64,000 nt of DNA from Methanothermococcus okinawensis IH1. GTDB lineage: Archaea; AGJL01; Methanococci; Methanococcales; Methanococcaceae. The notes under the pieces were generated by a model that had not been told where the DNA came from, did no database searches, and worked only from the letters and a program-made list of their open reading frames with translations. A program made the position numbers and the translations under genes. The stretch is from the NCBI RefSeq assembly GCF_000179575.2, contig NC_015636.1:1279495-1343494 (forward strand). The letters are read 5' to 3'. Shown piece after piece: positions 1 through 64,000 of this stretch (position 1 is its first letter; each line of letters begins with the position of its first letter).

Positions 1-975
1 TTTATCTTTATAAAATTCCAGTGAAACATTTGCAGTTTTTGAAATTTCGTAGGCATCCCCTCTAAGCCCCCCGTTTGTTACATCGGTCATTACATGGATA
101 TATTTTAATAAATCATATTTTATGAGATTTTTGCATGCCTTTAAAAAATCCACATTGAGTGTTTCATAAATTACATCAAACATGCCATAATACAAAGCCG
201 TTGTGGATATTGTTCCTCCACCGCTTCCTTCGGTCATTAAAATTACATCTCCAATTTCTGCCCTTTTTCTTGCCGTAGGTTTGTTATCTTTAATTACACC
301 TATTGCCCCTACGGAGCTCACCATTCTATCCCCCAATACCATATCCCCTCCAACTCTTAATGTGCTTCCTGAAACCAAAGGAACGCCTATTGCCTCAGAT
401 ACTGCACAAATACCACCCGTAAAATCAAATATCTTGGATACATCCCCGTCATCTGCCAAATGGATATCGCTTATAAGTGCAACAGGGTCTGCACCCATCA
501 CAAAAACATCCCTAAGACATGCTCTACAAACATGAAAACCTGCTAAAAAAGGAAAATCGCTTAATCTTGAATGAGTTCCATCAACTGCAACGACTATATA
601 ATCTGCCTTTGATTTTACAACCCCTGCATCATCCTGCTCCCTGCTATCAACTTCTGTTTTTTGATTTGTGCTTTCAATTATCCTTGCTATCTGCCTATGA
701 ATATAAAAATCCCCCTTTCCTCTACTGCCTCCTCCCATTTCTCCCATTTTTACCCCCGATTTTTTATAATCCAATAGGTATTTTAATTTTTTATCATCTA
801 TTTTTTTATAGGACTGTGTGGTTTTTACCTCTTTAATGACTGCCTCAACAAATTCCTTTGCTATATCTTCATCTATTTTTTTTATTTCCATAATTCTTTT
901 GAATCCATCTTCTATTATTTTATTTTCAGGGATTTTTTTCTCCAAACATCTTTTTACATATCCTTCAATATCCAT
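1..975 (-). CDS. AIR synthase (PurM/HypE/SelD)-related protein, 3' end cut by window
   Basis: The reading frame starts at an ATG at 975 behind a GGTGA ribosome binding site and stays open for 325 codons to the window edge, so the C-terminus is missing. About 75 N-terminal residues are helical and charged. Then comes a PurM-type ATP-binding half with a glycine-rich stretch (MGEMGGGSRGKGD, about residues 76-88), DDAGVV, and the motifs DIHLADDG and VSGSTLRVGGD. PurM, HypE and SelD enzymes phosphorylate carbonyl or selenide groups with ATP. The substrate here is unknown. The nearby divergent hypD makes a metal-cofactor role possible, but the N-terminal extension argues against it being plain HypE. 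Family assignment is good; function is not resolved. Confidence 0.7.
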   Translation of the reverse strand, partial: MDIEGYVKRCLEKKIPENKIIEDGFKRIMEIKKIDEDIAKEFVEAVIKEVKTTQSYKKIDDKKLKYLLDYKKSGVKMGEMGGGSRGKGDFYIHRQIARIIESTNQKTEVDSREQDDAGVVKSKADYIVVAVDGTHSRLSDFPFLAGFHVCRACLRDVFVMGADPVALISDIHLADDGDVSKIFDFTGGICAVSEAIGVPLVSGSTLRVGGDMVLGDRMVSSVGAIGVIKDNKPTARKRAEIGDVILMTEGSGGGTISTTALYYGMFDVIYETLNVDFLKACKNLIKYDLLKYIHVMTDVTNGGLRGDAYEISKTANVSLEFYKDK

Positions 976-1197
976 CTTTTTTCACCACAAATATATGCTA
1001 TTTGTAAAATATAATAATAATCATAATAATAAGTAATAATACATAAAAATAAAATTAATAAAATTTGAAAATTTAAAAAATAAATTATAATATATAAATA
1101 TATTATATTATAGTAAATAAATAACTGTAAATAACTGATATAATGGGTAATTAGATATTACAAGAAGGTAGAGGGATTTTATAAGTAATTACTATAT

Positions 1198-1578
1198 TTA
1201 TTCACTTAATTTTAAAATTGCCTCGGCTATATCTCCTTTGCATTCTTCCAGTGCTTTTTTGGCTTCTTCTTTTGAAACATTACACTGGTCCATTACCATT
1301 TCAATATCCTCCTCTGTGATGTCTAACTTAACTTCTTCATCTTTTATTTCTGACTTTTCGGTTTCTTTCTTAACCTTTTTTGCCTTTCCTGTTATGGAGT
1401 AGGTTTTGTTTCCCATCATATCCATTACTTGAACTTTTGGTTTCTCAAACACGAGTATTTTATCGTCTAACTCGATTGTTACCTTAATGGCTTTTAAATC
1501 CTCAGCGTCCATTCCAAAATCTTTCATCATCTTTTGCATTTGTTTTAACATTCTTGGATTCATTCTTCCAGGAAACAT
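1198..1578 (-). CDS. nac: Nascent polypeptide-associated complex protein (archaeal NAC)
   Basis: This 126-residue protein binds emerging nascent chains at the ribosome. It begins MFPGRMNPRMLKQMQ, the usual archaeal NAC N-terminus. A NAC beta-domain follows (about residues 25-65), then a charged KKVKKETEKSEIKDEE linker and a C-terminal UBA domain (about 85-126, with NVSKEEAKKALEE). The ATG at 1578 is chosen because GGTGA ends 6 bases upstream of it; an in-frame GTG nine bases earlier lies inside that site. Archaeal NAC forms homodimers, and no beta subunit is expected. It is transcribed away from the divergent hypD. Confidence 0.93.
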   Translation of the reverse strand: MFPGRMNPRMLKQMQKMMKDFGMDAEDLKAIKVTIELDDKILVFEKPKVQVMDMMGNKTYSITGKAKKVKKETEKSEIKDEEVKLDITEEDIEMVMDQCNVSKEEAKKALEECKGDIAEAILKLSE

Positions 1579-1697
1579 ATATTTCACCTTTTTTTATTTA
1601 TATTTAGTTATACTTTTATATTTTTTAATTATTATATATTTATACTTAGATTTATATATTTTATATTAATTTTATATTTTTATAATTCATAAATAAA

Positions 1698-1706
1698 TTT
1701 ATATGG
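1698..1706 (+). promoter_or_regulatory. TATA box of hypD
   Basis: TTTATATGG fits the archaeal box A consensus and lies about 62-70 bases before the hypD ATG in an otherwise low-information AT-rich gap. Transcription would begin about 25 bases downstream, leaving a short leader. Prediction by motif only. Confidence 0.45.
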
Positions 1707-1767
1707 GATAAATATTTTATTTTTTATAAATATTGAGAATTATATTATTTAAATGGTAGGGATTATT

Positions 1768-2883
1768 ATGATAAACATTAACGACAAAACTTTGATAAAA
1801 AAAGCAATAGAATCTATCAAAAAATTATCGGATAAAATAAACCACGACATACATATAATGCATGTCTGCGGTTCTCATGAACATACCATATGTAAATATG
1901 GGATAAGGGATGTTCTTCCTGAAAATATTACCGTTATACCAGGTCCTGGATGTCCAGTATGTGTGACCACTCAAAAAGAGATAGATACTGCAATTTATTT
2001 AGCTGAAAATGGATATACAATAGCTACATTGGGAGATATGTATAGGGTTCCGGGAAGTGAAAAATCATTGATGCAACTTCAATCAGAAGGGGCTGATGTA
2101 AGGATTGTATATGGTATAGGAGATGCAGTAAAAATTGCAAAAGAGCAGGAAAAGAACAATAAAGGAAAAGTTGTATTTGTGGCAATAGGCTTTGAAACAA
2201 CAGCACCAACAACAGCCGCAGAGCTCCTACATCTTAACAATAAATTAGGCAAAAATGATAAAAATGACTCAAACTTTTATATATTAAACTGCCATAGGCA
2301 AACACCACCTGTAATGGATTTTTTGCTTAGCAGTGGAAAAACAAATATAGATGGATTTATATGCCCAGGGCATGTTTCAACAATTACAGGTTTAAAACCA
2401 TATTATGAACCTTGTAAAAAATACGGAGCTCCGATGGTTGTAGCGGGATTTGAACCTATCGATGTTTTGGTATCCATTGCCATGATTTTAAAACAGATAG
2501 TGAATAACACTCCAAAGGTCGAAAATGAATATAAAAGAGGAGTAAGGGATGAAGGTAATATTGTAGCTCAAAAAATGATAAACGAAGTATTCGAACCTGC
2601 TGATGTTGCTTGGAGAGGATTTCCAGTTATAAAAGATGGTGGTTTAAAACTTAGAGAAAAATATACAAAGTTTGACATATTTAACCATGAAGATATCCCA
2701 GAAATAAAGGAAAAAATAATTAAAGGTTGTATTTGTAGTGAAATATTAAGGGGTGAAAAATTGCCAACTGATTGTAAATTATTTGGAAACCCTTGTAATC
2801 CATTAAATCCTATTGGAAGTTGTATGGTTTCTGAGGAGGGAACTTGCAGAATATTTTACAAATACAAAAATTATAAATTATAA
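1768..2883 (+). CDS. hypD: [NiFe]-hydrogenase maturation protein HypD
   Basis: HypD is the iron-sulfur scaffold that, with HypC, assembles the Fe(CN)2CO group of [NiFe] hydrogenases in the cytoplasm. The 371-residue length is typical. Family cysteine motifs are present: HVCGSHEHTIC near the N-terminus, PGPGCPVCVT, and the C-terminal set for the 4Fe-4S cluster (CICSEILRGEKLPTDC, then NPCNPLNPIGSCM and GTC). I place the start at 1768, where GGTAGGG sits 6 bases upstream; an ATG at 1753 would add five residues and has no good binding site. hypC and hypE are not adjacent, as is common in methanococci, where hyp genes are scattered. Confidence 0.95.
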   Translation: MININDKTLIKKAIESIKKLSDKINHDIHIMHVCGSHEHTICKYGIRDVLPENITVIPGPGCPVCVTTQKEIDTAIYLAENGYTIATLGDMYRVPGSEKSLMQLQSEGADVRIVYGIGDAVKIAKEQEKNNKGKVVFVAIGFETTAPTTAAELLHLNNKLGKNDKNDSNFYILNCHRQTPPVMDFLLSSGKTNIDGFICPGHVSTITGLKPYYEPCKKYGAPMVVAGFEPIDVLVSIAMILKQIVNNTPKVENEYKRGVRDEGNIVAQKMINEVFEPADVAWRGFPVIKDGGLKLREKYTKFDIFNHEDIPEIKEKIIKGCICSEILRGEKLPTDCKLFGNPCNPLNPIGSCMVSEEGTCRIFYKYKNYKL

Positions 2884-3003
2884 ATTGCAAATATTACAAG
2901 TTTTAAATATCATTTATTTATATTTATTTAGATATTCATTTTTATTAATATATATTTTTATTGTTCTCTATCGGTTTTTATTATTATATTATTTTGTGAT
3001 ACA

Positions 3004-5646
3004 ATGACATTGGGTTTAACGGAATGGGAAGCTAAGGAGAGATTGGAAAAATACGGATACAATGAGTTAAAAGCTAAAAAAAGAATAACATGGCTTAATA
3101 TTTTAATCCGGCAGTTTGTAAGTAATTTCTTAGTGTGGGTGCTTATTGTAGCGATGGCCATATCTGTTATTATTGGAGAGATAATTAATTTCTGGATGAT
3201 TTTATTTGTAATTATTTTTGTTATCATTATGGGTTTTATTCAAGAGTACAAGGCAGAAAAAGCCATGGAATCTTTAAAAAAATTTGTTCAGTACAAAACT
3301 CATGTTATAAGGGAGGGGAGATTAAAAAAAATATATAGCAGGGAAGTTGTTCCAGGAGATGTTCTTGTTTTAGAAATGGGGGATAAAATCCCTGCTGATG
3401 CAAAAATTATAGATACTATCGGGGAGTTTAAGGTTGATGAATCAGTATTAACTGGGGAGAGTAAAGCGATAAAAAAATCCAAGGAGGATTTAATTTTTGC
3501 TGGGACTCAGATAGTGCGGGGAAAATGCAATGCATATGTAATATATACTGGAATGATGACAGAATTGGGAAAAATCGCAGGAATGATTGAAAAAGAAGAG
3601 GAAAAAACACCACTTCAAATAAAAATACACAATTTGGGAAGAAGATTGGCATTAATTGCATTATTATCTAGCACAGTAGTATTTGGATTTGGTATTTTTA
3701 TGGGGGCTCCCATTACTGAGATGTTAATGGTTGCACTTGCTCTTGCCGTGGCTACTGTTCCCGAGGGGCTTCCACTTACTTTAACACTTACTTTATCGGC
3801 AGGTATGCATAATATGGCAAAGCATAATGCAGTTGTAAGAAAGATGCTTGCGGTGGAAACCCTTGGTTCAACTACTGTGATTTGCACTGATAAAACAGGC
3901 ACCTTAACAAAAAATGAAATGACTGTGGAAAAGATTTTCATCTACGATAAAATCTATGAGATAACAGCTAAAAAGGGCTATGAACCTAAGGGAGAATTTA
4001 TTATAGGAAATAAAAATATTGAAGTAAATGCCCATAAAAATTTAGTTTTACTGTTAAAGGCTGTTTCCTTGTGCAACAATGCAGTAATTAGAAAGACAGA
4101 TGGTATGTGGGAAACCATTGGAGACCCAACAGAAGTGGCATTAATCGTTGCTGGTGCAAAGGCTGATTTATGGAAAAAGGATTTAGAAAAAAGATACCCA
4201 AGAATAAAAGAAATAGCATTTAGTTCTGAACGAAAATTGATGACAACAGTTCATAAAGAAGATAATGGGTTAATTGTGTTTTCAAAAGGGGCTCCTGAGG
4301 CTATATTAAGAAAATGTAAATTTATCAAAAAAGATAATGAAATAAGGGAAATTAATACTGATGAAATAGAAAAAATAATTAGGATGAATAAGGAGCTGGC
4401 GAGCTCATCCTATCGTGTTCTTGGTGTGGCATATAAAAAAATTTGTGGAGATTACAGCCATAACAATTTAAAGAAAGAATCAATTGAAGATGATTTAATT
4501 TTTTTAGGGTTAGTTGGTATGACTGACCCGCCAAGAGAGGGGGTAAAAGAGGCAATAAAAACCTGTAAAAAAGCAGGTATAAGGGTAATAATGATAACAG
4601 GAGATAACGAAGAAACTGCAAAGGCAGTAGGTAAAAAAATTGGGTTGATAGATGATAATAATGACTACAATATCAATAAAACATCCAAAAAAATCATGAC
4701 TGGGAACGAACTGGATATATTGGATGAAAAAGAATTTGAATCTGTTGTTGATGTTGTGGAGATATACGCAAGAGTTATGCCTGAACAGAAATTAAAGATT
4801 GTTAAAACCCTAAAAAGAAAAGGCCATATTGTAGCTATGACCGGCGATGGTGTTAATGATGCCCCAGCTTTAAAAATGGCAGATATCGGCATAGCCATGG
4901 GTATAAAAGGAACAGATGTTGCAAAAGAATCCAGTGATATGATTCTCCAAGATGATAATTTTGCCACAATAGTGGAAGCAGTTAAAAGTGGTCGAAATAT
5001 ATACGAAAATATAGAAAAATTCACATGTTATTTAATATCCCACAATTTTATGCAGATTATTCTTATAGCCATTGGAATATTTATATTTGGATTTAATTAT
5101 CTGCCGTTATTACCATTACATATTTTATTTATAAATGCAGTTGGTGAAGAGCTCCCTTCCATATCATTAGGTATGGACCCTGTAAGAAAGGATGTCATGA
5201 ACAAACCACCGAGAAAAATCGGGCAAGAGATATTGACTAAAAGAAACTTTTTTTTAGTAATCAAATTAGCCAGTTTTATGGCTTTTGTAACATTTATAGT
5301 GTTTATTATATCCAATCCAATAGTAAATATAGAATACGCAAGAACCATGGTTTTTACAACAATGGTGGGGATGGTAATAGTCAATACATTTAATTTTAGG
5401 TCATTGGATGAATCAGTATTTAAAATCGGAGCTCCGATGAACAAGATATTGATTTTAGCAGTAGTTTTTATATCCATAATAACATTGGTTATTTTATACA
5501 CCCCATATTTGAGGGGCATTTTTGAATTTACTACACTGGGATTAAAAGATTTGACAATATGTTTGGTTGCATCTTTTTCCACATTTATCTATATGGAAAT
5601 TGTAAAACTACTAAATAATAAAAAAACACCAAAAAATAAACAATAG
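3004..5646 (+). CDS. P-type cation-transporting ATPase (P2, Ca2+-ATPase-like)
   Basis: An 880-residue membrane pump that would export or exchange a cation at the cost of ATP. In order: N-terminal cation-ATPase domain (GLTEWEAKERLEKYGYNEL), two membrane helices, actuator domain with TGES (about residue 150), the M4 helix motif PEGLPL, phosphorylation site DKTGTLT with Asp296, the nucleotide domain, the hinge TGDGVNDAP, and a C-terminal membrane domain. M4 and the C-terminal domain place it in subgroup P2A/P2B (SERCA/PMR1-like), not the heavy-metal P1B group, since no CPC or N-terminal metal-binding domain is seen. The ion (Ca2+, Mn2+ or Na+) is inferred only at family level. Monocistronic, convergent with the next gene. 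Confidence 0.9.
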   Translation: MTLGLTEWEAKERLEKYGYNELKAKKRITWLNILIRQFVSNFLVWVLIVAMAISVIIGEIINFWMILFVIIFVIIMGFIQEYKAEKAMESLKKFVQYKTHVIREGRLKKIYSREVVPGDVLVLEMGDKIPADAKIIDTIGEFKVDESVLTGESKAIKKSKEDLIFAGTQIVRGKCNAYVIYTGMMTELGKIAGMIEKEEEKTPLQIKIHNLGRRLALIALLSSTVVFGFGIFMGAPITEMLMVALALAVATVPEGLPLTLTLTLSAGMHNMAKHNAVVRKMLAVETLGSTTVICTDKTGTLTKNEMTVEKIFIYDKIYEITAKKGYEPKGEFIIGNKNIEVNAHKNLVLLLKAVSLCNNAVIRKTDGMWETIGDPTEVALIVAGAKADLWKKDLEKRYPRIKEIAFSSERKLMTTVHKEDNGLIVFSKGAPEAILRKCKFIKKDNEIREINTDEIEKIIRMNKELASSSYRVLGVAYKKICGDYSHNNLKKESIEDDLIFLGLVGMTDPPREGVKEAIKTCKKAGIRVIMITGDNEETAKAVGKKIGLIDDNNDYNINKTSKKIMTGNELDILDEKEFESVVDVVEIYARVMPEQKLKIVKTLKRKGHIVAMTGDGVNDAPALKMADIGIAMGIKGTDVAKESSDMILQDDNFATIVEAVKSGRNIYENIEKFTCYLISHNFMQIILIAIGIFIFGFNYLPLLPLHILFINAVGEELPSISLGMDPVRKDVMNKPPRKIGQEILTKRNFFLVIKLASFMAFVTFIVFIISNPIVNIEYARTMVFTTMVGMVIVNTFNFRSLDESVFKIGAPMNKILILAVVFISIITLVILYTPYLRGIFEFTTLGLKDLTICLVASFSTFIYMEIVKLLNNKKTPKNKQ

Positions 5647-5695
5647 GTAAAATATTAAATAATAATAATTTAAATAATAAATTTATATTGCAATA

Positions 5696-6493
5696 TTAAT
5701 GCAAATGTGCTATCTTAGAGCCGAGCTCATACATCTCGCATGAATTATTTTTATCTTCATCTATTATATCAATATCAGATAGTGTTTTTAAACCCTGCTT
5801 TTCAGCGGTTTTTTCTATACCCAATGGTTTATCCGTATTTATTTCAATTATATATGCATCCAATTCTGGTATTTTGGATAGATAACATGCCACTGCCCTG
5901 TGGTGTCCATCAATCAATATATAATTATCCCCTTTTTTTGTTTTAATAACTATTATAGGTTCTGCTAAACCCCTTTTTAACTCATAAAGTCTCCCAAACA
6001 ATTCATCTTCATATACCTTTGATTGAGTAGGTTTGATTTTCTCAACAGGCACTACTCCTTTTTTTAATTTAAGGTCATATCCCAAATTTTTATAGGTTTC
6101 TATTATCTTATTCAATTTTTTTGGTGTAGTTTTTTCTATTTGGGACCTTATTACATCGGTATTTGTGATTATGCCCAATATATTATTATCATCATCTACA
6201 ACAGGAAGTTTTGAAAATCCCGTTCTAAACATAATTCTTCCAACATCCCTAACATTTGCATCAGGTTTAGTAACAATCATATTTTCTCTTTTAGTCATAA
6301 GGTTTTTTATTTTTTCATTTTCATCTTTACCAATTAAATCATGGACTGAAACAATGCCAATTAATTTACCATTTAGCACCACAGGAAATGTATCATGGGA
6401 TGTTTTTTTAATGAGCTCTATCACATCCTTTACTTTATCCTCAGGATTGACATAATCCACATTCTTAGTCATATATTCCTCTACCTTCACCAT
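5696..6493 (-). CDS. CBS-pair protein with a ParB-like nuclease domain
   Basis: A 265-residue protein. Residues 1-120 hold two CBS repeats (VEEYMTKNVDYVNPEDKVKDV and a second starting at MTKRENMIV), which normally bind adenosyl ligands. After a linker, a ParB/Srx-like domain contains LAEPIIVIK and the conserved ILIDGHHRAVACY core. The ATG at 6493 is chosen because AGGT lies 7 bases upstream and it begins exactly at the CBS domain; an upstream in-frame start would add a hydrophobic stretch unlike the family. CBS-ParB fusions are widespread in methanogens and of unknown role; energy sensing coupled to nucleotide or DNA chemistry is only an idea. Confidence 0.8.
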   Translation of the reverse strand: MVKVEEYMTKNVDYVNPEDKVKDVIELIKKTSHDTFPVVLNGKLIGIVSVHDLIGKDENEKIKNLMTKRENMIVTKPDANVRDVGRIMFRTGFSKLPVVDDDNNILGIITNTDVIRSQIEKTTPKKLNKIIETYKNLGYDLKLKKGVVPVEKIKPTQSKVYEDELFGRLYELKRGLAEPIIVIKTKKGDNYILIDGHHRAVACYLSKIPELDAYIIEINTDKPLGIEKTAEKQGLKTLSDIDIIDEDKNNSCEMYELGSKIAHLH

Positions 6494-6564
6494 ATAGATA
6501 ACCTTTTTTACTTTAAAATTAATAAAATAATATAAAAAATTAAGTATAAATATCATTTTTTTAT

Positions 6565-6843
6565 CTATTTCTTTACTTTTTTATATAATATCTCCCCAGT
6601 ATTTTTATTTCTGATTTCTAAAATCCTGTGAAATGGGATATGCCTTATTTGGTTATTGACCTTATATACTATAAATGAGTCTTCTATGGATATTTTGTCC
6701 ATTGTAATAGTTTTATTAAGAACAGACTGACCTTCATATTCTTTCTTTTCGCTATTGCTAACCCTATGTAAATAAACTATTTCATAATCCTTTGGGTCAT
6801 AGCTTGGATGCCAAATTATTTTATTAATTAGTTCTTTGAGCAT
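6565..6843 (-). CDS. UPF0248 (DUF504) family protein
   Basis: This 92-residue protein matches the small archaeal UPF0248/DUF504 family, which includes a Methanocaldococcus homologue. Conserved elements are LINKIIWHP near the N-terminus, EIVYLHR, and IPFHRILEIR(N) before the C-terminus. The domain is also found fused to RNA-related 2H-phosphoesterase-like and zinc-finger proteins in eukaryotes, suggesting RNA processing, but no activity is established. It lies 71 bases downstream of nothing co-directional and precedes the CBS/ParB gene on the same strand, so the two could be co-transcribed. Confidence 0.8.
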   Translation of the reverse strand: MLKELINKIIWHPSYDPKDYEIVYLHRVSNSEKKEYEGQSVLNKTITMDKISIEDSFIVYKVNNQIRHIPFHRILEIRNKNTGEILYKKVKK

Positions 6844-6925
6844 GATATCATATATAATCGTTATTTATTGATTGATAATATTATTTAATTTATGTTTATT
6901 ATCTAATTATCTTATTATTTTATTT

Positions 6926-8416
6926 TTATTGTTCAGCTTTGGGTTTTTCTCCACCACTACTTTCTTCGATGCCCATGGCTTCAAGTATTTTGGTTTGGAT
7001 TGCCTCTTCAACTAATTTTTTAAGGGAATCTTTATCTGAAACTGATTCAAAAATTCCTAAATCTATGCTGGCCGCAGCAGAATTTTGGTGTCCTCCCCCT
7101 CCAAAAGCCCTTTTCATTATGTCCCCTACATCAATCCTTAAATCCTTTGTTCTTGCACTTATATGTATTTTATTTTCAGAGATTCCAAAAACATAAGTCG
7201 TTGTAATTCCCTCCATTTTAAGTAGGAAATCAGCAGCTTTTGGTAGAGCATCCCTGTTTTTTATCATTCCAACATAGGATAAAGCTATACTACTTCTGAT
7301 TATCTTTCTGTTAATAATTGCCTTAGCCAATACATCCATAGTTTCAGTATCCATTTCAGGATTTTCTATCATTTCCAGTGTTTTTGGGTCCATCAAATCC
7401 TGCAAATATCCCGCAGCTTCAAAATCTTTTTTAGAGGTCTTTCTTTTAAAATAGTTTGTATCTGTGCATATGGCATAATAAAGGGCAGTGGCTAAATCCT
7501 GTTTTGGTGTCATGTTTAACTGTATTATATACTCTGTCAAAATAGTTGCCGCAGCTCCTATATCTGGTCTAATGTCCATATAGTTAGCAGTTAAATCCCC
7601 ATTATCATGATGGTCAATAATAATATCAATTTTATAATGGTTCGTATCTATCGGCAATACCTTTGAGGATGAAGCATCCACTACTGCAATACCTGCGTAA
7701 TTCTCCAAATTAATATCCTCTATATGGGTTAATTTCACACCCAATAAATTAATCATAGCCTTATTTTCATCAAAACCTATTTTTCCACCATAGGTTATAT
7801 CAGAATCTACGCCCCACTTTTCCATTATTCTTTTTAAAGCCATTGCACTAGCTATTGAATCAGGGTCTGGATTATTATGCATAACTATTAAAAAAGGAAC
7901 TTTATTATCCCCATTACCATTTTCGCTGTTTTCAGCTGTTTTTGGATTTTCGGAAATATTATTGTGATGCCTTATTTTAACATTCATAACTACTTCTTCT
8001 AAATCCATTAATTTTCTTCTTAGCTTAGATTTTTCAATTTCATGTATGACTTCCTTAGCCGCACATTCTATTGGATAAATTATTTTATTTACTTTAATGC
8101 CCGAATATAACTCAGGATATTTTACAATTCCTCTAACTATCAAATATCCTTTTGGATTTAGTTCAGACACCAATTCTGCTATTTTTTTATTTATTTCATA
8201 TTCATTAGTTAGTACCAATATAGTATCTGCATCTTTAATAAATGCCCTTTCGAGCGTTTCTTTTTCAGATGCATCTCCTATAACATAGGTAAAATCAACT
8301 TTTTCAAGAGAGTCAAATACCGAAGCATTTTTATCAATTACAACGACTTTATCCATGGTTTTGGCATAATTTACAACCTTACGACCAAAAGAGCCATAAC
8401 CTATAATTAATATCAT
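6926..8416 (-). CDS. TrkA-N (RCK) domain fused to DHH/DHHA1 phosphoesterase
   Basis: A 496-residue two-part protein. Residues 1-120 form a Rossmann RCK/TrkA-N domain (IIGYGSFGRKVV, then VVVIDKN and GDASEKETLERA), a nucleotide-binding regulatory fold. Residues about 165-490 form a DHH phosphoesterase: HNNPDPDSIASA, VVDAS, IIDHHDN, and a DHHA1 domain ending in GGGGHQNSAAAS. DHH proteins of this type cleave nanoRNA, pAp or cyclic dinucleotides using Mn2+. The RCK fusion is typical of methanogens and could make hydrolysis respond to a nucleotide ligand. A GGAGG site 6 bases before the ATG supports the start. Confidence 0.9.
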   Translation of the reverse strand: MILIIGYGSFGRKVVNYAKTMDKVVVIDKNASVFDSLEKVDFTYVIGDASEKETLERAFIKDADTILVLTNEYEINKKIAELVSELNPKGYLIVRGIVKYPELYSGIKVNKIIYPIECAAKEVIHEIEKSKLRRKLMDLEEVVMNVKIRHHNNISENPKTAENSENGNGDNKVPFLIVMHNNPDPDSIASAMALKRIMEKWGVDSDITYGGKIGFDENKAMINLLGVKLTHIEDINLENYAGIAVVDASSSKVLPIDTNHYKIDIIIDHHDNGDLTANYMDIRPDIGAAATILTEYIIQLNMTPKQDLATALYYAICTDTNYFKRKTSKKDFEAAGYLQDLMDPKTLEMIENPEMDTETMDVLAKAIINRKIIRSSIALSYVGMIKNRDALPKAADFLLKMEGITTTYVFGISENKIHISARTKDLRIDVGDIMKRAFGGGGHQNSAAASIDLGIFESVSDKDSLKKLVEEAIQTKILEAMGIEESSGGEKPKAEQ

Positions 8417-8441
8417 AATATGCCTCCAAAGAATAGAGAAA

Positions 8442-8491
8442 TTTAAGTTAAAATTACTATTGATATATACTATTGATATATTAAACTTAAA
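8442..8491. repeat. Tandem 13-bp repeat inside an 8-bp inverted repeat
   Basis: Two perfect head-to-tail copies of ACTATTGATATAT (8456-8468 and 8469-8481) are enclosed by TTTAAGTT (8442-8449) and its reverse complement AACTTAAA (8484-8491). The block lies 25 bases upstream of the start of the RCK-DHH gene, so it covers the likely promoter and may be an operator. No binding protein can be named. Confidence 0.5.
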
Positions 8492-8706
8492 TTTTTATTT
8501 ATTATTTATTTGCAGATATTGTTTATATTATTTACGATTTTTTAACTTATTCCGCAAGAAGTCCCCTTCCGTAAGGGAGGGGATGAATCCTCAAAATCCC
8601 TTCGGGATTTGTACGGTTTCCTTCGCTTCGCTCGGAAATGCGGGCAAAACATTTATATGGTAGTATTATCATATATAACCATGTAATTATAGAGGTATCT
8701 ACACTA

Positions 8707-8746
8707 TTATCATCTGAGAAGGCTGAGAGTGCTACTCAGATGATAA
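8707..8746 (+). repeat. 12-bp perfect hairpin within the IS605 relic
   Basis: TTATCATCTGAG (8707-8718) and its exact reverse complement CTCAGATGATAA (8735-8746) flank a 16-base loop. The arm is long enough to form a stable RNA or single-stranded DNA hairpin. It may be part of the left-end structure recognised by a Y1 transposase or part of the element's RNA. Confidence 0.6.
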
Positions 8747-8780
8747 ATTATTTTATAATCATTCTTTGTTTTAGTCCTCT

Positions 8781-8930
8781 AAAACGGTATTAAGTCAGGG
8801 CTGGGAGAGTCCGTTGTGCCTGCGGAGGGGAAACCTCTACTCAGAGTTATATCTTATATAAGGGTAATCTCTGGGCAAGTATCCCCTATGAGTCAGGAAG
8901 CCCCTCCCGTAAGGGAGGAGTACTTCACTT
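8781..8930 (+). ncRNA. omegaRNA-like structured 3' end of a TnpB element
   Basis: In IS605 elements the 3' end of tnpB and the right end also encode the guide scaffold (omegaRNA/reRNA) used by TnpB. Here the segment can fold into several stems: ACGG/CCGT (8784-8787 with 8811-8814), GAGG/CCTC around 8825-8838, CAGAG/CTCTG enclosing TTATAT-CTT-ATATAA, and the terminal hairpin 8897-8926 ending TTCACTT. The sequence after 8930 would be the guide. Structure was judged by eye; expression and partner protein are unknown. Confidence 0.45.
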
Positions 8931-8979
8931 GAATATAATTTTAGTTTATTTAAAAAATTATTATAAAAAATTAGTATAA
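8794..8979 (+). pseudogene. Fragment of TnpB C-terminus
   Basis: Read from 8794, the frame gives VRAGRVRCACGGETSTQS and, further on, ESGSPSRKGGVLHLN before a stop at 8977. The CACGGE.TS segment followed by an E(A/S)GSPS tail is the usual ending of archaeal IS605 OrfB/TnpB proteins, where the tail overlaps the right-end hairpin. The frame is closed by a stop directly upstream (8791) and the catalytic RuvC and zinc-finger parts are gone, so it encodes no functional nuclease. It confirms the origin of the surrounding structured DNA. Confidence 0.6.
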
Positions 8980-8996
8980 TATGTTATATATTTAAA

Positions 8997-10793
8997 TTAA
9001 ATACCCCAAAACATGTTGTTTTCCAATTTTCTTTTTAATTCAACATATCTCTCCAAAGCCTCTTTTTCATCACCCCTTAATTCATCCATATATTCGTGAA
9101 GAAGTTTCCTAACTTCATTTTCAGGAACCTCCACATATAATATATCGTTTTCCTTTGCATGTTTTCCAAGCATAATATTGCCTTCAATAGAAATAGGCAC
9201 CTGCATACCAACTTTTGCTTCTTTTATATTTTCTTGCTGTTTATTTTTTATTTCTTTGACATAACCTAATCTTTTTCCATCTTCACTCATTATTTGACTT
9301 CCTACCCTTAAAGTTCCATATACAATTTCTACCCCACATATTGCAGGTTTGCTTTTTCTAAATATACAATTTGGAAGTATCCTCAAAATTGCAGGTTTTG
9401 TAAGTTTGTTAAATTCGTCTGATTTCATGAGCTCCTCCATTTCTTTGGACCACACCTCATAATCCTCAACTAACTTATATATAATATTTCCTTCAAACAC
9501 TTTTACATCTGATTTTTCCATTTCTGTCTTTGCATCGGGTAGTATTTTTGTATTAAAGGCTATTACAACACCATTAAGTGGATTGGATTGACCATAAGAA
9601 GAAGCCTCTATAATGTCTTTTTTAGAAACATCCCCTACCTCTGCCTTTTTAATTTGGACATTTTTCTTTCTTAATTCATTTGCAAGAGCTTCCAATGAGC
9701 CCATAGTGTCTGCCTTAATAATTATGCCTTCGTCATCTGTTGGTATAGCAGTTTCTTCTATTTCCTCCATAATTTCTTTTTTAGCTTCTTCTATTTTGTT
9801 TTTTGGAACTATTCTTAATGGACTACCTGCTATAACAGTATCTAAATCTGGTGCAGATATTTTAAGCCCTGATGCCGCAGCTACTTCTTTTACTGGTTTA
9901 AATTTATCTCGTGGGTCTCTCATTTCATCCAAAGGTTTTGGTTTTAAAAGTGCCTTAATTCTTGAAACTACCACGCCTGTTGGATTACCTACCACAAGAT
10001 AATGTCCCTGTTTAGCAACTCCATCATATATTATAGCATCAATAGTTTTTCCTAATCCTCTCTCTTCTTTAACTTCAAGGACTGTGCCCTTTGCAGGACC
10101 CTCAACATCTAATTTTAGGTTCTGTTCTAAAAATTTCTGTGCCAATCCTGCAAGCATAACAAGCAAATCGGGAATGCCTTCCCCAGTTACGGCAGATACT
10201 GGCACTATACTTACAGTTTTTGTGATGTCCTTTACTCTTGTAAAAAGGTCTGCCTCAAAACCGAGCTCATTTAATGGTTTTATTACATTTTCATATAGTT
10301 TGATTTCAAATTCTGTTAATGCATTAGGATGCTGTTTTTTTTCATTGAAATTTAAAACAAAAGGTCCTTCAACAGAGTTCCACCCGGGAATTAAATCCAA
10401 TTTATTTGCTGCAACTATAAAAGGTGTTCTATTCTGTTTTAATATATTAACCGCTTCAACAGTTTGAGGTTTAAAACCTTCATTTATATCAACTACCAAT
10501 ATAGCAATATCTGCCAGAGCTCCTCCTCTTTTTCTCAATGATGTGAATGCCTCATGACCGGGTGTATCAATTACCAAAATCCCCGGAATTGTTAAATCAG
10601 CCTTTAACATCCCAAGCAAATCTTTTGATATTCTTTTTATAGTATCTGTTGGAATCTCACTTGCACCAATATGCTGAGTAATTCCCCCTGCTTCTCTCTT
10701 TGTAACTCTTGTTTTTCTTATTCTATCAAGCAAACTCGTTTTTCCATGGTCAACATGGCCGAGAACACTTACTATTGGACATCTTAAAGCCAT
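8997..10793 (-). CDS. infB: Translation initiation factor IF-2 (aIF5B)
   Basis: This GTPase promotes initiator tRNA delivery and subunit joining. The 598-residue protein shows G1 GHVDHGKTS (about 12-20), switch II DTPGHEAF, G4 NKLDLI, a second beta-barrel, the IF2 domain III and the C-terminal barrel ending in ENNMFWGI. It lacks the long N-terminal extension of bacterial and eukaryotic factors, as is usual in archaea. The start at 10793 (MALRCP) is preceded by GGTGA at a 6-base spacing; an ATG four codons upstream overlaps that site. The Methanocaldococcus jannaschii orthologue carries an intein, and this one has none. Confidence 0.95.
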   Translation of the reverse strand: MALRCPIVSVLGHVDHGKTSLLDRIRKTRVTKREAGGITQHIGASEIPTDTIKRISKDLLGMLKADLTIPGILVIDTPGHEAFTSLRKRGGALADIAILVVDINEGFKPQTVEAVNILKQNRTPFIVAANKLDLIPGWNSVEGPFVLNFNEKKQHPNALTEFEIKLYENVIKPLNELGFEADLFTRVKDITKTVSIVPVSAVTGEGIPDLLVMLAGLAQKFLEQNLKLDVEGPAKGTVLEVKEERGLGKTIDAIIYDGVAKQGHYLVVGNPTGVVVSRIKALLKPKPLDEMRDPRDKFKPVKEVAAASGLKISAPDLDTVIAGSPLRIVPKNKIEEAKKEIMEEIEETAIPTDDEGIIIKADTMGSLEALANELRKKNVQIKKAEVGDVSKKDIIEASSYGQSNPLNGVVIAFNTKILPDAKTEMEKSDVKVFEGNIIYKLVEDYEVWSKEMEELMKSDEFNKLTKPAILRILPNCIFRKSKPAICGVEIVYGTLRVGSQIMSEDGKRLGYVKEIKNKQQENIKEAKVGMQVPISIEGNIMLGKHAKENDILYVEVPENEVRKLLHEYMDELRGDEKEALERYVELKRKLENNMFWGI

Positions 10794-11073
10794 ACCTATC
10801 ACCATATTATACTAAATTAAAATAAACACATAATTTTGATATTATTTAAAAAAGGAAATATTGATATATAAACATGTTAAACATATGATAACTTTTTTTA
10901 TGATAACTTTTATAAAAAAGATTTAGATTATGGATAAAGATTATAGATAATAATATACATCCTACTATATATAAGGGTAGCTAATATAATAGTAGCTAAA
11001 TAGTGGTTTGGGTTATATTTATAATTATATATAACTATAAATAAAATAAATATAAAATAATTTTCAACTATAG

Positions 11074-11193
11074 TTACAATTTCATTAAAAAGAATGGAAT
11101 AACTGAGCAAATCATGGCTATTCCAATGAATATTGCTACCAATTTTCTACCATTTATTTTTTTGTTGGATTTATTATAGTATTTTTTACTCAT
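11074..11193 (-). CDS. 39-residue single-span membrane peptide
   Basis: A short frame begins at the ATG 11191-11193, overlapping the end of the CYTH gene by 8 bases (ATGAGTAA). It encodes a basic N-terminus (MSKKYYNKSNKKINGRK) followed by one hydrophobic helix (LVAIFIGIAMICSVIPFFLM) and stops at 11074. The overlap, positive-inside charge pattern and clean helix suggest a real translationally coupled gene. It is the last member of the HTH-ACT / CYTH operon. No family is recognised; a membrane-anchored partner or small regulator is speculation. Confidence 0.6.
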   Translation of the reverse strand: MSKKYYNKSNKKINGRKLVAIFIGIAMICSVIPFFLMKL

Positions 11194-11761
11194 TTTTATC
11201 CCTCAGTTCCAGATATGATGTTTTTATTAGTTTATCTTTACTAATATTTAAACTTTTCATTAAATTTATAAGTTCATTTATGGCATTCTCTTTTTCGGAT
11301 GTAAATTCCACTATCTTTTCAAATTCAACATAATTTCCTACATCTTTTACTTCATCTATGGATATCTCTATATCATCCCTTTTATATATTTCCCTTATTT
11401 TTACGATTGGTTTCACAGGTTTAAAACCAAGTTTTTCAAGGATTTTTTTTGTAGTTTCTCCATCACTTACTTGAACTTCGAGCTCCTCTCTAGTTTTTGA
11501 AATATTGTCCATTTTTGGACCTTTGTATGTCAAATAGTATCTTACATATTTGATATCCATATTATCTATACCATCCATATTCACGGACTTTCTAATTCTA
11601 AGTGCTTCATCAGTTTTTCTAAAATCTCTATCTATACCATTATAATAGATATCTGTTTCCTCTTTTTTAATAATCCTTTTAAATCCCAAGTCCTCTAATT
11701 TACGAATAAAATTTAATATTTCATCTTTTTCCAATTTAGCTTTTAACTCAACCTCTATCAT
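11186..11761 (-). CDS. CYTH-domain protein (class IV adenylate cyclase / thiamine-triphosphatase fold)
   Basis: A 191-residue protein with the CYTH signature: N-terminal ExExK (MIEVELKAKL), a run of basic and acidic strands (EALRIRKS, YLTYKGPK, REELEVQV), then VKIREIYKRDDIEISIDEVKDVGNYVEFE near residues 120-155. These charged residues line the triphosphate tunnel. Archaeal members are annotated as CyaB-type adenylate cyclases, but tripolyphosphatase or ThTPase activity is equally likely for this clade. The start overlaps the stop of the upstream HTH-ACT gene by 4 bases, with GGTGA before the ATG, indicating a coupled operon. Confidence 0.88.
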   Translation of the reverse strand: MIEVELKAKLEKDEILNFIRKLEDLGFKRIIKKEETDIYYNGIDRDFRKTDEALRIRKSVNMDGIDNMDIKYVRYYLTYKGPKMDNISKTREELEVQVSDGETTKKILEKLGFKPVKPIVKIREIYKRDDIEISIDEVKDVGNYVEFEKIVEFTSEKENAINELINLMKSLNISKDKLIKTSYLELRDKNE

Positions 11762-12192
11762 AATATCACCAGTTTTTTTACATCATCTTTTAAAATATCT
11801 TTTAGCTTTTTAAATTCAATATTTTCTATTACAAGCCAAATAATTACATTGTCATTCTCTCTTTCAAGGGTAGTGGATAATATATTTCCACCCATTTTAG
11901 ATATTTTAGATGAAATATCTGCTAAAAGTCCTATCCTGTCTTCTGCCACTATCTGAACTTTTACAGTTATTAAGCTTATATGTTTTTTCTCAATTAAATA
12001 TCTTCCCTCCTCAGTTAAAAATACTCCGCCGTTTTTTCCTTTTTTTGTTATCACAAGACCTAAATCTCTTAAAACCCTAATATACCTATCTACATTTTTT
12101 GGATGTAAATTTAAATGTTCTGCAATATCCTTAGTAGTTGAATATTCAATTAGTAATTCCATTATCTTTTTTGTAGTCCCTTCAAGTTTCAT
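11758..12192 (-). CDS. Winged-helix transcriptional regulator with ACT domain
   Basis: A 144-residue protein. Residues 1-70 form a winged helix (TKDIAEHLNLHPKNVDRYIRVL, then GLVITKKGKNGGVFLTEEG). Residues 75-144 form an ACT domain (VKVQIVAEDRIGLLADISSKIS, GGNILST), the small-molecule binding module common in amino acid regulation. It probably binds DNA as a dimer and senses an amino acid or related metabolite. It leads a three-gene operon with the CYTH gene and the 39-residue membrane peptide; autoregulation is plausible but no operator was identified. Confidence 0.82.
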   Translation of the reverse strand: MKLEGTTKKIMELLIEYSTTKDIAEHLNLHPKNVDRYIRVLRDLGLVITKKGKNGGVFLTEEGRYLIEKKHISLITVKVQIVAEDRIGLLADISSKISKMGGNILSTTLERENDNVIIWLVIENIEFKKLKDILKDDVKKLVIL

Positions 12193-12449
12193 TTTTTCAC
12201 GGCTTTTAAGAATTAAATATCCTATTATTTAGATGTTGGCCTTTTATATTATATTTTTATCTATTTAATCCCTAATCTTTTAATTATTAATATTAATCAT
12301 TATTTAAGTTATATTTAATTATATTTAAATTTCTTATTTTTCTTATTTAATTTCCATTATTTATTTTATATAATATTTATAATATTAGCAACATACTGCT
12401 GAATATCTAATATTTAATATAAAATATAAAATAATACAGAGGAGATATT

Positions 12450-12911
12450 ATGCTGACTCATGTTGATAAAAAAGGCGTAAAAATGGTTGATGTATCAAAT
12501 AAAAAAGATGTTGAAAGGATATGTATTGCAAGGGGATTTATAAGGTTAAAACCTTCTACAATAAAAGCCATAACTAAAAAGGAAGTTATAAAAGGGGATG
12601 TATTAACAACAGCACAGGTTGCAGGAATTATGGCTGTAAAGAATACCTCAAATATAATCCCCATGTGCCATCCATTACCTATTACCTCTATAAATGTAGA
12701 TTTTACAGTGCATGAGGATAATATCGAAGTTGAGGTAAGGGTAAAAACTACCTATAAAACAGGTATAGAGATGGAAGCACTTACAGGAGTTTCTGTTGCA
12801 CTTTTAACAATTTGGGATATGGTAAAAGCTATTGAGAAGGACGAAAATGGCCAATATCAAAGTACTGAAATATATGGGATAAAAGTTATAAAGAAAATCA
12901 AAAATGAATAA
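12450..12911 (+). CDS. moaC: Cyclic pyranopterin monophosphate synthase MoaC
   Basis: MoaC converts the MoaA product 3',8-cyclo-7,8-dihydro-GTP to cyclic pyranopterin monophosphate in molybdopterin synthesis, which methanogens need for tungsten and molybdenum formylmethanofuran dehydrogenases. The 153-residue length is normal. Conserved elements are MVDVSNK at the N-terminus, [20 protein letters not shown] (substrate site), the Lys/Glu-rich [20 protein letters not shown], and TIWDMVKA near the end. GAGGAG precedes the ATG by 5 bases. It stands alone; other moa genes are outside the window. Confidence 0.95.
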
Positions 12912-13029
12912 TAATGTAGTTAATAATACATTTTAAGGAATAATAATTTAATTGATAACATATTGAATTATGCAAATAAATACATTAAATAACCTTATCT
13001 TATATAGTAATACATAACTAGTATGTGAT

Positions 13030-14040
13030 ATGATGTGGGATTTAGAAACAGAAAGAGTAATAAATGAAATAAAACAAAACAATGCAAAAAGAATATTATT
13101 TCAAGCTCCTGAGGGTTTAAAATTATCCGTTGAAAAGGAGATAGATAGGATAAAAAAATATCTTAAAGCGGATAATAACTATAATAATATCGATAACAAT
13201 AGTGAAGAGGTAGAGCTCATCCTGTGGGGTGAAAGTTGTTTTGGAGCCTGTGATTTATGTGATATTGAAGGATTGAAATCTATTGGTATTGATTTGATAA
13301 TTCACTATGGTCATGAGGAGCTCCCCTATGCCAAACCTGAAATACCGACCATATTTGTTCATGCCTACTATAAACCAGATGATGAAAGGCTAAAAATCAT
13401 TAGAGATGACATTAAAAAAATTTTAAATACCTACGGTAAAGGTCATACCATTGTAGCTACAACCATACAGTTTAAAAAAATGTTAAAGGATTATAATCCT
13501 GCTGTAATATTAGGTTGTAGGGCTAATATTGGTGATAAAGAAGCAGAAGATATAGATAATATATTATTTGTTGGAACGGGAAGATTTCATCCTTTAATGC
13601 TGGCATATAAATTTAAAAAGCCTGTGGATATATACAATCCAATAACGGGTGAGCTCTCTAAAATCACAGATGATGAAATAAAAAAATTCATTAAAAAAAG
13701 AATAGGGGCTATTTCAAAGTTGCTTTTAAATCCTCCAAAAAAAATAGGAGTGGTGCTTTCAACAAAAAAAGGACAGTGTAGAATAAATGTTTTTAACAAT
13801 ATATTGGGTATTTTAAAAGAAAATAGTATAAATTATACGCCTATACTCCTAAATAACATCTCACCGAATTATTTGATATATGATGTCGATGCATACATAA
13901 TATGTGCCTGTCCAAGAATAGTATTGGACGATTATTTAAATTATAAAAAACCACTATTGACACCTAAGGAATTTGAAATGTATATTTCAAAAGATTTCGA
14001 CTATAAATTTGACGAAATATCATTCAATGATTTTAGATAA
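13030..14040 (+). CDS. dph2: Diphthamide biosynthesis protein Dph2
   Basis: Archaeal Dph2 is a homodimeric radical 4Fe-4S enzyme that transfers the aminocarboxypropyl group of S-adenosylmethionine to the target histidine of elongation factor 2. The 336-residue protein shows the three family regions: RILFQAPEGLKLSVE, the first cluster cysteine in WGESCFGACDLCD, VILGCRAN with a second cysteine, and YIICACPRIVLDDY with the third near residue 296. The Asn/Asp-rich insert at residues 48-60 (DNNYNNIDNNSE) is a species feature. The start could be 13030 or the next ATG at 13033; a GTGAT element precedes both. Confidence 0.93.
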   Translation: MMWDLETERVINEIKQNNAKRILFQAPEGLKLSVEKEIDRIKKYLKADNNYNNIDNNSEEVELILWGESCFGACDLCDIEGLKSIGIDLIIHYGHEELPYAKPEIPTIFVHAYYKPDDERLKIIRDDIKKILNTYGKGHTIVATTIQFKKMLKDYNPAVILGCRANIGDKEAEDIDNILFVGTGRFHPLMLAYKFKKPVDIYNPITGELSKITDDEIKKFIKKRIGAISKLLLNPPKKIGVVLSTKKGQCRINVFNNILGILKENSINYTPILLNNISPNYLIYDVDAYIICACPRIVLDDYLNYKKPLLTPKEFEMYISKDFDYKFDEISFNDFR

Positions 14041-14118
14041 AATTATTTAAATCAAATTATTTAAAAAAATCTAAAAAATAAAATTATTATTAGTTGAAAA
14101 ATAAAAAAGTTATTTTAA

Positions 14119-14181
14119 TTATTTATTTCTTTTTTCTCTTTTCATTCTTCTAATTCTCTTTTTGTAGTGTTTCCATCTCAT
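14119..14181 (-). CDS. rpl41e: Ribosomal protein eL41 (20 residues)
   Basis: A tiny frame from the ATG 14179-14181, with AGGT 3-4 bases upstream, encodes MRWKHYKKRIRRMKREKRNK and stops at 14119. It aligns without gaps with the start of eukaryotic L41 (MRAKWRKKRMRRLKRKRR), matching most positions, and is extremely basic as expected for this helix lying at the subunit interface. The C-terminus is about five residues shorter than usual. It is too short for routine gene finders. An in-frame upstream extension has no start codon. Confidence 0.72.
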   Translation of the reverse strand: MRWKHYKKRIRRMKREKRNK

Positions 14182-14260
14182 TTGACCTTTCTTTTTCCAT
14201 CTTCTTGAACTTCTTTTTATAGTACCACGCTCCTTTTTTATTTTTTATTTTTCTATTTTT

Positions 14261-14388
14261 TTAATTGCTCCATTTACTTTTCTCAACGCAACTTTTAAAA
14301 AAAGTTGCATCAAAAGTGAAAATTCCTCACTTTGTTCTGAATTTTCTTTTTTATTTTCTTTTAATTGCTCCATTTACTTTTTTCAACG
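14261..14388. repeat. 28-bp direct repeat flanking a hairpin insert
   Basis: TTAATTGCTCCATTTACTTT followed by TYTCAACG occurs at 14261-14288 and again exactly 100 bases later at 14361-14388 with one mismatch. The right copy is the last nine codons plus stop of the gene on the minus strand. The intervening segment holds a hairpin GCAACTTT/AAAGTTGC (14288-14295 with 14301-14308) and a second AAGTGA/TCACTT pair (14315-14320 with 14327-14332). Either a small element inserted and duplicated its target, or a tandem duplication diverged. Confidence 0.7.
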
Positions 14389-14600
14389 ACGATATAGTCA
14401 TCTTTTGTTTTTGGAGCAATATTTAATGCATTTTTTCTAAATGAAGTATCTGAAACAGGTTCGTCATCATCCCTTAAAACATTTTTAGTTTCAAGGATAT
14501 AATATTCTTCTTCATTTCCTAATTCGAAACTTTCAAGGACTGTTGAAAACTTTTCAACAATCTCTTCTGCCTGCTTTTGAATTTTTTCTATATCGACCAT
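14361..14600 (-). CDS. Conserved small acidic protein, possibly GatC-like
   Basis: A 79-residue acidic protein beginning MVDIEKIQKQAEEIVEKFS, with an amphipathic N-terminal helix, a LETKNVLRDD strand and a conserved end IVVEKSKWSN. This pattern recalls short archaeal proteins annotated as aspartyl/glutamyl-tRNA amidotransferase subunit C-like; that assignment is weak and no GatA or GatB is nearby. The ATG at 14600 has GTGAT 5 bases upstream; a GTG nine bases earlier is part of that element. Its 3' end is duplicated just downstream. It lies beside dapA and rps17e on the same strand. Confidence 0.6.
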   Translation of the reverse strand: MVDIEKIQKQAEEIVEKFSTVLESFELGNEEEYYILETKNVLRDDDEPVSDTSFRKNALNIAPKTKDDYIVVEKSKWSN

Positions 14601-14661
14601 AAATATCACAAAGATTATTATATATATAGGTTATGTTTTTAATTATATATTTTTAAAATTT

Positions 14662-15540
14662 TTATAGTTTTTTCTTCAATAGGCCAGCTTCAATTAATGC
14701 ACTTTCCAACTTTAATTTATTTTCTTGGGACATCTCGCATAATGGAAGCCTTAACTCACCAGCAGGCATGTTTAACATATTCATGGCAGTTTTTATAGGT
14801 ATTGGATTTGTTTCGACGAACATTAATTTCATAAGATTAAATAATTTACAGTGGATTTCTCTCGCCTTATCAAATTTACCCTCTAATGCGTAATCCACCA
14901 TTTCAACAAATTCCTTTGGAACAATATTTGCCAAAACACTAATTACTCCTTTCCCTCCAAGTGATATTATTGGGAGGGTGAGCTCGTCATTTCCAGAAAG
15001 AACATTTATATCACAGGAGCTCACAATCTCTGAAACCTGTGATAAGTTAGGGTTAGCCTCTTTTACCGTTGTAATATTACTGTATTCTTCATACAAATAC
15101 TTTATTGTTTCTGGTTCAAGATTAACCGCTGTTCTTGACGGGACATTGTATAATACTATTGGAATATTTATAGATTCTGCTATTTTTCCAAAGTGTTTTT
15201 TTAAACCTTCCTGAGTAGGTTTATTATAGTAGGGAGTTATTAAAAGCACTGCATCAGCACCAACATCTTCTGCAAATTGTGAGAGCTCGATGGCTTCTTT
15301 TGTAGAGTTCGAGCCACTACCAGCTATTACCTTTACCTTTCCATTAACTGTATCAACAGCTTTTTCGATTACTTTTTGATGTTCCTCGTAGGTTAAGGTG
15401 GGGGATTCTCCTGTTGTTCCTACTGAAACAATGCCACTAACACCGTTATCAATTAAAAAATTTATATTTTTTTCCAGTCCTTCATAATATACTCCACCAT
15501 CTTTAAACGGAGTTACAATTGCAGGAAATACTCCTTGCAT
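14662..15540 (-). CDS. dapA: 4-hydroxy-tetrahydrodipicolinate synthase
   Basis: DapA condenses pyruvate with aspartate semialdehyde, the first committed step of lysine and diaminopimelate synthesis. The 292-residue TIM barrel begins MQGVFPAIVTPFKDGG. Visible active-site elements are SVGTTGESPTL, the tyrosine in ITPYYNKPTQEG, VLYNVPSRT, the Schiff-base lysine in TTVKEANPN, and SGNDELTLP. A GGAGATG site precedes the ATG. The gene ends 17 bases after rps17e starts its upstream position, so rps17e and dapA look co-transcribed. Some archaeal members of this fold are sugar-acid aldolases, but the full DapA motif set argues for lysine synthesis. Confidence 0.94.
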   Translation of the reverse strand: MQGVFPAIVTPFKDGGVYYEGLEKNINFLIDNGVSGIVSVGTTGESPTLTYEEHQKVIEKAVDTVNGKVKVIAGSGSNSTKEAIELSQFAEDVGADAVLLITPYYNKPTQEGLKKHFGKIAESINIPIVLYNVPSRTAVNLEPETIKYLYEEYSNITTVKEANPNLSQVSEIVSSCDINVLSGNDELTLPIISLGGKGVISVLANIVPKEFVEMVDYALEGKFDKAREIHCKLFNLMKLMFVETNPIPIKTAMNMLNMPAGELRLPLCEMSQENKLKLESALIEAGLLKKKL

Positions 15541-15556
15541 AAAAAATCATCTCCAA

Positions 15557-15748
15557 TTATGCACTCATTTTTTTTACTCTTGATGTGATATATCCTGCTA
15601 TCCTGTTTCTGAGTCTTTTTGTAGAGATTAACGCAACTTCTTCAACAGCTTTTTTGTTTGTTTCAAAATCTGTTGTGAATTTATCTTCGAACTTTTCTAA
15701 AAGTTCATCGCCTGTTCTTTTTATGAATGTTTGTCTAATTCTTCCCAA
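15557..15748 (-). CDS. rps17e: Ribosomal protein eS17
   Basis: A 63-residue small-subunit protein shared by archaea and eukaryotes. The sequence MGRIRQTFIKRTGDELLEKF, TDFETNKKAVEEVALISTK and RLRNRIAGYITSR is diagnostic. The only start that keeps the conserved N-terminus is a TTG at 15746-15748 with GGTGAT four bases upstream, an unusual start codon that may limit expression. It lies 17 bases before dapA on the same strand. Confidence 0.95.
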   Translation of the reverse strand: MGRIRQTFIKRTGDELLEKFEDKFTTDFETNKKAVEEVALISTKRLRNRIAGYITSRVKKMSA

Positions 15749-15921
15749 AGTATCACCTTTTTACTTCTTCTTTTATCTTTTTTATATATTTATTTTCTAT
15801 TCATTTTTATTTATTATTGGAAGTAACTATTAGTTATTATTTATTTTTTAATATTTTTTAATTTTTCTATTAATTATTATTGTAATATCAACTAATATAA
15901 TATAATCATTATTTAAATAAT

Positions 15922-16218
15922 TTATTGTTTATTTTTTAATTCTTTCATCTGTATTTCTTTATTATAATCCATAAGTAATTTTAGTATCTTTAACGCTAAA
16001 TCAGGGTTGAAATTGTTATACTTTTCACACAATTTTCGTGTTTTTTCCTGAATTTCTCGTTCTCTCTTTTCATCGTTTATCGGCATATCTAATGCCATTT
16101 TTAGACGAGCAATTTCTCCTGCAAACTGCGTCCTTTCAGCCATCAGTGCTATTAATTGTTCGTCTATTTCATTTATTCTACATCTAATGGCGTTAAGTTT
16201 AGCTTTTGGGTTGGACAT
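15922..16218 (-). CDS. Chorismate mutase (AroQ class)
   Basis: This 98-residue all-helical enzyme rearranges chorismate to prephenate on the way to phenylalanine and tyrosine. Active-site residues of the AroQ fold are visible: the N-terminal helix with NAIRCRINEIDEQLIALMAER, a central AGEIARLKM, and DEKREREI (Arg and Glu contacts) before the C-terminal helix. It is monofunctional with no prephenate dehydratase or dehydrogenase domain. GGAGAT precedes the ATG by 4-5 bases. It heads the leftward group followed by rps17e and dapA. Confidence 0.92.
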   Translation of the reverse strand: MSNPKAKLNAIRCRINEIDEQLIALMAERTQFAGEIARLKMALDMPINDEKREREIQEKTRKLCEKYNNFNPDLALKILKLLMDYNKEIQMKELKNKQ

Positions 16219-16419
16219 TCTATCTCCAATAGGTATTGTTATTATTAATATAAAAATCTATAAAACTTAGAATATATCAGAAAATACTAAGATAAATATC
16301 TTATTTAAATTTAACTATATATAATTTTATAGTTATAATGTTATAAAATTTATAAATTCATTAAAAACTATATATAGTAGGAGGTATTGATTAGCTTATA
16401 CTCAAAATAATATAAAACA

Positions 16420-16488
16420 AAAATGGATAATGATGAAAAGAGGGTTATCTGATTTTATGATGATACTTACCCGACCTGAATCCATTTT
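16420..16488 (+). ncRNA. C/D box small RNA guiding rRNA 2'-O-methylation
   Basis: All elements are present in canonical order: terminal stem AAAATGGAT (16420-16428) pairing with ATCCATTTT (16480-16488), box C ATGATGA (16430-16436), a 12-base guide, box D' CTGA (16449-16452), four Ts, box C' ATGATGA (16457-16463), a second 12-base guide (16464-16475, TACTTACCCGAC) and box D CTGA (16476-16479). The second guide is complementary to GUCGGGUAAGUA, which I recognise as a conserved 23S rRNA stretch near E. coli position 1945-1955; the N+5 rule points to a G near 1949. The first guide target is unresolved. Rest of the gap 16219-16681 holds nothing else. Confidence 0.88.
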
Positions 16489-16681
16489 ATTTTTAACAGA
16501 AGTAATTAAATTTTTAAGTAAATATACACGATAATATTATAATAATTTACATCTATTTTAATTAAAATTAATTTTATGAATAATAAAATATTATGGAAAA
16601 ATTTATATATTGCTTGGATAATATTTTAATAAGATTTTATAGTATGTATTTATGAATTACATTATTTATAGGGGAGGTATC

Positions 16682-17149
16682 ATGGTAGTTGATTCCTATA
16701 AAAAATTAGTAGAAGATAGACACTTAAAAAATTTGCATATTGTTTTAACCTCATTGATGGCGGAGCTCTCAAAAATTGGTATATTAAATCAAGGAACTAC
16801 AAATGTTGTAGGTGAAGGGGTAGGGAAGAAGGTTGCAAGATGTATAAAAGATATACATCCAGATATTCCAAACGATGAAAAAGAATTGATAAAATTTTTA
16901 ATAAAATTTTGTGATATGTGTGACGACTACATCGTTGAAGATGAAATAATTGGAATAAAGTCAGATAAATGTAGATATTGCCCAAAACAAATAGGAGAAG
17001 CTGAAATACCTGGAAGTGCATGTCCTATTCCATCAATGATTGTTTCCATGTTAAATGAATTAAATGGGAAAAAAACACATAAGATACATTTAATAAATGG
17101 GAAAATATTAATGAAAAAAGATGGCTATTGCTGGTTTAAAATCAAGTAA
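16682..17149 (+). CDS. Conserved methanogen protein of unknown function, cysteine-rich
   Basis: A 155-residue protein that I cannot name. The N-terminal part is helical (VVDSYKKLVEDRHLKNLHIVLTSLM), with GEGVGKKVARCIK in the middle. The second half has CDMCDD, CRYCPKQIGEAEIPGSACPIPSM and a final GYCWFKIK, so five to six cysteines could bind zinc or an Fe-S cluster. The arrangement resembles V4R/4-vinyl reductase-like small-molecule-binding proteins, but this is only an impression. The start at 16682 follows GGGGAGG at a 5-base spacing; an upstream in-frame ATG lacks a site. It is monocistronic. Confidence 0.65.
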   Translation: MVVDSYKKLVEDRHLKNLHIVLTSLMAELSKIGILNQGTTNVVGEGVGKKVARCIKDIHPDIPNDEKELIKFLIKFCDMCDDYIVEDEIIGIKSDKCRYCPKQIGEAEIPGSACPIPSMIVSMLNELNGKKTHKIHLINGKILMKKDGYCWFKIK

Positions 17150-17211
17150 TTTATTTCTGTTATTTTTTATTTTATTACTAATTTTATATTTTTATTTTAT
17201 TTATTATCCAC

Positions 17212-18402
17212 TTATATTATTCTGTTTTTATAAGACATAATTTTTTCGAACACCCTATCGCTTAACCATGTTTTATTTATATATTTTTCATAAACTGGCA
17301 GTCTCTCCTTTAAATTATATCCAAATTCCTCAGTATATCGCCTTAATTCCTCAATCTTTGGCCATGGAGCTTCTGGATTCACATAGTCTTTTGTTAATGG
17401 AGAAACACCGCCCCAGTCATCAACACCTGCAAATAGGAATAGTTGCCCAGTTTCAGAATTTAAATTTGGAGGAACCTGTATAGATATATCGTTTAATATT
17501 AGTTTTGCCACTATTAAGACCTTCAACATTTTTAAAGGGGACGGCTCTTTAAAATTTTCCATAGGTATGCCTTTTTTTGACCTGAAATTTTGGATTATGG
17601 CTTCCTGAATATGACCATATTTTTCACTGAGCTCCTTTATATCATATAGTGATTTAACAATTTCTTCGTTTGTTTCACCTATGCCAACCAATATACCAGT
17701 TGTAAATGGAATTTTTAATTTTCCAGCATTTTCAATCATTTTTAGTCGTTTTTTTGGTTCTTTTCCGGGACTATTTTTGTGTGCAATGGTTTTAAAAAGT
17801 CTATCGCTTGAATTTTCAAGCATAAGTCCCATAGAGGCATTAACTTCTTTTAATAATTTTAGCTCTTCATAATCCAATATTCCACAGTTTGTATGGGGTA
17901 ATAACTGAGTATTGTTAAGGCACCAATCCTCCAAATCGTAGAGATATTCTAAAATATTATCATATCCCATTTTTTTTAAATCATTCCTTATATTTTCGTT
18001 TTCATCGACTTTTTCTCCAAATGTAAATAACGCCTCTCTACAACCGTATTTATCCCCTTTTAATAGGATTTCTTTAACCTCGTTCTTATTCATTAATTTG
18101 TAATTTTCCTTTCTAAATGTGCAGTATCCGCAAATATTCCTGCACCAATTACATAATGGTATAAATACATTTTTTGAATAGGTTATATATTTTTTATTAT
18201 TATTACTCTTATTATTATATTTAGTATTATTCTTATTATTATCATATTTTTTATCATTATCCACATTATTATTGCATTTACCGCTTTCTATTTTATTTAT
18301 TAGATTTAACTTATCGATTACCTCGGATGGGTCGTTTGAGTTTAAAAATCTTACAAATTCATTAAAATCATCAAAATTATTTTTATTATTACCTTCACTC
18401 AT
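17212..18402 (-). CDS. cofG: FO synthase subunit 1 CofG (radical SAM)
   Basis: CofG is the radical SAM half of 7,8-didemethyl-8-hydroxy-5-deazariboflavin synthase, making the chromophore of coenzyme F420. The cluster motif CRNICGYC (C-x3-C-x2-C) lies near residue 90 within [20 protein letters not shown]. Downstream are [28 protein letters not shown] and [12 protein letters not shown], all family landmarks. The first 75 residues are a low-complexity Asn/Lys-rich extension ([20 protein letters not shown]) absent from shorter homologues. The gene overlaps the upstream pyrD end by 8 bases, so the two are co-transcribed. Confidence 0.95.
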
Positions 18403-19309
18403 GAGCTCCCCCTATAATATCTTTAAGTTTAAGATTTTTATCTTTTAAAAACAATTTCATCTCATCGCAGATTTTATTAAATATATCGTATCCTCTGTAA
18501 TAAATACCAGTTCCTACCTGAACAGCCTGAGCTCCTGCAAGCATAAATTCAATAACATCGTATCCAGTAGTTATTCCACCGACTCCAATTATTGGGACAT
18601 CAACAACTGAATAAATATCATATACATTTTTTATAGCTATTGGTTTTATAGCAGGTCCAGACATGCCTCCAAACCTATTTCCAAGTATTGGTTTTTGAGT
18701 TTCTATATCTATTACCATACCAGGACCCAATGTGTTTATTGCAGTAATGCCATCAGCTCCCGCTTCAACAACTGTTTTTGCTATCTCTTTTATATCTACC
18801 ACATTTGGAGTGAGTTTTGCTATAACAGGAATATTTACGGCATCCTTTACAGCGGAAACAACCTTATATGATAAATCTGGGTTTTGACCTATCTGAGCTC
18901 CGTAGCCACCTCCTGCATGTGGGCATGATATATTTAATTCTATTAATTCCACATAGGGTTCTATAATTTCTGCAACCTCTGAAAACTCTTTTTGGTCTTT
19001 ACCATATATAGAACCTATTAGTTTTGTATCTATTCGTTTTAAATCATCCTTCACTCTTTCAAGTTCTCCAATATATTCCCTTACTCCGGGATTTGGAAGT
19101 CCCATAGCATTTAAGAAACCGCCATTAACTTCAACCACTGTTGGATTATGATGTCCTTCCCTTCTTTCTATTCCAACTGACTTTGTGCATAGAGCTCCTG
19201 CACCATTTTTTGCCATCCTTTTTAATGCACTTCCAGTTTCTCCCATAACACCAGCAGCTAAAAATACAGGATTTTTAAAATCAATACCAAATATACAGGT
19301 TTTTAACAT
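18395..19309 (-). CDS. pyrD: Dihydroorotate dehydrogenase B catalytic subunit
   Basis: PyrD oxidises dihydroorotate to orotate in pyrimidine synthesis using FMN. At 304 residues it is the class 1B type, which pairs with a PyrK electron-transfer subunit not found here. Motifs include [26 protein letters not shown], the active-site cysteine region [19 protein letters not shown], and the FMN phosphate site [10 protein letters not shown] followed by [16 protein letters not shown] precedes the ATG. It overlaps cofG by 8 bases; the pairing probably reflects operon packing rather than shared chemistry. Confidence 0.94.
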
Positions 19310-19448
19310 AATAACACCTTTATATTAATAAATATTAATTTTCTTAGTTAATTTAGTTTTTATTTTTATCTATTATTTTTTTATCAATTATATTTTACTT
19401 TTTTTATTATTCTATTATTTTATAATTTATTTCTTCTTTTTTTATTTA

Positions 19449-19829
19449 TTATTCCCTTTTTCTTCTCTGAATAACCTTATAGTATTCCTCATGAGGCACT
19501 TTTAAAAACTTTTTTCTTGACTTCTTAATAGTCCCAGAAACACCCAATATTATTATATTTATTGGATATTTTTTATATTCATTATATAATATAAGGGCAG
19601 ATTTAACAAAATCCACTTCATCACGGCATACTCTTAAAAGACCCTTTGGATGATTATAATCAATTAGCCAAGGATTGCTCTTTGAACATCCCCAAACACC
19701 ATAATAATTAATAACAGCATTCCTTATTATATTCACTACCTCGCTTCCAGATAGTTCCTTATGGTAAAGAATTTTAAACGAAATATATCTTTTCTTTTCC
19801 CTTAATGTGGGAGGAAGTGTTTTAAGCAT
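19449..19829 (-). CDS. rnp2: Ribonuclease P protein component 2 (Pop5 homologue)
   Basis: Rnp2/Pop5 is a protein subunit of archaeal RNase P, which trims the 5' leader of pre-tRNA. The 126-residue protein starts MLKTLPPTLREKKRYI, a highly conserved archaeal Pop5 N-terminus, followed by ELSGSEVVNIIRNAVINYYG, GLLRVCRDEVDFVKSAL and IILGVSGTIKKSRKKF. The ATG at 19829 has GGTGG 6 bases upstream; longer in-frame starts overlap it. No other RNase P subunit lies beside it. Confidence 0.93.
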   Translation of the reverse strand: MLKTLPPTLREKKRYISFKILYHKELSGSEVVNIIRNAVINYYGVWGCSKSNPWLIDYNHPKGLLRVCRDEVDFVKSALILYNEYKKYPINIIILGVSGTIKKSRKKFLKVPHEEYYKVIQRRKRE

Positions 19830-19936
19830 AATTACCACCGATAAGTATTATAAATTATAACCATTTAACATTTATAATTATATATAAAATTATATTTACA
19901 TAAAAATTAAAATAGAATTTAATAAAACCGTAGGAA

Positions 19937-19980
19937 TTAAAATTATGGTATTAAAATTATGGTATAAAAAATATTATACC
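19937..19980. repeat. Tandem 14-bp repeat and short palindrome in the rnp2-nadC gap
   Basis: TTAAAATTATGGTA occurs twice head to tail (19937-19950 and 19951-19964), immediately followed by GGTATA...TATACC (19961-19966 with 19975-19980). This is the only patterned DNA in the 320-base divergent gap 19830-20151; the remainder is featureless AT-rich sequence. It could be an operator between the divergent promoters. Confidence 0.4.
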
Positions 19981-20151
19981 CTTAAAATAAGATAAATAAA
20001 AATAAATAAAAAATATATAATTATAATATACAATAAAAATATAGTAATATATCAATATAGGGTATAAATATGACATTATAATAAAATGCAATAAAAATTA
20101 AAGTGATGTAAATATATAAAAGTTATATTATTCATAAAAAAGGTTGATTTT

Positions 20152-21003
20152 ATGATGGATGATTATGCAAAAAAATTATTAAAAGAATCTCTTATTTACG
20201 ATGTTGGTTTTGGAGATTTAACCACAGAGTTAATTATTCCAAAAAACCAAAAATCCAAGGCTAAAATAGTAGTTAAGGAGGATGCAGTAGTTTGTGGTCT
20301 AAATTTTATAGGTAGTTTTTTAAAGGATTATAACTTAGAACACAAAACCTTTGTAGATGAAGGAGATATTGTTAAGAAAAATACCAATATTATGGAGATT
20401 TATGGAGATACAAAAATAATCTTAACTATTGAAAGAACAATTTTAAATTTCTTAATGCATCTATTTGGGATAGCTACAAAAACCTACAGTATAGTAAAAA
20501 TGGTAAGAAAAATAAACAAAAATGTAAAAATTGCCTGCACGAGAAAAACCTTGCCTATGTTATCAATGGTTGAAAAATATGCAGTTTATATAGGAGGAGG
20601 TGATACCCATAGATTTAGATTGGATGATATGGTGATGATTAAAGATAATCACATCGAAGCCGTTGGAATTGAAAAATGCTTTGAAGAGATAAAAAAACTG
20701 AGTTTCTCAAAAAAGATAGAAATTGAAGTAGATAATTTAGAGCAGTTAAAGGAGGTATTAAAACACAAACCAGATATTGTATTGTTGGATAATTTTAAAC
20801 CGGATGATATTGAAAATGCCCTTAATATAATAGATGAATTTGAAAATAAAAACAAATATCGACCACTTATTGAAGTTAGCGGTGGAATAAATGAACACAA
20901 TGTGTTGGATTATGCAAAATACGATATTGATGTAATATCCATGGGATGTTTGATACATTCAGCCCGTGCTATTGATATAAGTTTGGATTTATTTAAAATC
21001 TAA
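20152..21003 (+). CDS. nadC: Nicotinate-nucleotide pyrophosphorylase (quinolinate phosphoribosyltransferase)
   Basis: NadC converts quinolinate and PRPP to nicotinate mononucleotide in de novo NAD synthesis. The 283-residue protein shows EDAVVCGL, the substrate-binding ERTILNFLMHLFGIAT, CTRKTLPM, the GGGDTHRFRLDDMVMIKDNH block that binds PRPP and quinolinate, VDNLEQL, LLDNF and VSGGI near the end. Length and all motifs are typical. The ATG at 20152 or 20155 follows a GGTTGATTT element. It is convergent with priS, with only 22 bases between stop codons. Confidence 0.95.
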   Translation: MMDDYAKKLLKESLIYDVGFGDLTTELIIPKNQKSKAKIVVKEDAVVCGLNFIGSFLKDYNLEHKTFVDEGDIVKKNTNIMEIYGDTKIILTIERTILNFLMHLFGIATKTYSIVKMVRKINKNVKIACTRKTLPMLSMVEKYAVYIGGGDTHRFRLDDMVMIKDNHIEAVGIEKCFEEIKKLSFSKKIEIEVDNLEQLKEVLKHKPDIVLLDNFKPDDIENALNIIDEFENKNKYRPLIEVSGGINEHNVLDYAKYDIDVISMGCLIHSARAIDISLDLFKI

Positions 21004-21025
21004 ATAATTAACTATATTATTAAGA

Positions 21026-22108
21026 TTAATCCAATATTTCAAAATCTACATTATGACCGAATAAGAATAATAACACACTTACAGGTATTTCTTTACTTCT
21101 ACTTGTATATAGTTTATCATCTATTCTCAATGAATCAATCTTTTGATTTATTTTTATACTGTAATATTCTTTATTGAATTTAGAAAATACCGCATGATTT
21201 AATGGATTAAAATATTCCAATGAATTATATTTTATCTCCTTAACCCTAAATCCCGTATAACCATGTAAAGAGCCTACTACCCTTAATAGTCTAATATCAT
21301 CCTCCATAACCTTCTCGTCAAGTTCTAACCTATTTTTAGTATTTTCTATTGCAGACAGTATTTTGTTTTTATCATTTTCATTTTTTTTATCAATTATTTG
21401 TCTCCAATTTCTTGTTTTACTTAATTGATTTCTTATCTGCTTATTTTTTATATTATTTAATATCCTCCTTCTCCATCCACTCCCAACATAATTTAAATTT
21501 AAATTCTTTCCCATTATATATTCTATAAAATACCGCCTTTGATACCTATCCCAATGTTCTATAATATTTTTTATATCCTCGTCCTGTGGTTTTATATAAA
21601 TATGGTATCCCCTATTTCCACTAAAAACTATTTTTAAATCATTTTTTGAAAGACCAAAATCAGGTATTAAAAATTCATCGATTAAAATAAAAGCCTGATG
21701 TTTTGCCTCCTCCAAACAGTATTTACAAATCCAATTATCGTCTTTATGTGTGCATTTTTTTACCCTATGGACATCTATGTCAAATGCCATCTCTCTTTTT
21801 AATATCTTTTTTTGGTGAGCTCCGCCAACAGCTTCTGGATACTCCATATATGATAGAGATTTATATAGATGAAATGGAGCATTTTCTAAAACCCATCTTA
21901 AATATTCTTTTTCAGAGTCAAAAGATATGTTTCTGTTATCTACCTTTTTTAAATATCCAAAACCTATTTCTTTATATGGCAATTCATCAGGAATTTCCAG
22001 CCACTTTCTTTTAATTGCATAAATAAAATATTCTTTATAATGTTTTTTTACTATATCGAATATTTTTTTATTTTCATCCAGTATGTCATCATGCACTTTA
22101 TCCATCAT
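21026..22108 (-). CDS. priS: DNA primase small (catalytic) subunit PriS
   Basis: PriS makes the RNA or DNA primers for replication together with PriL. The 360-residue protein contains the metal-binding catalytic motif MAFDIDVHR (about residues 108-116), the adjacent zinc knuckle CTHKDDNWICKYC, VFSGNRGYHIYI for nucleotide binding, and DIRLLRVVGSLHGYTGFRV near the C-terminus. Acidic and histidine residues match archaeal PriS. The start is one of two adjacent ATGs. PriL is not in the window. Confidence 0.94.
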   Translation of the reverse strand: MMDKVHDDILDENKKIFDIVKKHYKEYFIYAIKRKWLEIPDELPYKEIGFGYLKKVDNRNISFDSEKEYLRWVLENAPFHLYKSLSYMEYPEAVGGAHQKKILKREMAFDIDVHRVKKCTHKDDNWICKYCLEEAKHQAFILIDEFLIPDFGLSKNDLKIVFSGNRGYHIYIKPQDEDIKNIIEHWDRYQRRYFIEYIMGKNLNLNYVGSGWRRRILNNIKNKQIRNQLSKTRNWRQIIDKKNENDKNKILSAIENTKNRLELDEKVMEDDIRLLRVVGSLHGYTGFRVKEIKYNSLEYFNPLNHAVFSKFNKEYYSIKINQKIDSLRIDDKLYTSRSKEIPVSVLLFLFGHNVDFEILD

Positions 22109-22303
22109 ATTATCAAATAATATTTTTTATTTTATTTATTATTATTTATTACTGTTGTATTTATCATAAATTTTATATGGTTATATATTTATAACTTTAT
22201 TTATTCAATTTTTATTTAAAATTATTTTAAAATATTTGAATATTGGTTAAATTATAAGTATAATAAATACCATTTAAAATTTATAAATAAATTTGGTGAT
22301 AAC

Positions 22304-23083
22304 ATGATTGAAAACATTTATAGTATGGATGATTGGCGAGCTCTGAAAATACCCCATACAGTAGAAATTGAAAACGAGTCAGAATGCACAAAAACATTGG
22401 TAATTGAATTTAACAAAAATAGAAGAGTTTTATCTACAAGAGAGGGATTTAAAACTGTTAAATATGTTGGGAATAACTCAATACCAGTTCCATTTTGGGA
22501 TAAAGTCCATGATTACAAGGATTATGAAAATCAGGTTTTGGAAAGGATAGGCATAAATAAAAAAGATATTGCCCTATTATCCACTGGTGCAAATATGGAC
22601 AATTTAGCCATTGCAAAGGAGGAATTTGATGAATTTTACGCAATAGCATTTACAACAGCAGGGGCAAAATATAATGCCATAAGGTTGGGCGATGAAGAGG
22701 CCGATTATATTGAAAAGGACTTCAAGACATATAAAGTTGTTAATGGAAAATTGGTCGAAAAAGAAAAGGAAAAAGAAAAAATTGGGACTGTTAATATAAT
22801 ACTTATAACAAATGCGGATTTAACGGACGGAGCAATGGCAAGGGCAATTATTACAATCACCGAAGCAAAAACAAATGCATTTCAGGAATTAAATATAAAA
22901 AGCACGAAACATCCAGAACTAACCGCCACAGGAACAGGGACAGATAATATAATTGTTGTCAAAGGATTTGGAAAAAAGGCAGACTATACTGGTGGTCATA
23001 CTAAGTTGGGGGAAATAATTGCAAAATGTGTTAAAAAAAGTGTAATAGGAGCTCTGATAAAACAGGACAAATTAGTTATATAA
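22304..23083 (+). CDS. cbiZ: Adenosylcobinamide amidohydrolase CbiZ
   Basis: CbiZ cleaves the aminopropanol side chain from adenosylcobinamide to give adenosylcobyric acid, allowing archaea to salvage external corrinoids for their B12-dependent methyltransferases. The 259-residue protein has VLSTREGFKTVKYVGNNSIP, LLSTGANMDNLA, AFTTAGAKYNAIR, ITNADLTDGAMARAIITITEAK and GTDNIIVV, all of the CbiZ family. GGTGATAAC precedes the ATG. The stop codon is only 8 bases from the distal end of the CRISPR array. Confidence 0.9.
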   Translation: MIENIYSMDDWRALKIPHTVEIENESECTKTLVIEFNKNRRVLSTREGFKTVKYVGNNSIPVPFWDKVHDYKDYENQVLERIGINKKDIALLSTGANMDNLAIAKEEFDEFYAIAFTTAGAKYNAIRLGDEEADYIEKDFKTYKVVNGKLVEKEKEKEKIGTVNIILITNADLTDGAMARAIITITEAKTNAFQELNIKSTKHPELTATGTGTDNIIVVKGFGKKADYTGGHTKLGEIIAKCVKKSVIGALIKQDKLVI

Positions 23084-23091
23084 TTATATAA

Positions 23092-25127
23092 ATTTCCATC
23101 CATCAATGGTCTGATTTTAACATAAAATTAAAACAAAGAAGGGAAAGGATATAATTATATTTCCATCCATCAATGGTCTGATTTTAACATAGCAGGAATG
23201 ATTATTATTTTTTAAAAGAGATGTATTTCCATCCATCAATGGTCTGATTTTAACTCGCGTATTTTATTATCAATGACATTATATATACTGATTTCCATCC
23301 ATCAATGGTCTGATTTTAACCAACAGTGCTATCTTTTCCCCCTGAAAACAATATTGCATTTCCATCCATCAATGGTCTGATTTTAACGGATTATACACGG
23401 TGCTACACTGCTTCTTGCCCAATAATTTCCATCCATCAATGGTCTGATTTTAACTTAACAAATATTATAAAGCTAATGAAAAAAGTAAATTTCCATCCAT
23501 CAATGGTCTGATTTTAACTTAATTATTTAGTAATATTCAAAAATCAATATATAAATTTCCATCCATCAATGGTCTGATTTTAACCTGCAATATTAGCAGA
23601 TTGGGGGATGTATTCATATAATTTCCATCCATCAATGGTCTGATTTTAACTAGCGATAATTTATTAGCGAATCGTTGAATAACTTTATTTCCATCCATCA
23701 ATGGTCTGATTTTAACCTAAATTAAAAAACATCATTTCACATCCTTACAAATTACATTTCCATCCATCAATGGTCTGATTTTAACGATTTTGCATAAAAA
23801 TTATAACTTGCAGTATCTTTATTTCCATCCATCAATGGTCTGATTTTAACCGAGATTTTGCCCCCATTCATTTACAGCACTGAACCCATTTCCATCCATC
23901 AATGGTCTGATTTTAACCTTCTATCTCTTTAACTTCTTTTTCAATCTGTTTATCATTTCCATCCATCAATGGTCTGATTTTAACCAACTAAAAAGGGATT
24001 ATTGGAGGAAGGAACTAAAAATTTCCATCCATCAATGGTCTGATTTTAACTTAATAAAAGCAAAACAAGGACTTATGAATTAATCGAATTTCCATCCATC
24101 AATGGTCTGATTTTAACACTGTATAAATAAAATAGATATGTTAATAAATTCAAATTTCCATCCATCAATGGTCTGATTTTAACGCTTATTTTATGACCCA
24201 ACAGATGAAGCATATAAGAATTTCCATCCATCAATGGTCTGATTTTAACGCTTATTTTATGACCCAACAGATGAAGCATATAAGAATTTCCATCCATCAA
24301 TGGTCTGATTTTAACTCTCTTGGAACTAAATGTATCGCATCGTAGAATTTGTATTTCCATCCATCAATGGTCTGATTTTAACTTTTTATTACGCCACACA
24401 TTATATTCTTTTTTATATATTTCCATCCATCAATGGTCTGATTTTAACCCATACCATAAAGTTCTGACTCCATTTTTATATTCAAATTTCCATCCATCAA
24501 TGGTCTGATTTTAACCCAGTTATTATTATGTTATCGATAAAATTAATATTAATTTCCATCCATCAATGGTCTGATTTTAACATAATTTTCCCGTTATTAT
24601 TATATCAATGGGGTTTGGATTTCCATCCATCAATGGTCTGATTTTAACGTGGTATATAATATGTCTAAATTTAAAACTAAATCATGATTTCCATCCATCA
24701 ATGGTCTGATTTTAACACATTCTGATGATGAGCCTTCCCCCAGCATGATTATTTCCATCCATCAATGGTCTGATTTTAACGGTCTGATTTTAACGGAAGT
24801 AATAATTCTGTAATTCCTACCAATATGATTACATTTCCATCCATCAATGGTCTGATTTTAACCTTAGATTGTCCACCTAACGGAGTATGTGCAAAATTAT
24901 TTCCATCCATCAATGGTCTGATTTTAACATAATGTAAATATGATAAACGCTGGTATTGTAAATTAATTTCCATCCATCAATGGTCTGATTTTAACATATA
25001 CAATAATTATGTCCCTGTGACACTATACACAATTTCCATCCATCAATGGTCTGATTTTAACTTTGAGCGATGATGAGGGCAATCCTCGGAGCCGTAAATT
25101 TCCATCCATCAATGGTCTGATTTTAAC
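23092..25127 (-). CRISPR. CRISPR array, 31 repeats and 30 spacers
   Basis: The 30-base repeat reads ATTTCCATCC...TCTGATTTTAAC on the plus strand and is essentially identical in all 31 copies (first 23092-23121, last 25098-25127). Read on the minus strand it starts GTTAAAATCAGACC and ends GATGGAAAT, the usual form in methanococci, which gives an 8-base crRNA tag ATGGAAAT. So the array is transcribed leftward with its leader on the right. Spacers are 34-39 bases, except one of 52. Spacers at 24184-24219 and 24250-24285 are identical, and a 14-base partial repeat copy lies at 24781-24794. Both terminal repeats are intact. The type III-A csm operon at 35.2 kb is the likely user. Confidence 0.99.
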
Positions 25128-25533
25128 AGTTTAAAATTTTTCTTATTTTACATAAAATAGCTTTGCATTACTCCTATATAAACCTTGCATCTCGAATCAC
25201 ATTGATTTTTGTTATTTATATAGTTTTAAGGGTGATTTACGACGGATGATTTATAGATATTTAGGAATATAAACGATATTAAATTTATATTTTTTTAAAA
25301 TCTAAAAAATTTACAAGGAAGGATTAAAAATAACATAATATATAAAAAATCTCCTAAAAATCTCTATAATTTTGTTTATTTAAATATATTAATTATACTA
25401 AAAAATCCATCGATTTACGACGGATGATTTAAAGAGATTTAAAAAAATAAAGATTAAATAATTCTTATAATAAAAAAATAAAGAATATTTACAGGGATAG
25501 TTTATGCATTATTAAAAAACTTATTAGTAGAGT
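25128..25533 (-). promoter_or_regulatory. CRISPR leader region
   Basis: This 406-base AT-rich gap adjoins the leader-end repeat. No gene is visible. It contains a leftward TATA box at 25174-25182 and two perfect copies of the 20-base motif GATTTACGACGGATGATTTA (25234-25253 and 25412-25431), 178 bases apart. A leader normally drives array transcription and directs spacer integration at the adjacent repeat; the duplicated motif could serve either role or be a leftover of an earlier leader. Confidence 0.7.
25174..25182 (-). promoter_or_regulatory. TATA box for pre-crRNA transcription
   Basis: On the minus strand this reads TTTATATAG, a good archaeal box A, about 47 bases upstream of the first repeat. 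A start site about 25 bases downstream (near 25150) would leave a short leader transcript of roughly 20 bases before the array. Confidence 0.55.
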
Positions 25534-27276
25534 TTAATCTCCTTTCATAAATTTTTTAGATTTACCTTTTTGAATTGCAAATATTCTTTTTACATCATCA
25601 ATGGTATTTATATCATCAACCGATTTATCATCTCTTATCCTAACAACCCTTGGAAATCTAAGGGCATAACCACATTCATATTTATCGGATTCTTGAATTT
25701 CTTCATAGGTCACCTCTAAAACAATTTTTGGTTCTACAATTGTTTCTCCATCTATTTCATTTATTTTAATTGAATTTATCATTTCCGTTAATTTGCCGAG
25801 CTCCTCCTCACTTAACCCACTTCCAACATGACCAATTGGATATAAATTTCCTTCTTCATCTCTAACAGATATTTCAAAGGAACCATACCAATCCTTCCTC
25901 TTACCCATACCTATTTTTGCCTTTGTAATCACTACATCAAGGCTTTCCAATGTAGGTTTAAATTTATACATCGTTTTTACTCTGCTACCTGGGGTATATG
26001 GTGCATTTGGATTTTTAATCATCACCCCCTCATGACCTATGCTTAAACTCCACTTATAAAATTCCAATGCTTTTTTTATGTTATCTGTTGTTAGTTTATA
26101 GGATATATCTATTTTCTTCTTTGATTTTATCTCATTTTCTATTTTTATTTTATCCTTTTCCCAATCATTTGTTCCTACTATATTTTCAAGTATTTCTCTT
26201 CTTTCTTTTAGTGGTAAATCAATTAATGGCTTATTATAATATAAAATATCAAATAAATAAACCCTTAAATTTATTTCCTCTTTCATTTTGTCAATATCAT
26301 ATTTTCTTCTAAATCTTCGTAATATGTCCTGAAATGGTCTTGGATGTCCAGTTTTTAAGTCGATAGCTACGCATTCTCCTTCTACTATTATATTATTTAC
26401 ATCCATATTTTTTACTTCTTCCACTATCTCAGGGATTGAATTTGTAATATCTTCCAGTTTTCTACTGTATATTTTAACATCTTTATTTTTTTTATGGATT
26501 TGAACCCTTGCACCATCGTATTTTGTTTCAAACTGCGGAGCTCCCATTTCAATTATGGCATCATCAATTGAAGGTATAAGTTGTGCAAGCATGGGTTTAA
26601 TAGGTCTAAATATTCTTAGCTTTAAATCCTCGTCATTGTCAATATCTACATTTAACATTAATTTTTCTGCAATAAGCCCAATATCATTTACAACTGCATA
26701 GATTTTCTCCAATTTTTCCTTTGGAATATTGAAATACACAGAAAATGCACCTAAAATTGTTGGAACATTCATTCCTATTCTCATATCCTCTAAAATAAGC
26801 CTTACAATATACCTCCTTTCCAGTGGCGAAGCTTTTAGAAGTAGGCTTGAAATATGTCTTATCTTTTTTTTCTGAGAGTTTGCTCCTTCAATTTCCGATA
26901 TTTTTTTTAGAGTGTCGTATATATCGTCAAGAGTCGGTGGTGTTTGAAATAGGGATATTTGTTTTATATCGGAGCTCAGTTTTTCAACTGCCATTCCCAT
27001 ATCCCCAGTTTCTTTTATGGTATTCAATAACTTTTTCTCATCTATGCCTATTGTTTTCACAGCTTCTATCAAAAGGCTTGGACCTATACCGAGCTCTTTA
27101 TTTTCATACTCTGCAAATACTCGCCCTATGGTAATATAACATATTTTTTTTAAATCCTCTGCTGAACCTTTTTTATTTGTTAATTTTATTAATTCTATAA
27201 AATAGTCCATCTTTTCCAATCTTTTTGTTGTGCTTTCTATTTTATTAAATATATCGCATACTTCTTTAAACAGCAT
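25534..27276 (-). CDS. lig: ATP-dependent DNA ligase
   Basis: This ligase seals nicks during replication and repair, with adenylation of the lysine in KYDG (ETKYDGARVQIH, about residue 255). The 580-residue protein has an N-terminal DNA-binding domain, nucleotidyltransferase motifs IVEGECVAID (III), LRVYLFDILYY (IIIa), GHEGVMIKNP (IV) and MYKFKPT (V), and an OB domain with VVRIRDDK. The ATG at 27276 is supported by GGTGG 6 bases upstream; upstream in-frame ATGs would add an AT-rich hydrophobic run outside the family. It faces the CRISPR leader at its 3' end. Confidence 0.96.
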   Translation of the reverse strand: MLFKEVCDIFNKIESTTKRLEKMDYFIELIKLTNKKGSAEDLKKICYITIGRVFAEYENKELGIGPSLLIEAVKTIGIDEKKLLNTIKETGDMGMAVEKLSSDIKQISLFQTPPTLDDIYDTLKKISEIEGANSQKKKIRHISSLLLKASPLERRYIVRLILEDMRIGMNVPTILGAFSVYFNIPKEKLEKIYAVVNDIGLIAEKLMLNVDIDNDEDLKLRIFRPIKPMLAQLIPSIDDAIIEMGAPQFETKYDGARVQIHKKNKDVKIYSRKLEDITNSIPEIVEEVKNMDVNNIIVEGECVAIDLKTGHPRPFQDILRRFRRKYDIDKMKEEINLRVYLFDILYYNKPLIDLPLKERREILENIVGTNDWEKDKIKIENEIKSKKKIDISYKLTTDNIKKALEFYKWSLSIGHEGVMIKNPNAPYTPGSRVKTMYKFKPTLESLDVVITKAKIGMGKRKDWYGSFEISVRDEEGNLYPIGHVGSGLSEEELGKLTEMINSIKINEIDGETIVEPKIVLEVTYEEIQESDKYECGYALRFPRVVRIRDDKSVDDINTIDDVKRIFAIQKGKSKKFMKGD

Positions 27277-27455
27277 ATATTCCACCAGTAAAATTAAAAC
27301 TAAAATAAAGATATATTTATGATTAATACAATAAATTAATTTCAAAATATAAAAAATCAATTAAAAATAATTATTAAGATAATTAAATAATCTATAATAA
27401 GATAAAATATAATTTATAATTAAAATATTAATATTACACTTATTATTTACTCATT

Positions 27456-27779
27456 TTATTTACTTAAATTTACCATAGTGCTTAAAGTGCTGTTAAATTC
27501 ATTAATACTGCTGTCAATCTCTTTTAAACTATTGTTATCAACGGAGCTCAGGTTACCATTTATCACATCATTACTCAGTATATTTTCCGTAGTATTCAGG
27601 GATTTTTCAGTAAGTTTTAGATAGTTATTTACATTAAACAAATTATCCTCATCGGTATTTTTTTGAAAATTCTGCAATATATCATCATATCCAGTATTTG
27701 ACATGAATTTAACAAGAAATCCAAAAATAACGAGTAGAATGACTAACTTCAATATGGTTTTATAAAATTTTAACAGCAT
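27456..27779 (-). CDS. Small membrane-anchored protein of unknown function
   Basis: A 107-residue protein with one N-terminal hydrophobic helix (ILKLVILLVIFGFLVKF, about 8-24) and a polar Asn/Ser/Leu-rich tail with heptad-like spacing that may form coiled coil (LTEKSLNTTENILSND, SSINEFNSTLSTM). The tail has several N-x-S/T sites; if the helix is a signal anchor it would face outward and could be glycosylated. GGTGG 6 bases before the ATG at 27779 decides the start. It lies between hisD and the ligase gene on the same strand. No family recognised. Confidence 0.6.
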   Translation of the reverse strand: MLLKFYKTILKLVILLVIFGFLVKFMSNTGYDDILQNFQKNTDEDNLFNVNNYLKLTEKSLNTTENILSNDVINGNLSSVDNNSLKEIDSSINEFNSTLSTMVNLSK

Positions 27780-27831
27780 AAAATCCACCAAAAATTAAAT
27801 ATTTTTTATACATTTAATTATTAGATAATAG

Positions 27832-29112
27832 TTAAATTAACCTTTTTTTAACAGATTCAGCATGATTATATAATCCTTCTGCTTCTGCAAGTGTGATTAC
27901 AATATCGGATATACTCTCTAACCCCTCTTTTGTGAGCTCCTGCACAGTAGGTTTTTTTATGAATGTATCAACGCTTAAACCTGAATACATCTTTGCACAT
28001 CTACTTGTTGGCAAAACATGGTTTGTTCCACTTGCATAATCTCCAACAGGAACTGGTGAATAGCTCCCTAAAAATATACTTCCAGCATTTTTTATATATT
28101 TTAAAACTTCCCTTGGATTTTCAGTAATTATTTCCAAATGTTCTGGTGCATACTCATTTGATAGATTTATACATTCATCAAGGTTTCCGTATAATATTGC
28201 AGAGTTTTTTAATGAGCTATTTATTATTTCCTTTCGTTTTATATTTTTATTTATTAACTCCATAATTTTATTTTTAATAGCTTCTGCTTTTTCCTTTGAA
28301 GTAGTTGTAATTATACATGAAGAATTAGGGTCATGCTCAGCCTGTGCTAAAAAGTCTATCGCCACATAATCATTGTTTGCTTTTTCATCGCATATTATCA
28401 ATACCTCAGAAGGTCCTGCTGGAAAGTCTATTGCCACATTATTGCCATAAACCATCATTTTAGCCGCAGTTACAAATATATTTCCCGGTCCAACAATAAT
28501 ATCTACCTTTGGTATAGTTTCTGTTCCATAAGCCAGAGCTCCTATTGCCTGAGCTCCTCCAATTTTATATATCTCATCAGCCTTTGCTATATCCGATGCC
28601 ACAAGCGTTGCAGGATTACCTTCTGTTCCATTTGGCGGTGAAACCACAACAACCTTTTCCACACCTGCAACCTTTGCAGGAACCACAGTCATTAAAACTG
28701 TTGATGGATAAAATGCTCTTCCCCCAGGAACATAACATCCTGCTTTTTCTATTGGTCTTATTATTTGCCCGGCTTTTATGCCGTTTTTATTTATTTCCCA
28801 TTCTTTAAGGTTTTTAAACTGTATTTCATGGAATGATTTTATATTATCGTGAGCTTTTTCTATTGCCTCTATGATTTTATAATCTATCCTGTTGTAAGCC
28901 TTCTCAATTTCTTCCTTATGGACTTTAAAATCATCAATATCAACTTTATCGAATTTTTTTGTATATTCTTTTAATGCACTGTCCCCGTTATTTTTTACAT
29001 TATCCAATATTTCTCTTACAATAGGATATATATTTTCAAGATTCATTTTATTTCTATTAATTAGTGTAGTTTTCTCTTCATCTGTTAAATCAGTTATTTT
29101 CTTAATTATCAT
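27832..29112 (-). CDS. hisD: Histidinol dehydrogenase
   Basis: HisD oxidises L-histidinol to histidine in two NAD-dependent steps with a catalytic zinc. The 426-residue length is normal. Motifs are CYVPGGRAFYPSTVLMT, KIGGAQAIGALAYGT for NAD, VGPGNIFVTAAK, IDFPAGPSEVLII, QAEHDPNSSC with the zinc-binding His, NEYAPEHLEI and SGTNHVLPTSRCAKMYSGLSV. GAGGAG precedes the ATG. Other his genes are scattered elsewhere, as is usual in Methanococcales. Confidence 0.96.
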   Translation of the reverse strand: MIIKKITDLTDEEKTTLINRNKMNLENIYPIVREILDNVKNNGDSALKEYTKKFDKVDIDDFKVHKEEIEKAYNRIDYKIIEAIEKAHDNIKSFHEIQFKNLKEWEINKNGIKAGQIIRPIEKAGCYVPGGRAFYPSTVLMTVVPAKVAGVEKVVVVSPPNGTEGNPATLVASDIAKADEIYKIGGAQAIGALAYGTETIPKVDIIVGPGNIFVTAAKMMVYGNNVAIDFPAGPSEVLIICDEKANNDYVAIDFLAQAEHDPNSSCIITTTSKEKAEAIKNKIMELINKNIKRKEIINSSLKNSAILYGNLDECINLSNEYAPEHLEIITENPREVLKYIKNAGSIFLGSYSPVPVGDYASGTNHVLPTSRCAKMYSGLSVDTFIKKPTVQELTKEGLESISDIVITLAEAEGLYNHAESVKKRLI

Positions 29113-29445
29113 AATTTCTCCTCAATTGATGATAATGATGGATATAATATTAATTTATTCTTTCTCTTATTTTTTATTACCTATTCCTTTTTGTTATTTT
29201 ATTCATTATCTTATTTTTTACTATTATTTTTTATTTATTATTTTTTTATTTAATATATTAAATTTTATATTAAATTATATTTTTATTATTCCTATTTTTC
29301 AGCATATTATTTTAATTCTTTTAATTATTTCTTTTATTAACTTTTATCATCTATTATTTTTATCTTAAATTAGTTATTTAGTTATTTTTTAATTTTTAAC
29401 TTTTTAATAACATTTATATATCTAAATTTAATAGTAATTTAATTA
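29113..29445. other. Gene-free, strongly T-rich interval
   Basis: The 333 bases between hisD and cgi121 are almost entirely T and A, with long T runs on the plus strand. A hydrophobic open frame on the plus strand is a composition artefact without a ribosome binding site. It includes the hisD promoter side and the 3' flank of cgi121. No RNA or repeat is seen. Confidence 0.6.
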
Positions 29446-29910
29446 TTACATCACTTCGATAATACTTATTTTTTCACATATTCTTTTAATTAATTCGTCT
29501 TTATTATTATAATCATAACTTAATCCCTTGATATTATATGCCCTTATTATATTTTCCATTTTTGATTGGGTGAGCTCTAAAACTGAATCATCAACTACAC
29601 CACCAATCATATTTATCAGTTTATTTAGTGTTTCTTTATCTTCGCATACTATACAGACATTTGATTTCTCCTTTTCAGGATTCACTCCAATAATTTTTAT
29701 GGCATTGGATATTTGCCGTTGTGCCGATGCCCTTACAAGTATTTCCATCCAAAAACTGTTTGTAATTGGTTTTTTTGATTTTGCCTGATTTATGGCATGA
29801 ATTATATGTTTTTTTGTGGCTATTAAGTCGGCATTTAATATTTGAAATGGATGTTTTAAATAGAATATATCTTTTCTTATTTTTGCATCCTTTACTCCAA
29901 CTATTATCAT
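29446..29910 (-). CDS. cgi121: KEOPS complex subunit Cgi121
   Basis: Cgi121 is the tRNA-binding subunit of KEOPS, which installs N6-threonylcarbamoyladenosine at position 37 of ANN-decoding tRNAs. The 154-residue protein has the family core: AKSKKPITNSFWMEILVRASAQRQISNAIKIIGV, where WMEILVRASAQRQI is nearly invariant, and DDSVLELTQSKMENIIRAYNI near the C-terminus. The start is taken at 29910 (MIIVGV), with GAGGG upstream; an ATG four codons earlier (29922) is the alternative. KEOPS partners Kae1/Bud32 and Pcc1 are elsewhere. Confidence 0.88.
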   Translation of the reverse strand: MIIVGVKDAKIRKDIFYLKHPFQILNADLIATKKHIIHAINQAKSKKPITNSFWMEILVRASAQRQISNAIKIIGVNPEKEKSNVCIVCEDKETLNKLINMIGGVVDDSVLELTQSKMENIIRAYNIKGLSYDYNNKDELIKRICEKISIIEVM

Positions 29911-30130
29911 CTTATCCCTCATAGTGATTAATATAAATATTTCCTATAACCTATCCCAAATATAAGATTATAACATAATACCATTATTATCATTAATCTA
30001 TAAAAAAATAATAAAAGAATAATAAAAAATTATTAATTAAATAGAAGTGATTAGTATAAGTAATATAATTAAAAAATAAAATAAAAAAATAAAATGAGAA
30101 TTATATATTAAAATCAAATATGGTGAGATA

Positions 30131-30847
30131 ATGAAGGTAATATTGGTGGGTGCTGGACCAGGAGATGAAGAATTAATTACATTAAAAGGATTAAATGCAA
30201 TAAAAAATGCTGATGTAATAGTTTATGATGATTTAATTGGTGAAAATCTTCTTAAATATGCAAAAGATAATGCAGAATTGATATATGTAGGTAAGAGGAA
30301 AGGAAAGCACTCTCACAAACAGGAAGAAATTAATAGAATATTGGTTGAAAAGGCAAAAGAAAATAAAACCGTAGTTAGATTAAAAGGTGGAGATTCCTTT
30401 ATATTTGGAAGAGGGGGTGAAGAAATACTTGAACTGAAAAAACACAACATACCTTATGAAGTAATCCCGGGTATTACCTCGTCAATAGCTGTTCCAGAGG
30501 TTGCAGATATTCCATTAACACATAGAAAAGTGGCTACATCATTTACAGTAGTTACAGGACATGAAGCAGAAGATAAGGATAAAAAACAGGTTAAATTAAG
30601 CGAATTAAACGCAGATACTATTGTAATACTTATGGGCATTACAAATTTAAAGCATCATGTTGCAGAGCTCCTAAAAAATAGTCGTAGAAATGAACAAACA
30701 CCAGTCGCTATAATCACAAATGGGACTAAATCAAACCAGAAGATAGTAAAAGGCACGCTAAAAAATATAGTAAAAAAGGCAGAAGAAAACGATATTGCAC
30801 CACCGGGCATTATAGTAATTGGAGATGTTGTAAATATCTTAGAATAA
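30131..30847 (+). CDS. cobA: Uroporphyrinogen-III C-methyltransferase
   Basis: This SAM-dependent enzyme methylates uroporphyrinogen III at C-2 and C-7 to precorrin-2, the entry to cobalamin, F430 and siroheme. The 238-residue protein has VGAGPGDEELITLKGL, YVGKRKGKHSHKQEEIN, the highly conserved VVRLKGGDSFIFGRGGEE, VIPGITSSIAVPEVADIPLTHR and MGITNLKHH. It is monofunctional with no CysG dehydrogenase domain. GGTGAG lies 5 bases before the ATG. With cbiZ it reflects the strong corrinoid and F430 demand of a methanogen. Confidence 0.95.
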   Translation: MKVILVGAGPGDEELITLKGLNAIKNADVIVYDDLIGENLLKYAKDNAELIYVGKRKGKHSHKQEEINRILVEKAKENKTVVRLKGGDSFIFGRGGEEILELKKHNIPYEVIPGITSSIAVPEVADIPLTHRKVATSFTVVTGHEAEDKDKKQVKLSELNADTIVILMGITNLKHHVAELLKNSRRNEQTPVAIITNGTKSNQKIVKGTLKNIVKKAEENDIAPPGIIVIGDVVNILE

Positions 30848-30944
30848 TCTAAATAAATACTATAATATAATAACGATTGGAAAAATAATAAAATAAAAAG
30901 AAATAAAAAAATTAAAAAATAATAATGAAACATAGGTGATTACA

Positions 30945-31526
30945 GTGGAAGAGGATTTAAAAAAAACAATAGAGTTCCATGGACATTTTTGCGCAGGTTT
31001 AGCTATGGGTTATAGAGTGGCAAAATATGTTAAAAATCACTATAAAAGGTCAGAAGATGAGGAGCTCGTGGCAATAGTATATAATAAATCGTGCAGTATC
31101 GATGCAATTCAATATTTACTTGGATGCACATTTGGAAAAGGAAATTTAATATTTAAGGATTATGGAAAATATGTTTATGTCTTTTATTCAAGAGACCATC
31201 AAAAAGGCATTAGAATTTCATTTAAAGATATATTGTATGAAGAAATGAATAAAATGAAGGAGAAGTTAAAGGACATCTCTGATGAAGATGAAAAAAAGAA
31301 ACTTAGCGATGAATTAAAAAATAAAAGTATAGAAATGATATTGAATTTACCTGAGGATGAGCTCCTGCATATTGAAGAGGTGGATATTCCAGAACCTAAG
31401 AAAGCTAAGATATATCCATCACTTAAATGTGAAGAATGTGGGGAATATTTTATGGAAATTAAAGGAAGATTAATAAACGGAAAAGTTGTATGTAAGGAAT
31501 GTTTCGAAAAATTATCTAATGAATAA
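30945..31526 (+). CDS. FmdE-family protein with C-terminal zinc ribbon
   Basis: A 193-residue protein of the FmdE family, first described as subunit E of formylmethanofuran dehydrogenase but not part of the catalytic core. The N-terminal domain has the hallmark EFHGHFCAGLAMGYRVAK and NKSCSIDAIQYLLGCTFGKGN, where His and Cys probably bind metal. A charged helical linker (about 95-140) leads to a C-terminal ribbon CEECGEYF and CKECFEKL. The GTG at 30945 with GGTGAT 5 bases upstream is the better start than the GTG at 30936, which lies inside that site. It follows cobA in the same direction, 97 bases apart. Confidence 0.85.
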   Translation: MEEDLKKTIEFHGHFCAGLAMGYRVAKYVKNHYKRSEDEELVAIVYNKSCSIDAIQYLLGCTFGKGNLIFKDYGKYVYVFYSRDHQKGIRISFKDILYEEMNKMKEKLKDISDEDEKKKLSDELKNKSIEMILNLPEDELLHIEEVDIPEPKKAKIYPSLKCEECGEYFMEIKGRLINGKVVCKECFEKLSNE

Positions 31527-31614
31527 GAAAAATTAATAAAAATTATATAAAAAATAAAAAAATTATAAAAAAATAGAATAAAAAAAGGAGAATATAATAA
31601 ACAAATTTTATAGT

Positions 31615-32664
31615 TTATTTACTTTCTCTCAATTTCACCCGCCATAGAGCATCAAATGCCCCAACAATTAAAGGACCCATTGCAAATCCACCAAGTCCCA
31701 ATGTAAGAGGTCCTATTAGGAAGGCTATCAATATTAGAGAAGGATGGACATCACTTTCTTTTTTAACAATTAATGGTCTTATGACAAAATCTGGCAGAGT
31801 GGATAAGAATATCCATCCAAATAGCAGTAATTCAATACCTTTTACAATTTCACCCGTCATTAAGTAATATATAGACAGAGGTATATATACTGTCCATCCT
31901 CCTATTATTGGTAAAAGTGCAAAAACACCCGTTATAACTGCCAAAATAAAAGCGTTGGGGATTCCGATAATATAATAACCAATACCTGAAATTACACCAA
32001 TGGCTATGGATGTTAAGGCATTTCCTATAAATAGATTCTTGTAGGATTCATTCAAATTATTTAGAAATAGTTCTGTTTTTTCATAGTATTTATCAGGCAC
32101 CTGTGCTAATATAGCCTTTTTCACCACATGTCCATCCTTTAAAAAATAGTATGTCATGAATAAAACAATCATCGTTTTTATGGCTATTTCTGGCAAAATC
32201 ATAAGTTGAGCCAATGAATTTTTTATGTAAGGTTCCAAATACGACAAAATTTGAGAGATATAGTTGGATAATGTTTGTTCATCCACCTGCCAAGAGTATC
32301 CAAAAATGCTTGATACCTTATAGAGTAAGTTATTCAATCTTTCAACAGTATCCATACTTTGCAGATTCAGACTTTGTATGTTAATTTGCTGTAAAAATAT
32401 CAACAATTCTTTTAATACAATATATCCCACAATAACTGTTGGTATGATAAATGCCAACAGGCATATTATTGCAGCTAATGTATTTCCCGTGTGAGGTTTG
32501 AGTTTATCGTATATGGGCTTTCCCATGTAGGCAAATGCACATGAAAGTGCCAGCGTATCTAAAAAGGGGTATGTCATATAAACAATGGCTAAAAATACCC
32601 CCAATACAAATATTTTCATTAATAATCGATATTCTTCGTTGTTCATGTTCTGCATCCCCACCAT
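31615..32664 (-). CDS. AI-2E family (UPF0118) membrane transporter
   Basis: A 349-residue polytopic membrane protein with about seven to eight hydrophobic segments: two at the N-terminus (FVLGVFLAIVYMTYPFLDT, AAIICLLAFIIPTVIVGYIVL), a soluble helical stretch (about 90-150), then a membrane block with the conserved IIGIPNAFILAVITGVFALLPIIGGWTVYIP and IRPLIVKK, GPLTLGLGGFAMGPL. Members export autoinducer-2, act as Na+/H+ antiporters, or are uncharacterised; the archaeal substrate is unknown. The exact start among three ATGs (32664, 32655, 32646) is uncertain because GGTGGGG sits between them. Confidence 0.88.
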   Translation of the reverse strand: MVGMQNMNNEEYRLLMKIFVLGVFLAIVYMTYPFLDTLALSCAFAYMGKPIYDKLKPHTGNTLAAIICLLAFIIPTVIVGYIVLKELLIFLQQINIQSLNLQSMDTVERLNNLLYKVSSIFGYSWQVDEQTLSNYISQILSYLEPYIKNSLAQLMILPEIAIKTMIVLFMTYYFLKDGHVVKKAILAQVPDKYYEKTELFLNNLNESYKNLFIGNALTSIAIGVISGIGYYIIGIPNAFILAVITGVFALLPIIGGWTVYIPLSIYYLMTGEIVKGIELLLFGWIFLSTLPDFVIRPLIVKKESDVHPSLILIAFLIGPLTLGLGGFAMGPLIVGAFDALWRVKLRESK

Positions 32665-32925
32665 ATTTTAAACATAAAATCCAAACATAATAAGTATTAT
32701 TAATATTATTAAATTAACTAAATTTATACATTATATCAAATATAAAAAATATTTATTTTATACTATTTCACGATATTATTATATATCCATAATTATATAT
32801 TTATAAATTATTAAATTATCAATAACTAATAACTAAATTTAGCCTAAATTATTAACTATATTAACTATATTAACTATCAACTATTTGACTAAATAATCTT
32901 ATAAAAAAATAAAACTGGTGAGAGT

Positions 32926-34857
32926 ATGAATATTTTAATAAATGCTTCCAATAAAAAATATGAAACTATAAATAAAGAATTTTTTCCCATAAATTGGGGA
33001 ATATACCTCCATAAGAAATATGAAACCTGGAAATATGATGTTTATGATGAACATAATATATTCTGCTTTGGAAGAGGGGTTATACCAATAATTGGAGGTC
33101 ATAGGCTTATATTTTCTTTCAGGTCTCCACTTTGGGATGGATTCCATTTCTCAGCAATGGGAGGTGCAGGATATGTATTTAAAAACACAGGATTACATAA
33201 TGTTGCAATAATTGGAAAATGTGAAAAACCAAGTTTATTGATATTGGATGGTGAAGGAGAAGATTTAAAAGTAGAATTTATGGAACTTAACGAAAGTAAT
33301 GGATTTGATATAAAAAATTATAAAAATATATATGATTTGAATGAATATATTCTAAAAAAATTCAATGAAAAGAATTATAGGGCATTTATTGTAGGTCCTG
33401 CATCGTTAAATACAAATATGGGGGGAATATTCTCTCAAACTGTAAGAAACGGAAAGTTAGTTGAAGGCTCTGAGGATTGGGCTGCACGGGGTGGTGTAGG
33501 TTCTGTATTATGCCGAGCTCATAACATATTAGGGGTGGTATATTATGGTAAAAATGGAACGGATGAAGAGGTAAAAAAACAGAAGGATATTGAAAAAAGA
33601 CTGAGGAATATTGTAGAAGAACACTATAAAAAACCGTATATGACTGTTGTTCTTGAACATACTAAAAAATACAGATATAATGAAAAAACAAAAACAGGGG
33701 GAACTTTTGGAAATAATTACCATTATACACTTGATATTACCCCTATATTTAACTGGAGAATGCCCTATATTCATAAAAATGATAGAATAGAACTTCATAA
33801 AAAAATAATGAAGTATTTTGTAGAAACATTTAATAAAGAATCCATAGAACCTAAAAAATGGACTAATTGTGGAGAACCATGCCCTGTATTGTGCAAAAAA
33901 TATAGAAATGGCTTAAAAGTGGATTATGAACCTTATGAGTCCAATGGTCCATTACTTGGTATATTTGATATACATGCCGCAGATAAAATCGTGCATACTG
34001 TGGATGCCCTTGGTTTTGATGCCATAGAATTTGGAAATTTGGCATCCTATGTATTTGAACTACTTCATGTGGGGCTTTTAAAACCAGAGGAAGTTGGGAT
34101 AGATAAACCCATATTTGATATAACACACTACCAAACCGACGATGATATTTTAAAAAATTCGCAATATAATGCAGAGCTCGCAGTGAAACTTGCAAATATA
34201 ATAGCATTTAAAAAGAATGAACTGGCTAAAATACTATCACTTGGAAAAAGAAAGGCATCAAAAATACTTAACGATAAATTTAAAGATAGGTTAATGACTA
34301 AAAATGCTGATAAATTCAATTATGAGAAATTCGAAGATTTTGGTGTATATATTCCTTTTGGTGATAATGGAGAGATATCCCCAACTCAATATTGGGCTAT
34401 TGGAAATTTTATGCCTTATTTAATTCAAGGGAAATATTTAACATATTATCAATGTGGGGAATTCTTAGAACCAGAAGAATTGGCAAAACTTAGTGTTGAA
34501 AGAGTTATAATGGAAATAACAATAGAAGATTTAGGTATTTGCAGATTCCACAGAAAATGGATTTATCCAATAATTAAACCACTTTTAAAGGAAATAACCG
34601 ATGTAGATTTAGATAGCACAATTAAAGAATTAATTAAGGATATCTGTGAATACGATAAAAAAATAGGATATCCACCCTACATAGAAAGTCAAAGAGTTAA
34701 AGATTTGATAATGGCTGGTGCAGGGGAGTTTGGAAATGATAAGTGGGCATTGGAATTTAACAGTAAGGGGGAAGTCAAACTAAAAGAATACATAAAAAGA
34801 GTTATGAACGAATACAGTAGATTACTAAATATTGATTGGAAAATAAAGGAAGATTAA
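32926..34857 (+). CDS. Aldehyde:ferredoxin oxidoreductase family protein
   Basis: A 643-residue homologue of tungsten AOR, which oxidises aldehydes to acids with ferredoxin and a tungsto-bispterin. The N-terminal AOR domain is recognisable by FGRGVIP, FSFRSPLWDGFHFSAMGGAGY and EDWAARGGVGSVLCRAHNI. The Fe-S ligand region reads NCGEPCPVLCK (C-x3-C-x3-C) instead of the usual C-x2-C-x3-C, and the distal cysteine is in EDLGICRFHRKW. GGTGAG precedes the ATG. Substrate cannot be told; moaC in the window supplies part of the pterin pathway. It is monocistronic. Confidence 0.88.
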   Translation: MNILINASNKKYETINKEFFPINWGIYLHKKYETWKYDVYDEHNIFCFGRGVIPIIGGHRLIFSFRSPLWDGFHFSAMGGAGYVFKNTGLHNVAIIGKCEKPSLLILDGEGEDLKVEFMELNESNGFDIKNYKNIYDLNEYILKKFNEKNYRAFIVGPASLNTNMGGIFSQTVRNGKLVEGSEDWAARGGVGSVLCRAHNILGVVYYGKNGTDEEVKKQKDIEKRLRNIVEEHYKKPYMTVVLEHTKKYRYNEKTKTGGTFGNNYHYTLDITPIFNWRMPYIHKNDRIELHKKIMKYFVETFNKESIEPKKWTNCGEPCPVLCKKYRNGLKVDYEPYESNGPLLGIFDIHAADKIVHTVDALGFDAIEFGNLASYVFELLHVGLLKPEEVGIDKPIFDITHYQTDDDILKNSQYNAELAVKLANIIAFKKNELAKILSLGKRKASKILNDKFKDRLMTKNADKFNYEKFEDFGVYIPFGDNGEISPTQYWAIGNFMPYLIQGKYLTYYQCGEFLEPEELAKLSVERVIMEITIEDLGICRFHRKWIYPIIKPLLKEITDVDLDSTIKELIKDICEYDKKIGYPPYIESQRVKDLIMAGAGEFGNDKWALEFNSKGEVKLKEYIKRVMNEYSRLLNIDWKIKED

Positions 34858-34895
34858 AAATATTAATAAAAAGTTAAATAAATTATAATTTTATT

Positions 34896-34917
34896 ATTTA
34901 TCGGAGCTCCGATAAAT
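34896..34917. repeat. 22-bp perfect palindrome centred on GAGCTC
   Basis: Each arm reads ATTTATCGGAG, giving a perfect 11+11 palindrome in the 355-base gap between the AOR gene and csm1. It follows the AOR stop codon by about 40 bases and is followed by TTTTC-rich DNA, so it could form a terminator hairpin. It is also the longest version of the GAGCTC-centred palindrome spread through the window. Confidence 0.7.
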
Positions 34918-35119
34918 TTTCTCTTTTCAAAGTTTTTATAGATATGTATTTATTATTTATGGCAAAATTTAGGTATATATTTAAAAATATCTAAACGAAA
35001 TAATGTATAAATGAGCGTTAATTTTTTATAGTAAATAAATTTTTAACTTAATTAATAAAAATTGTAATAAAATAGTAAAAAAGTTATAATGTGGGTAATA
35101 ATTATAATTAATGAGATTT

Positions 35120-35142
35120 TTATTAACTATAATAGTTAATAA
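35120..35142. promoter_or_regulatory. 23-bp inverted repeat upstream of the csm promoter
   Basis: TTATTAACTAT (35120-35130), one central A, then ATAGTTAATAA (35132-35142) form a perfect inverted repeat. It ends about 7 bases before the likely TATA box of the csm operon, so a dimeric regulator bound here could block or recruit TBP/TFB. The regulator is unknown; a Csa3/CARF-type or other wHTH protein is not encoded nearby. Confidence 0.5.
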
Positions 35143-35148
35143 TAATCA

Positions 35149-35160
35149 TTATATACTATA
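35149..35160 (+). promoter_or_regulatory. Putative TATA box of the csm operon
   Basis: TTATATACTATA resembles archaeal box A and is placed so that transcription would begin near 35180, about 30 bases before the csm1 ATG at 35213. The gap is so AT-rich that alternatives exist. Confidence 0.4.
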
Positions 35161-35212
35161 AATTTCAACATCATAGTAGAATAATAAAGTATTATTTATC
35201 GGGGGTTATATA

Positions 35213-38026
35213 ATGGTATCTAAAAAGACAGATTTAGATAATGAGTATGAATTATTGAAGATAGGTGCATTATTGCATGATATTGGAAAATGGTATAAAC
35301 TTGTGGATGATGATAATACCACCAATAAATCTTATAAAGACCATATATCATTAGGAGTTAAATTTGTTGATGAATTTAAAAAACACTTAGGAAATGAAAA
35401 TAATGATAATATTGAAATTGTAAAATATTTGGTAGAAAATCATCACAACAATATTGAAAATCCTTATGATGTTAAAAAACATTTTTTATTAAATATTTTA
35501 AAGATTTCAGATAAATTAAGCAATGGAGAACTAATAGGATATAATAAAGATGTGAGCTCCGAAAAATATAAACAATTAATATCTATTTTTGAGAATATAT
35601 CACTTCCCAAAAATAACAATGAAAATAACAATAAAGATAATGAAAATAATGAAAATAAAAATGAAAAAAATAGTAAGAATTTTATAAATTATGAAAAATA
35701 TCATAAATATCCATTAATACCTTTAAATGTATCTAATAAATCATTTCCTAAGAAGAATAGCGAAGATAGTTATGATGTAGATTGTAATACTCTCGATAAT
35801 GAATTTGAAAAATTAGTAAAAAAAGATACATCTGGAAAAAAGGTTAATTTTGAAAATTTAATGTTGTTTGTTCAAAAATACACCTGGTGCGTTCCTTCAA
35901 CATACAACAAAATAGGGCATAGTAATTATTTGCCTGATGTTTCATTATTTGACCACTCAAAAACTACCTGTGCTATTGCCTGTTGTTTATACAGGTTATA
36001 TAAAGAGAATAATAAAATTAATGAACTTAACGAAGAGTATGAAGAGTATTTTAAAAATCTATTAAATAATCTAAAAAAGGAATCAGATAAAATAAAAGAT
36101 ATTAAAGAGAAATATCAAAAAGGAGCAAATAGGAGCAATAAAGAAAACAGTAATAAACCAAAAGAAATAGAAGAAACATTAAAGAATATGGAATATGGAA
36201 ATAAAAATATGTTCTCTCTTATACATGGGGATATTTCAGGAGTTCAGGACTTTATATTCAATATAACATCAAAAGGAGCAAATAAATCCCTTAAAGGTAG
36301 AAGTTTTTATTTGGATTTTTTAACGGAGCTCTGTGCAAGATATATTATTAAAGAGTTAAAGTTGCCTGTTGCAAATATACTATTTTACGGAGGAGGTCAT
36401 TTTTACATTTTAAGTCATAAAATTGATAATAATAAATTATCAGTATTTGAAGAAAAAATAAATGACATATTATTTGATAAATTCGGTGCAGATTTATATG
36501 TGGCAATTGGAATGGTGGATTTAAGACCTATTGATTTTTTAATAGATTGTATGGATGAAGATGCCAAAATTGGAATACCTTATAAATGGAAGGAAGCAGC
36601 AGAGGAGACTTCTAAGAAGAAAATGAAAAAATTTGAATATAAAGGAATGGAATTATTTAAAGCAGAAGGAAGCGGGGATGAAAACAAAAGATGTAAAATA
36701 TGTAAAGCTGAAATGAAAAAAGAAGAAAAAGAAGAAGAAAATAAAATTTATGAATTAGACGATAAAACAAAAGTTTGTGAAAATTGTGCATCATTCGTTG
36801 AAATTACCAATTTTTTAAAGAAATTTGGGGAAGATAATGTTATGGATTATAAATTATATGGGTACTCAAATATATTTAAAAAAACTGTAACTTTTGATAA
36901 ATTACCATCATTAAAGGAATTTTTTGATTTAGTTGAATTTGAAAATACAAAATACAATCTTCCAAAAGGTAATGCTGGAGATTCAGAAAAAAGTAATGCT
37001 GGAGATTTAGATATTCCATATAAATTAGGTTCAATAGCATTTCCAATGGAAGATAAAAAAATAATAAAAGATTTCTCTGAATTAGGAGAAGATGCAGAAA
37101 AAAGGACGGGCACAAACAAAATAGGCATCTTAAAAATGGATGTTGATAATTTAGGTAAAATCATCACAAGAGGTCTTGGTGATATAGCAACAATATCAAG
37201 GTTAAGTACCCTGAGCTCTATGCTAACTTTGTTCTTTACAGGTTATATACCTTATTTAATCAAATCAAATAATGATTATAATGACACTATCTATTTAACT
37301 TACTCAGGAGGTGATGACACATTAATTGTTGGAGCATGGGATAGAGTATGGGATTTGGCAAAAGAGATAAACGATAAGTTTAAAGAATTTGTTTGTAATA
37401 ATCCAGATATTACATTAAGTGCAGGAATGGTTATTGTCAATCCAAAATTTGAATACAGAAAAGGAGCATATTTAGCAGAAGAAGAGTTAGAAAATGCAAA
37501 AGATAACATCGTAGAAAAAGACGAAAAAGAAAAAGATAAGAAAAATGATGAAACAGAAGATAGAAAAAAAGATAAAAACGAAAAAGATAGAAAAAAAGAA
37601 AAAAATTCAATAAGTATATTTAATAATGCTTTATCATGGGATTATATTGAAAAGGAAGGGGATTATGAAACAAAATTCGAAAAAGCCATTAAAAATACAA
37701 ACAAAAAAAGAATAATCCATCTAAGTCAGAAAGTTTGTTCTAATCTAAAAAAAGCATTGGTTAGAAATGATAATGATAATGAAGAGTTAAGAGTAAATAT
37801 TCCTTATCTTTGGAGAATGAAATATTATCTTTATAGAAATTATAAAAATGACAAGGAGTGGAAATATGTGAAATTTTTAGATAAATATCTGACAAATATT
37901 GAAGACAATATCAAATCCTGTAAAACAAATATAATTTTCAATGATATAATAATAGCTTCAAGAATTGCAGAGTTAAAAAGTAGAAAGGAGGGAAATAATG
38001 AACTGGAAAAATCATCCAAATGTTAA
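35213..38026 (+). CDS. csm1: Type III-A CRISPR effector subunit Cas10 (Csm1)
   Basis: Cas10 is the large subunit of the Csm complex; on target RNA binding it cuts DNA and makes cyclic oligoadenylates. The 937-residue protein begins with an HD nuclease domain (LLHDIGKW, His22-Asp23; later ENHHNN). A first palm follows (LIHGDISGVQDFIF), then a zinc site (CKICKAEM about 494, CENC about 524), and the second palm with KMDVDNLG and the cyclase motif SGGDD (GGDD at 699-702). Asn/Lys-rich linkers interrupt it at about 137-158 and between about 760 and 800. Both HD and GGDD are intact, so nuclease and cyclase are predicted active. GGGGG lies before the ATG. Confidence 0.97.
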   Translation: MVSKKTDLDNEYELLKIGALLHDIGKWYKLVDDDNTTNKSYKDHISLGVKFVDEFKKHLGNENNDNIEIVKYLVENHHNNIENPYDVKKHFLLNILKISDKLSNGELIGYNKDVSSEKYKQLISIFENISLPKNNNENNNKDNENNENKNEKNSKNFINYEKYHKYPLIPLNVSNKSFPKKNSEDSYDVDCNTLDNEFEKLVKKDTSGKKVNFENLMLFVQKYTWCVPSTYNKIGHSNYLPDVSLFDHSKTTCAIACCLYRLYKENNKINELNEEYEEYFKNLLNNLKKESDKIKDIKEKYQKGANRSNKENSNKPKEIEETLKNMEYGNKNMFSLIHGDISGVQDFIFNITSKGANKSLKGRSFYLDFLTELCARYIIKELKLPVANILFYGGGHFYILSHKIDNNKLSVFEEKINDILFDKFGADLYVAIGMVDLRPIDFLIDCMDEDAKIGIPYKWKEAAEETSKKKMKKFEYKGMELFKAEGSGDENKRCKICKAEMKKEEKEEENKIYELDDKTKVCENCASFVEITNFLKKFGEDNVMDYKLYGYSNIFKKTVTFDKLPSLKEFFDLVEFENTKYNLPKGNAGDSEKSNAGDLDIPYKLGSIAFPMEDKKIIKDFSELGEDAEKRTGTNKIGILKMDVDNLGKIITRGLGDIATISRLSTLSSMLTLFFTGYIPYLIKSNNDYNDTIYLTYSGGDDTLIVGAWDRVWDLAKEINDKFKEFVCNNPDITLSAGMVIVNPKFEYRKGAYLAEEELENAKDNIVEKDEKEKDKKNDETEDRKKDKNEKDRKKEKNSISIFNNALSWDYIEKEGDYETKFEKAIKNTNKKRIIHLSQKVCSNLKKALVRNDNDNEELRVNIPYLWRMKYYLYRNYKNDKEWKYVKFLDKYLTNIEDNIKSCKTNIIFNDIIIASRIAELKSRKEGNNELEKSSKC

Positions 38027-38492
38027 ATTCAAAAATAAGGGAGGTAATATTATGAAAACCCAAAAAGACCCAAAACCAAAAAATCAGACAAAAAATCAGA
38101 ATGAGATGCCATCAATATTAAATGATAAGGATATAGATAATATATTAAACCTGAGCTCTGAAAATGTTAATTTATTTATTGAAAAAGCAAAATTATTGGC
38201 GGAACAAATAGGAGATAAAATTGAAGGAAGGAAAAGAATTGAAAGAATTTCATCATCAAAGTTGAGGAATTTTTATGACTATGCAGTTCAAATTAAAGAG
38301 TCTAAAAGGTCTGATTGGTATCTTAAATTAATGTTGTTAAAACCAAAAATGGTATATAATGCAAGTAAAGAACCTGAGAAATCAGATAGAAGAAAGGCGT
38401 TAGAACTATTTAATAGAGAAATTGATAAAATATTAAATAAAATTGATAAAAATAATAAATCTCATTTTGATAATTTTATGAAGTTTTTTTGA
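37998..38492 (+). CDS. csm2: Type III-A CRISPR small subunit Csm2 (Cas11)
   Basis: Csm2 is the small alpha-helical subunit that lines the crRNA-target duplex in the Csm complex. The conserved part is residues about 40-164: helices with NLFIEKAKLLAEQIG, SSKLRNFYDYAVQIK and DWYLKLMLLKPKMVYNA, ending with FDNFMKFF. Two starts are each preceded by a strong ribosome binding site: the ATG at 37998 (AAAGGAGGG), overlapping csm1 by 29 bases, and the ATG at 38052 (GGGAGGTAA). The shorter form would be 146 residues and lacks only a basic N-terminal stretch. Position and size fix the identity. Confidence 0.92.
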   Translation: MNWKNHPNVKFKNKGGNIMKTQKDPKPKNQTKNQNEMPSILNDKDIDNILNLSSENVNLFIEKAKLLAEQIGDKIEGRKRIERISSSKLRNFYDYAVQIKESKRSDWYLKLMLLKPKMVYNASKEPEKSDRRKALELFNREIDKILNKIDKNNKSHFDNFMKFF

Positions 38493-38556
38493 GGCTGTTG
38501 TAGCTTATCATAAACAATATACAAAATCAAAATAAAATAAAGAGAGGGGATATTAT

Positions 38557-39285
38557 ATGGATAATATAACATTAAAAGGAAAATTAATAATAAATGGTAA
38601 AATTGAATTATTAACAGGAATGCATATAGGAGGAACAGCAGAAACCTTAAAGATTGGGGGTGCTGATAACCCTGTAATAAAAGATAAAAATGGAAATGTA
38701 TTTATTCCAGGAAGTTCATTGAAGGGAAAAATTAGGAGTTTAATGGAAATAAGTGGATACGCCAAGATAACTTATGAAAAAGGAAAACCTGGAAAACCAT
38801 GTGAATGCGGAGAGTGTGATGTGTGCTTGATATTTGGACCACATAGTTCAAATATAAAAGAACCATCAAGAGTTATTATAAGGGATGGATACCTTAAAGC
38901 TAATGATATGAGCGAAGTATATGAAAAATTGGAAATAAAAGCAGAGAATACAATAGATAGAGTTAGTGGAACCACCATTAAAGGAGGGATTAGGAATATT
39001 GAACGAGTGGTTGCAGGAAGCGAATTCAATTATGAAGTTGTTTTTAATATATATGATAAAAATAAAGATAAAGAATTAATTAAAAAATTTATTGAAGGTA
39101 TGAAACTATTGGAAGATGATTATTTGGGAGGAAGTGGTTCAAGAGGATACGGTAAGGTAAAATTCAAAGAATTAGAGGCAACATATAAACCAAAAGAATA
39201 TTATGAAGGAGAAGAAAATCTAAAAGAGACTAAATCAACAGATGATTTAAACCAATTAACTAATGACATTAGCGAATTATTTTAA
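38557..39285 (+). CDS. csm3: Type III-A CRISPR backbone subunit Csm3 (Cas7)
   Basis: Csm3 forms the repeated backbone of the Csm complex and cleaves target RNA every six bases. The 242-residue RAMP protein has HIGGTAETLKIGGADNPVIKD, in which Asp37 aligns with the catalytic Asp of other Csm3 proteins, the glycine-rich FIPGSSLKGKIRSL, a likely zinc site CECGECDVC followed by IFG, DRVSGTTIKGGIRN (thumb) and GGSGSRGYGKVKF at the end. GAGGGGA precedes the ATG. It is expected to be active. Confidence 0.96.
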   Translation: MDNITLKGKLIINGKIELLTGMHIGGTAETLKIGGADNPVIKDKNGNVFIPGSSLKGKIRSLMEISGYAKITYEKGKPGKPCECGECDVCLIFGPHSSNIKEPSRVIIRDGYLKANDMSEVYEKLEIKAENTIDRVSGTTIKGGIRNIERVVAGSEFNYEVVFNIYDKNKDKELIKKFIEGMKLLEDDYLGGSGSRGYGKVKFKELEATYKPKEYYEGEENLKETKSTDDLNQLTNDISELF

Positions 39286-39336
39286 TTAAAAATCAATAAC
39301 TATTTTTTTATTTTTTAAAATTATTAGAGGGGAACA

Positions 39337-40488
39337 ATGTATAATATTATAAAACTTATCCCGAAGGAAAACAGCAAATACCATTTTGGAGAAGGAGATT
39401 TAACCGAAAGTTCAATAGTATTTCATTCCTATAGTTTGTTTTCTGCGATTGTAAATAATTTTGTTAAATTATACGGCGATGGGGAATTTGAGAAATATAA
39501 GGAGAAAATAAAAGAATTGAAAATATCATCGCTATATCCTGCAATATATCAATTTGATTTAGATTTAAATAAAATCGATAAAGAAATATTATTTATACCA
39601 AAACCTATGTTAAAATTGGGATTTGATAGTAAAACTGAGGAAAAAATTAAAGAAAAACCAAAGGATATTAAAAAAATTAAATTTATATCATTAAATGCCT
39701 TAAAAAAGCATAATAAAAAGGAATTGAAAAAAATAACTATTGGTGAAGAGTATCTAATAACTAATAAAGAAAAAGACGATTTTAAATATCAAAACCCAAA
39801 AAATATGGATTTATTTAAAAAAATAATGGAACAAAAGGTTTCAATAGATAGAATAAAAGGAACTACTCTTGAAGATAATGAAAAGGGGCAGTTATATTCA
39901 ATCGAATTTATAAAACCTTTGAGAAAAAAGGATAAAAATAAAAATATAATAAATATCGTTGGATTTTATTTTTTAATTGATTTTAATAGCATTAATGAAG
40001 ATAAAGATATAGTAAAGAAAATCAATGCATCCATAAATTTAATCAAAGATGAGGGATTGGGTGGAAAAAGGAGTATTGGTGCTGGAACTTTTGAGGATAT
40101 TATAATTGATGAATTTAATGAAGAAGATTTAGATATTAAATATGAAGATTTAAATAAAAAATATATCTCCAAAGAGAAAAGATTAACTTTGTCAATTACC
40201 GTTCCAAAAGATGAAGGGGAATTTAAAAGTTTTTGTAATTATCAACTGATTAAAATTGGCGGTTATATCTATCCTTCACCAAATAAAATGGAATATATTA
40301 CAAAACTTAAAAAGAATATATATGCAATTGCAGAAGGTTCTATATGTGATAAAGAAATTAGCGGTGATGTAAAAGATTTAAAACCTGATGGCATAAATCA
40401 AGAAGTAATATTAAATGGACATATCATTACTATTCCCGTAGTATTCTATGAAGAACTTAAAGATTATAATGAAGAGGGGGTGAATTGA
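39337..40488 (+). CDS. csm4: Type III-A CRISPR subunit Csm4 (Cas5)
   Basis: Csm4 caps the 5' end of the crRNA and holds Cas10. The 383-residue RAMP protein starts YNIIKLIPKENSKYHFGEGDL with SSIVFHSYSLFSAIVNNF, has a long Lys-rich middle (about 95-170, with SIDRIKGTTL), the family loop GLGGKRSIGAGTF (about 238-250) and a conserved C-terminal RAMP half (EKRLTLSITVP). A GAGGGGAA site precedes the ATG. Its stop overlaps the region just before csm5. Order after csm3 supports the name. Confidence 0.93.
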   Translation: MYNIIKLIPKENSKYHFGEGDLTESSIVFHSYSLFSAIVNNFVKLYGDGEFEKYKEKIKELKISSLYPAIYQFDLDLNKIDKEILFIPKPMLKLGFDSKTEEKIKEKPKDIKKIKFISLNALKKHNKKELKKITIGEEYLITNKEKDDFKYQNPKNMDLFKKIMEQKVSIDRIKGTTLEDNEKGQLYSIEFIKPLRKKDKNKNIINIVGFYFLIDFNSINEDKDIVKKINASINLIKDEGLGGKRSIGAGTFEDIIIDEFNEEDLDIKYEDLNKKYISKEKRLTLSITVPKDEGEFKSFCNYQLIKIGGYIYPSPNKMEYITKLKKNIYAIAEGSICDKEISGDVKDLKPDGINQEVILNGHIITIPVVFYEELKDYNEEGVN

Positions 40489-40490
40489 TT

Positions 40491-41642
40491 ATGAATATAT
40501 TTAGACCAGATGAATCAAAAACTAAAAATAATGGAATAAAATCCACTAAAAAAGTTCTAAAAATAACTACAATATCTCCTTTAAATATTGGTAATGGAGA
40601 TGTTTATTCCAATATGGATTATTATATTGAAAATGGTAAAGCAAAAATAATCAATATGGAAGAATTATTTGAAAATATAAAAGACATACATAAAATAGAT
40701 GAATTAACAAAATTAATAAAACATAATATGAACAATAATAGAATGGAACTTAGCGTAAAAGAAGCTTATGAAAGTATAGGCCTTTATCTTGATGAGCATA
40801 TTTTAAAAGAAGTCAATTGTAATATTAAAATGGACGCAAAAATACAGGTTAAAAAATTCATAAATCAAAATGGAAAATACTATGTTCCAGGGAGCTCCTT
40901 AAAAGGTGCCATAAGGACGGCTTATATCTTTGACTATTATGATAAACATATTGATAAATTAGTTAATATTTTAGAAAATAAAAAAATACATGACAATAAA
41001 AAAGGAAATGAGGTTGTAAAAACTGCTATTGGTGGTATCAAAGATGATTTCTTTAAATATTTATTAATTACCGATAGCAATATTATACCACCAGAAAATT
41101 TTGAATTTATCAATACTATAAGATACAATACAATGGATGCAAAAAAAGGTAAAAAATCCAATACTATCCCAGAACCAAAAGAAGTCCTTAAAAAAAATTC
41201 AGAGCTCAGGGTAGAGCTCACCATAAAAGATGGTTTTCCAAAAAATTTTGAAGATATAAAAAACATGTGCAACAAGTTTTCAAAAACAGTAGTGGAGTTT
41301 GAATTAAATAACAAATATTTACCGCAGGAAACAATTAAATTTTACAACAATTTACTTAACAACATAAAAAATAACGACAATTCATTCTATTTGGCTATTG
41401 GTTCTGGAAGTTCTTATTTATCTAAAACTATATATTTACTATTATGGAAACACGACAAAGGTAATAAAAAAGGATACTTAAATATTATGAAAAACATATT
41501 TGAAAAGGAGAGAAATAGAAAATTAAAGGCTTCCTTAAAAGGTGCAAGACATTATATTGAATTTCCAAGAACAAGGGTATTAGACAGTAATAAAAACATT
41601 CCAATGGGATGGGTAAAAATAACGGAGGATAAAAATGAGTAA
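40491..41642 (+). CDS. csm5: Type III-A CRISPR subunit Csm5 (Cas7-like)
   Basis: Csm5 sits at the 3' end of the crRNA in the Csm complex and helps crRNA trimming. The 383-residue protein has LKITTISPLNIGNGDVYSN near the start, the glycine-rich YVPGSSLKGAIRTAYIF (about 128-144), ITDSNIIPP and a C-terminal KASLKGARHYIEFPRTR. The ATG at 40491 follows GAGGGGGTGA; an in-frame TTG two codons earlier lies within csm4's stop. Its last 8 bases overlap the first CARF-HEPN gene, so the operon continues. Confidence 0.93.
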   Translation: MNIFRPDESKTKNNGIKSTKKVLKITTISPLNIGNGDVYSNMDYYIENGKAKIINMEELFENIKDIHKIDELTKLIKHNMNNNRMELSVKEAYESIGLYLDEHILKEVNCNIKMDAKIQVKKFINQNGKYYVPGSSLKGAIRTAYIFDYYDKHIDKLVNILENKKIHDNKKGNEVVKTAIGGIKDDFFKYLLITDSNIIPPENFEFINTIRYNTMDAKKGKKSNTIPEPKEVLKKNSELRVELTIKDGFPKNFEDIKNMCNKFSKTVVEFELNNKYLPQETIKFYNNLLNNIKNNDNSFYLAIGSGSSYLSKTIYLLLWKHDKGNKKGYLNIMKNIFEKERNRKLKASLKGARHYIEFPRTRVLDSNKNIPMGWVKITEDKNE

Positions 41643-43122
41643 AGCATTGTTTTTATCAAATGTTGGAAATAGGGATTTAGGAAAGGATAAAACGCCATTG
41701 TTTGATAACAAACCGAATAAAAAATCGGATGAATTAAAGGAATATTGTAGAGAAGAATATAAAAAAATCACAGGAGAAGATTTAAAAGCTGATGAATTGT
41801 TCAGTTTTACAAAAGAACTTTATTCAAGTGGAGTTTATAGGAAATTAGATTTGGAACCAATAATAATAAAATACCAGATAAAAAAAATTTTAGAACTCCA
41901 CGATTCAATAGATGTAGTATTATTTGGAACTCTACAAAATGGGGGTTATAAAACAGACGCATATTATTCTGCAAGTATTATTGAATATATTATAAAAAAA
42001 GAATTTGGAGATAAAATAAATAGTATAAAGGTTTATGCAATTAACGACAATCCATCGGATTATTCATTAATGTTTGAATATTATAAAAAGACACTTAACA
42101 ATTTTAAAAATGATAAAGATTACGAATCCATTTACTTAGGAATTACAGGAGGAACTCCTGCATTATCTTTTGGTCTAATAATATGTGGAGCTCTGAAATG
42201 GGAATTGAAGGCTAAGGTATTATACCAATCATTATTCAAAAATGAACCTACTTATATGGATATAGGTTATAAACTATTCAATATACTAAAAAACAGAGAA
42301 TATATCACATTATATGACAAACATTTGTATGAGCTCTGTGCTGAAATTGGAAAGGATTATAATTTAATACCAGATTGGAAATACCATTATTTATTGGGAT
42401 TGCATTATAAAGAACTTTTTGATTTTAAAAGGGCATTAGAAGAGTTTGATAAGGCATACAAATGCGATAATGTTAATTTTAAGGATAAAAAAGAAATTCA
42501 AAAGGAAATTAATAGTATAAAAGATTTTGAAAAGATAGATATTAATAATATTGTAATTAAAGACAATATTAATCTTTACGCTAAATTAATTGATTTATTA
42601 ATTGAAAATGCTAAAATTAAATGGGAGAATGGCGAATATGTAGATTTTATAGGAAGAATATTTCGATTAAAAGAGGCATTACTTAGAATGATTATAGAAA
42701 AAGAATTTAACATATCAACAAATCCTAAAAATGTTGAAGAAAATGGGAAAAAGATTAAAAGATGGTTGGAATTTGAAGAGTTTTTGGATAACAATCCAAA
42801 GATATACGATTATTTAGAAAAGGAAACTGATTGGAACGGAAGAAAAGAACCAAATAACAGAGTTTTAGATTGGATATTGGGTTATATGGTAAATAAAGGT
42901 AAAAAAGAATGGAAAAAATATGCTAAAATATATGGATTTAGTAAGAACTTGGAAAAATTATCGGAGCTCCGAAATGAGTCAATATTGGCACATGGTTTTA
43001 AGGGCATATCTAAAACTGATATAGTAAATAGATATGATAAAAATAACAATAACGAAATGAAAATAATTAGTGATTTAGATAATATAAAAGAGATAATTAG
43101 TGAATTAATTGATAATAAATAA
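41635..43122 (+). CDS. CARF-HEPN ribonuclease, Csm6-like (first copy)
   Basis: A 495-residue type III accessory RNase. The N-terminal CARF domain has ALFLSNVGNRDLG, VVLFGTLQNGGYKT and the ligand loop LGITGGTPALSFG (about 168-180), expected to bind cyclic oligoadenylate from Cas10. A helical linker leads to the HEPN domain, whose catalytic R-x6-H motif is RNESILAH (Arg446 to His453). Active-site residues are intact. It overlaps csm5 by 8 bases, so synthesis is coupled to the effector. Which ring size (cA3, cA4 or cA6) activates it cannot be read from sequence. Confidence 0.88.
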   Translation: MSKALFLSNVGNRDLGKDKTPLFDNKPNKKSDELKEYCREEYKKITGEDLKADELFSFTKELYSSGVYRKLDLEPIIIKYQIKKILELHDSIDVVLFGTLQNGGYKTDAYYSASIIEYIIKKEFGDKINSIKVYAINDNPSDYSLMFEYYKKTLNNFKNDKDYESIYLGITGGTPALSFGLIICGALKWELKAKVLYQSLFKNEPTYMDIGYKLFNILKNREYITLYDKHLYELCAEIGKDYNLIPDWKYHYLLGLHYKELFDFKRALEEFDKAYKCDNVNFKDKKEIQKEINSIKDFEKIDINNIVIKDNINLYAKLIDLLIENAKIKWENGEYVDFIGRIFRLKEALLRMIIEKEFNISTNPKNVEENGKKIKRWLEFEEFLDNNPKIYDYLEKETDWNGRKEPNNRVLDWILGYMVNKGKKEWKKYAKIYGFSKNLEKLSELRNESILAHGFKGISKTDIVNRYDKNNNNEMKIISDLDNIKEIISELIDNK

Positions 43123-43157
43123 AATAATCGACAATAATAAATATAATAGGTGAATAT

Positions 43158-44717
43158 ATGAATAAAACCTGTTTAATTTGCACACTTGGAAATAGGGATA
43201 TTCAATTTAAAAAAGAGTATGAAAATGAATTAAAAGATATTTTGGGAAACATATTAGATAAAAATAAAGACCATGATTCTAATGACTTAATCATAGCAAA
43301 AGGAAATTTCTTAGAATATTCAAAAAAAATATTAGATAATTATGATAGAGTAAAGGACTATATTGTATTAGCGATTATGCAGACCTGTTTGGATTATATA
43401 AAAGAGCAATTAAATGGAACAGTAGAAAAAATTATTTTAGTTCCAACAAATCAACAAAATGAAGAAAATGTAAGTCCTAATCATAAAGCAGGAGATACCT
43501 TTATTGAAGCAGAAATTATTAAAAGATTTTTAGAAGAAAATGGTTTTAAAGGTAAAGTTGAGATAAAAGAAGCCAGATTCGATGCATCAAATTTGGATAG
43601 GTGGTTTAAACATATACTAACTATAATCGATAATAACCACGATATATTTGATAAAATAATATTTGAAGTAAGCGGGGGAGTCCCAACAAGCAAGGAAGCC
43701 ATAAGATTGGCATCATTATTTAAAGAAAAAATAGAGGTAGTAGAAGTTAAAGGAAAAATTGATAACAAAAATATGAGCTCATTTGAAAAACAAATAATAA
43801 AAGAAAAAGTAAAAGATTTAATTAAAAATTACAATTATGTAGGGGCATTATCATTTAAAGAATACTATACAGATGATAAAAAAATACTAAATCTAATAGA
43901 ACATTTAAATTATAGATTAAATTTTGATTTTGACAATGCCTTAAAATCTTATAATGAAGAAAGATTGGAGAAACTTGATAATGAAAACAATACTATTGAA
44001 AGACTAAAATACCTTATTCTTGAACTTTTAGATAACATGGAAATCGAATTAAGAAATAGAAACTATGCAAACTTTTTAGCAAGGGTTTATAGATTGGAAG
44101 AAGCCATGGGTCAGTATTTTGTTTTAAAGTGGTTTGAAAAAACTAACACTAAAATTAGCTATAAATTAAGCAAAGATGCCCCTTCATCAGGTCTTATTGA
44201 CGCTAAGGATGTAGGCGTAGATAATTTAAATAAAAAAATCGAAAGTTATCTAAAATATTTAGCAAATGGTATTAAAAATAATAAATACAATAATAATTAT
44301 CATCATTCAGGTGTGCGAAAGTTAGTAAATTTTATTGAAGAAAACTGTAAAAATATCAACAATAACACGATAAATTATAAAATTAACATAAATACACCAT
44401 TATATTACAAATTAATAAAATATCTGTATGGAAATTATTCAGATGAAATTAGGGTATATGAAAAAATACAAAAGATGTATAAAAAGGATTATAACAATTT
44501 AAGACATACAACAATAGTAGCTCATGGGTTTGAAGGCATAAATAAAGGTAGAATAAATGATATGCTAAAATCAAATGGCATTGAAAATTGTGATATTGAT
44601 AGATATTTTAATGCTATTAAATCAGAATTCCTTAAAATCGCAATCAAAGATAACAATAATGGAAAAGAAGAAAATATATTTGATAAACTAAATAACGAAA
44701 TAATAAATCTTTTATAA
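43158..44717 (+). CDS. CARF-HEPN ribonuclease, Csm6-like (second copy)
   Basis: A 519-residue paralogue of the preceding gene. The CARF domain begins CLICTLGNRDIQF and has VLAIMQTC and the loop FEVSGGVPTSKEA (about 169-181). The C-terminal HEPN domain has RHTTIVAH (Arg449 to His456), the same R-x6-H spacing as copy one and also followed by GFEGI. Overall similarity to copy one is low outside these landmarks, so the duplication is old. An Asn-rich insert occurs at about 370-385. GGTGAAT precedes the ATG, 35 bases after the first copy. It ends the csm operon. Confidence 0.87.
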   Translation: MNKTCLICTLGNRDIQFKKEYENELKDILGNILDKNKDHDSNDLIIAKGNFLEYSKKILDNYDRVKDYIVLAIMQTCLDYIKEQLNGTVEKIILVPTNQQNEENVSPNHKAGDTFIEAEIIKRFLEENGFKGKVEIKEARFDASNLDRWFKHILTIIDNNHDIFDKIIFEVSGGVPTSKEAIRLASLFKEKIEVVEVKGKIDNKNMSSFEKQIIKEKVKDLIKNYNYVGALSFKEYYTDDKKILNLIEHLNYRLNFDFDNALKSYNEERLEKLDNENNTIERLKYLILELLDNMEIELRNRNYANFLARVYRLEEAMGQYFVLKWFEKTNTKISYKLSKDAPSSGLIDAKDVGVDNLNKKIESYLKYLANGIKNNKYNNNYHHSGVRKLVNFIEENCKNINNNTINYKININTPLYYKLIKYLYGNYSDEIRVYEKIQKMYKKDYNNLRHTTIVAHGFEGINKGRINDMLKSNGIENCDIDRYFNAIKSEFLKIAIKDNNNGKEENIFDKLNNEIINLL

Positions 44718-44718
44718 T

Positions 44719-44775
44719 ATCTTTTAATTTATATTTTTTATTTATTTTTATTTATTTTTATAAAAGATTACTTTT
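44719..44775 (+). terminator. Likely terminator of the csm operon
   Basis: ATCTTTTA (44719-44726) and its reverse complement TAAAAGAT (44761-44768) enclose several T-runs, and more T-runs follow. Archaeal termination depends mainly on oligo-T tracts, so this is a reasonable end of the csm transcript, directly after the last stop codon at 44717. Confidence 0.4.
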
Positions 44776-44843
44776 TAATAAATAAATTTTATAATTTTTT
44801 TTATATTAAATTTAGTTTATAATTTTATTTTTTTGGTGAAAAC

Positions 44844-46016
44844 ATGGAACCTAAACCATCGGCTTTAAAAATTTTTACTTCGTTTTTAAAACTTGGATTA
44901 ATAGCATTTGGAGGACCTACGGCTATTGCCTATGTTCGAGAAATGGTTGTGGATAAGAAGAAATGGATGGATGAAAAAAATTTTAACAATGGAGTGGCAT
45001 TATCTCAGATAATTCCGGGTGCCTCTGTAATGCAGGTTGTGGCATATGTGGGGCTTAATATTGGTGGTTTTGCAGGAGCTCTTGCAGCTTTCATGGCATA
45101 TGTATTACCTGCATTTTTTATGATGTTAATTTTAACAATTATATATATTCATTTAAAAACAGTTCCTGAAACAGCATCTATATTTGAGGCTTTAAGAATA
45201 GTAGTTGTAGCATTAGCAGCCAATGGAACATTAAATTTTGGTAAAAAAAGTATTAAAAATATAAAGGATGTATTTTTGCTTGCAGTAGCTGCAATTTTGT
45301 TTATATTAAAATTTAGCCCATTTGTTGTTATTTTTATTGCAATGATTATAGGATTTTTAATGCATAGGGAAGATTTTACAGAATTATCGTTATTACTATC
45401 ATCTAAACCTCACATTGATGGAAAAAAATTAAAAATATATAAATATGTTGCCTGTATCTTGATTGTTGTTACATTATTTAATTTATTAATGTGGTTAATC
45501 AATCCAGAGTTCTTTTCGCTTTCAACGCTTATGATGAAGGTTGATGTAATGGCATTTGGTGGGGGTTATGGCTCTGTGCCGTTTATGTTGCACGAGGTTG
45601 TAGATGTTGAAAAATTGATAGATGCCAAAACATTTATGGATGGTATTGCATTGGGTCAAATAACACCAGGACCTATTGTAATAACTGCTACATTTGTTGG
45701 TTATTTGGTTAAAGGTTTAGTTGGAAGCATTATTGCCACTATAAGCGTTTTTACTCCATCTTTTATAATATTGCTATCCACTGTGCCAATATTTGACAGC
45801 CTTAAAAATAACATAATTTTTAAAAATATATTCAATAGCATATTGGTGTCTTTTGTTGGTTTAATGATTGCTGTAACTATAAGGTTTGCATTATCAGTAG
45901 ATTGGACATTATCTGCTGTAATAATAGGTTTAATAGCATTTATTGGGTTGTATAAGAAATATAATATACTGTTAGTAATAATTTTAAGTTTGATTTTAGG
46001 ATATCTGATACTTTAA
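44844..46016 (+). CDS. chrA: Chromate transporter family (CHR) membrane protein
   Basis: A 390-residue membrane protein made of two homologous CHR halves. Each half shows the family pattern: first GLIAFGGPTAIAYVREMVV, then GVALSQIIPGASVMQVVAYVG; second VMAFGGGYGSVPFMLHEVV, then GIALGQITPGPIVITATFVGYLV. About ten membrane segments are visible. CHR proteins of bacteria expel chromate in exchange for sulfate; in a marine methanogen the physiological anion may be sulfate, tungstate or molybdate instead. GGTGAAAAC precedes the ATG. Monocistronic. Confidence 0.9.
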   Translation: MEPKPSALKIFTSFLKLGLIAFGGPTAIAYVREMVVDKKKWMDEKNFNNGVALSQIIPGASVMQVVAYVGLNIGGFAGALAAFMAYVLPAFFMMLILTIIYIHLKTVPETASIFEALRIVVVALAANGTLNFGKKSIKNIKDVFLLAVAAILFILKFSPFVVIFIAMIIGFLMHREDFTELSLLLSSKPHIDGKKLKIYKYVACILIVVTLFNLLMWLINPEFFSLSTLMMKVDVMAFGGGYGSVPFMLHEVVDVEKLIDAKTFMDGIALGQITPGPIVITATFVGYLVKGLVGSIIATISVFTPSFIILLSTVPIFDSLKNNIIFKNIFNSILVSFVGLMIAVTIRFALSVDWTLSAVIIGLIAFIGLYKKYNILLVIILSLILGYLIL

Positions 46017-46122
46017 AAATAATAATTTATTTTATAACAAAACTAAACTAAATATGAATGATAAAATAATAATAAAATAAAAAATAATAACATAAAACAG
46101 TATAATTAAAAAAATAAAAGAT

Positions 46123-47679
46123 TTATGGCCAAGTAATTACCTTTGGAATTTCTGGCATTTTTCCTATTTTCTTTTGCACCAATTCAGGCCAATCCTCATA
46201 ATTAAATCCATACTGTGCTAAGAAACCAACTACCCATCTTGTTAAACCATATCCTGTACATCCTGTCCATACCTTTCTTCCCTTATAGTCTCTTATTCCA
46301 AATCCTTCAACAAAATGAGTTCCATGAACATTTGCAGATGTTACAGCCACTCCTTTTCTCTCATCCTTTATGTGTGGTAACCATAATCTCATTTCATATT
46401 TTGGAATTTCTGGGAACTCTATATTTCTATCCTCTTTTTTTCTACCTTCAAGATAGAATGGGTCATCTCCAACCTCAGTCCAATATTCCAAATCTAGTTT
46501 TTCAGCAAGTTTTTCAGCATATTTTAATGTTTCATCCCTTGTTTTTTCAACAAATTCTGGACTACCGAGCTCTACACATTCTATTCTTAAAAACTCATTA
46601 ACCCTATCGAGACCTTTTGCACCGCCACCTTCCCATCTGTATGTCCATCCACTTTTATCCACGAATTTTATGGGATTGTCTATATCCACGAGCTCGTGGT
46701 CAAAGAATTGATAAAATGGCTCACACTGAGCAGGTGCTAAAACATAACCTGGATTTCTCAATAAATCATTTAACTTATGGATAGGTATTTCTTTTTTTAT
46801 CATCATTTCATTTACAAACTCCCTAAACATTTCAGGGTCTCTTTTTGGTGGGCAGACATAATACATGCCCTCAGGAAGACCTTCCAAATACCTCATTTTA
46901 TACATAACTTCCAATGGAATCAATTTTGGAAATAGGCACTCATTATAACCTATTTTATTTACACATTCTTCCATTATGAGCTCCTCAAATGCTCTAAACA
47001 ATTTTGTTATAGGAGGCGTATAAAACCACTGTCCCTTTCCAACAAATCTTTTGACCCATCCGAGTTTTTCGGCAACTTCTGTTGGGTCTTTATCAAATGT
47101 AATTTCTCTTTTTGCTTTATACTCACTAACTATCGTTCCAGGAGCTATTGCACAAACATCGAAGGTTAAATCTTTTTCTTCTCCCTTTTCAAGTTCATTT
47201 CTTACGAATTTTATGGCTCTATCTACAATATTTCTTTTTAATTCACTATCTCCAATATTTTCAAATATTATCTTTACAGCATTGTTGTTATAATCAATCT
47301 CTGTTTCACATTCTGGAACTTTAATATCTTTTATATTTTCAAGGTTCTGTTTTTCAGCAGGTATGGTTATTTCGTAGTGCTCTATAATTATATCCCTTAT
47401 ACCTGTTTTATGTTTTTTTCCAATCTTTTCCATTATTGGTTTTTTCAATCTCATCAATGCCTCATGAGCTCGTGCATAAGTTCCTGATACAATATTTAAT
47501 TTTAGTTCTTTTCCATCAAAATCATAGTTTATTATTTTTGAAGCTTCATTTTCTTTTCCTTCTGGAACTCCTTTTAAAAATATCTCCCTGCTATTGTCTA
47601 ATACTTCTGATATATCTTTCTGTGCATCTTCATTTAATTCCTTACTAAATATGATTTTTCCTTTTAACTCAAATTTCAT
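46123..47679 (-). CDS. serS: Seryl-tRNA synthetase, methanogenic type 2
   Basis: This enzyme charges tRNA-Ser and tRNA-Sec with serine. At 518 residues it is the rare archaeal type found in methanogenic archaea, unrelated in its N-terminal tRNA-binding domain to the common SerRS coiled coil. The N-terminal domain (about 1-165) precedes a class II core with motif 1 around [21 protein letters not shown], motif 2 near [26 protein letters not shown], and a zinc-ligand cysteine in [13 protein letters not shown], and motif 3 [20 protein letters not shown]. Similar proteins were once misread as prolyl- or threonyl-tRNA synthetases. GGTGAAAT precedes the ATG. Confidence 0.93.
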
Positions 47680-47955
47680 TATTTCACCGTTTTATCTCCC
47701 TATTCAATTTTTATATCTTAATTTATATTTTATAATTTAATTTTAATGAATTTCCAGTATAATATAATAATCTAAAAAACTAATAAATAAAAACTACTAA
47801 TAAATAAACTATATAACATTAAACTATAAAATAAATCCATTTTTAATTTACTAATATTTATGGTTATAGGTTTAAGTAATATATATTGATAGTTATATTA
47901 AATTTAATCATTAATTACTAAATTTAATGATTTTAATTTTATTTATTTTTTAATT

Positions 47956-48963
47956 TTATTTATTTTTTATTTCCTCAATTATCTTATCCGTGAGCTCAGT
48001 AGTTTTTAAATTTCCACCTAAATCAGGGGTTTTATATCCTTTTTTTAATACAGATTTAACGGAATCCCTTAACAATTTACTTTTTTCTTTCATACCCAAA
48101 TAATAAAGCATCATAGATGCACTTAATATTGAAGCTATTGGATTTGCTATACCCTTACCTGCAATATCTGGTGCCGAACCATGAACTGGTTCAAATAACC
48201 CATGTTTATCTCCAATATTTGCAGAAGGTGCCAATCCAAGACCTCCAAGCAATCCAGAAGCTTCATCAGATAATATATCTCCAAATAAGTTTGTGGTTAC
48301 CATAACATCAAACATCTTTGGATTTTTTATAATATACATGGCAGTGGCATCTATTAAATAATTATCGCTATTTATATTAAATTTTTTGTATTTCTCAGCA
48401 GTTTCATTGAATATTTTTAAAAAAAGACCATCGGTTATTCTTAAAATATTTGCCTTATGTATGCAAGATACCTTTTTTCTGTGGTGTTTCAATGCATAAT
48501 CAAATGCAAATTTAATTATCCTACTACTCCCTTTTTTAGAAATAATCCTTTCTGCAATAGCTATTTCTTTTTTATCATCGTAATATTCTTTATTTGTGTA
48601 TAATCCTTCGGTATTTTCTCTTATTATTACAAAATCAATATCTTCAAAGTTATTAATAGGTCTAACATTTGCGTATAAATCCAATTCTTTCCTTAGTGTT
48701 AATATTGGACTTTTATATAGTTTTTTTTCTAATTCTTTTGGTTTTGGTGTAGTTACTGCACCAAACAATATTGCATCGCATTCCTTGGCAGTTTCGATTG
48801 TTCTATCAGGTATGGCACTATTGCATCTCTTAAAACATTCATAACCTGCATGCTCTTTGATAAATTCAAAATCTCCGAGCTCCTTTAAAACCCTTATAGT
48901 TTCAGGTATTACTTCTTTACCTATCCCGTCTCCTTCTATAACACATATCTTATATTTCTTCAT
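47956..48963 (-). CDS. aksF: Homoisocitrate dehydrogenase AksF (LeuB family)
   Basis: A 335-residue NAD-dependent beta-decarboxylating dehydrogenase. Family motifs are VIEGDGIGKEVIPE, LYANVRPI, VIIRENTEGLY, CIHKANILRITDGLF, VTTNLFGDILSDEA, GLAPSANIGD and HGSAPDIAGKGIANP. The extra YKSPILTLRKEL segment and VRPINNF resemble the AksF branch more than LeuB, as I recall their M. jannaschii versions; AksF acts repeatedly in 2-oxosuberate synthesis for coenzyme B. LeuB (isopropylmalate dehydrogenase) remains the alternative. GGTGAT precedes the ATG. The 276-base gap up to serS shows nothing. Confidence 0.85.
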   Translation of the reverse strand: MKKYKICVIEGDGIGKEVIPETIRVLKELGDFEFIKEHAGYECFKRCNSAIPDRTIETAKECDAILFGAVTTPKPKELEKKLYKSPILTLRKELDLYANVRPINNFEDIDFVIIRENTEGLYTNKEYYDDKKEIAIAERIISKKGSSRIIKFAFDYALKHHRKKVSCIHKANILRITDGLFLKIFNETAEKYKKFNINSDNYLIDATAMYIIKNPKMFDVMVTTNLFGDILSDEASGLLGGLGLAPSANIGDKHGLFEPVHGSAPDIAGKGIANPIASILSASMMLYYLGMKEKSKLLRDSVKSVLKKGYKTPDLGGNLKTTELTDKIIEEIKNK

Positions 48964-49494
48964 TAAATCACCAAAATAAAAAAATGTAAAAAATTTTAAA
49001 AACTAATTAAAAGAAAAAATTATGTTTAAAATAAGATTATATTATATACTAATTTTTATTAATGGAATATAACTTAAAAATATGCATAATATGTTATTAT
49101 CGTATATATTTTTTATTATTCTTTAAATCATTAATCAGTATTACAGTATATATGATATAAACATAAAAATTATAATGAAATTTACATTAACTTTTTTGAA
49201 TTTTTAAGCTATATTATAATTGTATATCATTATGGTGTATAACATATAGTGATTAATATTGAATATAATTATAAATCTTAAATGAGAAAATAAAATAAAA
49301 AATTAATTAAAAAAATTATAAATTAGAAAACTTAGGATTATAAAGATTTATTATAAAATTATTATAAAATTATAAAATACATGGTGGTGAATATATTATA
49401 AGCAAAATAAAGTAGAATAAAAGAAATAATATAAAATAATAAGATAAATAAAATAAAAGAAAATAAAATAAAAAAATAAAAACGAGATGAAAAT
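48964..49494. other. 531-base intergenic gap without visible gene
   Basis: Between two divergent genes the DNA is nearly all A and T. The last 60 bases are a purine-rich low-complexity run of AAATA/AAAGA units leading to the next ATG. Short frames lack ribosome binding sites. No RNA motif, repeat or palindrome of note was found. Confidence 0.6.
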
Positions 49495-50376
49495 ATGGAA
49501 CATATTGAATACGAAATAAAACACGCAATAGGGCATATGATGGAAACAAATTATCCAAGAAAAAAATTATGGGATATGGATTCAAAAATTCCAGATTTAA
49601 TAAGGGGAATAAGGGCAGGAGATGACGCAGTAGTAATAGGAAAAAGGGTTATAAATATGGAGGGACCTTATCCTTTAAAACTTGGTTCAAAAACTGCTTT
49701 AATCCATACATCATGTGATATAGTGGCAATGGGTGCAAAACCATTGTATGCCATGGATGCAATTCAGGCAAGGGATGAGGAAGAAATAAAAATGGCGGTA
49801 GATGGATTAAAAAAACAATCCATAGGGCTAAATATACCTATTGTGGGCGGAAATACTCAGACAGAAAAAGAATTAAAATCTTGCGTTAGTATTGTAATAT
49901 TTGGTGAGCTCCTACATGATAAGGTAATTATTGATGGAGGAGCTCAGGCAGGTGATGTTGTAGTTATGCTTGGTCATCCCGTAGAGGGGGATGTTGGGGA
50001 TAGGGTTCAAAGGGCAAAAAATAAATACGATACATTTTTAAAAATTTTAGAAAGTGGAGTAGATGTGCATGCCTGCAAAGATGCTTCAAGAGGCGGATGG
50101 TTATGCAACATACTTGAAATGCTTGCAAAGGCAAAAAAAGGCATTAATATAAATGCAATTCCATATCCAAGGGCTACACGATATTTGGGAACCTATCTTG
50201 TTTGTATGGATGAGAATGATTTAAATGATGCCATGGATATAGCAATTAACAATAGATGTCCAATTATTCCATTTGGAAAAATAACCGAGGAAAAAACCTT
50301 AAAAATAGGAAATAAAGAATATATTGATGAAGAAAAAATGAACAATATTGTAAAAGAATTCCCTTATAAATATTAA
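49495..50376 (+). CDS. AIR synthase (SelD/HypE/PurM)-related protein
   Basis: A 293-residue protein of the PurM ATP-binding superfamily. Conserved parts are RAGDDAVVIG, KTALIHTSCDIVAMGAKPLYAMDAIQARD, GLNIPIVGGNTQTE and KDASRGGWLCNILEMLA. No Cys/Sec active-site loop of SelD is seen at the N-terminus, and no C-terminal HypE cysteine tail. It may be the AIR-synthase-like protein often listed among methanogenesis marker proteins, but I could not confirm that. Ribosome binding site is weak (GAGATGAAA). Stop codons of this gene and the next, convergent one overlap by 4 bases. Confidence 0.78.
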   Translation: MEHIEYEIKHAIGHMMETNYPRKKLWDMDSKIPDLIRGIRAGDDAVVIGKRVINMEGPYPLKLGSKTALIHTSCDIVAMGAKPLYAMDAIQARDEEEIKMAVDGLKKQSIGLNIPIVGGNTQTEKELKSCVSIVIFGELLHDKVIIDGGAQAGDVVVMLGHPVEGDVGDRVQRAKNKYDTFLKILESGVDVHACKDASRGGWLCNILEMLAKAKKGININAIPYPRATRYLGTYLVCMDENDLNDAMDIAINNRCPIIPFGKITEEKTLKIGNKEYIDEEKMNNIVKEFPYKY

Positions 50377-51323
50377 CGTGGAACCCTAACTATTTTTCTT
50401 AAATCATATTTTTTTGAAATCTCTTTTAGTACTAAAATATATAGTGTAGATTCTCCATATAACCTACCATGTTTTGTTAATGTATCTATATTTTTATATA
50501 TTATATCAGGGTATCGTTTGGAAACCTCATAAACAGCATTTAGTGCCATATGTCTAACAATATCATTTTCACTAAACAAAAGTTTTAAAACATTTTCAAT
50601 AACACCATTCAATTCCTTTTCATTTAAGGTTGATAATGTGGAGAGGCAATAGGCTATATTTAATGGACTTAACTTCTCAATATTTTCATTTTTCATGAGT
50701 TCAAGAGTCCCTTTTAGGTCTTTTTTAGATATTGATGAATTAATTTTTTCTTTTGTTATATTTAGCTTGTTTATTTTATCTAGATTAAGTAATGACAATC
50801 CTGTATTAAATAATCTTTTAATTAATGACTCCTGTTTGGCAGACCTCATTAACTGTTTAATTTTCTCGTATGTTTTCTGACGTGTCTCAATTTCTACATC
50901 AGTAGTAGTTTTGCCATATTTTTTTAGCAATTCCCATGTATGTTCTCTTATTTGAAGGTTAATATATTTTTCATTTATCTCAGTAAGTTCTTTTTCCACC
51001 ATATTAAAATATTCTGGTTTATGAGCCAATATACCTTTCAGAGAAATCAGTGTGTTTAGTATAAGGTCTTCGTTATCACTTTTTAGACCTTTTTTAATGT
51101 AAGGCATAAGCTGTTCAATATTTTTATTATGTTTTAGAAATATTTTTGTTGTAAGATATATTGAATTTGATACTATTTTAGGATTATTTGAATTTATAAA
51201 CCCCATGAGTGAATCCATTAGTGATATGTCATTTTCTACGAATTTCCGAGCTTCATGAAGTCGCCCCTCCTCTATAAGTTTTTTTAGTTTGCTAGATTTT
51301 GAGCGAAAAAAAGGGATAGTCAT
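50373..51323 (-). CDS. Helical-repeat (HEAT-like) protein of unknown function
   Basis: A 316-residue soluble, almost entirely helical protein. Repeating helix pairs of about 35-40 residues are visible (NPKIVSNSIYLTTKIFLKH, NEDLILNTLISLKGILAHK, ENDIVRHMALNAVYEVSKR), the last being a good HEAT match. It is likely a protein-binding scaffold; no catalytic motif is seen. The ATG at 51323 is chosen because GGTGAT lies 6 bases upstream; a start at 51395 would overlap the upstream gene by 11 bases but has a poor site. It follows the upstream unknown gene closely, suggesting an operon. Confidence 0.6.
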   Translation of the reverse strand: MTIPFFRSKSSKLKKLIEEGRLHEARKFVENDISLMDSLMGFINSNNPKIVSNSIYLTTKIFLKHNKNIEQLMPYIKKGLKSDNEDLILNTLISLKGILAHKPEYFNMVEKELTEINEKYINLQIREHTWELLKKYGKTTTDVEIETRQKTYEKIKQLMRSAKQESLIKRLFNTGLSLLNLDKINKLNITKEKINSSISKKDLKGTLELMKNENIEKLSPLNIAYCLSTLSTLNEKELNGVIENVLKLLFSENDIVRHMALNAVYEVSKRYPDIIYKNIDTLTKHGRLYGESTLYILVLKEISKKYDLRKIVRVPR

Positions 51324-51384
51324 TATTGAATCACCCAATATTTTAAATGATTTACCATGAATATCAAAATGCAGTAATCCTAAA

Positions 51385-51882
51385 TTAACATTCATAGGAT
51401 TCCACGGGGGTTACAGTATAGGATATATCTTTGTTTTTTCTAAGGATTTCCAAAAATTTCACACATGTTGATGGGTCTTTATTAGTCACAATAATATCGC
51501 AGGTAGCAATTATAAAATCATTAGATGTAATTTCAGTTTTGATTGGAATGGCACCACAAGATATAAATGCATTCAATAGTTCTTTTTGGATACTAAGACA
51601 TTTTTCTGCATCTCCTTTTATCCTGACCCTATATGATGGAAAAACCAATTCATAACAATTTAATAGTATAACATTATTTTCCTGTAAAATCTCACAGAGT
51701 CTTGTGCAGTTTTCACCAGTGGTTTTTACTATAAATTTTAAAAAATAATACTTATGATTTAATGTGTTTGTAATTTTTACATCGTAGATTCTTGAAACAT
51801 TTTCTGCAATTAAAATTCTTAGGTTGTCAAATATTTCCGATTCACACAACGCATGAATGACATATAACTTTTCCACATTCAT
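51385..51882 (-). CDS. Conserved hypothetical protein, two ACT-like halves
   Basis: A 165-residue protein I do not recognise. It reads as two alpha-beta halves of similar design (KLYVIHALCESEIFDNLRIL and VRIKGDAEKCLSIQKELLNAF), resembling ferredoxin-like or ACT folds, with several cysteines (LCES, NCTRLCE, TCDI, YEC end) but no paired metal motif. GGTGAAAAA precedes the ATG. The downstream HEAT-like gene is separated by 61 bases or overlaps, so the two probably act together. Confidence 0.55.
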   Translation of the reverse strand: MNVEKLYVIHALCESEIFDNLRILIAENVSRIYDVKITNTLNHKYYFLKFIVKTTGENCTRLCEILQENNVILLNCYELVFPSYRVRIKGDAEKCLSIQKELLNAFISCGAIPIKTEITSNDFIIATCDIIVTNKDPSTCVKFLEILRKNKDISYTVTPVESYEC

Positions 51883-52168
51883 TTTTTCACCTTTTTAGTG
51901 AGATATTATATGATTTTATATGATTTACCATATATATGGTTATATATGGTTTTTATTTTAATCAAATATATATCTTATGAAATTTAAGCATAATAGACAT
52001 AGATATTAAAATATACTTAATTATGTTATAGTTTATAAATATTATAATAAATTTATCATTGTTCTACTTTTATTTAGCTAAAATAACTAAAAAGATAAAA
52101 AATAAAAAAAGAAAAGAAAATATGATGAATGAATAAAAATAAATAAAATATAATATGTGGTGTAATTG

Positions 52169-54496
52169 ATGTTAATGTTAATGGAAGTTTTAAAAGAAAA
52201 TGGTATTGCCGAGCTCAGGCCACCACAAAAAAAAGTAGTCGAGGGAGGGTTATTAAATAAAAATAAAAATTTTTTAATCTGCATACCTACGGCAAGTGGC
52301 AAAACACTCATCGGTGAGATGGCATTTATAAATCATCTTTTGGATAATAATAAAACACCCACAAATAAAAAAGGACTGTTTATCGTTCCATTGAAGGCAC
52401 TTGCAAATGAAAAATATGAGGAATTCAAAGGAAAATATGAAAAATACGGATTAAAAATAGCATTATCTATTGGAGATTTTGACGAAAAAGAGGACTTAAA
52501 GGGATATGATTTAATAATCACCACTGCTGAAAAACTTGATTCACTTATAAGGCATAAGGTAGAATGGATAAAAGATATATCTGTTGTAGTTATAGATGAA
52601 ATCCATTTAATAGGGGATGAAAGTAGGGGAGGCACCCTTGAGGTATTGCTTACAAAATTAAAAACTAAAAAAACTATTCAAATAATTGGATTATCTGCCA
52701 CAATAGGAAATCCAGAAGAACTTGCCAAATGGTTAAATGCTGAACTTATCGTGGATGAATGGAGACCTGTTAAATTAAAAAAAGGCATTGGATATGGAAA
52801 TAAAATAATGTTTATCGATGATAATGGAAATACAATAAATGAAGTTATTGTTGATGAAATTTCTAAAAATAATATGTTTAATCTTGTAGTGGATAGTATT
52901 TTAAAGGACGGTTCATGCATAATATTTTGCAATTCAAAGAGGGGAGCAGTTGGTGAAGCAAAGAAATTAAATCTAAAAAAATATTTATCACCTGATGAAA
53001 TATCGGAGCTCCGACATTTGAAAGAGGAAGTTCTAAGTGTTCTTGATAATCCAACCAAAACCTGTAAAGACCTTGCAGAATGTATTGAAAAGGGCGTGGC
53101 ATTTCATCATGCAGGTTTAACCTATGAACAGAGAAAAATTGTTGAAGAGGGATTTAGAAAAAAGCTTATAAAGGCCATATGTTGCACTCCAACGCTTTCC
53201 GCTGGAATTAATATGCCGTGTAGAAGGGCAATTATACGGGATTTAAAAAGATTTTCAAGTAGGGGATATATACCAATTCCAAAAATGGAAATCCACCAAT
53301 GTATTGGAAGGGCAGGCAGGCCAAATTTAGACCCTTATGGTGAGGGAATAATTTATATAAATAACACCGAAAACCCAGAGCTCATAGAAAATGCAAAAAA
53401 CTATTTAATTGGAAATGTGGAGGAAATCTATTCAAAACTATCCAACCAAAAAGTATTAAGAACCCACATGCTTGGGCTGATTACCACAGGGGATATAAAA
53501 AATAAAAATGATTTGGAGGAATTTATAAAAAATACATTTTACGCCTATCAATATCAAAATACTAAAAAAATTTTAGAAAATATTTACGAAATAACTAATT
53601 TTTTGGAGAAAAATGGATTTATAGAATTAAATTATAGAAGGGATGAAAATAAAGATAAAAGTAATAATAGCCATAACAACAAAAAAAATATTTCAAATAC
53701 TAACAACAGTATTAAAATGCTTGTATTGGACAATAATAATTCATTAACCATTAAATCAAGGCATGAGGAAGATGTATATTACAACATTACGCCCCTTGGA
53801 AAAAAGGTATCGGAGCTCTACATAGACCCATTAAGTGCAGAGTATATTATTGATGGATTGAAAAATCTACATAAAAAAACATTATCTAATCCTAAAAATA
53901 TGGAGTGTTATATCCTTCACATACTATATATTATCTCAAAAACTACTGAAATGCAACCAGTTTTAAGAGTAAGAAGAAAGGAGGAGAATGATTTAATTAA
54001 TGATATGATAAAGTTGGATATAGATGTTGATGATGTTATATATGGCATATCTTCGGAAAATTTAGAATATTTTAAAAATGCTAAATTGTTTTATGATTGG
54101 ATTAATGAAATTCCAGAGGAAGAACTATTGCTGGGTTATAATATCGAACCAGGAATTTTAAGGTATAATGTAGAACAGGCAAAATGGATGATTCATTCTG
54201 CAAAGGAAATATTTAATTTACTAAATATCGACAATAAAGTTATAAAAGATTGTTTAAATGATTTAGAGATAAGAATGGAATATGGTGCAAAACAGGATAT
54301 TATAGAGCTCCTAAAAATAAAACATATTGGTAGAGCCAGAGCTCGGATATTATACAATGCAGGCATAAAAAATGCAAATGATATTATCAATAACCAAAAA
54401 AATATTATAAATCTATTGGGTGAAAAAATAGCAAGGAAGATTTTAAGTGAGCTCGGTGTAGATACTAAATTTGGTCAGATGAGACTTTCAATATAA
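52169..54496 (+). CDS. hel308: ATP-dependent DNA helicase Hel308
   Basis: Hel308 is a superfamily 2, Ski2-like 3'-5' helicase that remodels stalled replication forks. The 775-residue protein has the Q-motif region ELRPPQ, Walker A PTASGKT, IVPLKALA, motif II DEIH in VVIDEIHLIGDESRGG, SATIGN, motif IV IIFCNSKRG, VAFHHAGL and motif VI QCIGRAGRP. The C-terminal ratchet and a helix-hairpin-helix (KHIGRARARILYNAGI) complete it. An Asn/Lys-rich insert near residues 497-520 (NKDKSNNSHNNKKNIS) is unusual. GGTG lies 6 bases before the ATG at 52169. Confidence 0.95.
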   Translation: MLMLMEVLKENGIAELRPPQKKVVEGGLLNKNKNFLICIPTASGKTLIGEMAFINHLLDNNKTPTNKKGLFIVPLKALANEKYEEFKGKYEKYGLKIALSIGDFDEKEDLKGYDLIITTAEKLDSLIRHKVEWIKDISVVVIDEIHLIGDESRGGTLEVLLTKLKTKKTIQIIGLSATIGNPEELAKWLNAELIVDEWRPVKLKKGIGYGNKIMFIDDNGNTINEVIVDEISKNNMFNLVVDSILKDGSCIIFCNSKRGAVGEAKKLNLKKYLSPDEISELRHLKEEVLSVLDNPTKTCKDLAECIEKGVAFHHAGLTYEQRKIVEEGFRKKLIKAICCTPTLSAGINMPCRRAIIRDLKRFSSRGYIPIPKMEIHQCIGRAGRPNLDPYGEGIIYINNTENPELIENAKNYLIGNVEEIYSKLSNQKVLRTHMLGLITTGDIKNKNDLEEFIKNTFYAYQYQNTKKILENIYEITNFLEKNGFIELNYRRDENKDKSNNSHNNKKNISNTNNSIKMLVLDNNNSLTIKSRHEEDVYYNITPLGKKVSELYIDPLSAEYIIDGLKNLHKKTLSNPKNMECYILHILYIISKTTEMQPVLRVRRKEENDLINDMIKLDIDVDDVIYGISSENLEYFKNAKLFYDWINEIPEEELLLGYNIEPGILRYNVEQAKWMIHSAKEIFNLLNIDNKVIKDCLNDLEIRMEYGAKQDIIELLKIKHIGRARARILYNAGIKNANDIINNQKNIINLLGEKIARKILSELGVDTKFGQMRLSI

Positions 54497-54548
54497 TTCT
54501 ATTGAATAATATAAATATACAGTTAATAATGACTGTATAAATAAAAAG

Positions 54549-54610
54549 AACCGCTCAGCTGTCCCCGTTGTCATCACAAATCAGTGAAGTCGGCACTCAT
54601 CACAGCAGTT
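54549..54610 (-). ncRNA. C/D box small RNA
   Basis: On the minus strand: stem AACTGC, box C GTGATGA (54603-54597), a 12-base guide GTGCCGACTTCA, box D' CTGA (54584-54581), three Ts, box C' GTGATGA (54577-54571), a 12-base guide CAACGGGGACAG, box D CTGA (54558-54555) and closing stem GCGGTT, which pairs with the opening stem through one G-U. Box order, both 12-base guides and the short C'-D' spacing are exactly archaeal. Predicted targets are CUGUCCCCGUUG and UGAAGUCGGCAC; I could not place either in rRNA or tRNA with confidence. It lies between hel308 and the ATPase cluster. Confidence 0.87.
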
Positions 54611-54770
54611 ATTATTTTTATTAATTATTATTTTATTTAATCATTAATAAGTGTTTCTATTCTCTTTTAATGTAGCCATATATATAAGCAATAATATAAT
54701 ATAAATAATAAAGAAATAATAGGAGCTCATATTATACATAACTGAATAATTTACTATATATGGTGAAACC

Positions 54771-55865
54771 ATGAAATTCTTTAATAGAGAAAAGGAAATT
54801 AATGAAATTCTTCATATTTTAAACAAGGAACCAGATGATATTTATTTTATTTACGGCTCTATAAACAGTGGTAAAACTACATTAATCAACCATATAATAA
54901 ACAATGAATTAAACGATAATTACAAGGTATTTTATATAAATTTTAGAACCTACTTAATATCTGAAAAAAAGGACTTTATAGAAGCGATATTTTCAACTAA
55001 AAAGGACGATTTTCTTGAAACCATAAAAGATAAATCAGAGGTATTGAACCTAATCACAAAAGGAGCTCGAATATTAACAGGAGTTCCTATTCCAGAAGTA
55101 GAGTTTAACAAATTATTTGAGGAAAGAATAAATGATGCATTTCAATATTTAAATAATATAATGTTGGAAACCAGAAAAAATGGGAAAACTCCCATTTTAA
55201 TACTTGACGAACTTCAAATGATAAAAGACATAACCACCAACGGACAAAAATATTTATTAAAAGAGCTTTTCCAATTTTTAGTATCTCTTACAAAGGAACA
55301 ACACCTATGTCATGTATTCTGTTTAACCTCAGATAGTCTATTTGCCGAATATGTTTATAATGCGGGAGAATTAGGGGGAAGGGCAAAATATATTTTGGTA
55401 GATGATTTTGATAAAGAAACCTCTTTAAGATTCATAAGTTTTTTAGCAAAGGAAAATGGGGTCGCACTCTCCGATAGTGATAAAGAAAAAATATATTCCT
55501 ATGTTGGGGGAAAACCAAAGGATATAGCTTATGTAGTTGAAGAAAGTAGTTTTAAAGATTTGAAAGAAGTTTTGGAATATTTACTAAATGATAGTATTCA
55601 GAAATTGGATATGTTCCTAAATAAATTAGATTACATAACACCAAAAATATCCATTGAAAATGAAATTATTGAAATTAAGAAAGAAGATGTTGTTAATGCA
55701 CTAAAATTATTTAAAACTAAATATGAGATTGATAAAAATGATGTTAGTATGCCCATCTACATTTATTTAATCAAAGAAAATATTTTATTCCTAAATCCAC
55801 AAAAAGGGATATTAAAACCACAATCCTATTTAGTATGGAATGCTATTAAGAGGTTGGAATTATGA
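54771..55865 (+). CDS. Archaeal AAA+ ATPase (PF01637-like), tandem copy A
   Basis: A 364-residue STAND/AAA+-type ATPase of the archaeal ATPase_2 family, expanded in methanococci. It starts [15 protein letters not shown], has Walker [11 protein letters not shown] (about 28-37), Walker [11 protein letters not shown] (about 144-153), the sensor region [23 protein letters not shown] and a winged-helix-like C-terminus ([16 protein letters not shown] ... [14 protein letters not shown]). Function of the family is unknown; related members occur with mobile elements. Its stop overlaps the ATG of copy B by 4 bases. GGTGAAACC precedes the ATG. Confidence 0.88.
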
Positions 55866-56929
55866 AATTCTTTAACAGAGAAAAGGAAATCAACGAAATC
55901 CTTCATATCTTAGAGGGGGAACCCAACTTAATATACTTTATATACGGCTCTATAAACAGTGGTAAAACTACATTAATCAACCATATAATAAATAATGAAT
56001 TAAACGATAATTATAAGGTATTTTATATAAATTTTAGAACCTACTTAGTATCAGAAAAAAGAGATTTTATAGAAGCCATATTTACAACAAAAAAAGAGGG
56101 TATTTTAGAAAAAATAAAGAATAAATCAGAGGTAATAAATTTAATCACCAAAACTACAAAAACTTTAACAGGAGTCCCTATTCCAGAAGTAGAGTTTAAC
56201 AAATTATTTGAGGAAAGAATAAACGATGCCTTTCAGTATCTAAACGATGTGTTTTTGGAAACCAAAAAGAGTGGTAAAACACCAATACTAATACTGGATG
56301 AATTGCAGATGATAAAGGATGTTACAACAAACGGACAGAAGTATCTTTTAAAGGAGTTATTCCAATTTTTAGTATCTCTTACAAAGGAACAACATTTATG
56401 CCATGTATTTTGTTTAACCTCAGATAGTCTATTTGCTGAGTATGTTTATAATACAGGTGAACTCGAAGATAGAGCCGATTATATATTGGTAGATGATTTT
56501 GATAAAGAAACTGCTTTAAGATTTATGGATTTTTTAGCAAAGGAAAATAGAGTTTCACTTTCCAATAGAGATAAAGAAAAGATATATTCTTATGTTGGTG
56601 GAAAACCCATATTAATTTACAAAGTTATTAACGATATGAGATATAAGAAATTGGAGGATATTTTAAATGAAATGCTTAAAATAGAAATGTCAAAACTAAA
56701 AAAATTGTTGATTAGAATAAAAAATGGCAAATATGAAGGAATAAAATATAATGATGTAATTAATGCCCTTTTTTTATTTAAAAAAGAATATATAACTAAC
56801 GAATATAACATAGATGAGGACATAAAAGAATTTTTAATAAGAAAAAATATTTTATTTCTAAATCCCATTGAAGAATTGATAAAACCACAGTCATATTTAG
56901 TATGGAATGCTATTAAGAGGGTGGTTTAA
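55862..56929 (+). CDS. Archaeal AAA+ ATPase, tandem copy B
   Basis: A 355-residue paralogue of copy A. The first two-thirds, including [20 protein letters not shown] and the [20 protein letters not shown] block, are near-identical to copy A. From about residue 250 it leaves copy A and instead matches copy C over [16 protein letters not shown], then has a private C-terminal stretch before rejoining the common end [15 protein letters not shown]. This patchwork suggests gene conversion. Walker motifs are intact. The start overlaps copy A, so translation is coupled. Confidence 0.88.
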
Positions 56930-56984
56930 TTTTTAATAGGAGCTCATATTAATATATATTAGCTATGTATATATTGGTGAAACC

Positions 56985-58109
56985 ATGAAATTCTTTAATA
57001 GAGAAAAGGAAATTAATGAAATCCTTCATATCTTAGAGGGGGAACCCAACTTAATATATTTCATCTACGGCCCTATAAATAGTGGAAAATCCACTTTAAT
57101 TAGAGAAATCATAACAAATAAGTTGGATAAATCAAAATATATTCCATTCTTTATAGATTTTAGAACAAGGAATGTATTAAATGTGGATAACTTTATTGAA
57201 TGTTTATTTGAAGTGGATGAAAAATCAAAAGTGGATGATTTTAGGGAGTATGCCAAATCATTAGCTGATTTGTTGATTAATGGGTCGGAGGAATTAAGCA
57301 AGTATTATTTAGGAGCTCCGATAAAAATTCCAAAATCATTATTTGACAAAATTTTTACTAAAAAAGATAAATCTGGCGATGTTTATCAATATATAGAATA
57401 TTTATTTGCTAAATTAAATGAAAAAGGTAAAACACCAATATTGATATTCGATGAGCTCCAAATGATTAAAGGACTAACCTTAAATGGAAATAGATTGGTA
57501 TTATGGAGTTTATTTCAATTCTTAGTGGCATTAACTAAGGTTCAACATCTATGCCATGTATTCTGTTTAAGTTCTGATAGTTTATTTATTGAGTATGTTT
57601 ATAATACGGGTGAGCTCGAAGGAAGGGCAAGATATATATTAATAGAAGATTTTGATAAAGAAACCTCTTTAATATTTATGGATTTTTTGGCAAAAGAATT
57701 ATTAAAATCAGAATTATCAAAAGAACAAAAAGAACTAATCTATTCCTATGTTGGTGGAAAACCCATTGATATATACTATATAATTAATGAAATGAGATAT
57801 AAGGAATTAGAGGATATTTTAAATGAAGTACTAAATGACAGTATTCAAAAATTAGATATGCTTCTAAATAAATTGGATTATATAACCCCAAAAATATCCA
57901 TTGAAAGTGAAATTATTGAAATCAAAAAAGAAGATGTTGTAAATGCACTAAAATTATTTAAAACTAAATATGAGATTGATAAAAAGGCTATTAGCACGCC
58001 TGTATATATTTACTTAATCAAAGAAAATATTTTATTCCTTAATCCTCAAAAAGGAATATTAAAACCACAATCTTATTTAGTATGGAATGCCATTAAGAGA
58101 GTAGTTTAA
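56985..58109 (+). CDS. Archaeal AAA+ ATPase, tandem copy C
   Basis: A 374-residue third copy. Its first 28 residues equal copy B; then the Walker A changes to [10 protein letters not shown] and residues 38-140 are diverged, with an insert ([19 protein letters not shown]). The Walker [15 protein letters not shown] is intact. The last 90 residues ([18 protein letters not shown] and [18 protein letters not shown]) match copy A almost exactly, not copy B. The DNA upstream (AGGAGCTCATATTA at 56938-56951 and GGTGAAACCATG) resembles that before copy A, so the promoter was duplicated as well. Confidence 0.88.
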
Positions 58110-58292
58110 TTTTATGAGCTCCGATAAACATAATATATATTTTTAATTTTATTTTTTAGATTTTTGTAGAGCTCCGATAAATTTTCATTTTTATTGTGGG
58201 AGCTCCCATTATTATTAAAACCAATGAGAATATTTAAATAAAAAGAGGAGTAATATAAGTTAAGATTTAATTTTTTGGTATTGGTGTATAGG
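58110..58292. repeat. Intergenic cluster of GAGCTC palindromes
   Basis: Between copy C and the flippase gene, GAGCTC occurs at about 58116, 58170 and 58200, with a fourth inside the flippase start at 58294. Two are followed by CGATAAA, the same flank as the 22-bp palindrome at 34896. The gap is otherwise AT-rich and should include the flippase promoter. The palindromes could form small hairpins that end the ATPase transcript. Confidence 0.6.
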
Positions 58293-59606
58293 ATGAGCTC
58301 AGTTAAAAGGATTGCTAAGAACACGGGGATTTTATTTGTATCCAATATTATATCCAAATTATTTGGTTTTGTTTATACCATATATATGGCTAGATATTTA
58401 GGAGCTCAGGGGTTTGGTATTTTATCCTTTGCATTAGCATTTACTGGAATGTTCGGTGTGCTTGCAGATATGGGTTTGCAGCCTTTAACTGTTAGAGAGG
58501 TTGCAAGAAATACTGAGCTCAGTGGAAAGTATTTGGGAAATATTGCAGCGATAAAATCTATTTTAGGAATAATTACTTTTGTGTTAATTGTTTTAACTAT
58601 AAATTTAATGAACTATCCAGCAGAAACTGTTTATGTTGTTTATTTAATTGCATTTAGTGTGTTGATTAATTCATTTAATGGTATGTTTTATTCCATTTAT
58701 CAAGGTCATGAAAAGATGGAGTATGTTGGTATTGGAAATATAATTAATAGTTCTTTAATGTTTGTGGGTGTTTTTATTGCCATATATCTTGGATTTAATG
58801 TTGAAGGGTTTGCATATATATATTTGATTTCTGGAATTGGTGTTTTGCTGTATAATTTAATTATTTCTACATGGAAGTTTGTTAAACCAAAAATTGAAAT
58901 TGATTTAAAATTTTGGAAGGAATTGTTAAAAGAGGCTTGGCCTTTTGCTCTTATAGGTTTTTTTGTTATTATCTATTTTAGAATAGATTCTATAATGTTA
59001 TCCTATATGAAAGGAAATGAAGTTGTTGGATACTACTCAGCATCATATAGGCTTATTGATGCTTTATCATCGCTTGTACCTTCAATAATATATTCTGTAA
59101 TGTTTCCCGTAATGTCTAAATATTTAAATTCAATAAATGATTTAAAAAAAGTTTGGATTAAAGCATTTAATTTATCCTTTATTGTTGGTATTACTACTTC
59201 GATTTTTGTCGTAGTTTTTGCAAAATATATTATTTTAATTGTTTATGGATATGGTTATTTACCTAGTGTAATGGTATTGCAAATTTTAATATGGGCATTT
59301 TTTATAATATGCGTTAGTTCCATAACTAGTGGATTATTAAATGCTACAAATAAACAAAGGTTGGTGACTTTTGGAGCAGGTGCTGGAGCAATTATTAATG
59401 TAATATTAAATATAATCTTAATTCCAAAATATAGTATGGAGGGTGCTGCAATAGCCACCGTTATTACCGAAATATTAATGTTTGTGCTATATATTTATTC
59501 AGCTTGTAAATTTTTAAAAATAAATAAATCAGAAATTTTATCATTATTTATATTTTCAAAAAAAGATTTATACATAATTAAAGAATTATTAAAAGGTAAA
59601 AAATAA
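58293..59606 (+). CDS. Polysaccharide flippase (Wzx/MATE-like, MOP superfamily)
   Basis: A 437-residue membrane protein with about 12 to 14 predicted helices, related to lipid-linked oligosaccharide flippases. Typical parts are RIAKNTGILFVSNIISKLFGFVYTIYMARYLG at the N-terminus (split here as a longer stretch than quoted motifs need), GFGILSFALAFTGMFGVLADMGL, TVREVARN, and YYSASYRLIDALSSLVPSI mid-protein. It would move an undecaprenyl- or dolichol-linked glycan across the membrane. GGTG 7 bases upstream fixes the ATG at 58293. It opens a polysaccharide or glycoprotein cluster with the following glycosyltransferases. Confidence 0.9.
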   Translation: MSSVKRIAKNTGILFVSNIISKLFGFVYTIYMARYLGAQGFGILSFALAFTGMFGVLADMGLQPLTVREVARNTELSGKYLGNIAAIKSILGIITFVLIVLTINLMNYPAETVYVVYLIAFSVLINSFNGMFYSIYQGHEKMEYVGIGNIINSSLMFVGVFIAIYLGFNVEGFAYIYLISGIGVLLYNLIISTWKFVKPKIEIDLKFWKELLKEAWPFALIGFFVIIYFRIDSIMLSYMKGNEVVGYYSASYRLIDALSSLVPSIIYSVMFPVMSKYLNSINDLKKVWIKAFNLSFIVGITTSIFVVVFAKYIILIVYGYGYLPSVMVLQILIWAFFIICVSSITSGLLNATNKQRLVTFGAGAGAIINVILNIILIPKYSMEGAAIATVITEILMFVLYIYSACKFLKINKSEILSLFIFSKKDLYIIKELLKGKK

Positions 59607-59620
59607 TTTAGGTGGTTATT

Positions 59621-60774
59621 ATGGGAAGCTTAAAGGGATATATCAAAAAATTTAAAGAAGATATATTAATTTTATTGGATAAATGTATTACAAATGTTGA
59701 AAGGACTGAAAATTTAAAAAGGAAAGAATATTTATTAGTAAGGATGGATTTATTAGGTGATTTTTTTGTATTTTTTCCGTTTTTTTAAGATATATAAAAA
59801 TTTTTAATAACCATATATTTTTGATAAATAAAATCCATGAACCTATTGTTAAAAAATATACAAAAAATTATATTGCAATTGATTTTAAAAAGTATCGTTT
59901 AAATTTAAAATATAGGATATATATTTTAAAATTAATAAATGATTACTATTTTGACTATGCTATTAATCTTATACCACATAGATATCCAAAAATCGCAGAC
60001 GAACTAATTGTTATATGTAATTCACATAAAAAAATTTGTTATGTAGGGGATGATATAAATATCAATAATTCAGAATATTATTATAATAAATTTTATAATG
60101 AAAAAATTCCTTATTTAGAAAGTCTAAAAAATGAGAATAAAAAATATTATCATATATTTGAACATGAAAAAACCATTTATTATCATTTATGTAAAGAAAA
60201 CAAATTTAAATCCAACATAAAAGACTTTTATTTAAATGCATTTATGGATTTAAAAAAGAAATTGACCAAAAAATACAATTTTAAATATGTTTGTATTATT
60301 ACTGATGCATCTGCACCATTTAGAAAATATCCACGAGATAAATGGCAAATAATACTAAATAATTTACCAAAAGATGTTAAAATTATTCAAATAGGATTAA
60401 ATAAATTTCCTCTAAAACATCCAAATCTTATAGATTTAACTGGAAAGACCTCACTTGAAGAGGCTATGTCAATAGTAATGAATGCATCCCTTGTTATAGG
60501 TAATGAAACGGGTTTAACTCATTTAGGTTATTTGTCAGGAGTTCCAACTGTTTGTATTCTTGGGGGCGGGCATTTTGGCAGATTTTTACCTTGGGATGAA
60601 TTTGATGATATTGTTAAGTGTACATATAATAAAATGGACTGTTTTCAGTGTGGTTGGAGATGTAAATATGTAAATTTAAAAAAGGGAGAAGTTCCACCCT
60701 GTATAAAAAACATAAAACCTGAAAAAGTTATTGATGCCATAAATGAATTAAATGAGAAATACAATATATTTTAA
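59621..60774 (+). pseudogene. Frameshifted GT9-family (heptosyltransferase-like) glycosyltransferase
   Basis: A good start (GGTGGTTATT before ATG 59621) begins MGSLKGYIKKFKEDIL and continues to YLLVRMDLLGDFFVFFPFF, the usual GT9 N-terminal motif, then stops at 59786-59788. The same protein continues in the -1 frame from 59785 (LRYIKIFNNHIFLINK) to 60774, with FRKYPRDKWQ, VIGNETGLTHLGYLSGVPTVCILGGGHFGRF and a C-terminal CFQCGWRC. One added T in the run of seven Ts at 59780-59786 would restore a 384-residue enzyme. Options are phase variation, a recent mutation or a sequencing error. Sugar donor and acceptor are unknown. Confidence 0.8.
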
Positions 60775-60785
60775 ATGGTGAAATT

Positions 60786-61892
60786 ATGAACTATCCAAGA
60801 GTTTCAATAATAATTTTAAACTGGAATGGTTGGAAAGATACAATAGAATGTTTAGAATCTCTTTATAGAATTAACTATCCAAATTATGATGTAATTGTTG
60901 TGGATAATAATTCTCAAAATGAATCTATTGAGAAAATAAAAGAATATTGCAATGGTAATATTGAACAAATTCTTCCAGAATTTGTAGCTCTTCGCTCCGC
61001 TCCGATTGAAGTTAATTCTAAGTTTTTTAAATATTCAAATGAAAACAAACCCATTAGAGTTTTTGAACTTTCAGAGAATGAAGCAAGAAATAATAAATTT
61101 TTAGATAAAGAAAAATATGAAACATTAGAACCAAATAAAAGAATGATTCTAATTAAGAACAAAGATAACTATGGTTTTGCTGGGGGGAATAATGTTGGTA
61201 TTAAATTTGCTTTGGATGTTTTAAATCCTGATTATATTTTGTTGTTAAATAATGATACTGTTGTAGATAAGAATTTTTTAATAGAAATGGTTAAAGTTGC
61301 TGAGTGTGATGAAAAGATTGGGATAGTTGGAAGTAAGATTTATTATTATGATTATAAAGGTAGGGACGATGTGATTTGGGGATTGGGTGGCGGAGGAGTT
61401 GATTTAAAAACTGGGAGGGTTTGGCATTATTACTTTAAAAAAATAGACGATAAAACATATAAAGATATTATTGAATGTGGATATATTACAGGATGTTCAA
61501 TGTTAGTTAAAAATAATGTCTTAAAAATATTAAATGGATTTGATGAAAATTATTTCTGTTATTATGAAGATACTGATTTATCCATTAGATGTAAAAATTT
61601 AGGTTATAAATTAGTTTGTGCTACTAAATCTGTTTTATGGCATAAGGTTTCTGTTAGTTCTGGAGGAGATAGCTCTCCAATCACCGCATATCTTACTGCT
61701 AGAAATTGTCTATACTTTATAAAGAAAAATAACAAAAAATGGATGTATTGTTCATTAATATATTTACTAACATATAAACACGCTCGAAGATTTGTTAATT
61801 TTGTTTTTTTGCAGAAAAAACCTTATTTATTGAAATATTACTATAAAGGAATTTTAGATGGAATTAAAGGAAAAGGTGGAAAAGGAATTTAA
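60786..61892 (+). CDS. Glycosyltransferase family 2
   Basis: A 368-residue inverting glycosyltransferase with GT-A fold. Motifs are VSIIILNWNGWKDTIECLESLYR, VIVVDNNSQNESIE, NYGFAGGNNVGI, LLLNNDTVVD (DxD-like NDT), GYITGCSMLVK, FDENYFCYYEDTDLSIR and LWHKVSVSSGG. The rhamnosyltransferase-like subgroup is likely. A longer spacer between the second strand and NYGFAGG includes FKYSNENKPIRVFE, seen in related archaeal proteins, and a small GC-richer segment (VALRSAPIE). GGTGAAATT precedes the ATG. Stop codons overlap by 4 bases with the convergent gene. Confidence 0.92.
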   Translation: MNYPRVSIIILNWNGWKDTIECLESLYRINYPNYDVIVVDNNSQNESIEKIKEYCNGNIEQILPEFVALRSAPIEVNSKFFKYSNENKPIRVFELSENEARNNKFLDKEKYETLEPNKRMILIKNKDNYGFAGGNNVGIKFALDVLNPDYILLLNNDTVVDKNFLIEMVKVAECDEKIGIVGSKIYYYDYKGRDDVIWGLGGGGVDLKTGRVWHYYFKKIDDKTYKDIIECGYITGCSMLVKNNVLKILNGFDENYFCYYEDTDLSIRCKNLGYKLVCATKSVLWHKVSVSSGGDSSPITAYLTARNCLYFIKKNNKKWMYCSLIYLLTYKHARRFVNFVFLQKKPYLLKYYYKGILDGIKGKGGKGI

Positions 61893-64000
61893 GATAATAA
61901 AACCTGACTTCCACCATTATCGTAGATTTTATTACATAATTTCAATTGAGAATAATATTTAGAATTTGTAATATTATACCAAATTAATTTAGATGCATAT
62001 TTATTGTTTTCTACACCTATTTTTTCTTTGATATTTAATCTAACAAGACAAATATAGCAACTTTGAAGTTTTGATATGTTTATATTTTGCGTTAAAGGAT
62101 GTAGTTCATTGTAAGGTATAAGCCCAAATGTTTGAAATACTCCTGTTGCATCTAAATTACCTTTGGTTATCCATATTTTTAGACAATTGTTTCTGTTTTT
62201 TGATATCCATTTTGCCATTAAAATATCACAATCTTGGGGTGAAAACAAATAAAGTGTTCCAATATCTCGCATATCTCCATAATTCATAATAGAGTCCCTA
62301 CTTAAAGATATTGAATGAACATCACATTTAAACACTTCATTAATAAATCCCGTGGATAATAGCAAATAAAAAGACAAAATTACAGAAAAAATTTTAATGC
62401 TTTTTTTCGTTATAATCAAGTTGTAGGTTGTTGTATTATTGATTCTTAATCTCTTATAAATTTCAAAAATTATAGTTTTAAAACCTATTATTGTATATGG
62501 TGATAGTAGTATGTATGCTAAAAGAGATAATCTATCTACACCCATAACTGCGAAATATGGAAGTAATGTGGATATCAATATCACAAACCAATATAATGAA
62601 AATGATAAATATATTGGTAAATATTTATTATTTACCTTTCTAAGTATTATGTCTATTGTTGATTTTAGACAGCCTATAATTGCAAATAAAAGTAAAGATA
62701 TACCTATCGCTTTTGATATTATAGAAAATATTGATGTTACCGCAGTTAATACAACTCCTCCTCTTGATGATTCAATGTTAAAATCGTAGATTATTGAATT
62801 TATTACTGCGTTTCCAATATTAACTATACTATCAATAACTGATGAATTCGAAATAAAGATATACCATCCTCCGTATAATATAATATAACACAACACAACA
62901 AAATTTATAGTTTTAAAGTTTATGTTTTTAATATAAATATTCAATAAATGCATTATTATCAGTGCTGATAAAATCATACCAATAAATAAACTTGCAGTTC
63001 CATAATGTGACCACAACAAGGATATCATAAATATTATTAATAATATATTTTTAGCTGTTAAATTTGACTTTGATTTGAACAATACCATATATATCAAAAC
63101 TAAAAAAAACATTGCTAATTCTTGCTTTCTAGGAATAACTACACTGAAAAATGAACCTTTTGAGATATACAAAAACACTGCAAAAAATATTTCTTTTTCA
63201 ATTTTTAAAATTTTTAAAATTTTTATATATGAATATATTCCTAATGAAATAAAAGAGATAATAAAGGGATATACTAATTTATAGATTGTAGTAATGCTTA
63301 ATCCAAAGAACAATACCATCATTGGCGTTAATATAGTATTTCCAACTATTGAGAAATAATTATTATTTATGTTGAGATTTGCCATGCCATGACTTAATGT
63401 TAATATTGGAACATATCTTTCACCATCTGCTATATGAACATTGTTTCCTATTAATGTAATATGCCATACTAATGCAATAGCCATAACCCAAATAGCATAA
63501 GGATAATATTTTTTATCAATCCAGTTGGTAAAACCAACAATCAATGCAACCAATGCAATAACAACAATCATAATCATTAACAAAATATTATTATGGTAAT
63601 AATTCACTAAATAAGTTCCAAATATTGCCATAAATGGAATTAAACTAAGAAACAAAACCTGTGGGTTTAATATATCTTTTAAATCTATAAAATCAGGATT
63701 ATTATAATTTTTATCTCTAAAATAAGCAACAATGCATAATAAAAATATAACCCCTGCCATGGTTAAAGTTATAGGAATTTCTGAGATTGGTTTATCTGTA
63801 ATACCTAAAATTGGATAAAGCATATTTATTAAAAATCCAACAAACATATCCATAAATAAACTCAGCCCAATGGCATATAAAAAACTCTCAATACTACTTA
63901 AATTATGCAATCTTAAAATTCTTAACAATAAATACCCGGGAATAAAAGATAAATAAATAAATCCAACTAACGGTCTTATAATTGGAGTATTAACCCCTAA
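61889..64000 (-). CDS. Large polytopic membrane protein (DUF2206-like), start beyond window
   Basis: The reading frame runs from the stop at 61889 to the window edge without an N-terminus (704 codons visible). The first residues seen, NTPIIRPLVGFIYLSFIPGYLLLRIL, are typical of DUF1616/DUF2206 membrane proteins of methanogens. About 14 or more membrane segments fill the first two-thirds; the last 140 residues are soluble (ITKGNLDATGVFQTFGLIPYNE, ...SKYYSQLKLCNKIYDNGGSQ), probably outside the cell. Members resemble GT-C type transferases or polymerases and sit beside glycan genes, as here. No DXD loop could be assigned with confidence. Confidence 0.8.
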   Translation of the reverse strand, partial: LGVNTPIIRPLVGFIYLSFIPGYLLLRILRLHNLSSIESFLYAIGLSLFMDMFVGFLINMLYPILGITDKPISEIPITLTMAGVIFLLCIVAYFRDKNYNNPDFIDLKDILNPQVLFLSLIPFMAIFGTYLVNYYHNNILLMIMIVVIALVALIVGFTNWIDKKYYPYAIWVMAIALVWHITLIGNNVHIADGERYVPILTLSHGMANLNINNNYFSIVGNTILTPMMVLFFGLSITTIYKLVYPFIISFISLGIYSYIKILKILKIEKEIFFAVFLYISKGSFFSVVIPRKQELAMFFLVLIYMVLFKSKSNLTAKNILLIIFMISLLWSHYGTASLFIGMILSALIIMHLLNIYIKNINFKTINFVVLCYIILYGGWYIFISNSSVIDSIVNIGNAVINSIIYDFNIESSRGGVVLTAVTSIFSIISKAIGISLLLFAIIGCLKSTIDIILRKVNNKYLPIYLSFSLYWFVILISTLLPYFAVMGVDRLSLLAYILLSPYTIIGFKTIIFEIYKRLRINNTTTYNLIITKKSIKIFSVILSFYLLLSTGFINEVFKCDVHSISLSRDSIMNYGDMRDIGTLYLFSPQDCDILMAKWISKNRNNCLKIWITKGNLDATGVFQTFGLIPYNELHPLTQNINISKLQSCYICLVRLNIKEKIGVENNKYASKLIWYNITNSKYYSQLKLCNKIYDNGGSQVLLS

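Follow-up and report, generated by a model that had tools for sequence, protein, structure and literature searches.

A 382-bp tnpB-less IS200/IS605-type element of Methanothermococcus okinawensis with a promoter and a putative omegaRNA scaffold

TnpB is believed to promote the persistence of the transposon that encodes it. In ISDra2, TnpB is bound to a ~150-nt reRNA derived from the 3′ end of tnpB and the right end of the element; the guide consists of ~16 nt of flanking DNA, and the TAM is the same sequence as the insertion target (PMC8612924). Archaeal omegaRNAs of IS200/IS605 elements include the sotRNAs of Halobacterium, represented in Rfam by RF02656 and RF02657 (PMC12558985). Palindrome-associated transposable elements (PATEs) have been described in Haloquadratum walsbyi (PMC3119063). 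Elements that lack tnpB and carry omegaRNAs may already have been reported for bacteria; for Methanococcales, no report of such elements was found in the literature searched, a scope outside which many subscription journals lie.

The window analysed here is a 64,000-nucleotide stretch of the complete genome of Methanothermococcus okinawensis IH1 (1,662,525 bp, with a further contig of ~14.9 kb). In the first-pass annotation, positions 8781-8930 were described as the orphan, omegaRNA-like end of a TnpB element. The tnpB 3′ remnant, right-end hairpin and additional stems behind that description are present on the + strand, the remnant starting at ~8775 and the end lying at 8928 (TTCAC), but the end is not an orphan: it has a left-end counterpart (8547-8661), and 8547-8928 is a whole short element of 382 bp. 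Its identification as a non-autonomous IS200/IS605-type element of the PATE kind is well supported. Both ends are kept, TTTTAAC (8540-8546, + strand) flanks the left end from outside the element as the target site and, by its position, the predicted TAM, and the target is not duplicated. As is typical of IS200/IS605 elements, subterminal hairpins are found at both ends (8563-8582 and 8901-8920, + strand; 8565-8582 and 8901-8918 form an inverted repeat) and inverted terminal repeats are absent. The PATE assignment reflects the absence of a transposase gene, the homology of the palindromes to IS605-type ends and the presence of several copies. Its neighbours, both minus-strand genes, are one encoding a 496-aa protein (6926-8416), whose start faces the element, and an aIF5B/IF-2-like gene (8997-10805), whose 3′ end does.

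About 30 elements were delimited in four genomes (G000 is the source genome; G023, G029 and G033 are compared genomes; L numbers are loci). In nearly all of them the left end follows TTTAAC or TTTAAT, with variable sequence further out, and the right end, where found, is TTCAC, with unrelated sequence beyond. Insertion 3′ to a short target of fixed sequence, which is not duplicated, is likewise a mark of IS200/IS605 membership. The orthologous site of G029, which has 87% identity in the neighbouring gene, has no element; the alignment is AT-rich and gappy at the join, and so shows the absence rather than the exact join. The earlier suggestion of a mobilisable palindrome-associated element holds, given two copies in the source genome, relatives in two others (G023 and G029), ends that are well defined and a target that is consistent. 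The elements fall into size classes of 42-44 bp (one fused hairpin), 190-570 bp (no tnpB), ~1.5 kb (tnpB) and 1.8 kb (L094, with a frameshifted tnpA plus tnpB). These ends and sizes follow the PATE pattern known from Haloquadratum (PMC3119063).

The smallest elements (L104 at C2:~1552408 of G000, L110 and L112 in G033, L102 in G023) consist of the start of the left end, one hairpin and TTCAC, and resemble fusions of the left and right hairpins from which the whole core was deleted. As a single fused hairpin is all that is left in them, formation of an end as such does not require the scaffold. At L113-L116 (G030 and G031), L098, L105 and L117, ~50 nt of the left end (window ~8590-8640) occur in genomes without the remaining element. 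No relatives were found in viral contigs and plasmids; the sole viral match, L194, is to a GC-rich phage gene and was set aside as a chance match.

The second short copy of the source genome (C2:1024626-1025027) is also exactly 382 bp, with 96% identity over its full length (E ~1e-186 in a DNA search). Two ~1.47-kb tnpB elements of the source genome, L011 and L012, share both ends with the 382-bp element, together with the TTTTAAC flank and the TTCAC terminus: the left end, which comprises the subterminal hairpin and the tnpB-leader region (8547-8661, + strand), is 96% identical to theirs over 90 nt, and the right part (8775-8928) matches their tnpB 3′ end and right end with 90% identity (E ~1e-48). 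The homology of the 382-bp element to the tnpB elements and to the short copy is far beyond chance. The tnpB gene of L011 is uninterrupted and encodes a 404-aa TnpB with OrfB_IS605, Cas12f1-like TNB and HTH domains, for which ISDra2 TnpB is the closest natural protein in the PDB (E 4e-48); the second tnpB gene, in L012 (C2:260941-262407), is frameshifted around codon 148. An intact tnpB element with the same right end, the absence of which from archaea would have spoken against the first-pass annotation, is present in the same genome. The accompanying proposal that RNA of the 382-bp element is used by a TnpB encoded elsewhere is plausible from the sequences, its main precondition being provided by a TnpB with intact domains and a homologous right end, encoded 0.73 Mb away.

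No Y1 TnpA was found in the source genome, so that excision may have ceased, and with it any benefit of re-insertion. The tnpA gene is found frameshifted in L094 of G023 and as a contig-edge fragment in G029. L094 (G023 C1:317500-321700) is a full tnpA+tnpB element with the same ends as the 382-bp element; because its tnpA is frameshifted, G023 may also be without an active transposase.

The promoter-like TTTATATGG, originally placed at 8651, is a genuine archaeal TATA box at 8652-8660 (+ strand), with 10 of 12 positions invariant in seven short elements. It is also present in tnpB elements and belongs to the tnpB promoter region common to full-length copies. From the usual spacing of archaeal TATA boxes, transcription is predicted to start at ~8680 (+ strand). 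At the other end, the tnpB 3′ remnant, omegaRNA-like scaffold and right end (8775-8928, + strand; scaffold refined to 8797-8900) are homologous to L011, L012 and L093-L097, and such homology to the corresponding part of an element whose tnpB is intact (L011) is one mark of a TnpB omegaRNA. By position, as in the ISDra2 reRNA (PMC8612924), the TAM would be TTTTAAC and the guide would be TTGAATATAATTTTAG, the first ~16 nt of flanking DNA (8929-8944, + strand). No exact second site for TAM plus guide was found in the source genome; two mismatches allow 12 sites in this AT-rich sequence, one of which is the element's own right junction, versus four for the reversed control.

The scaffold is kept in tnpB-less copies from three genomes even though its variable arm has been deleted (L074) or replaced (L075, L077), and GGGCTGGGAGAGTCCG, GCCTG and CTATGAGTCAGGAAGC are almost unchanged in the short elements with an altered arm. 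The scaffold of the 382-bp element differs from that of a G023 copy at 3 of 96 positions and from that of the resident intact tnpB element at 10 of 96, which makes its compatibility with the resident TnpB putative. The idea that short-element scaffolds track the resident tnpB was rejected, as it fits G029 and fails in the source genome. Hairpin loops take palindromic inserts while the stems persist; the inserts are strings of small palindromes with TTCG-like loops that enlarge the hairpins without breaking the stems, and they are seen in the left-end hairpins of L011, L012, L075, L077, L100 and L106 and in the scaffold loops of L073 and L076.

The middle part of the element (8662-8774, ~115 nt) does not come from sense tnpB, and recurs only in short elements of G023 and G029. 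It contains a hairpin private to short elements (8707-8746, + strand), the core of which (8713-8741) is nearly invariant: 97% identity and 27 of 29 positions unchanged among seven copies from three genomes, versus ~80% identity and 13/23 and 14/28 invariant positions (~53%) in the flanking spacers of the same seven copies. Among eight sequences, including a decayed one, 93% of the pair cells are standard, with one-sided changes kept via G-U; pairs are thus preserved but no double compensatory changes occur in these eight, so the hairpin structure is supported only moderately. A 51-codon frame spans the internal region, as if it were a small protein gene or a remnant of tnpA. This frame is broken by indels and stops in other copies, a Pfam search gave nothing above the cut-off, and the hairpin core is invariant at third codon positions too, so that a coding origin is largely refuted and may be considered extremely improbable. 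The predicted transcript (8680-8928) is more stable than shuffled sequences (z -3.0); the stability of 8781-8930 alone as RNA is unremarkable (z -1.3). A helix joining the 21-mer at 8683-8703 to the right end appears in the predicted fold, and was rejected as it is lost in other copies.

A second tnpB-less family comprises 13 loci in four genomes (the source genome, G023, G029 and G033) of two genera, G033 being from another genus. A TATA box and then a hairpin precede its scaffold, AGGGCTGGGACAGTCCGAAGTGACGCCTGTGGAG...CAGGAAGC. Five elements could be delimited end to end; they are 190-330 bp, too small for tnpB, and their order of parts (left end, TATA box, hairpin, scaffold, right end) is the same as in the 382-bp element, with homologous scaffolds. 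A covariance model of the second family independently finds the scaffold of type A, the family of the 382-bp element: in each of the 12 type A loci tested, its match falls precisely at the right end (E 0.0008-0.29). The compact omegaRNA-like scaffold at L106/L165 (G000 C2:804003-804115) and 12 further loci is nearly identical across the two genera, which may be due to recent spread rather than selection.

That two tnpB-less families have the same order of parts points to some reason for the retention of the scaffold. Alternatively, the 382-bp element may be a plain PATE or MITE relic, its scaffold a leftover without RNA function and its terminal hairpins alone important, as the DNA that TnpA acted on; the tnpB remnant may simply be too young to have decayed. 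Core-deletion PATEs derived from IS605-type elements are known (PMC3119063), TnpA is absent from the source genome, and fused-hairpin copies of 42-44 bp exist. A plain relic would not be expected, however, to have an internal hairpin core far better conserved than its spacers among divergent copies, to keep the scaffold core while the arm is swapped, or to have its RNA-like order matched in a second tnpB-less family, and this explanation is a real possibility rather than a probable one.

Another possible function is suggested by the 21-mer at 8683-8703 (+ strand), which is antisense by sequence match to the tnpB codons for C-R-Y-(L/I)-Y-N-Y. It is complementary at 21 of 21 positions to the tnpB+tnpA element of G023, near the start of tnpB, and at 20 of 21 to the resident tnpB genes. 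Sites with up to three mismatches in the source genome are confined to the two short elements and two tnpB genes, and the reversed pattern has none. The longest match in 20,000 shuffles was 17, which indicates that the match is not due to chance. The 21-mer was rejected as a DNA target of TnpB, as no TTTAAC adjoins it in tnpB. In other insertion sequences, antisense RNAs lower the output of transposon proteins, and the RNA of the 382-bp element might be mainly such a regulator, with the 21-mer near its predicted 5′ end pairing with early tnpB mRNA to lower TnpB output. The extent and genomic specificity of the complementarity and a predicted duplex energy of -25 to -32 kcal/mol agree with this, as does the inhibition of TnpB-omegaRNA cleavage by a segment of tnpB mRNA, possibly via pairing (PMC10278001). 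On the other hand, the 21-mer (12 of 21 positions invariant) is no better conserved than the spacers and so may be only a relic, both short copies of the source genome carry one mismatch to the resident tnpB, and a scrap copied in inverted orientation when the short element was formed would look identical and would explain the 21-mer as well as an antisense function does. Regulation as the main role of the RNA is unlikely.

The best reading, and a fairly probable one, is that the 382-bp element is a transposon parasite, producing an omegaRNA of its own and using the resident TnpB in trans. The element would have been derived from a TnpB element through loss of the tnpB core, and mobilised by a Y1 TnpA acting in trans, the gene for which would since have disappeared from the source genome. 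Its own TATA box probably drives synthesis of a ~250-nt RNA consisting of the 5′ hairpin, the omegaRNA scaffold and ~16 nt of flanking guide; binding and trimming of this RNA could fall to the intact TnpB of the sister element. Chromosomes that have lost the short element by excision could then be cut by TnpB at TTTTAAC plus guide, in the donor site left empty, and repair templated by a chromosome copy that still carries the element would restore it and prevent its loss. Methanococci are polyploid, which would favour repair from an intact copy. Judging from sequence, the chances that the RNA is a functional trans-acting omegaRNA are about even. As a tentative and somewhat unlikely generalization, methanococcal PATEs might be self-guiding parasites, with two families independently keeping a promoter-driven omegaRNA so that elements without any protein-coding gene are protected by TnpB in trans; the tnpB-antisense leader of one family could tune or hijack TnpB production. 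If gene-less elements do carry their own guide RNA and exploit the TnpB of a neighbour, the selfish unit is the guide RNA itself, and this would be a natural route to the uncoupling of guide RNAs from the nuclease gene that is seen in CRISPR. The system is small and directly testable, and it occurs in methanogens that can be cultivated.

A guide RNA located away from the nuclease gene, as proposed for the 382-bp element, has a parallel in the omegaRNAs of IscB, which can be trans-encoded; the IscB system differs from a TnpB-type element in its nuclease family and its scaffold. The omegaRNA/reRNA of ISDra2 (PMC8612924) resembles the putative one of the 382-bp element in its position at the tnpB 3′ end and right end, its guide taken from the flank and its TAM equal to the target, the last two being predictions here; in contrast to ISDra2, the 382-bp element lacks tnpB in cis, has its own upstream hairpin and promoter-proximal leader, and follows TTTTAAC rather than TTGAT. 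Like the Halobacterium sotRNAs (PMC12558985), the scaffold is an omegaRNA-like part of an archaeal IS200/IS605 element, but those sotRNAs (RF02656, RF02657) overlap tnpB genes, and Rfam covariance models gave no credible match to the 382-bp element at gathering or even relaxed thresholds, so it is not assigned to the archaeal sotRNAs. The Haloquadratum walsbyi PATEs (PMC3119063) share with the 382-bp element the lack of an orf, the IS605-type subterminal palindromes, the targeting oligonucleotide and the absence of terminal inverted repeats, and with the methanococcal family as a whole the core deletions that leave fused ends; what sets the present element apart from them is its promoter, its omegaRNA-like scaffold, its private conserved hairpin and its host group, the Methanococcales.
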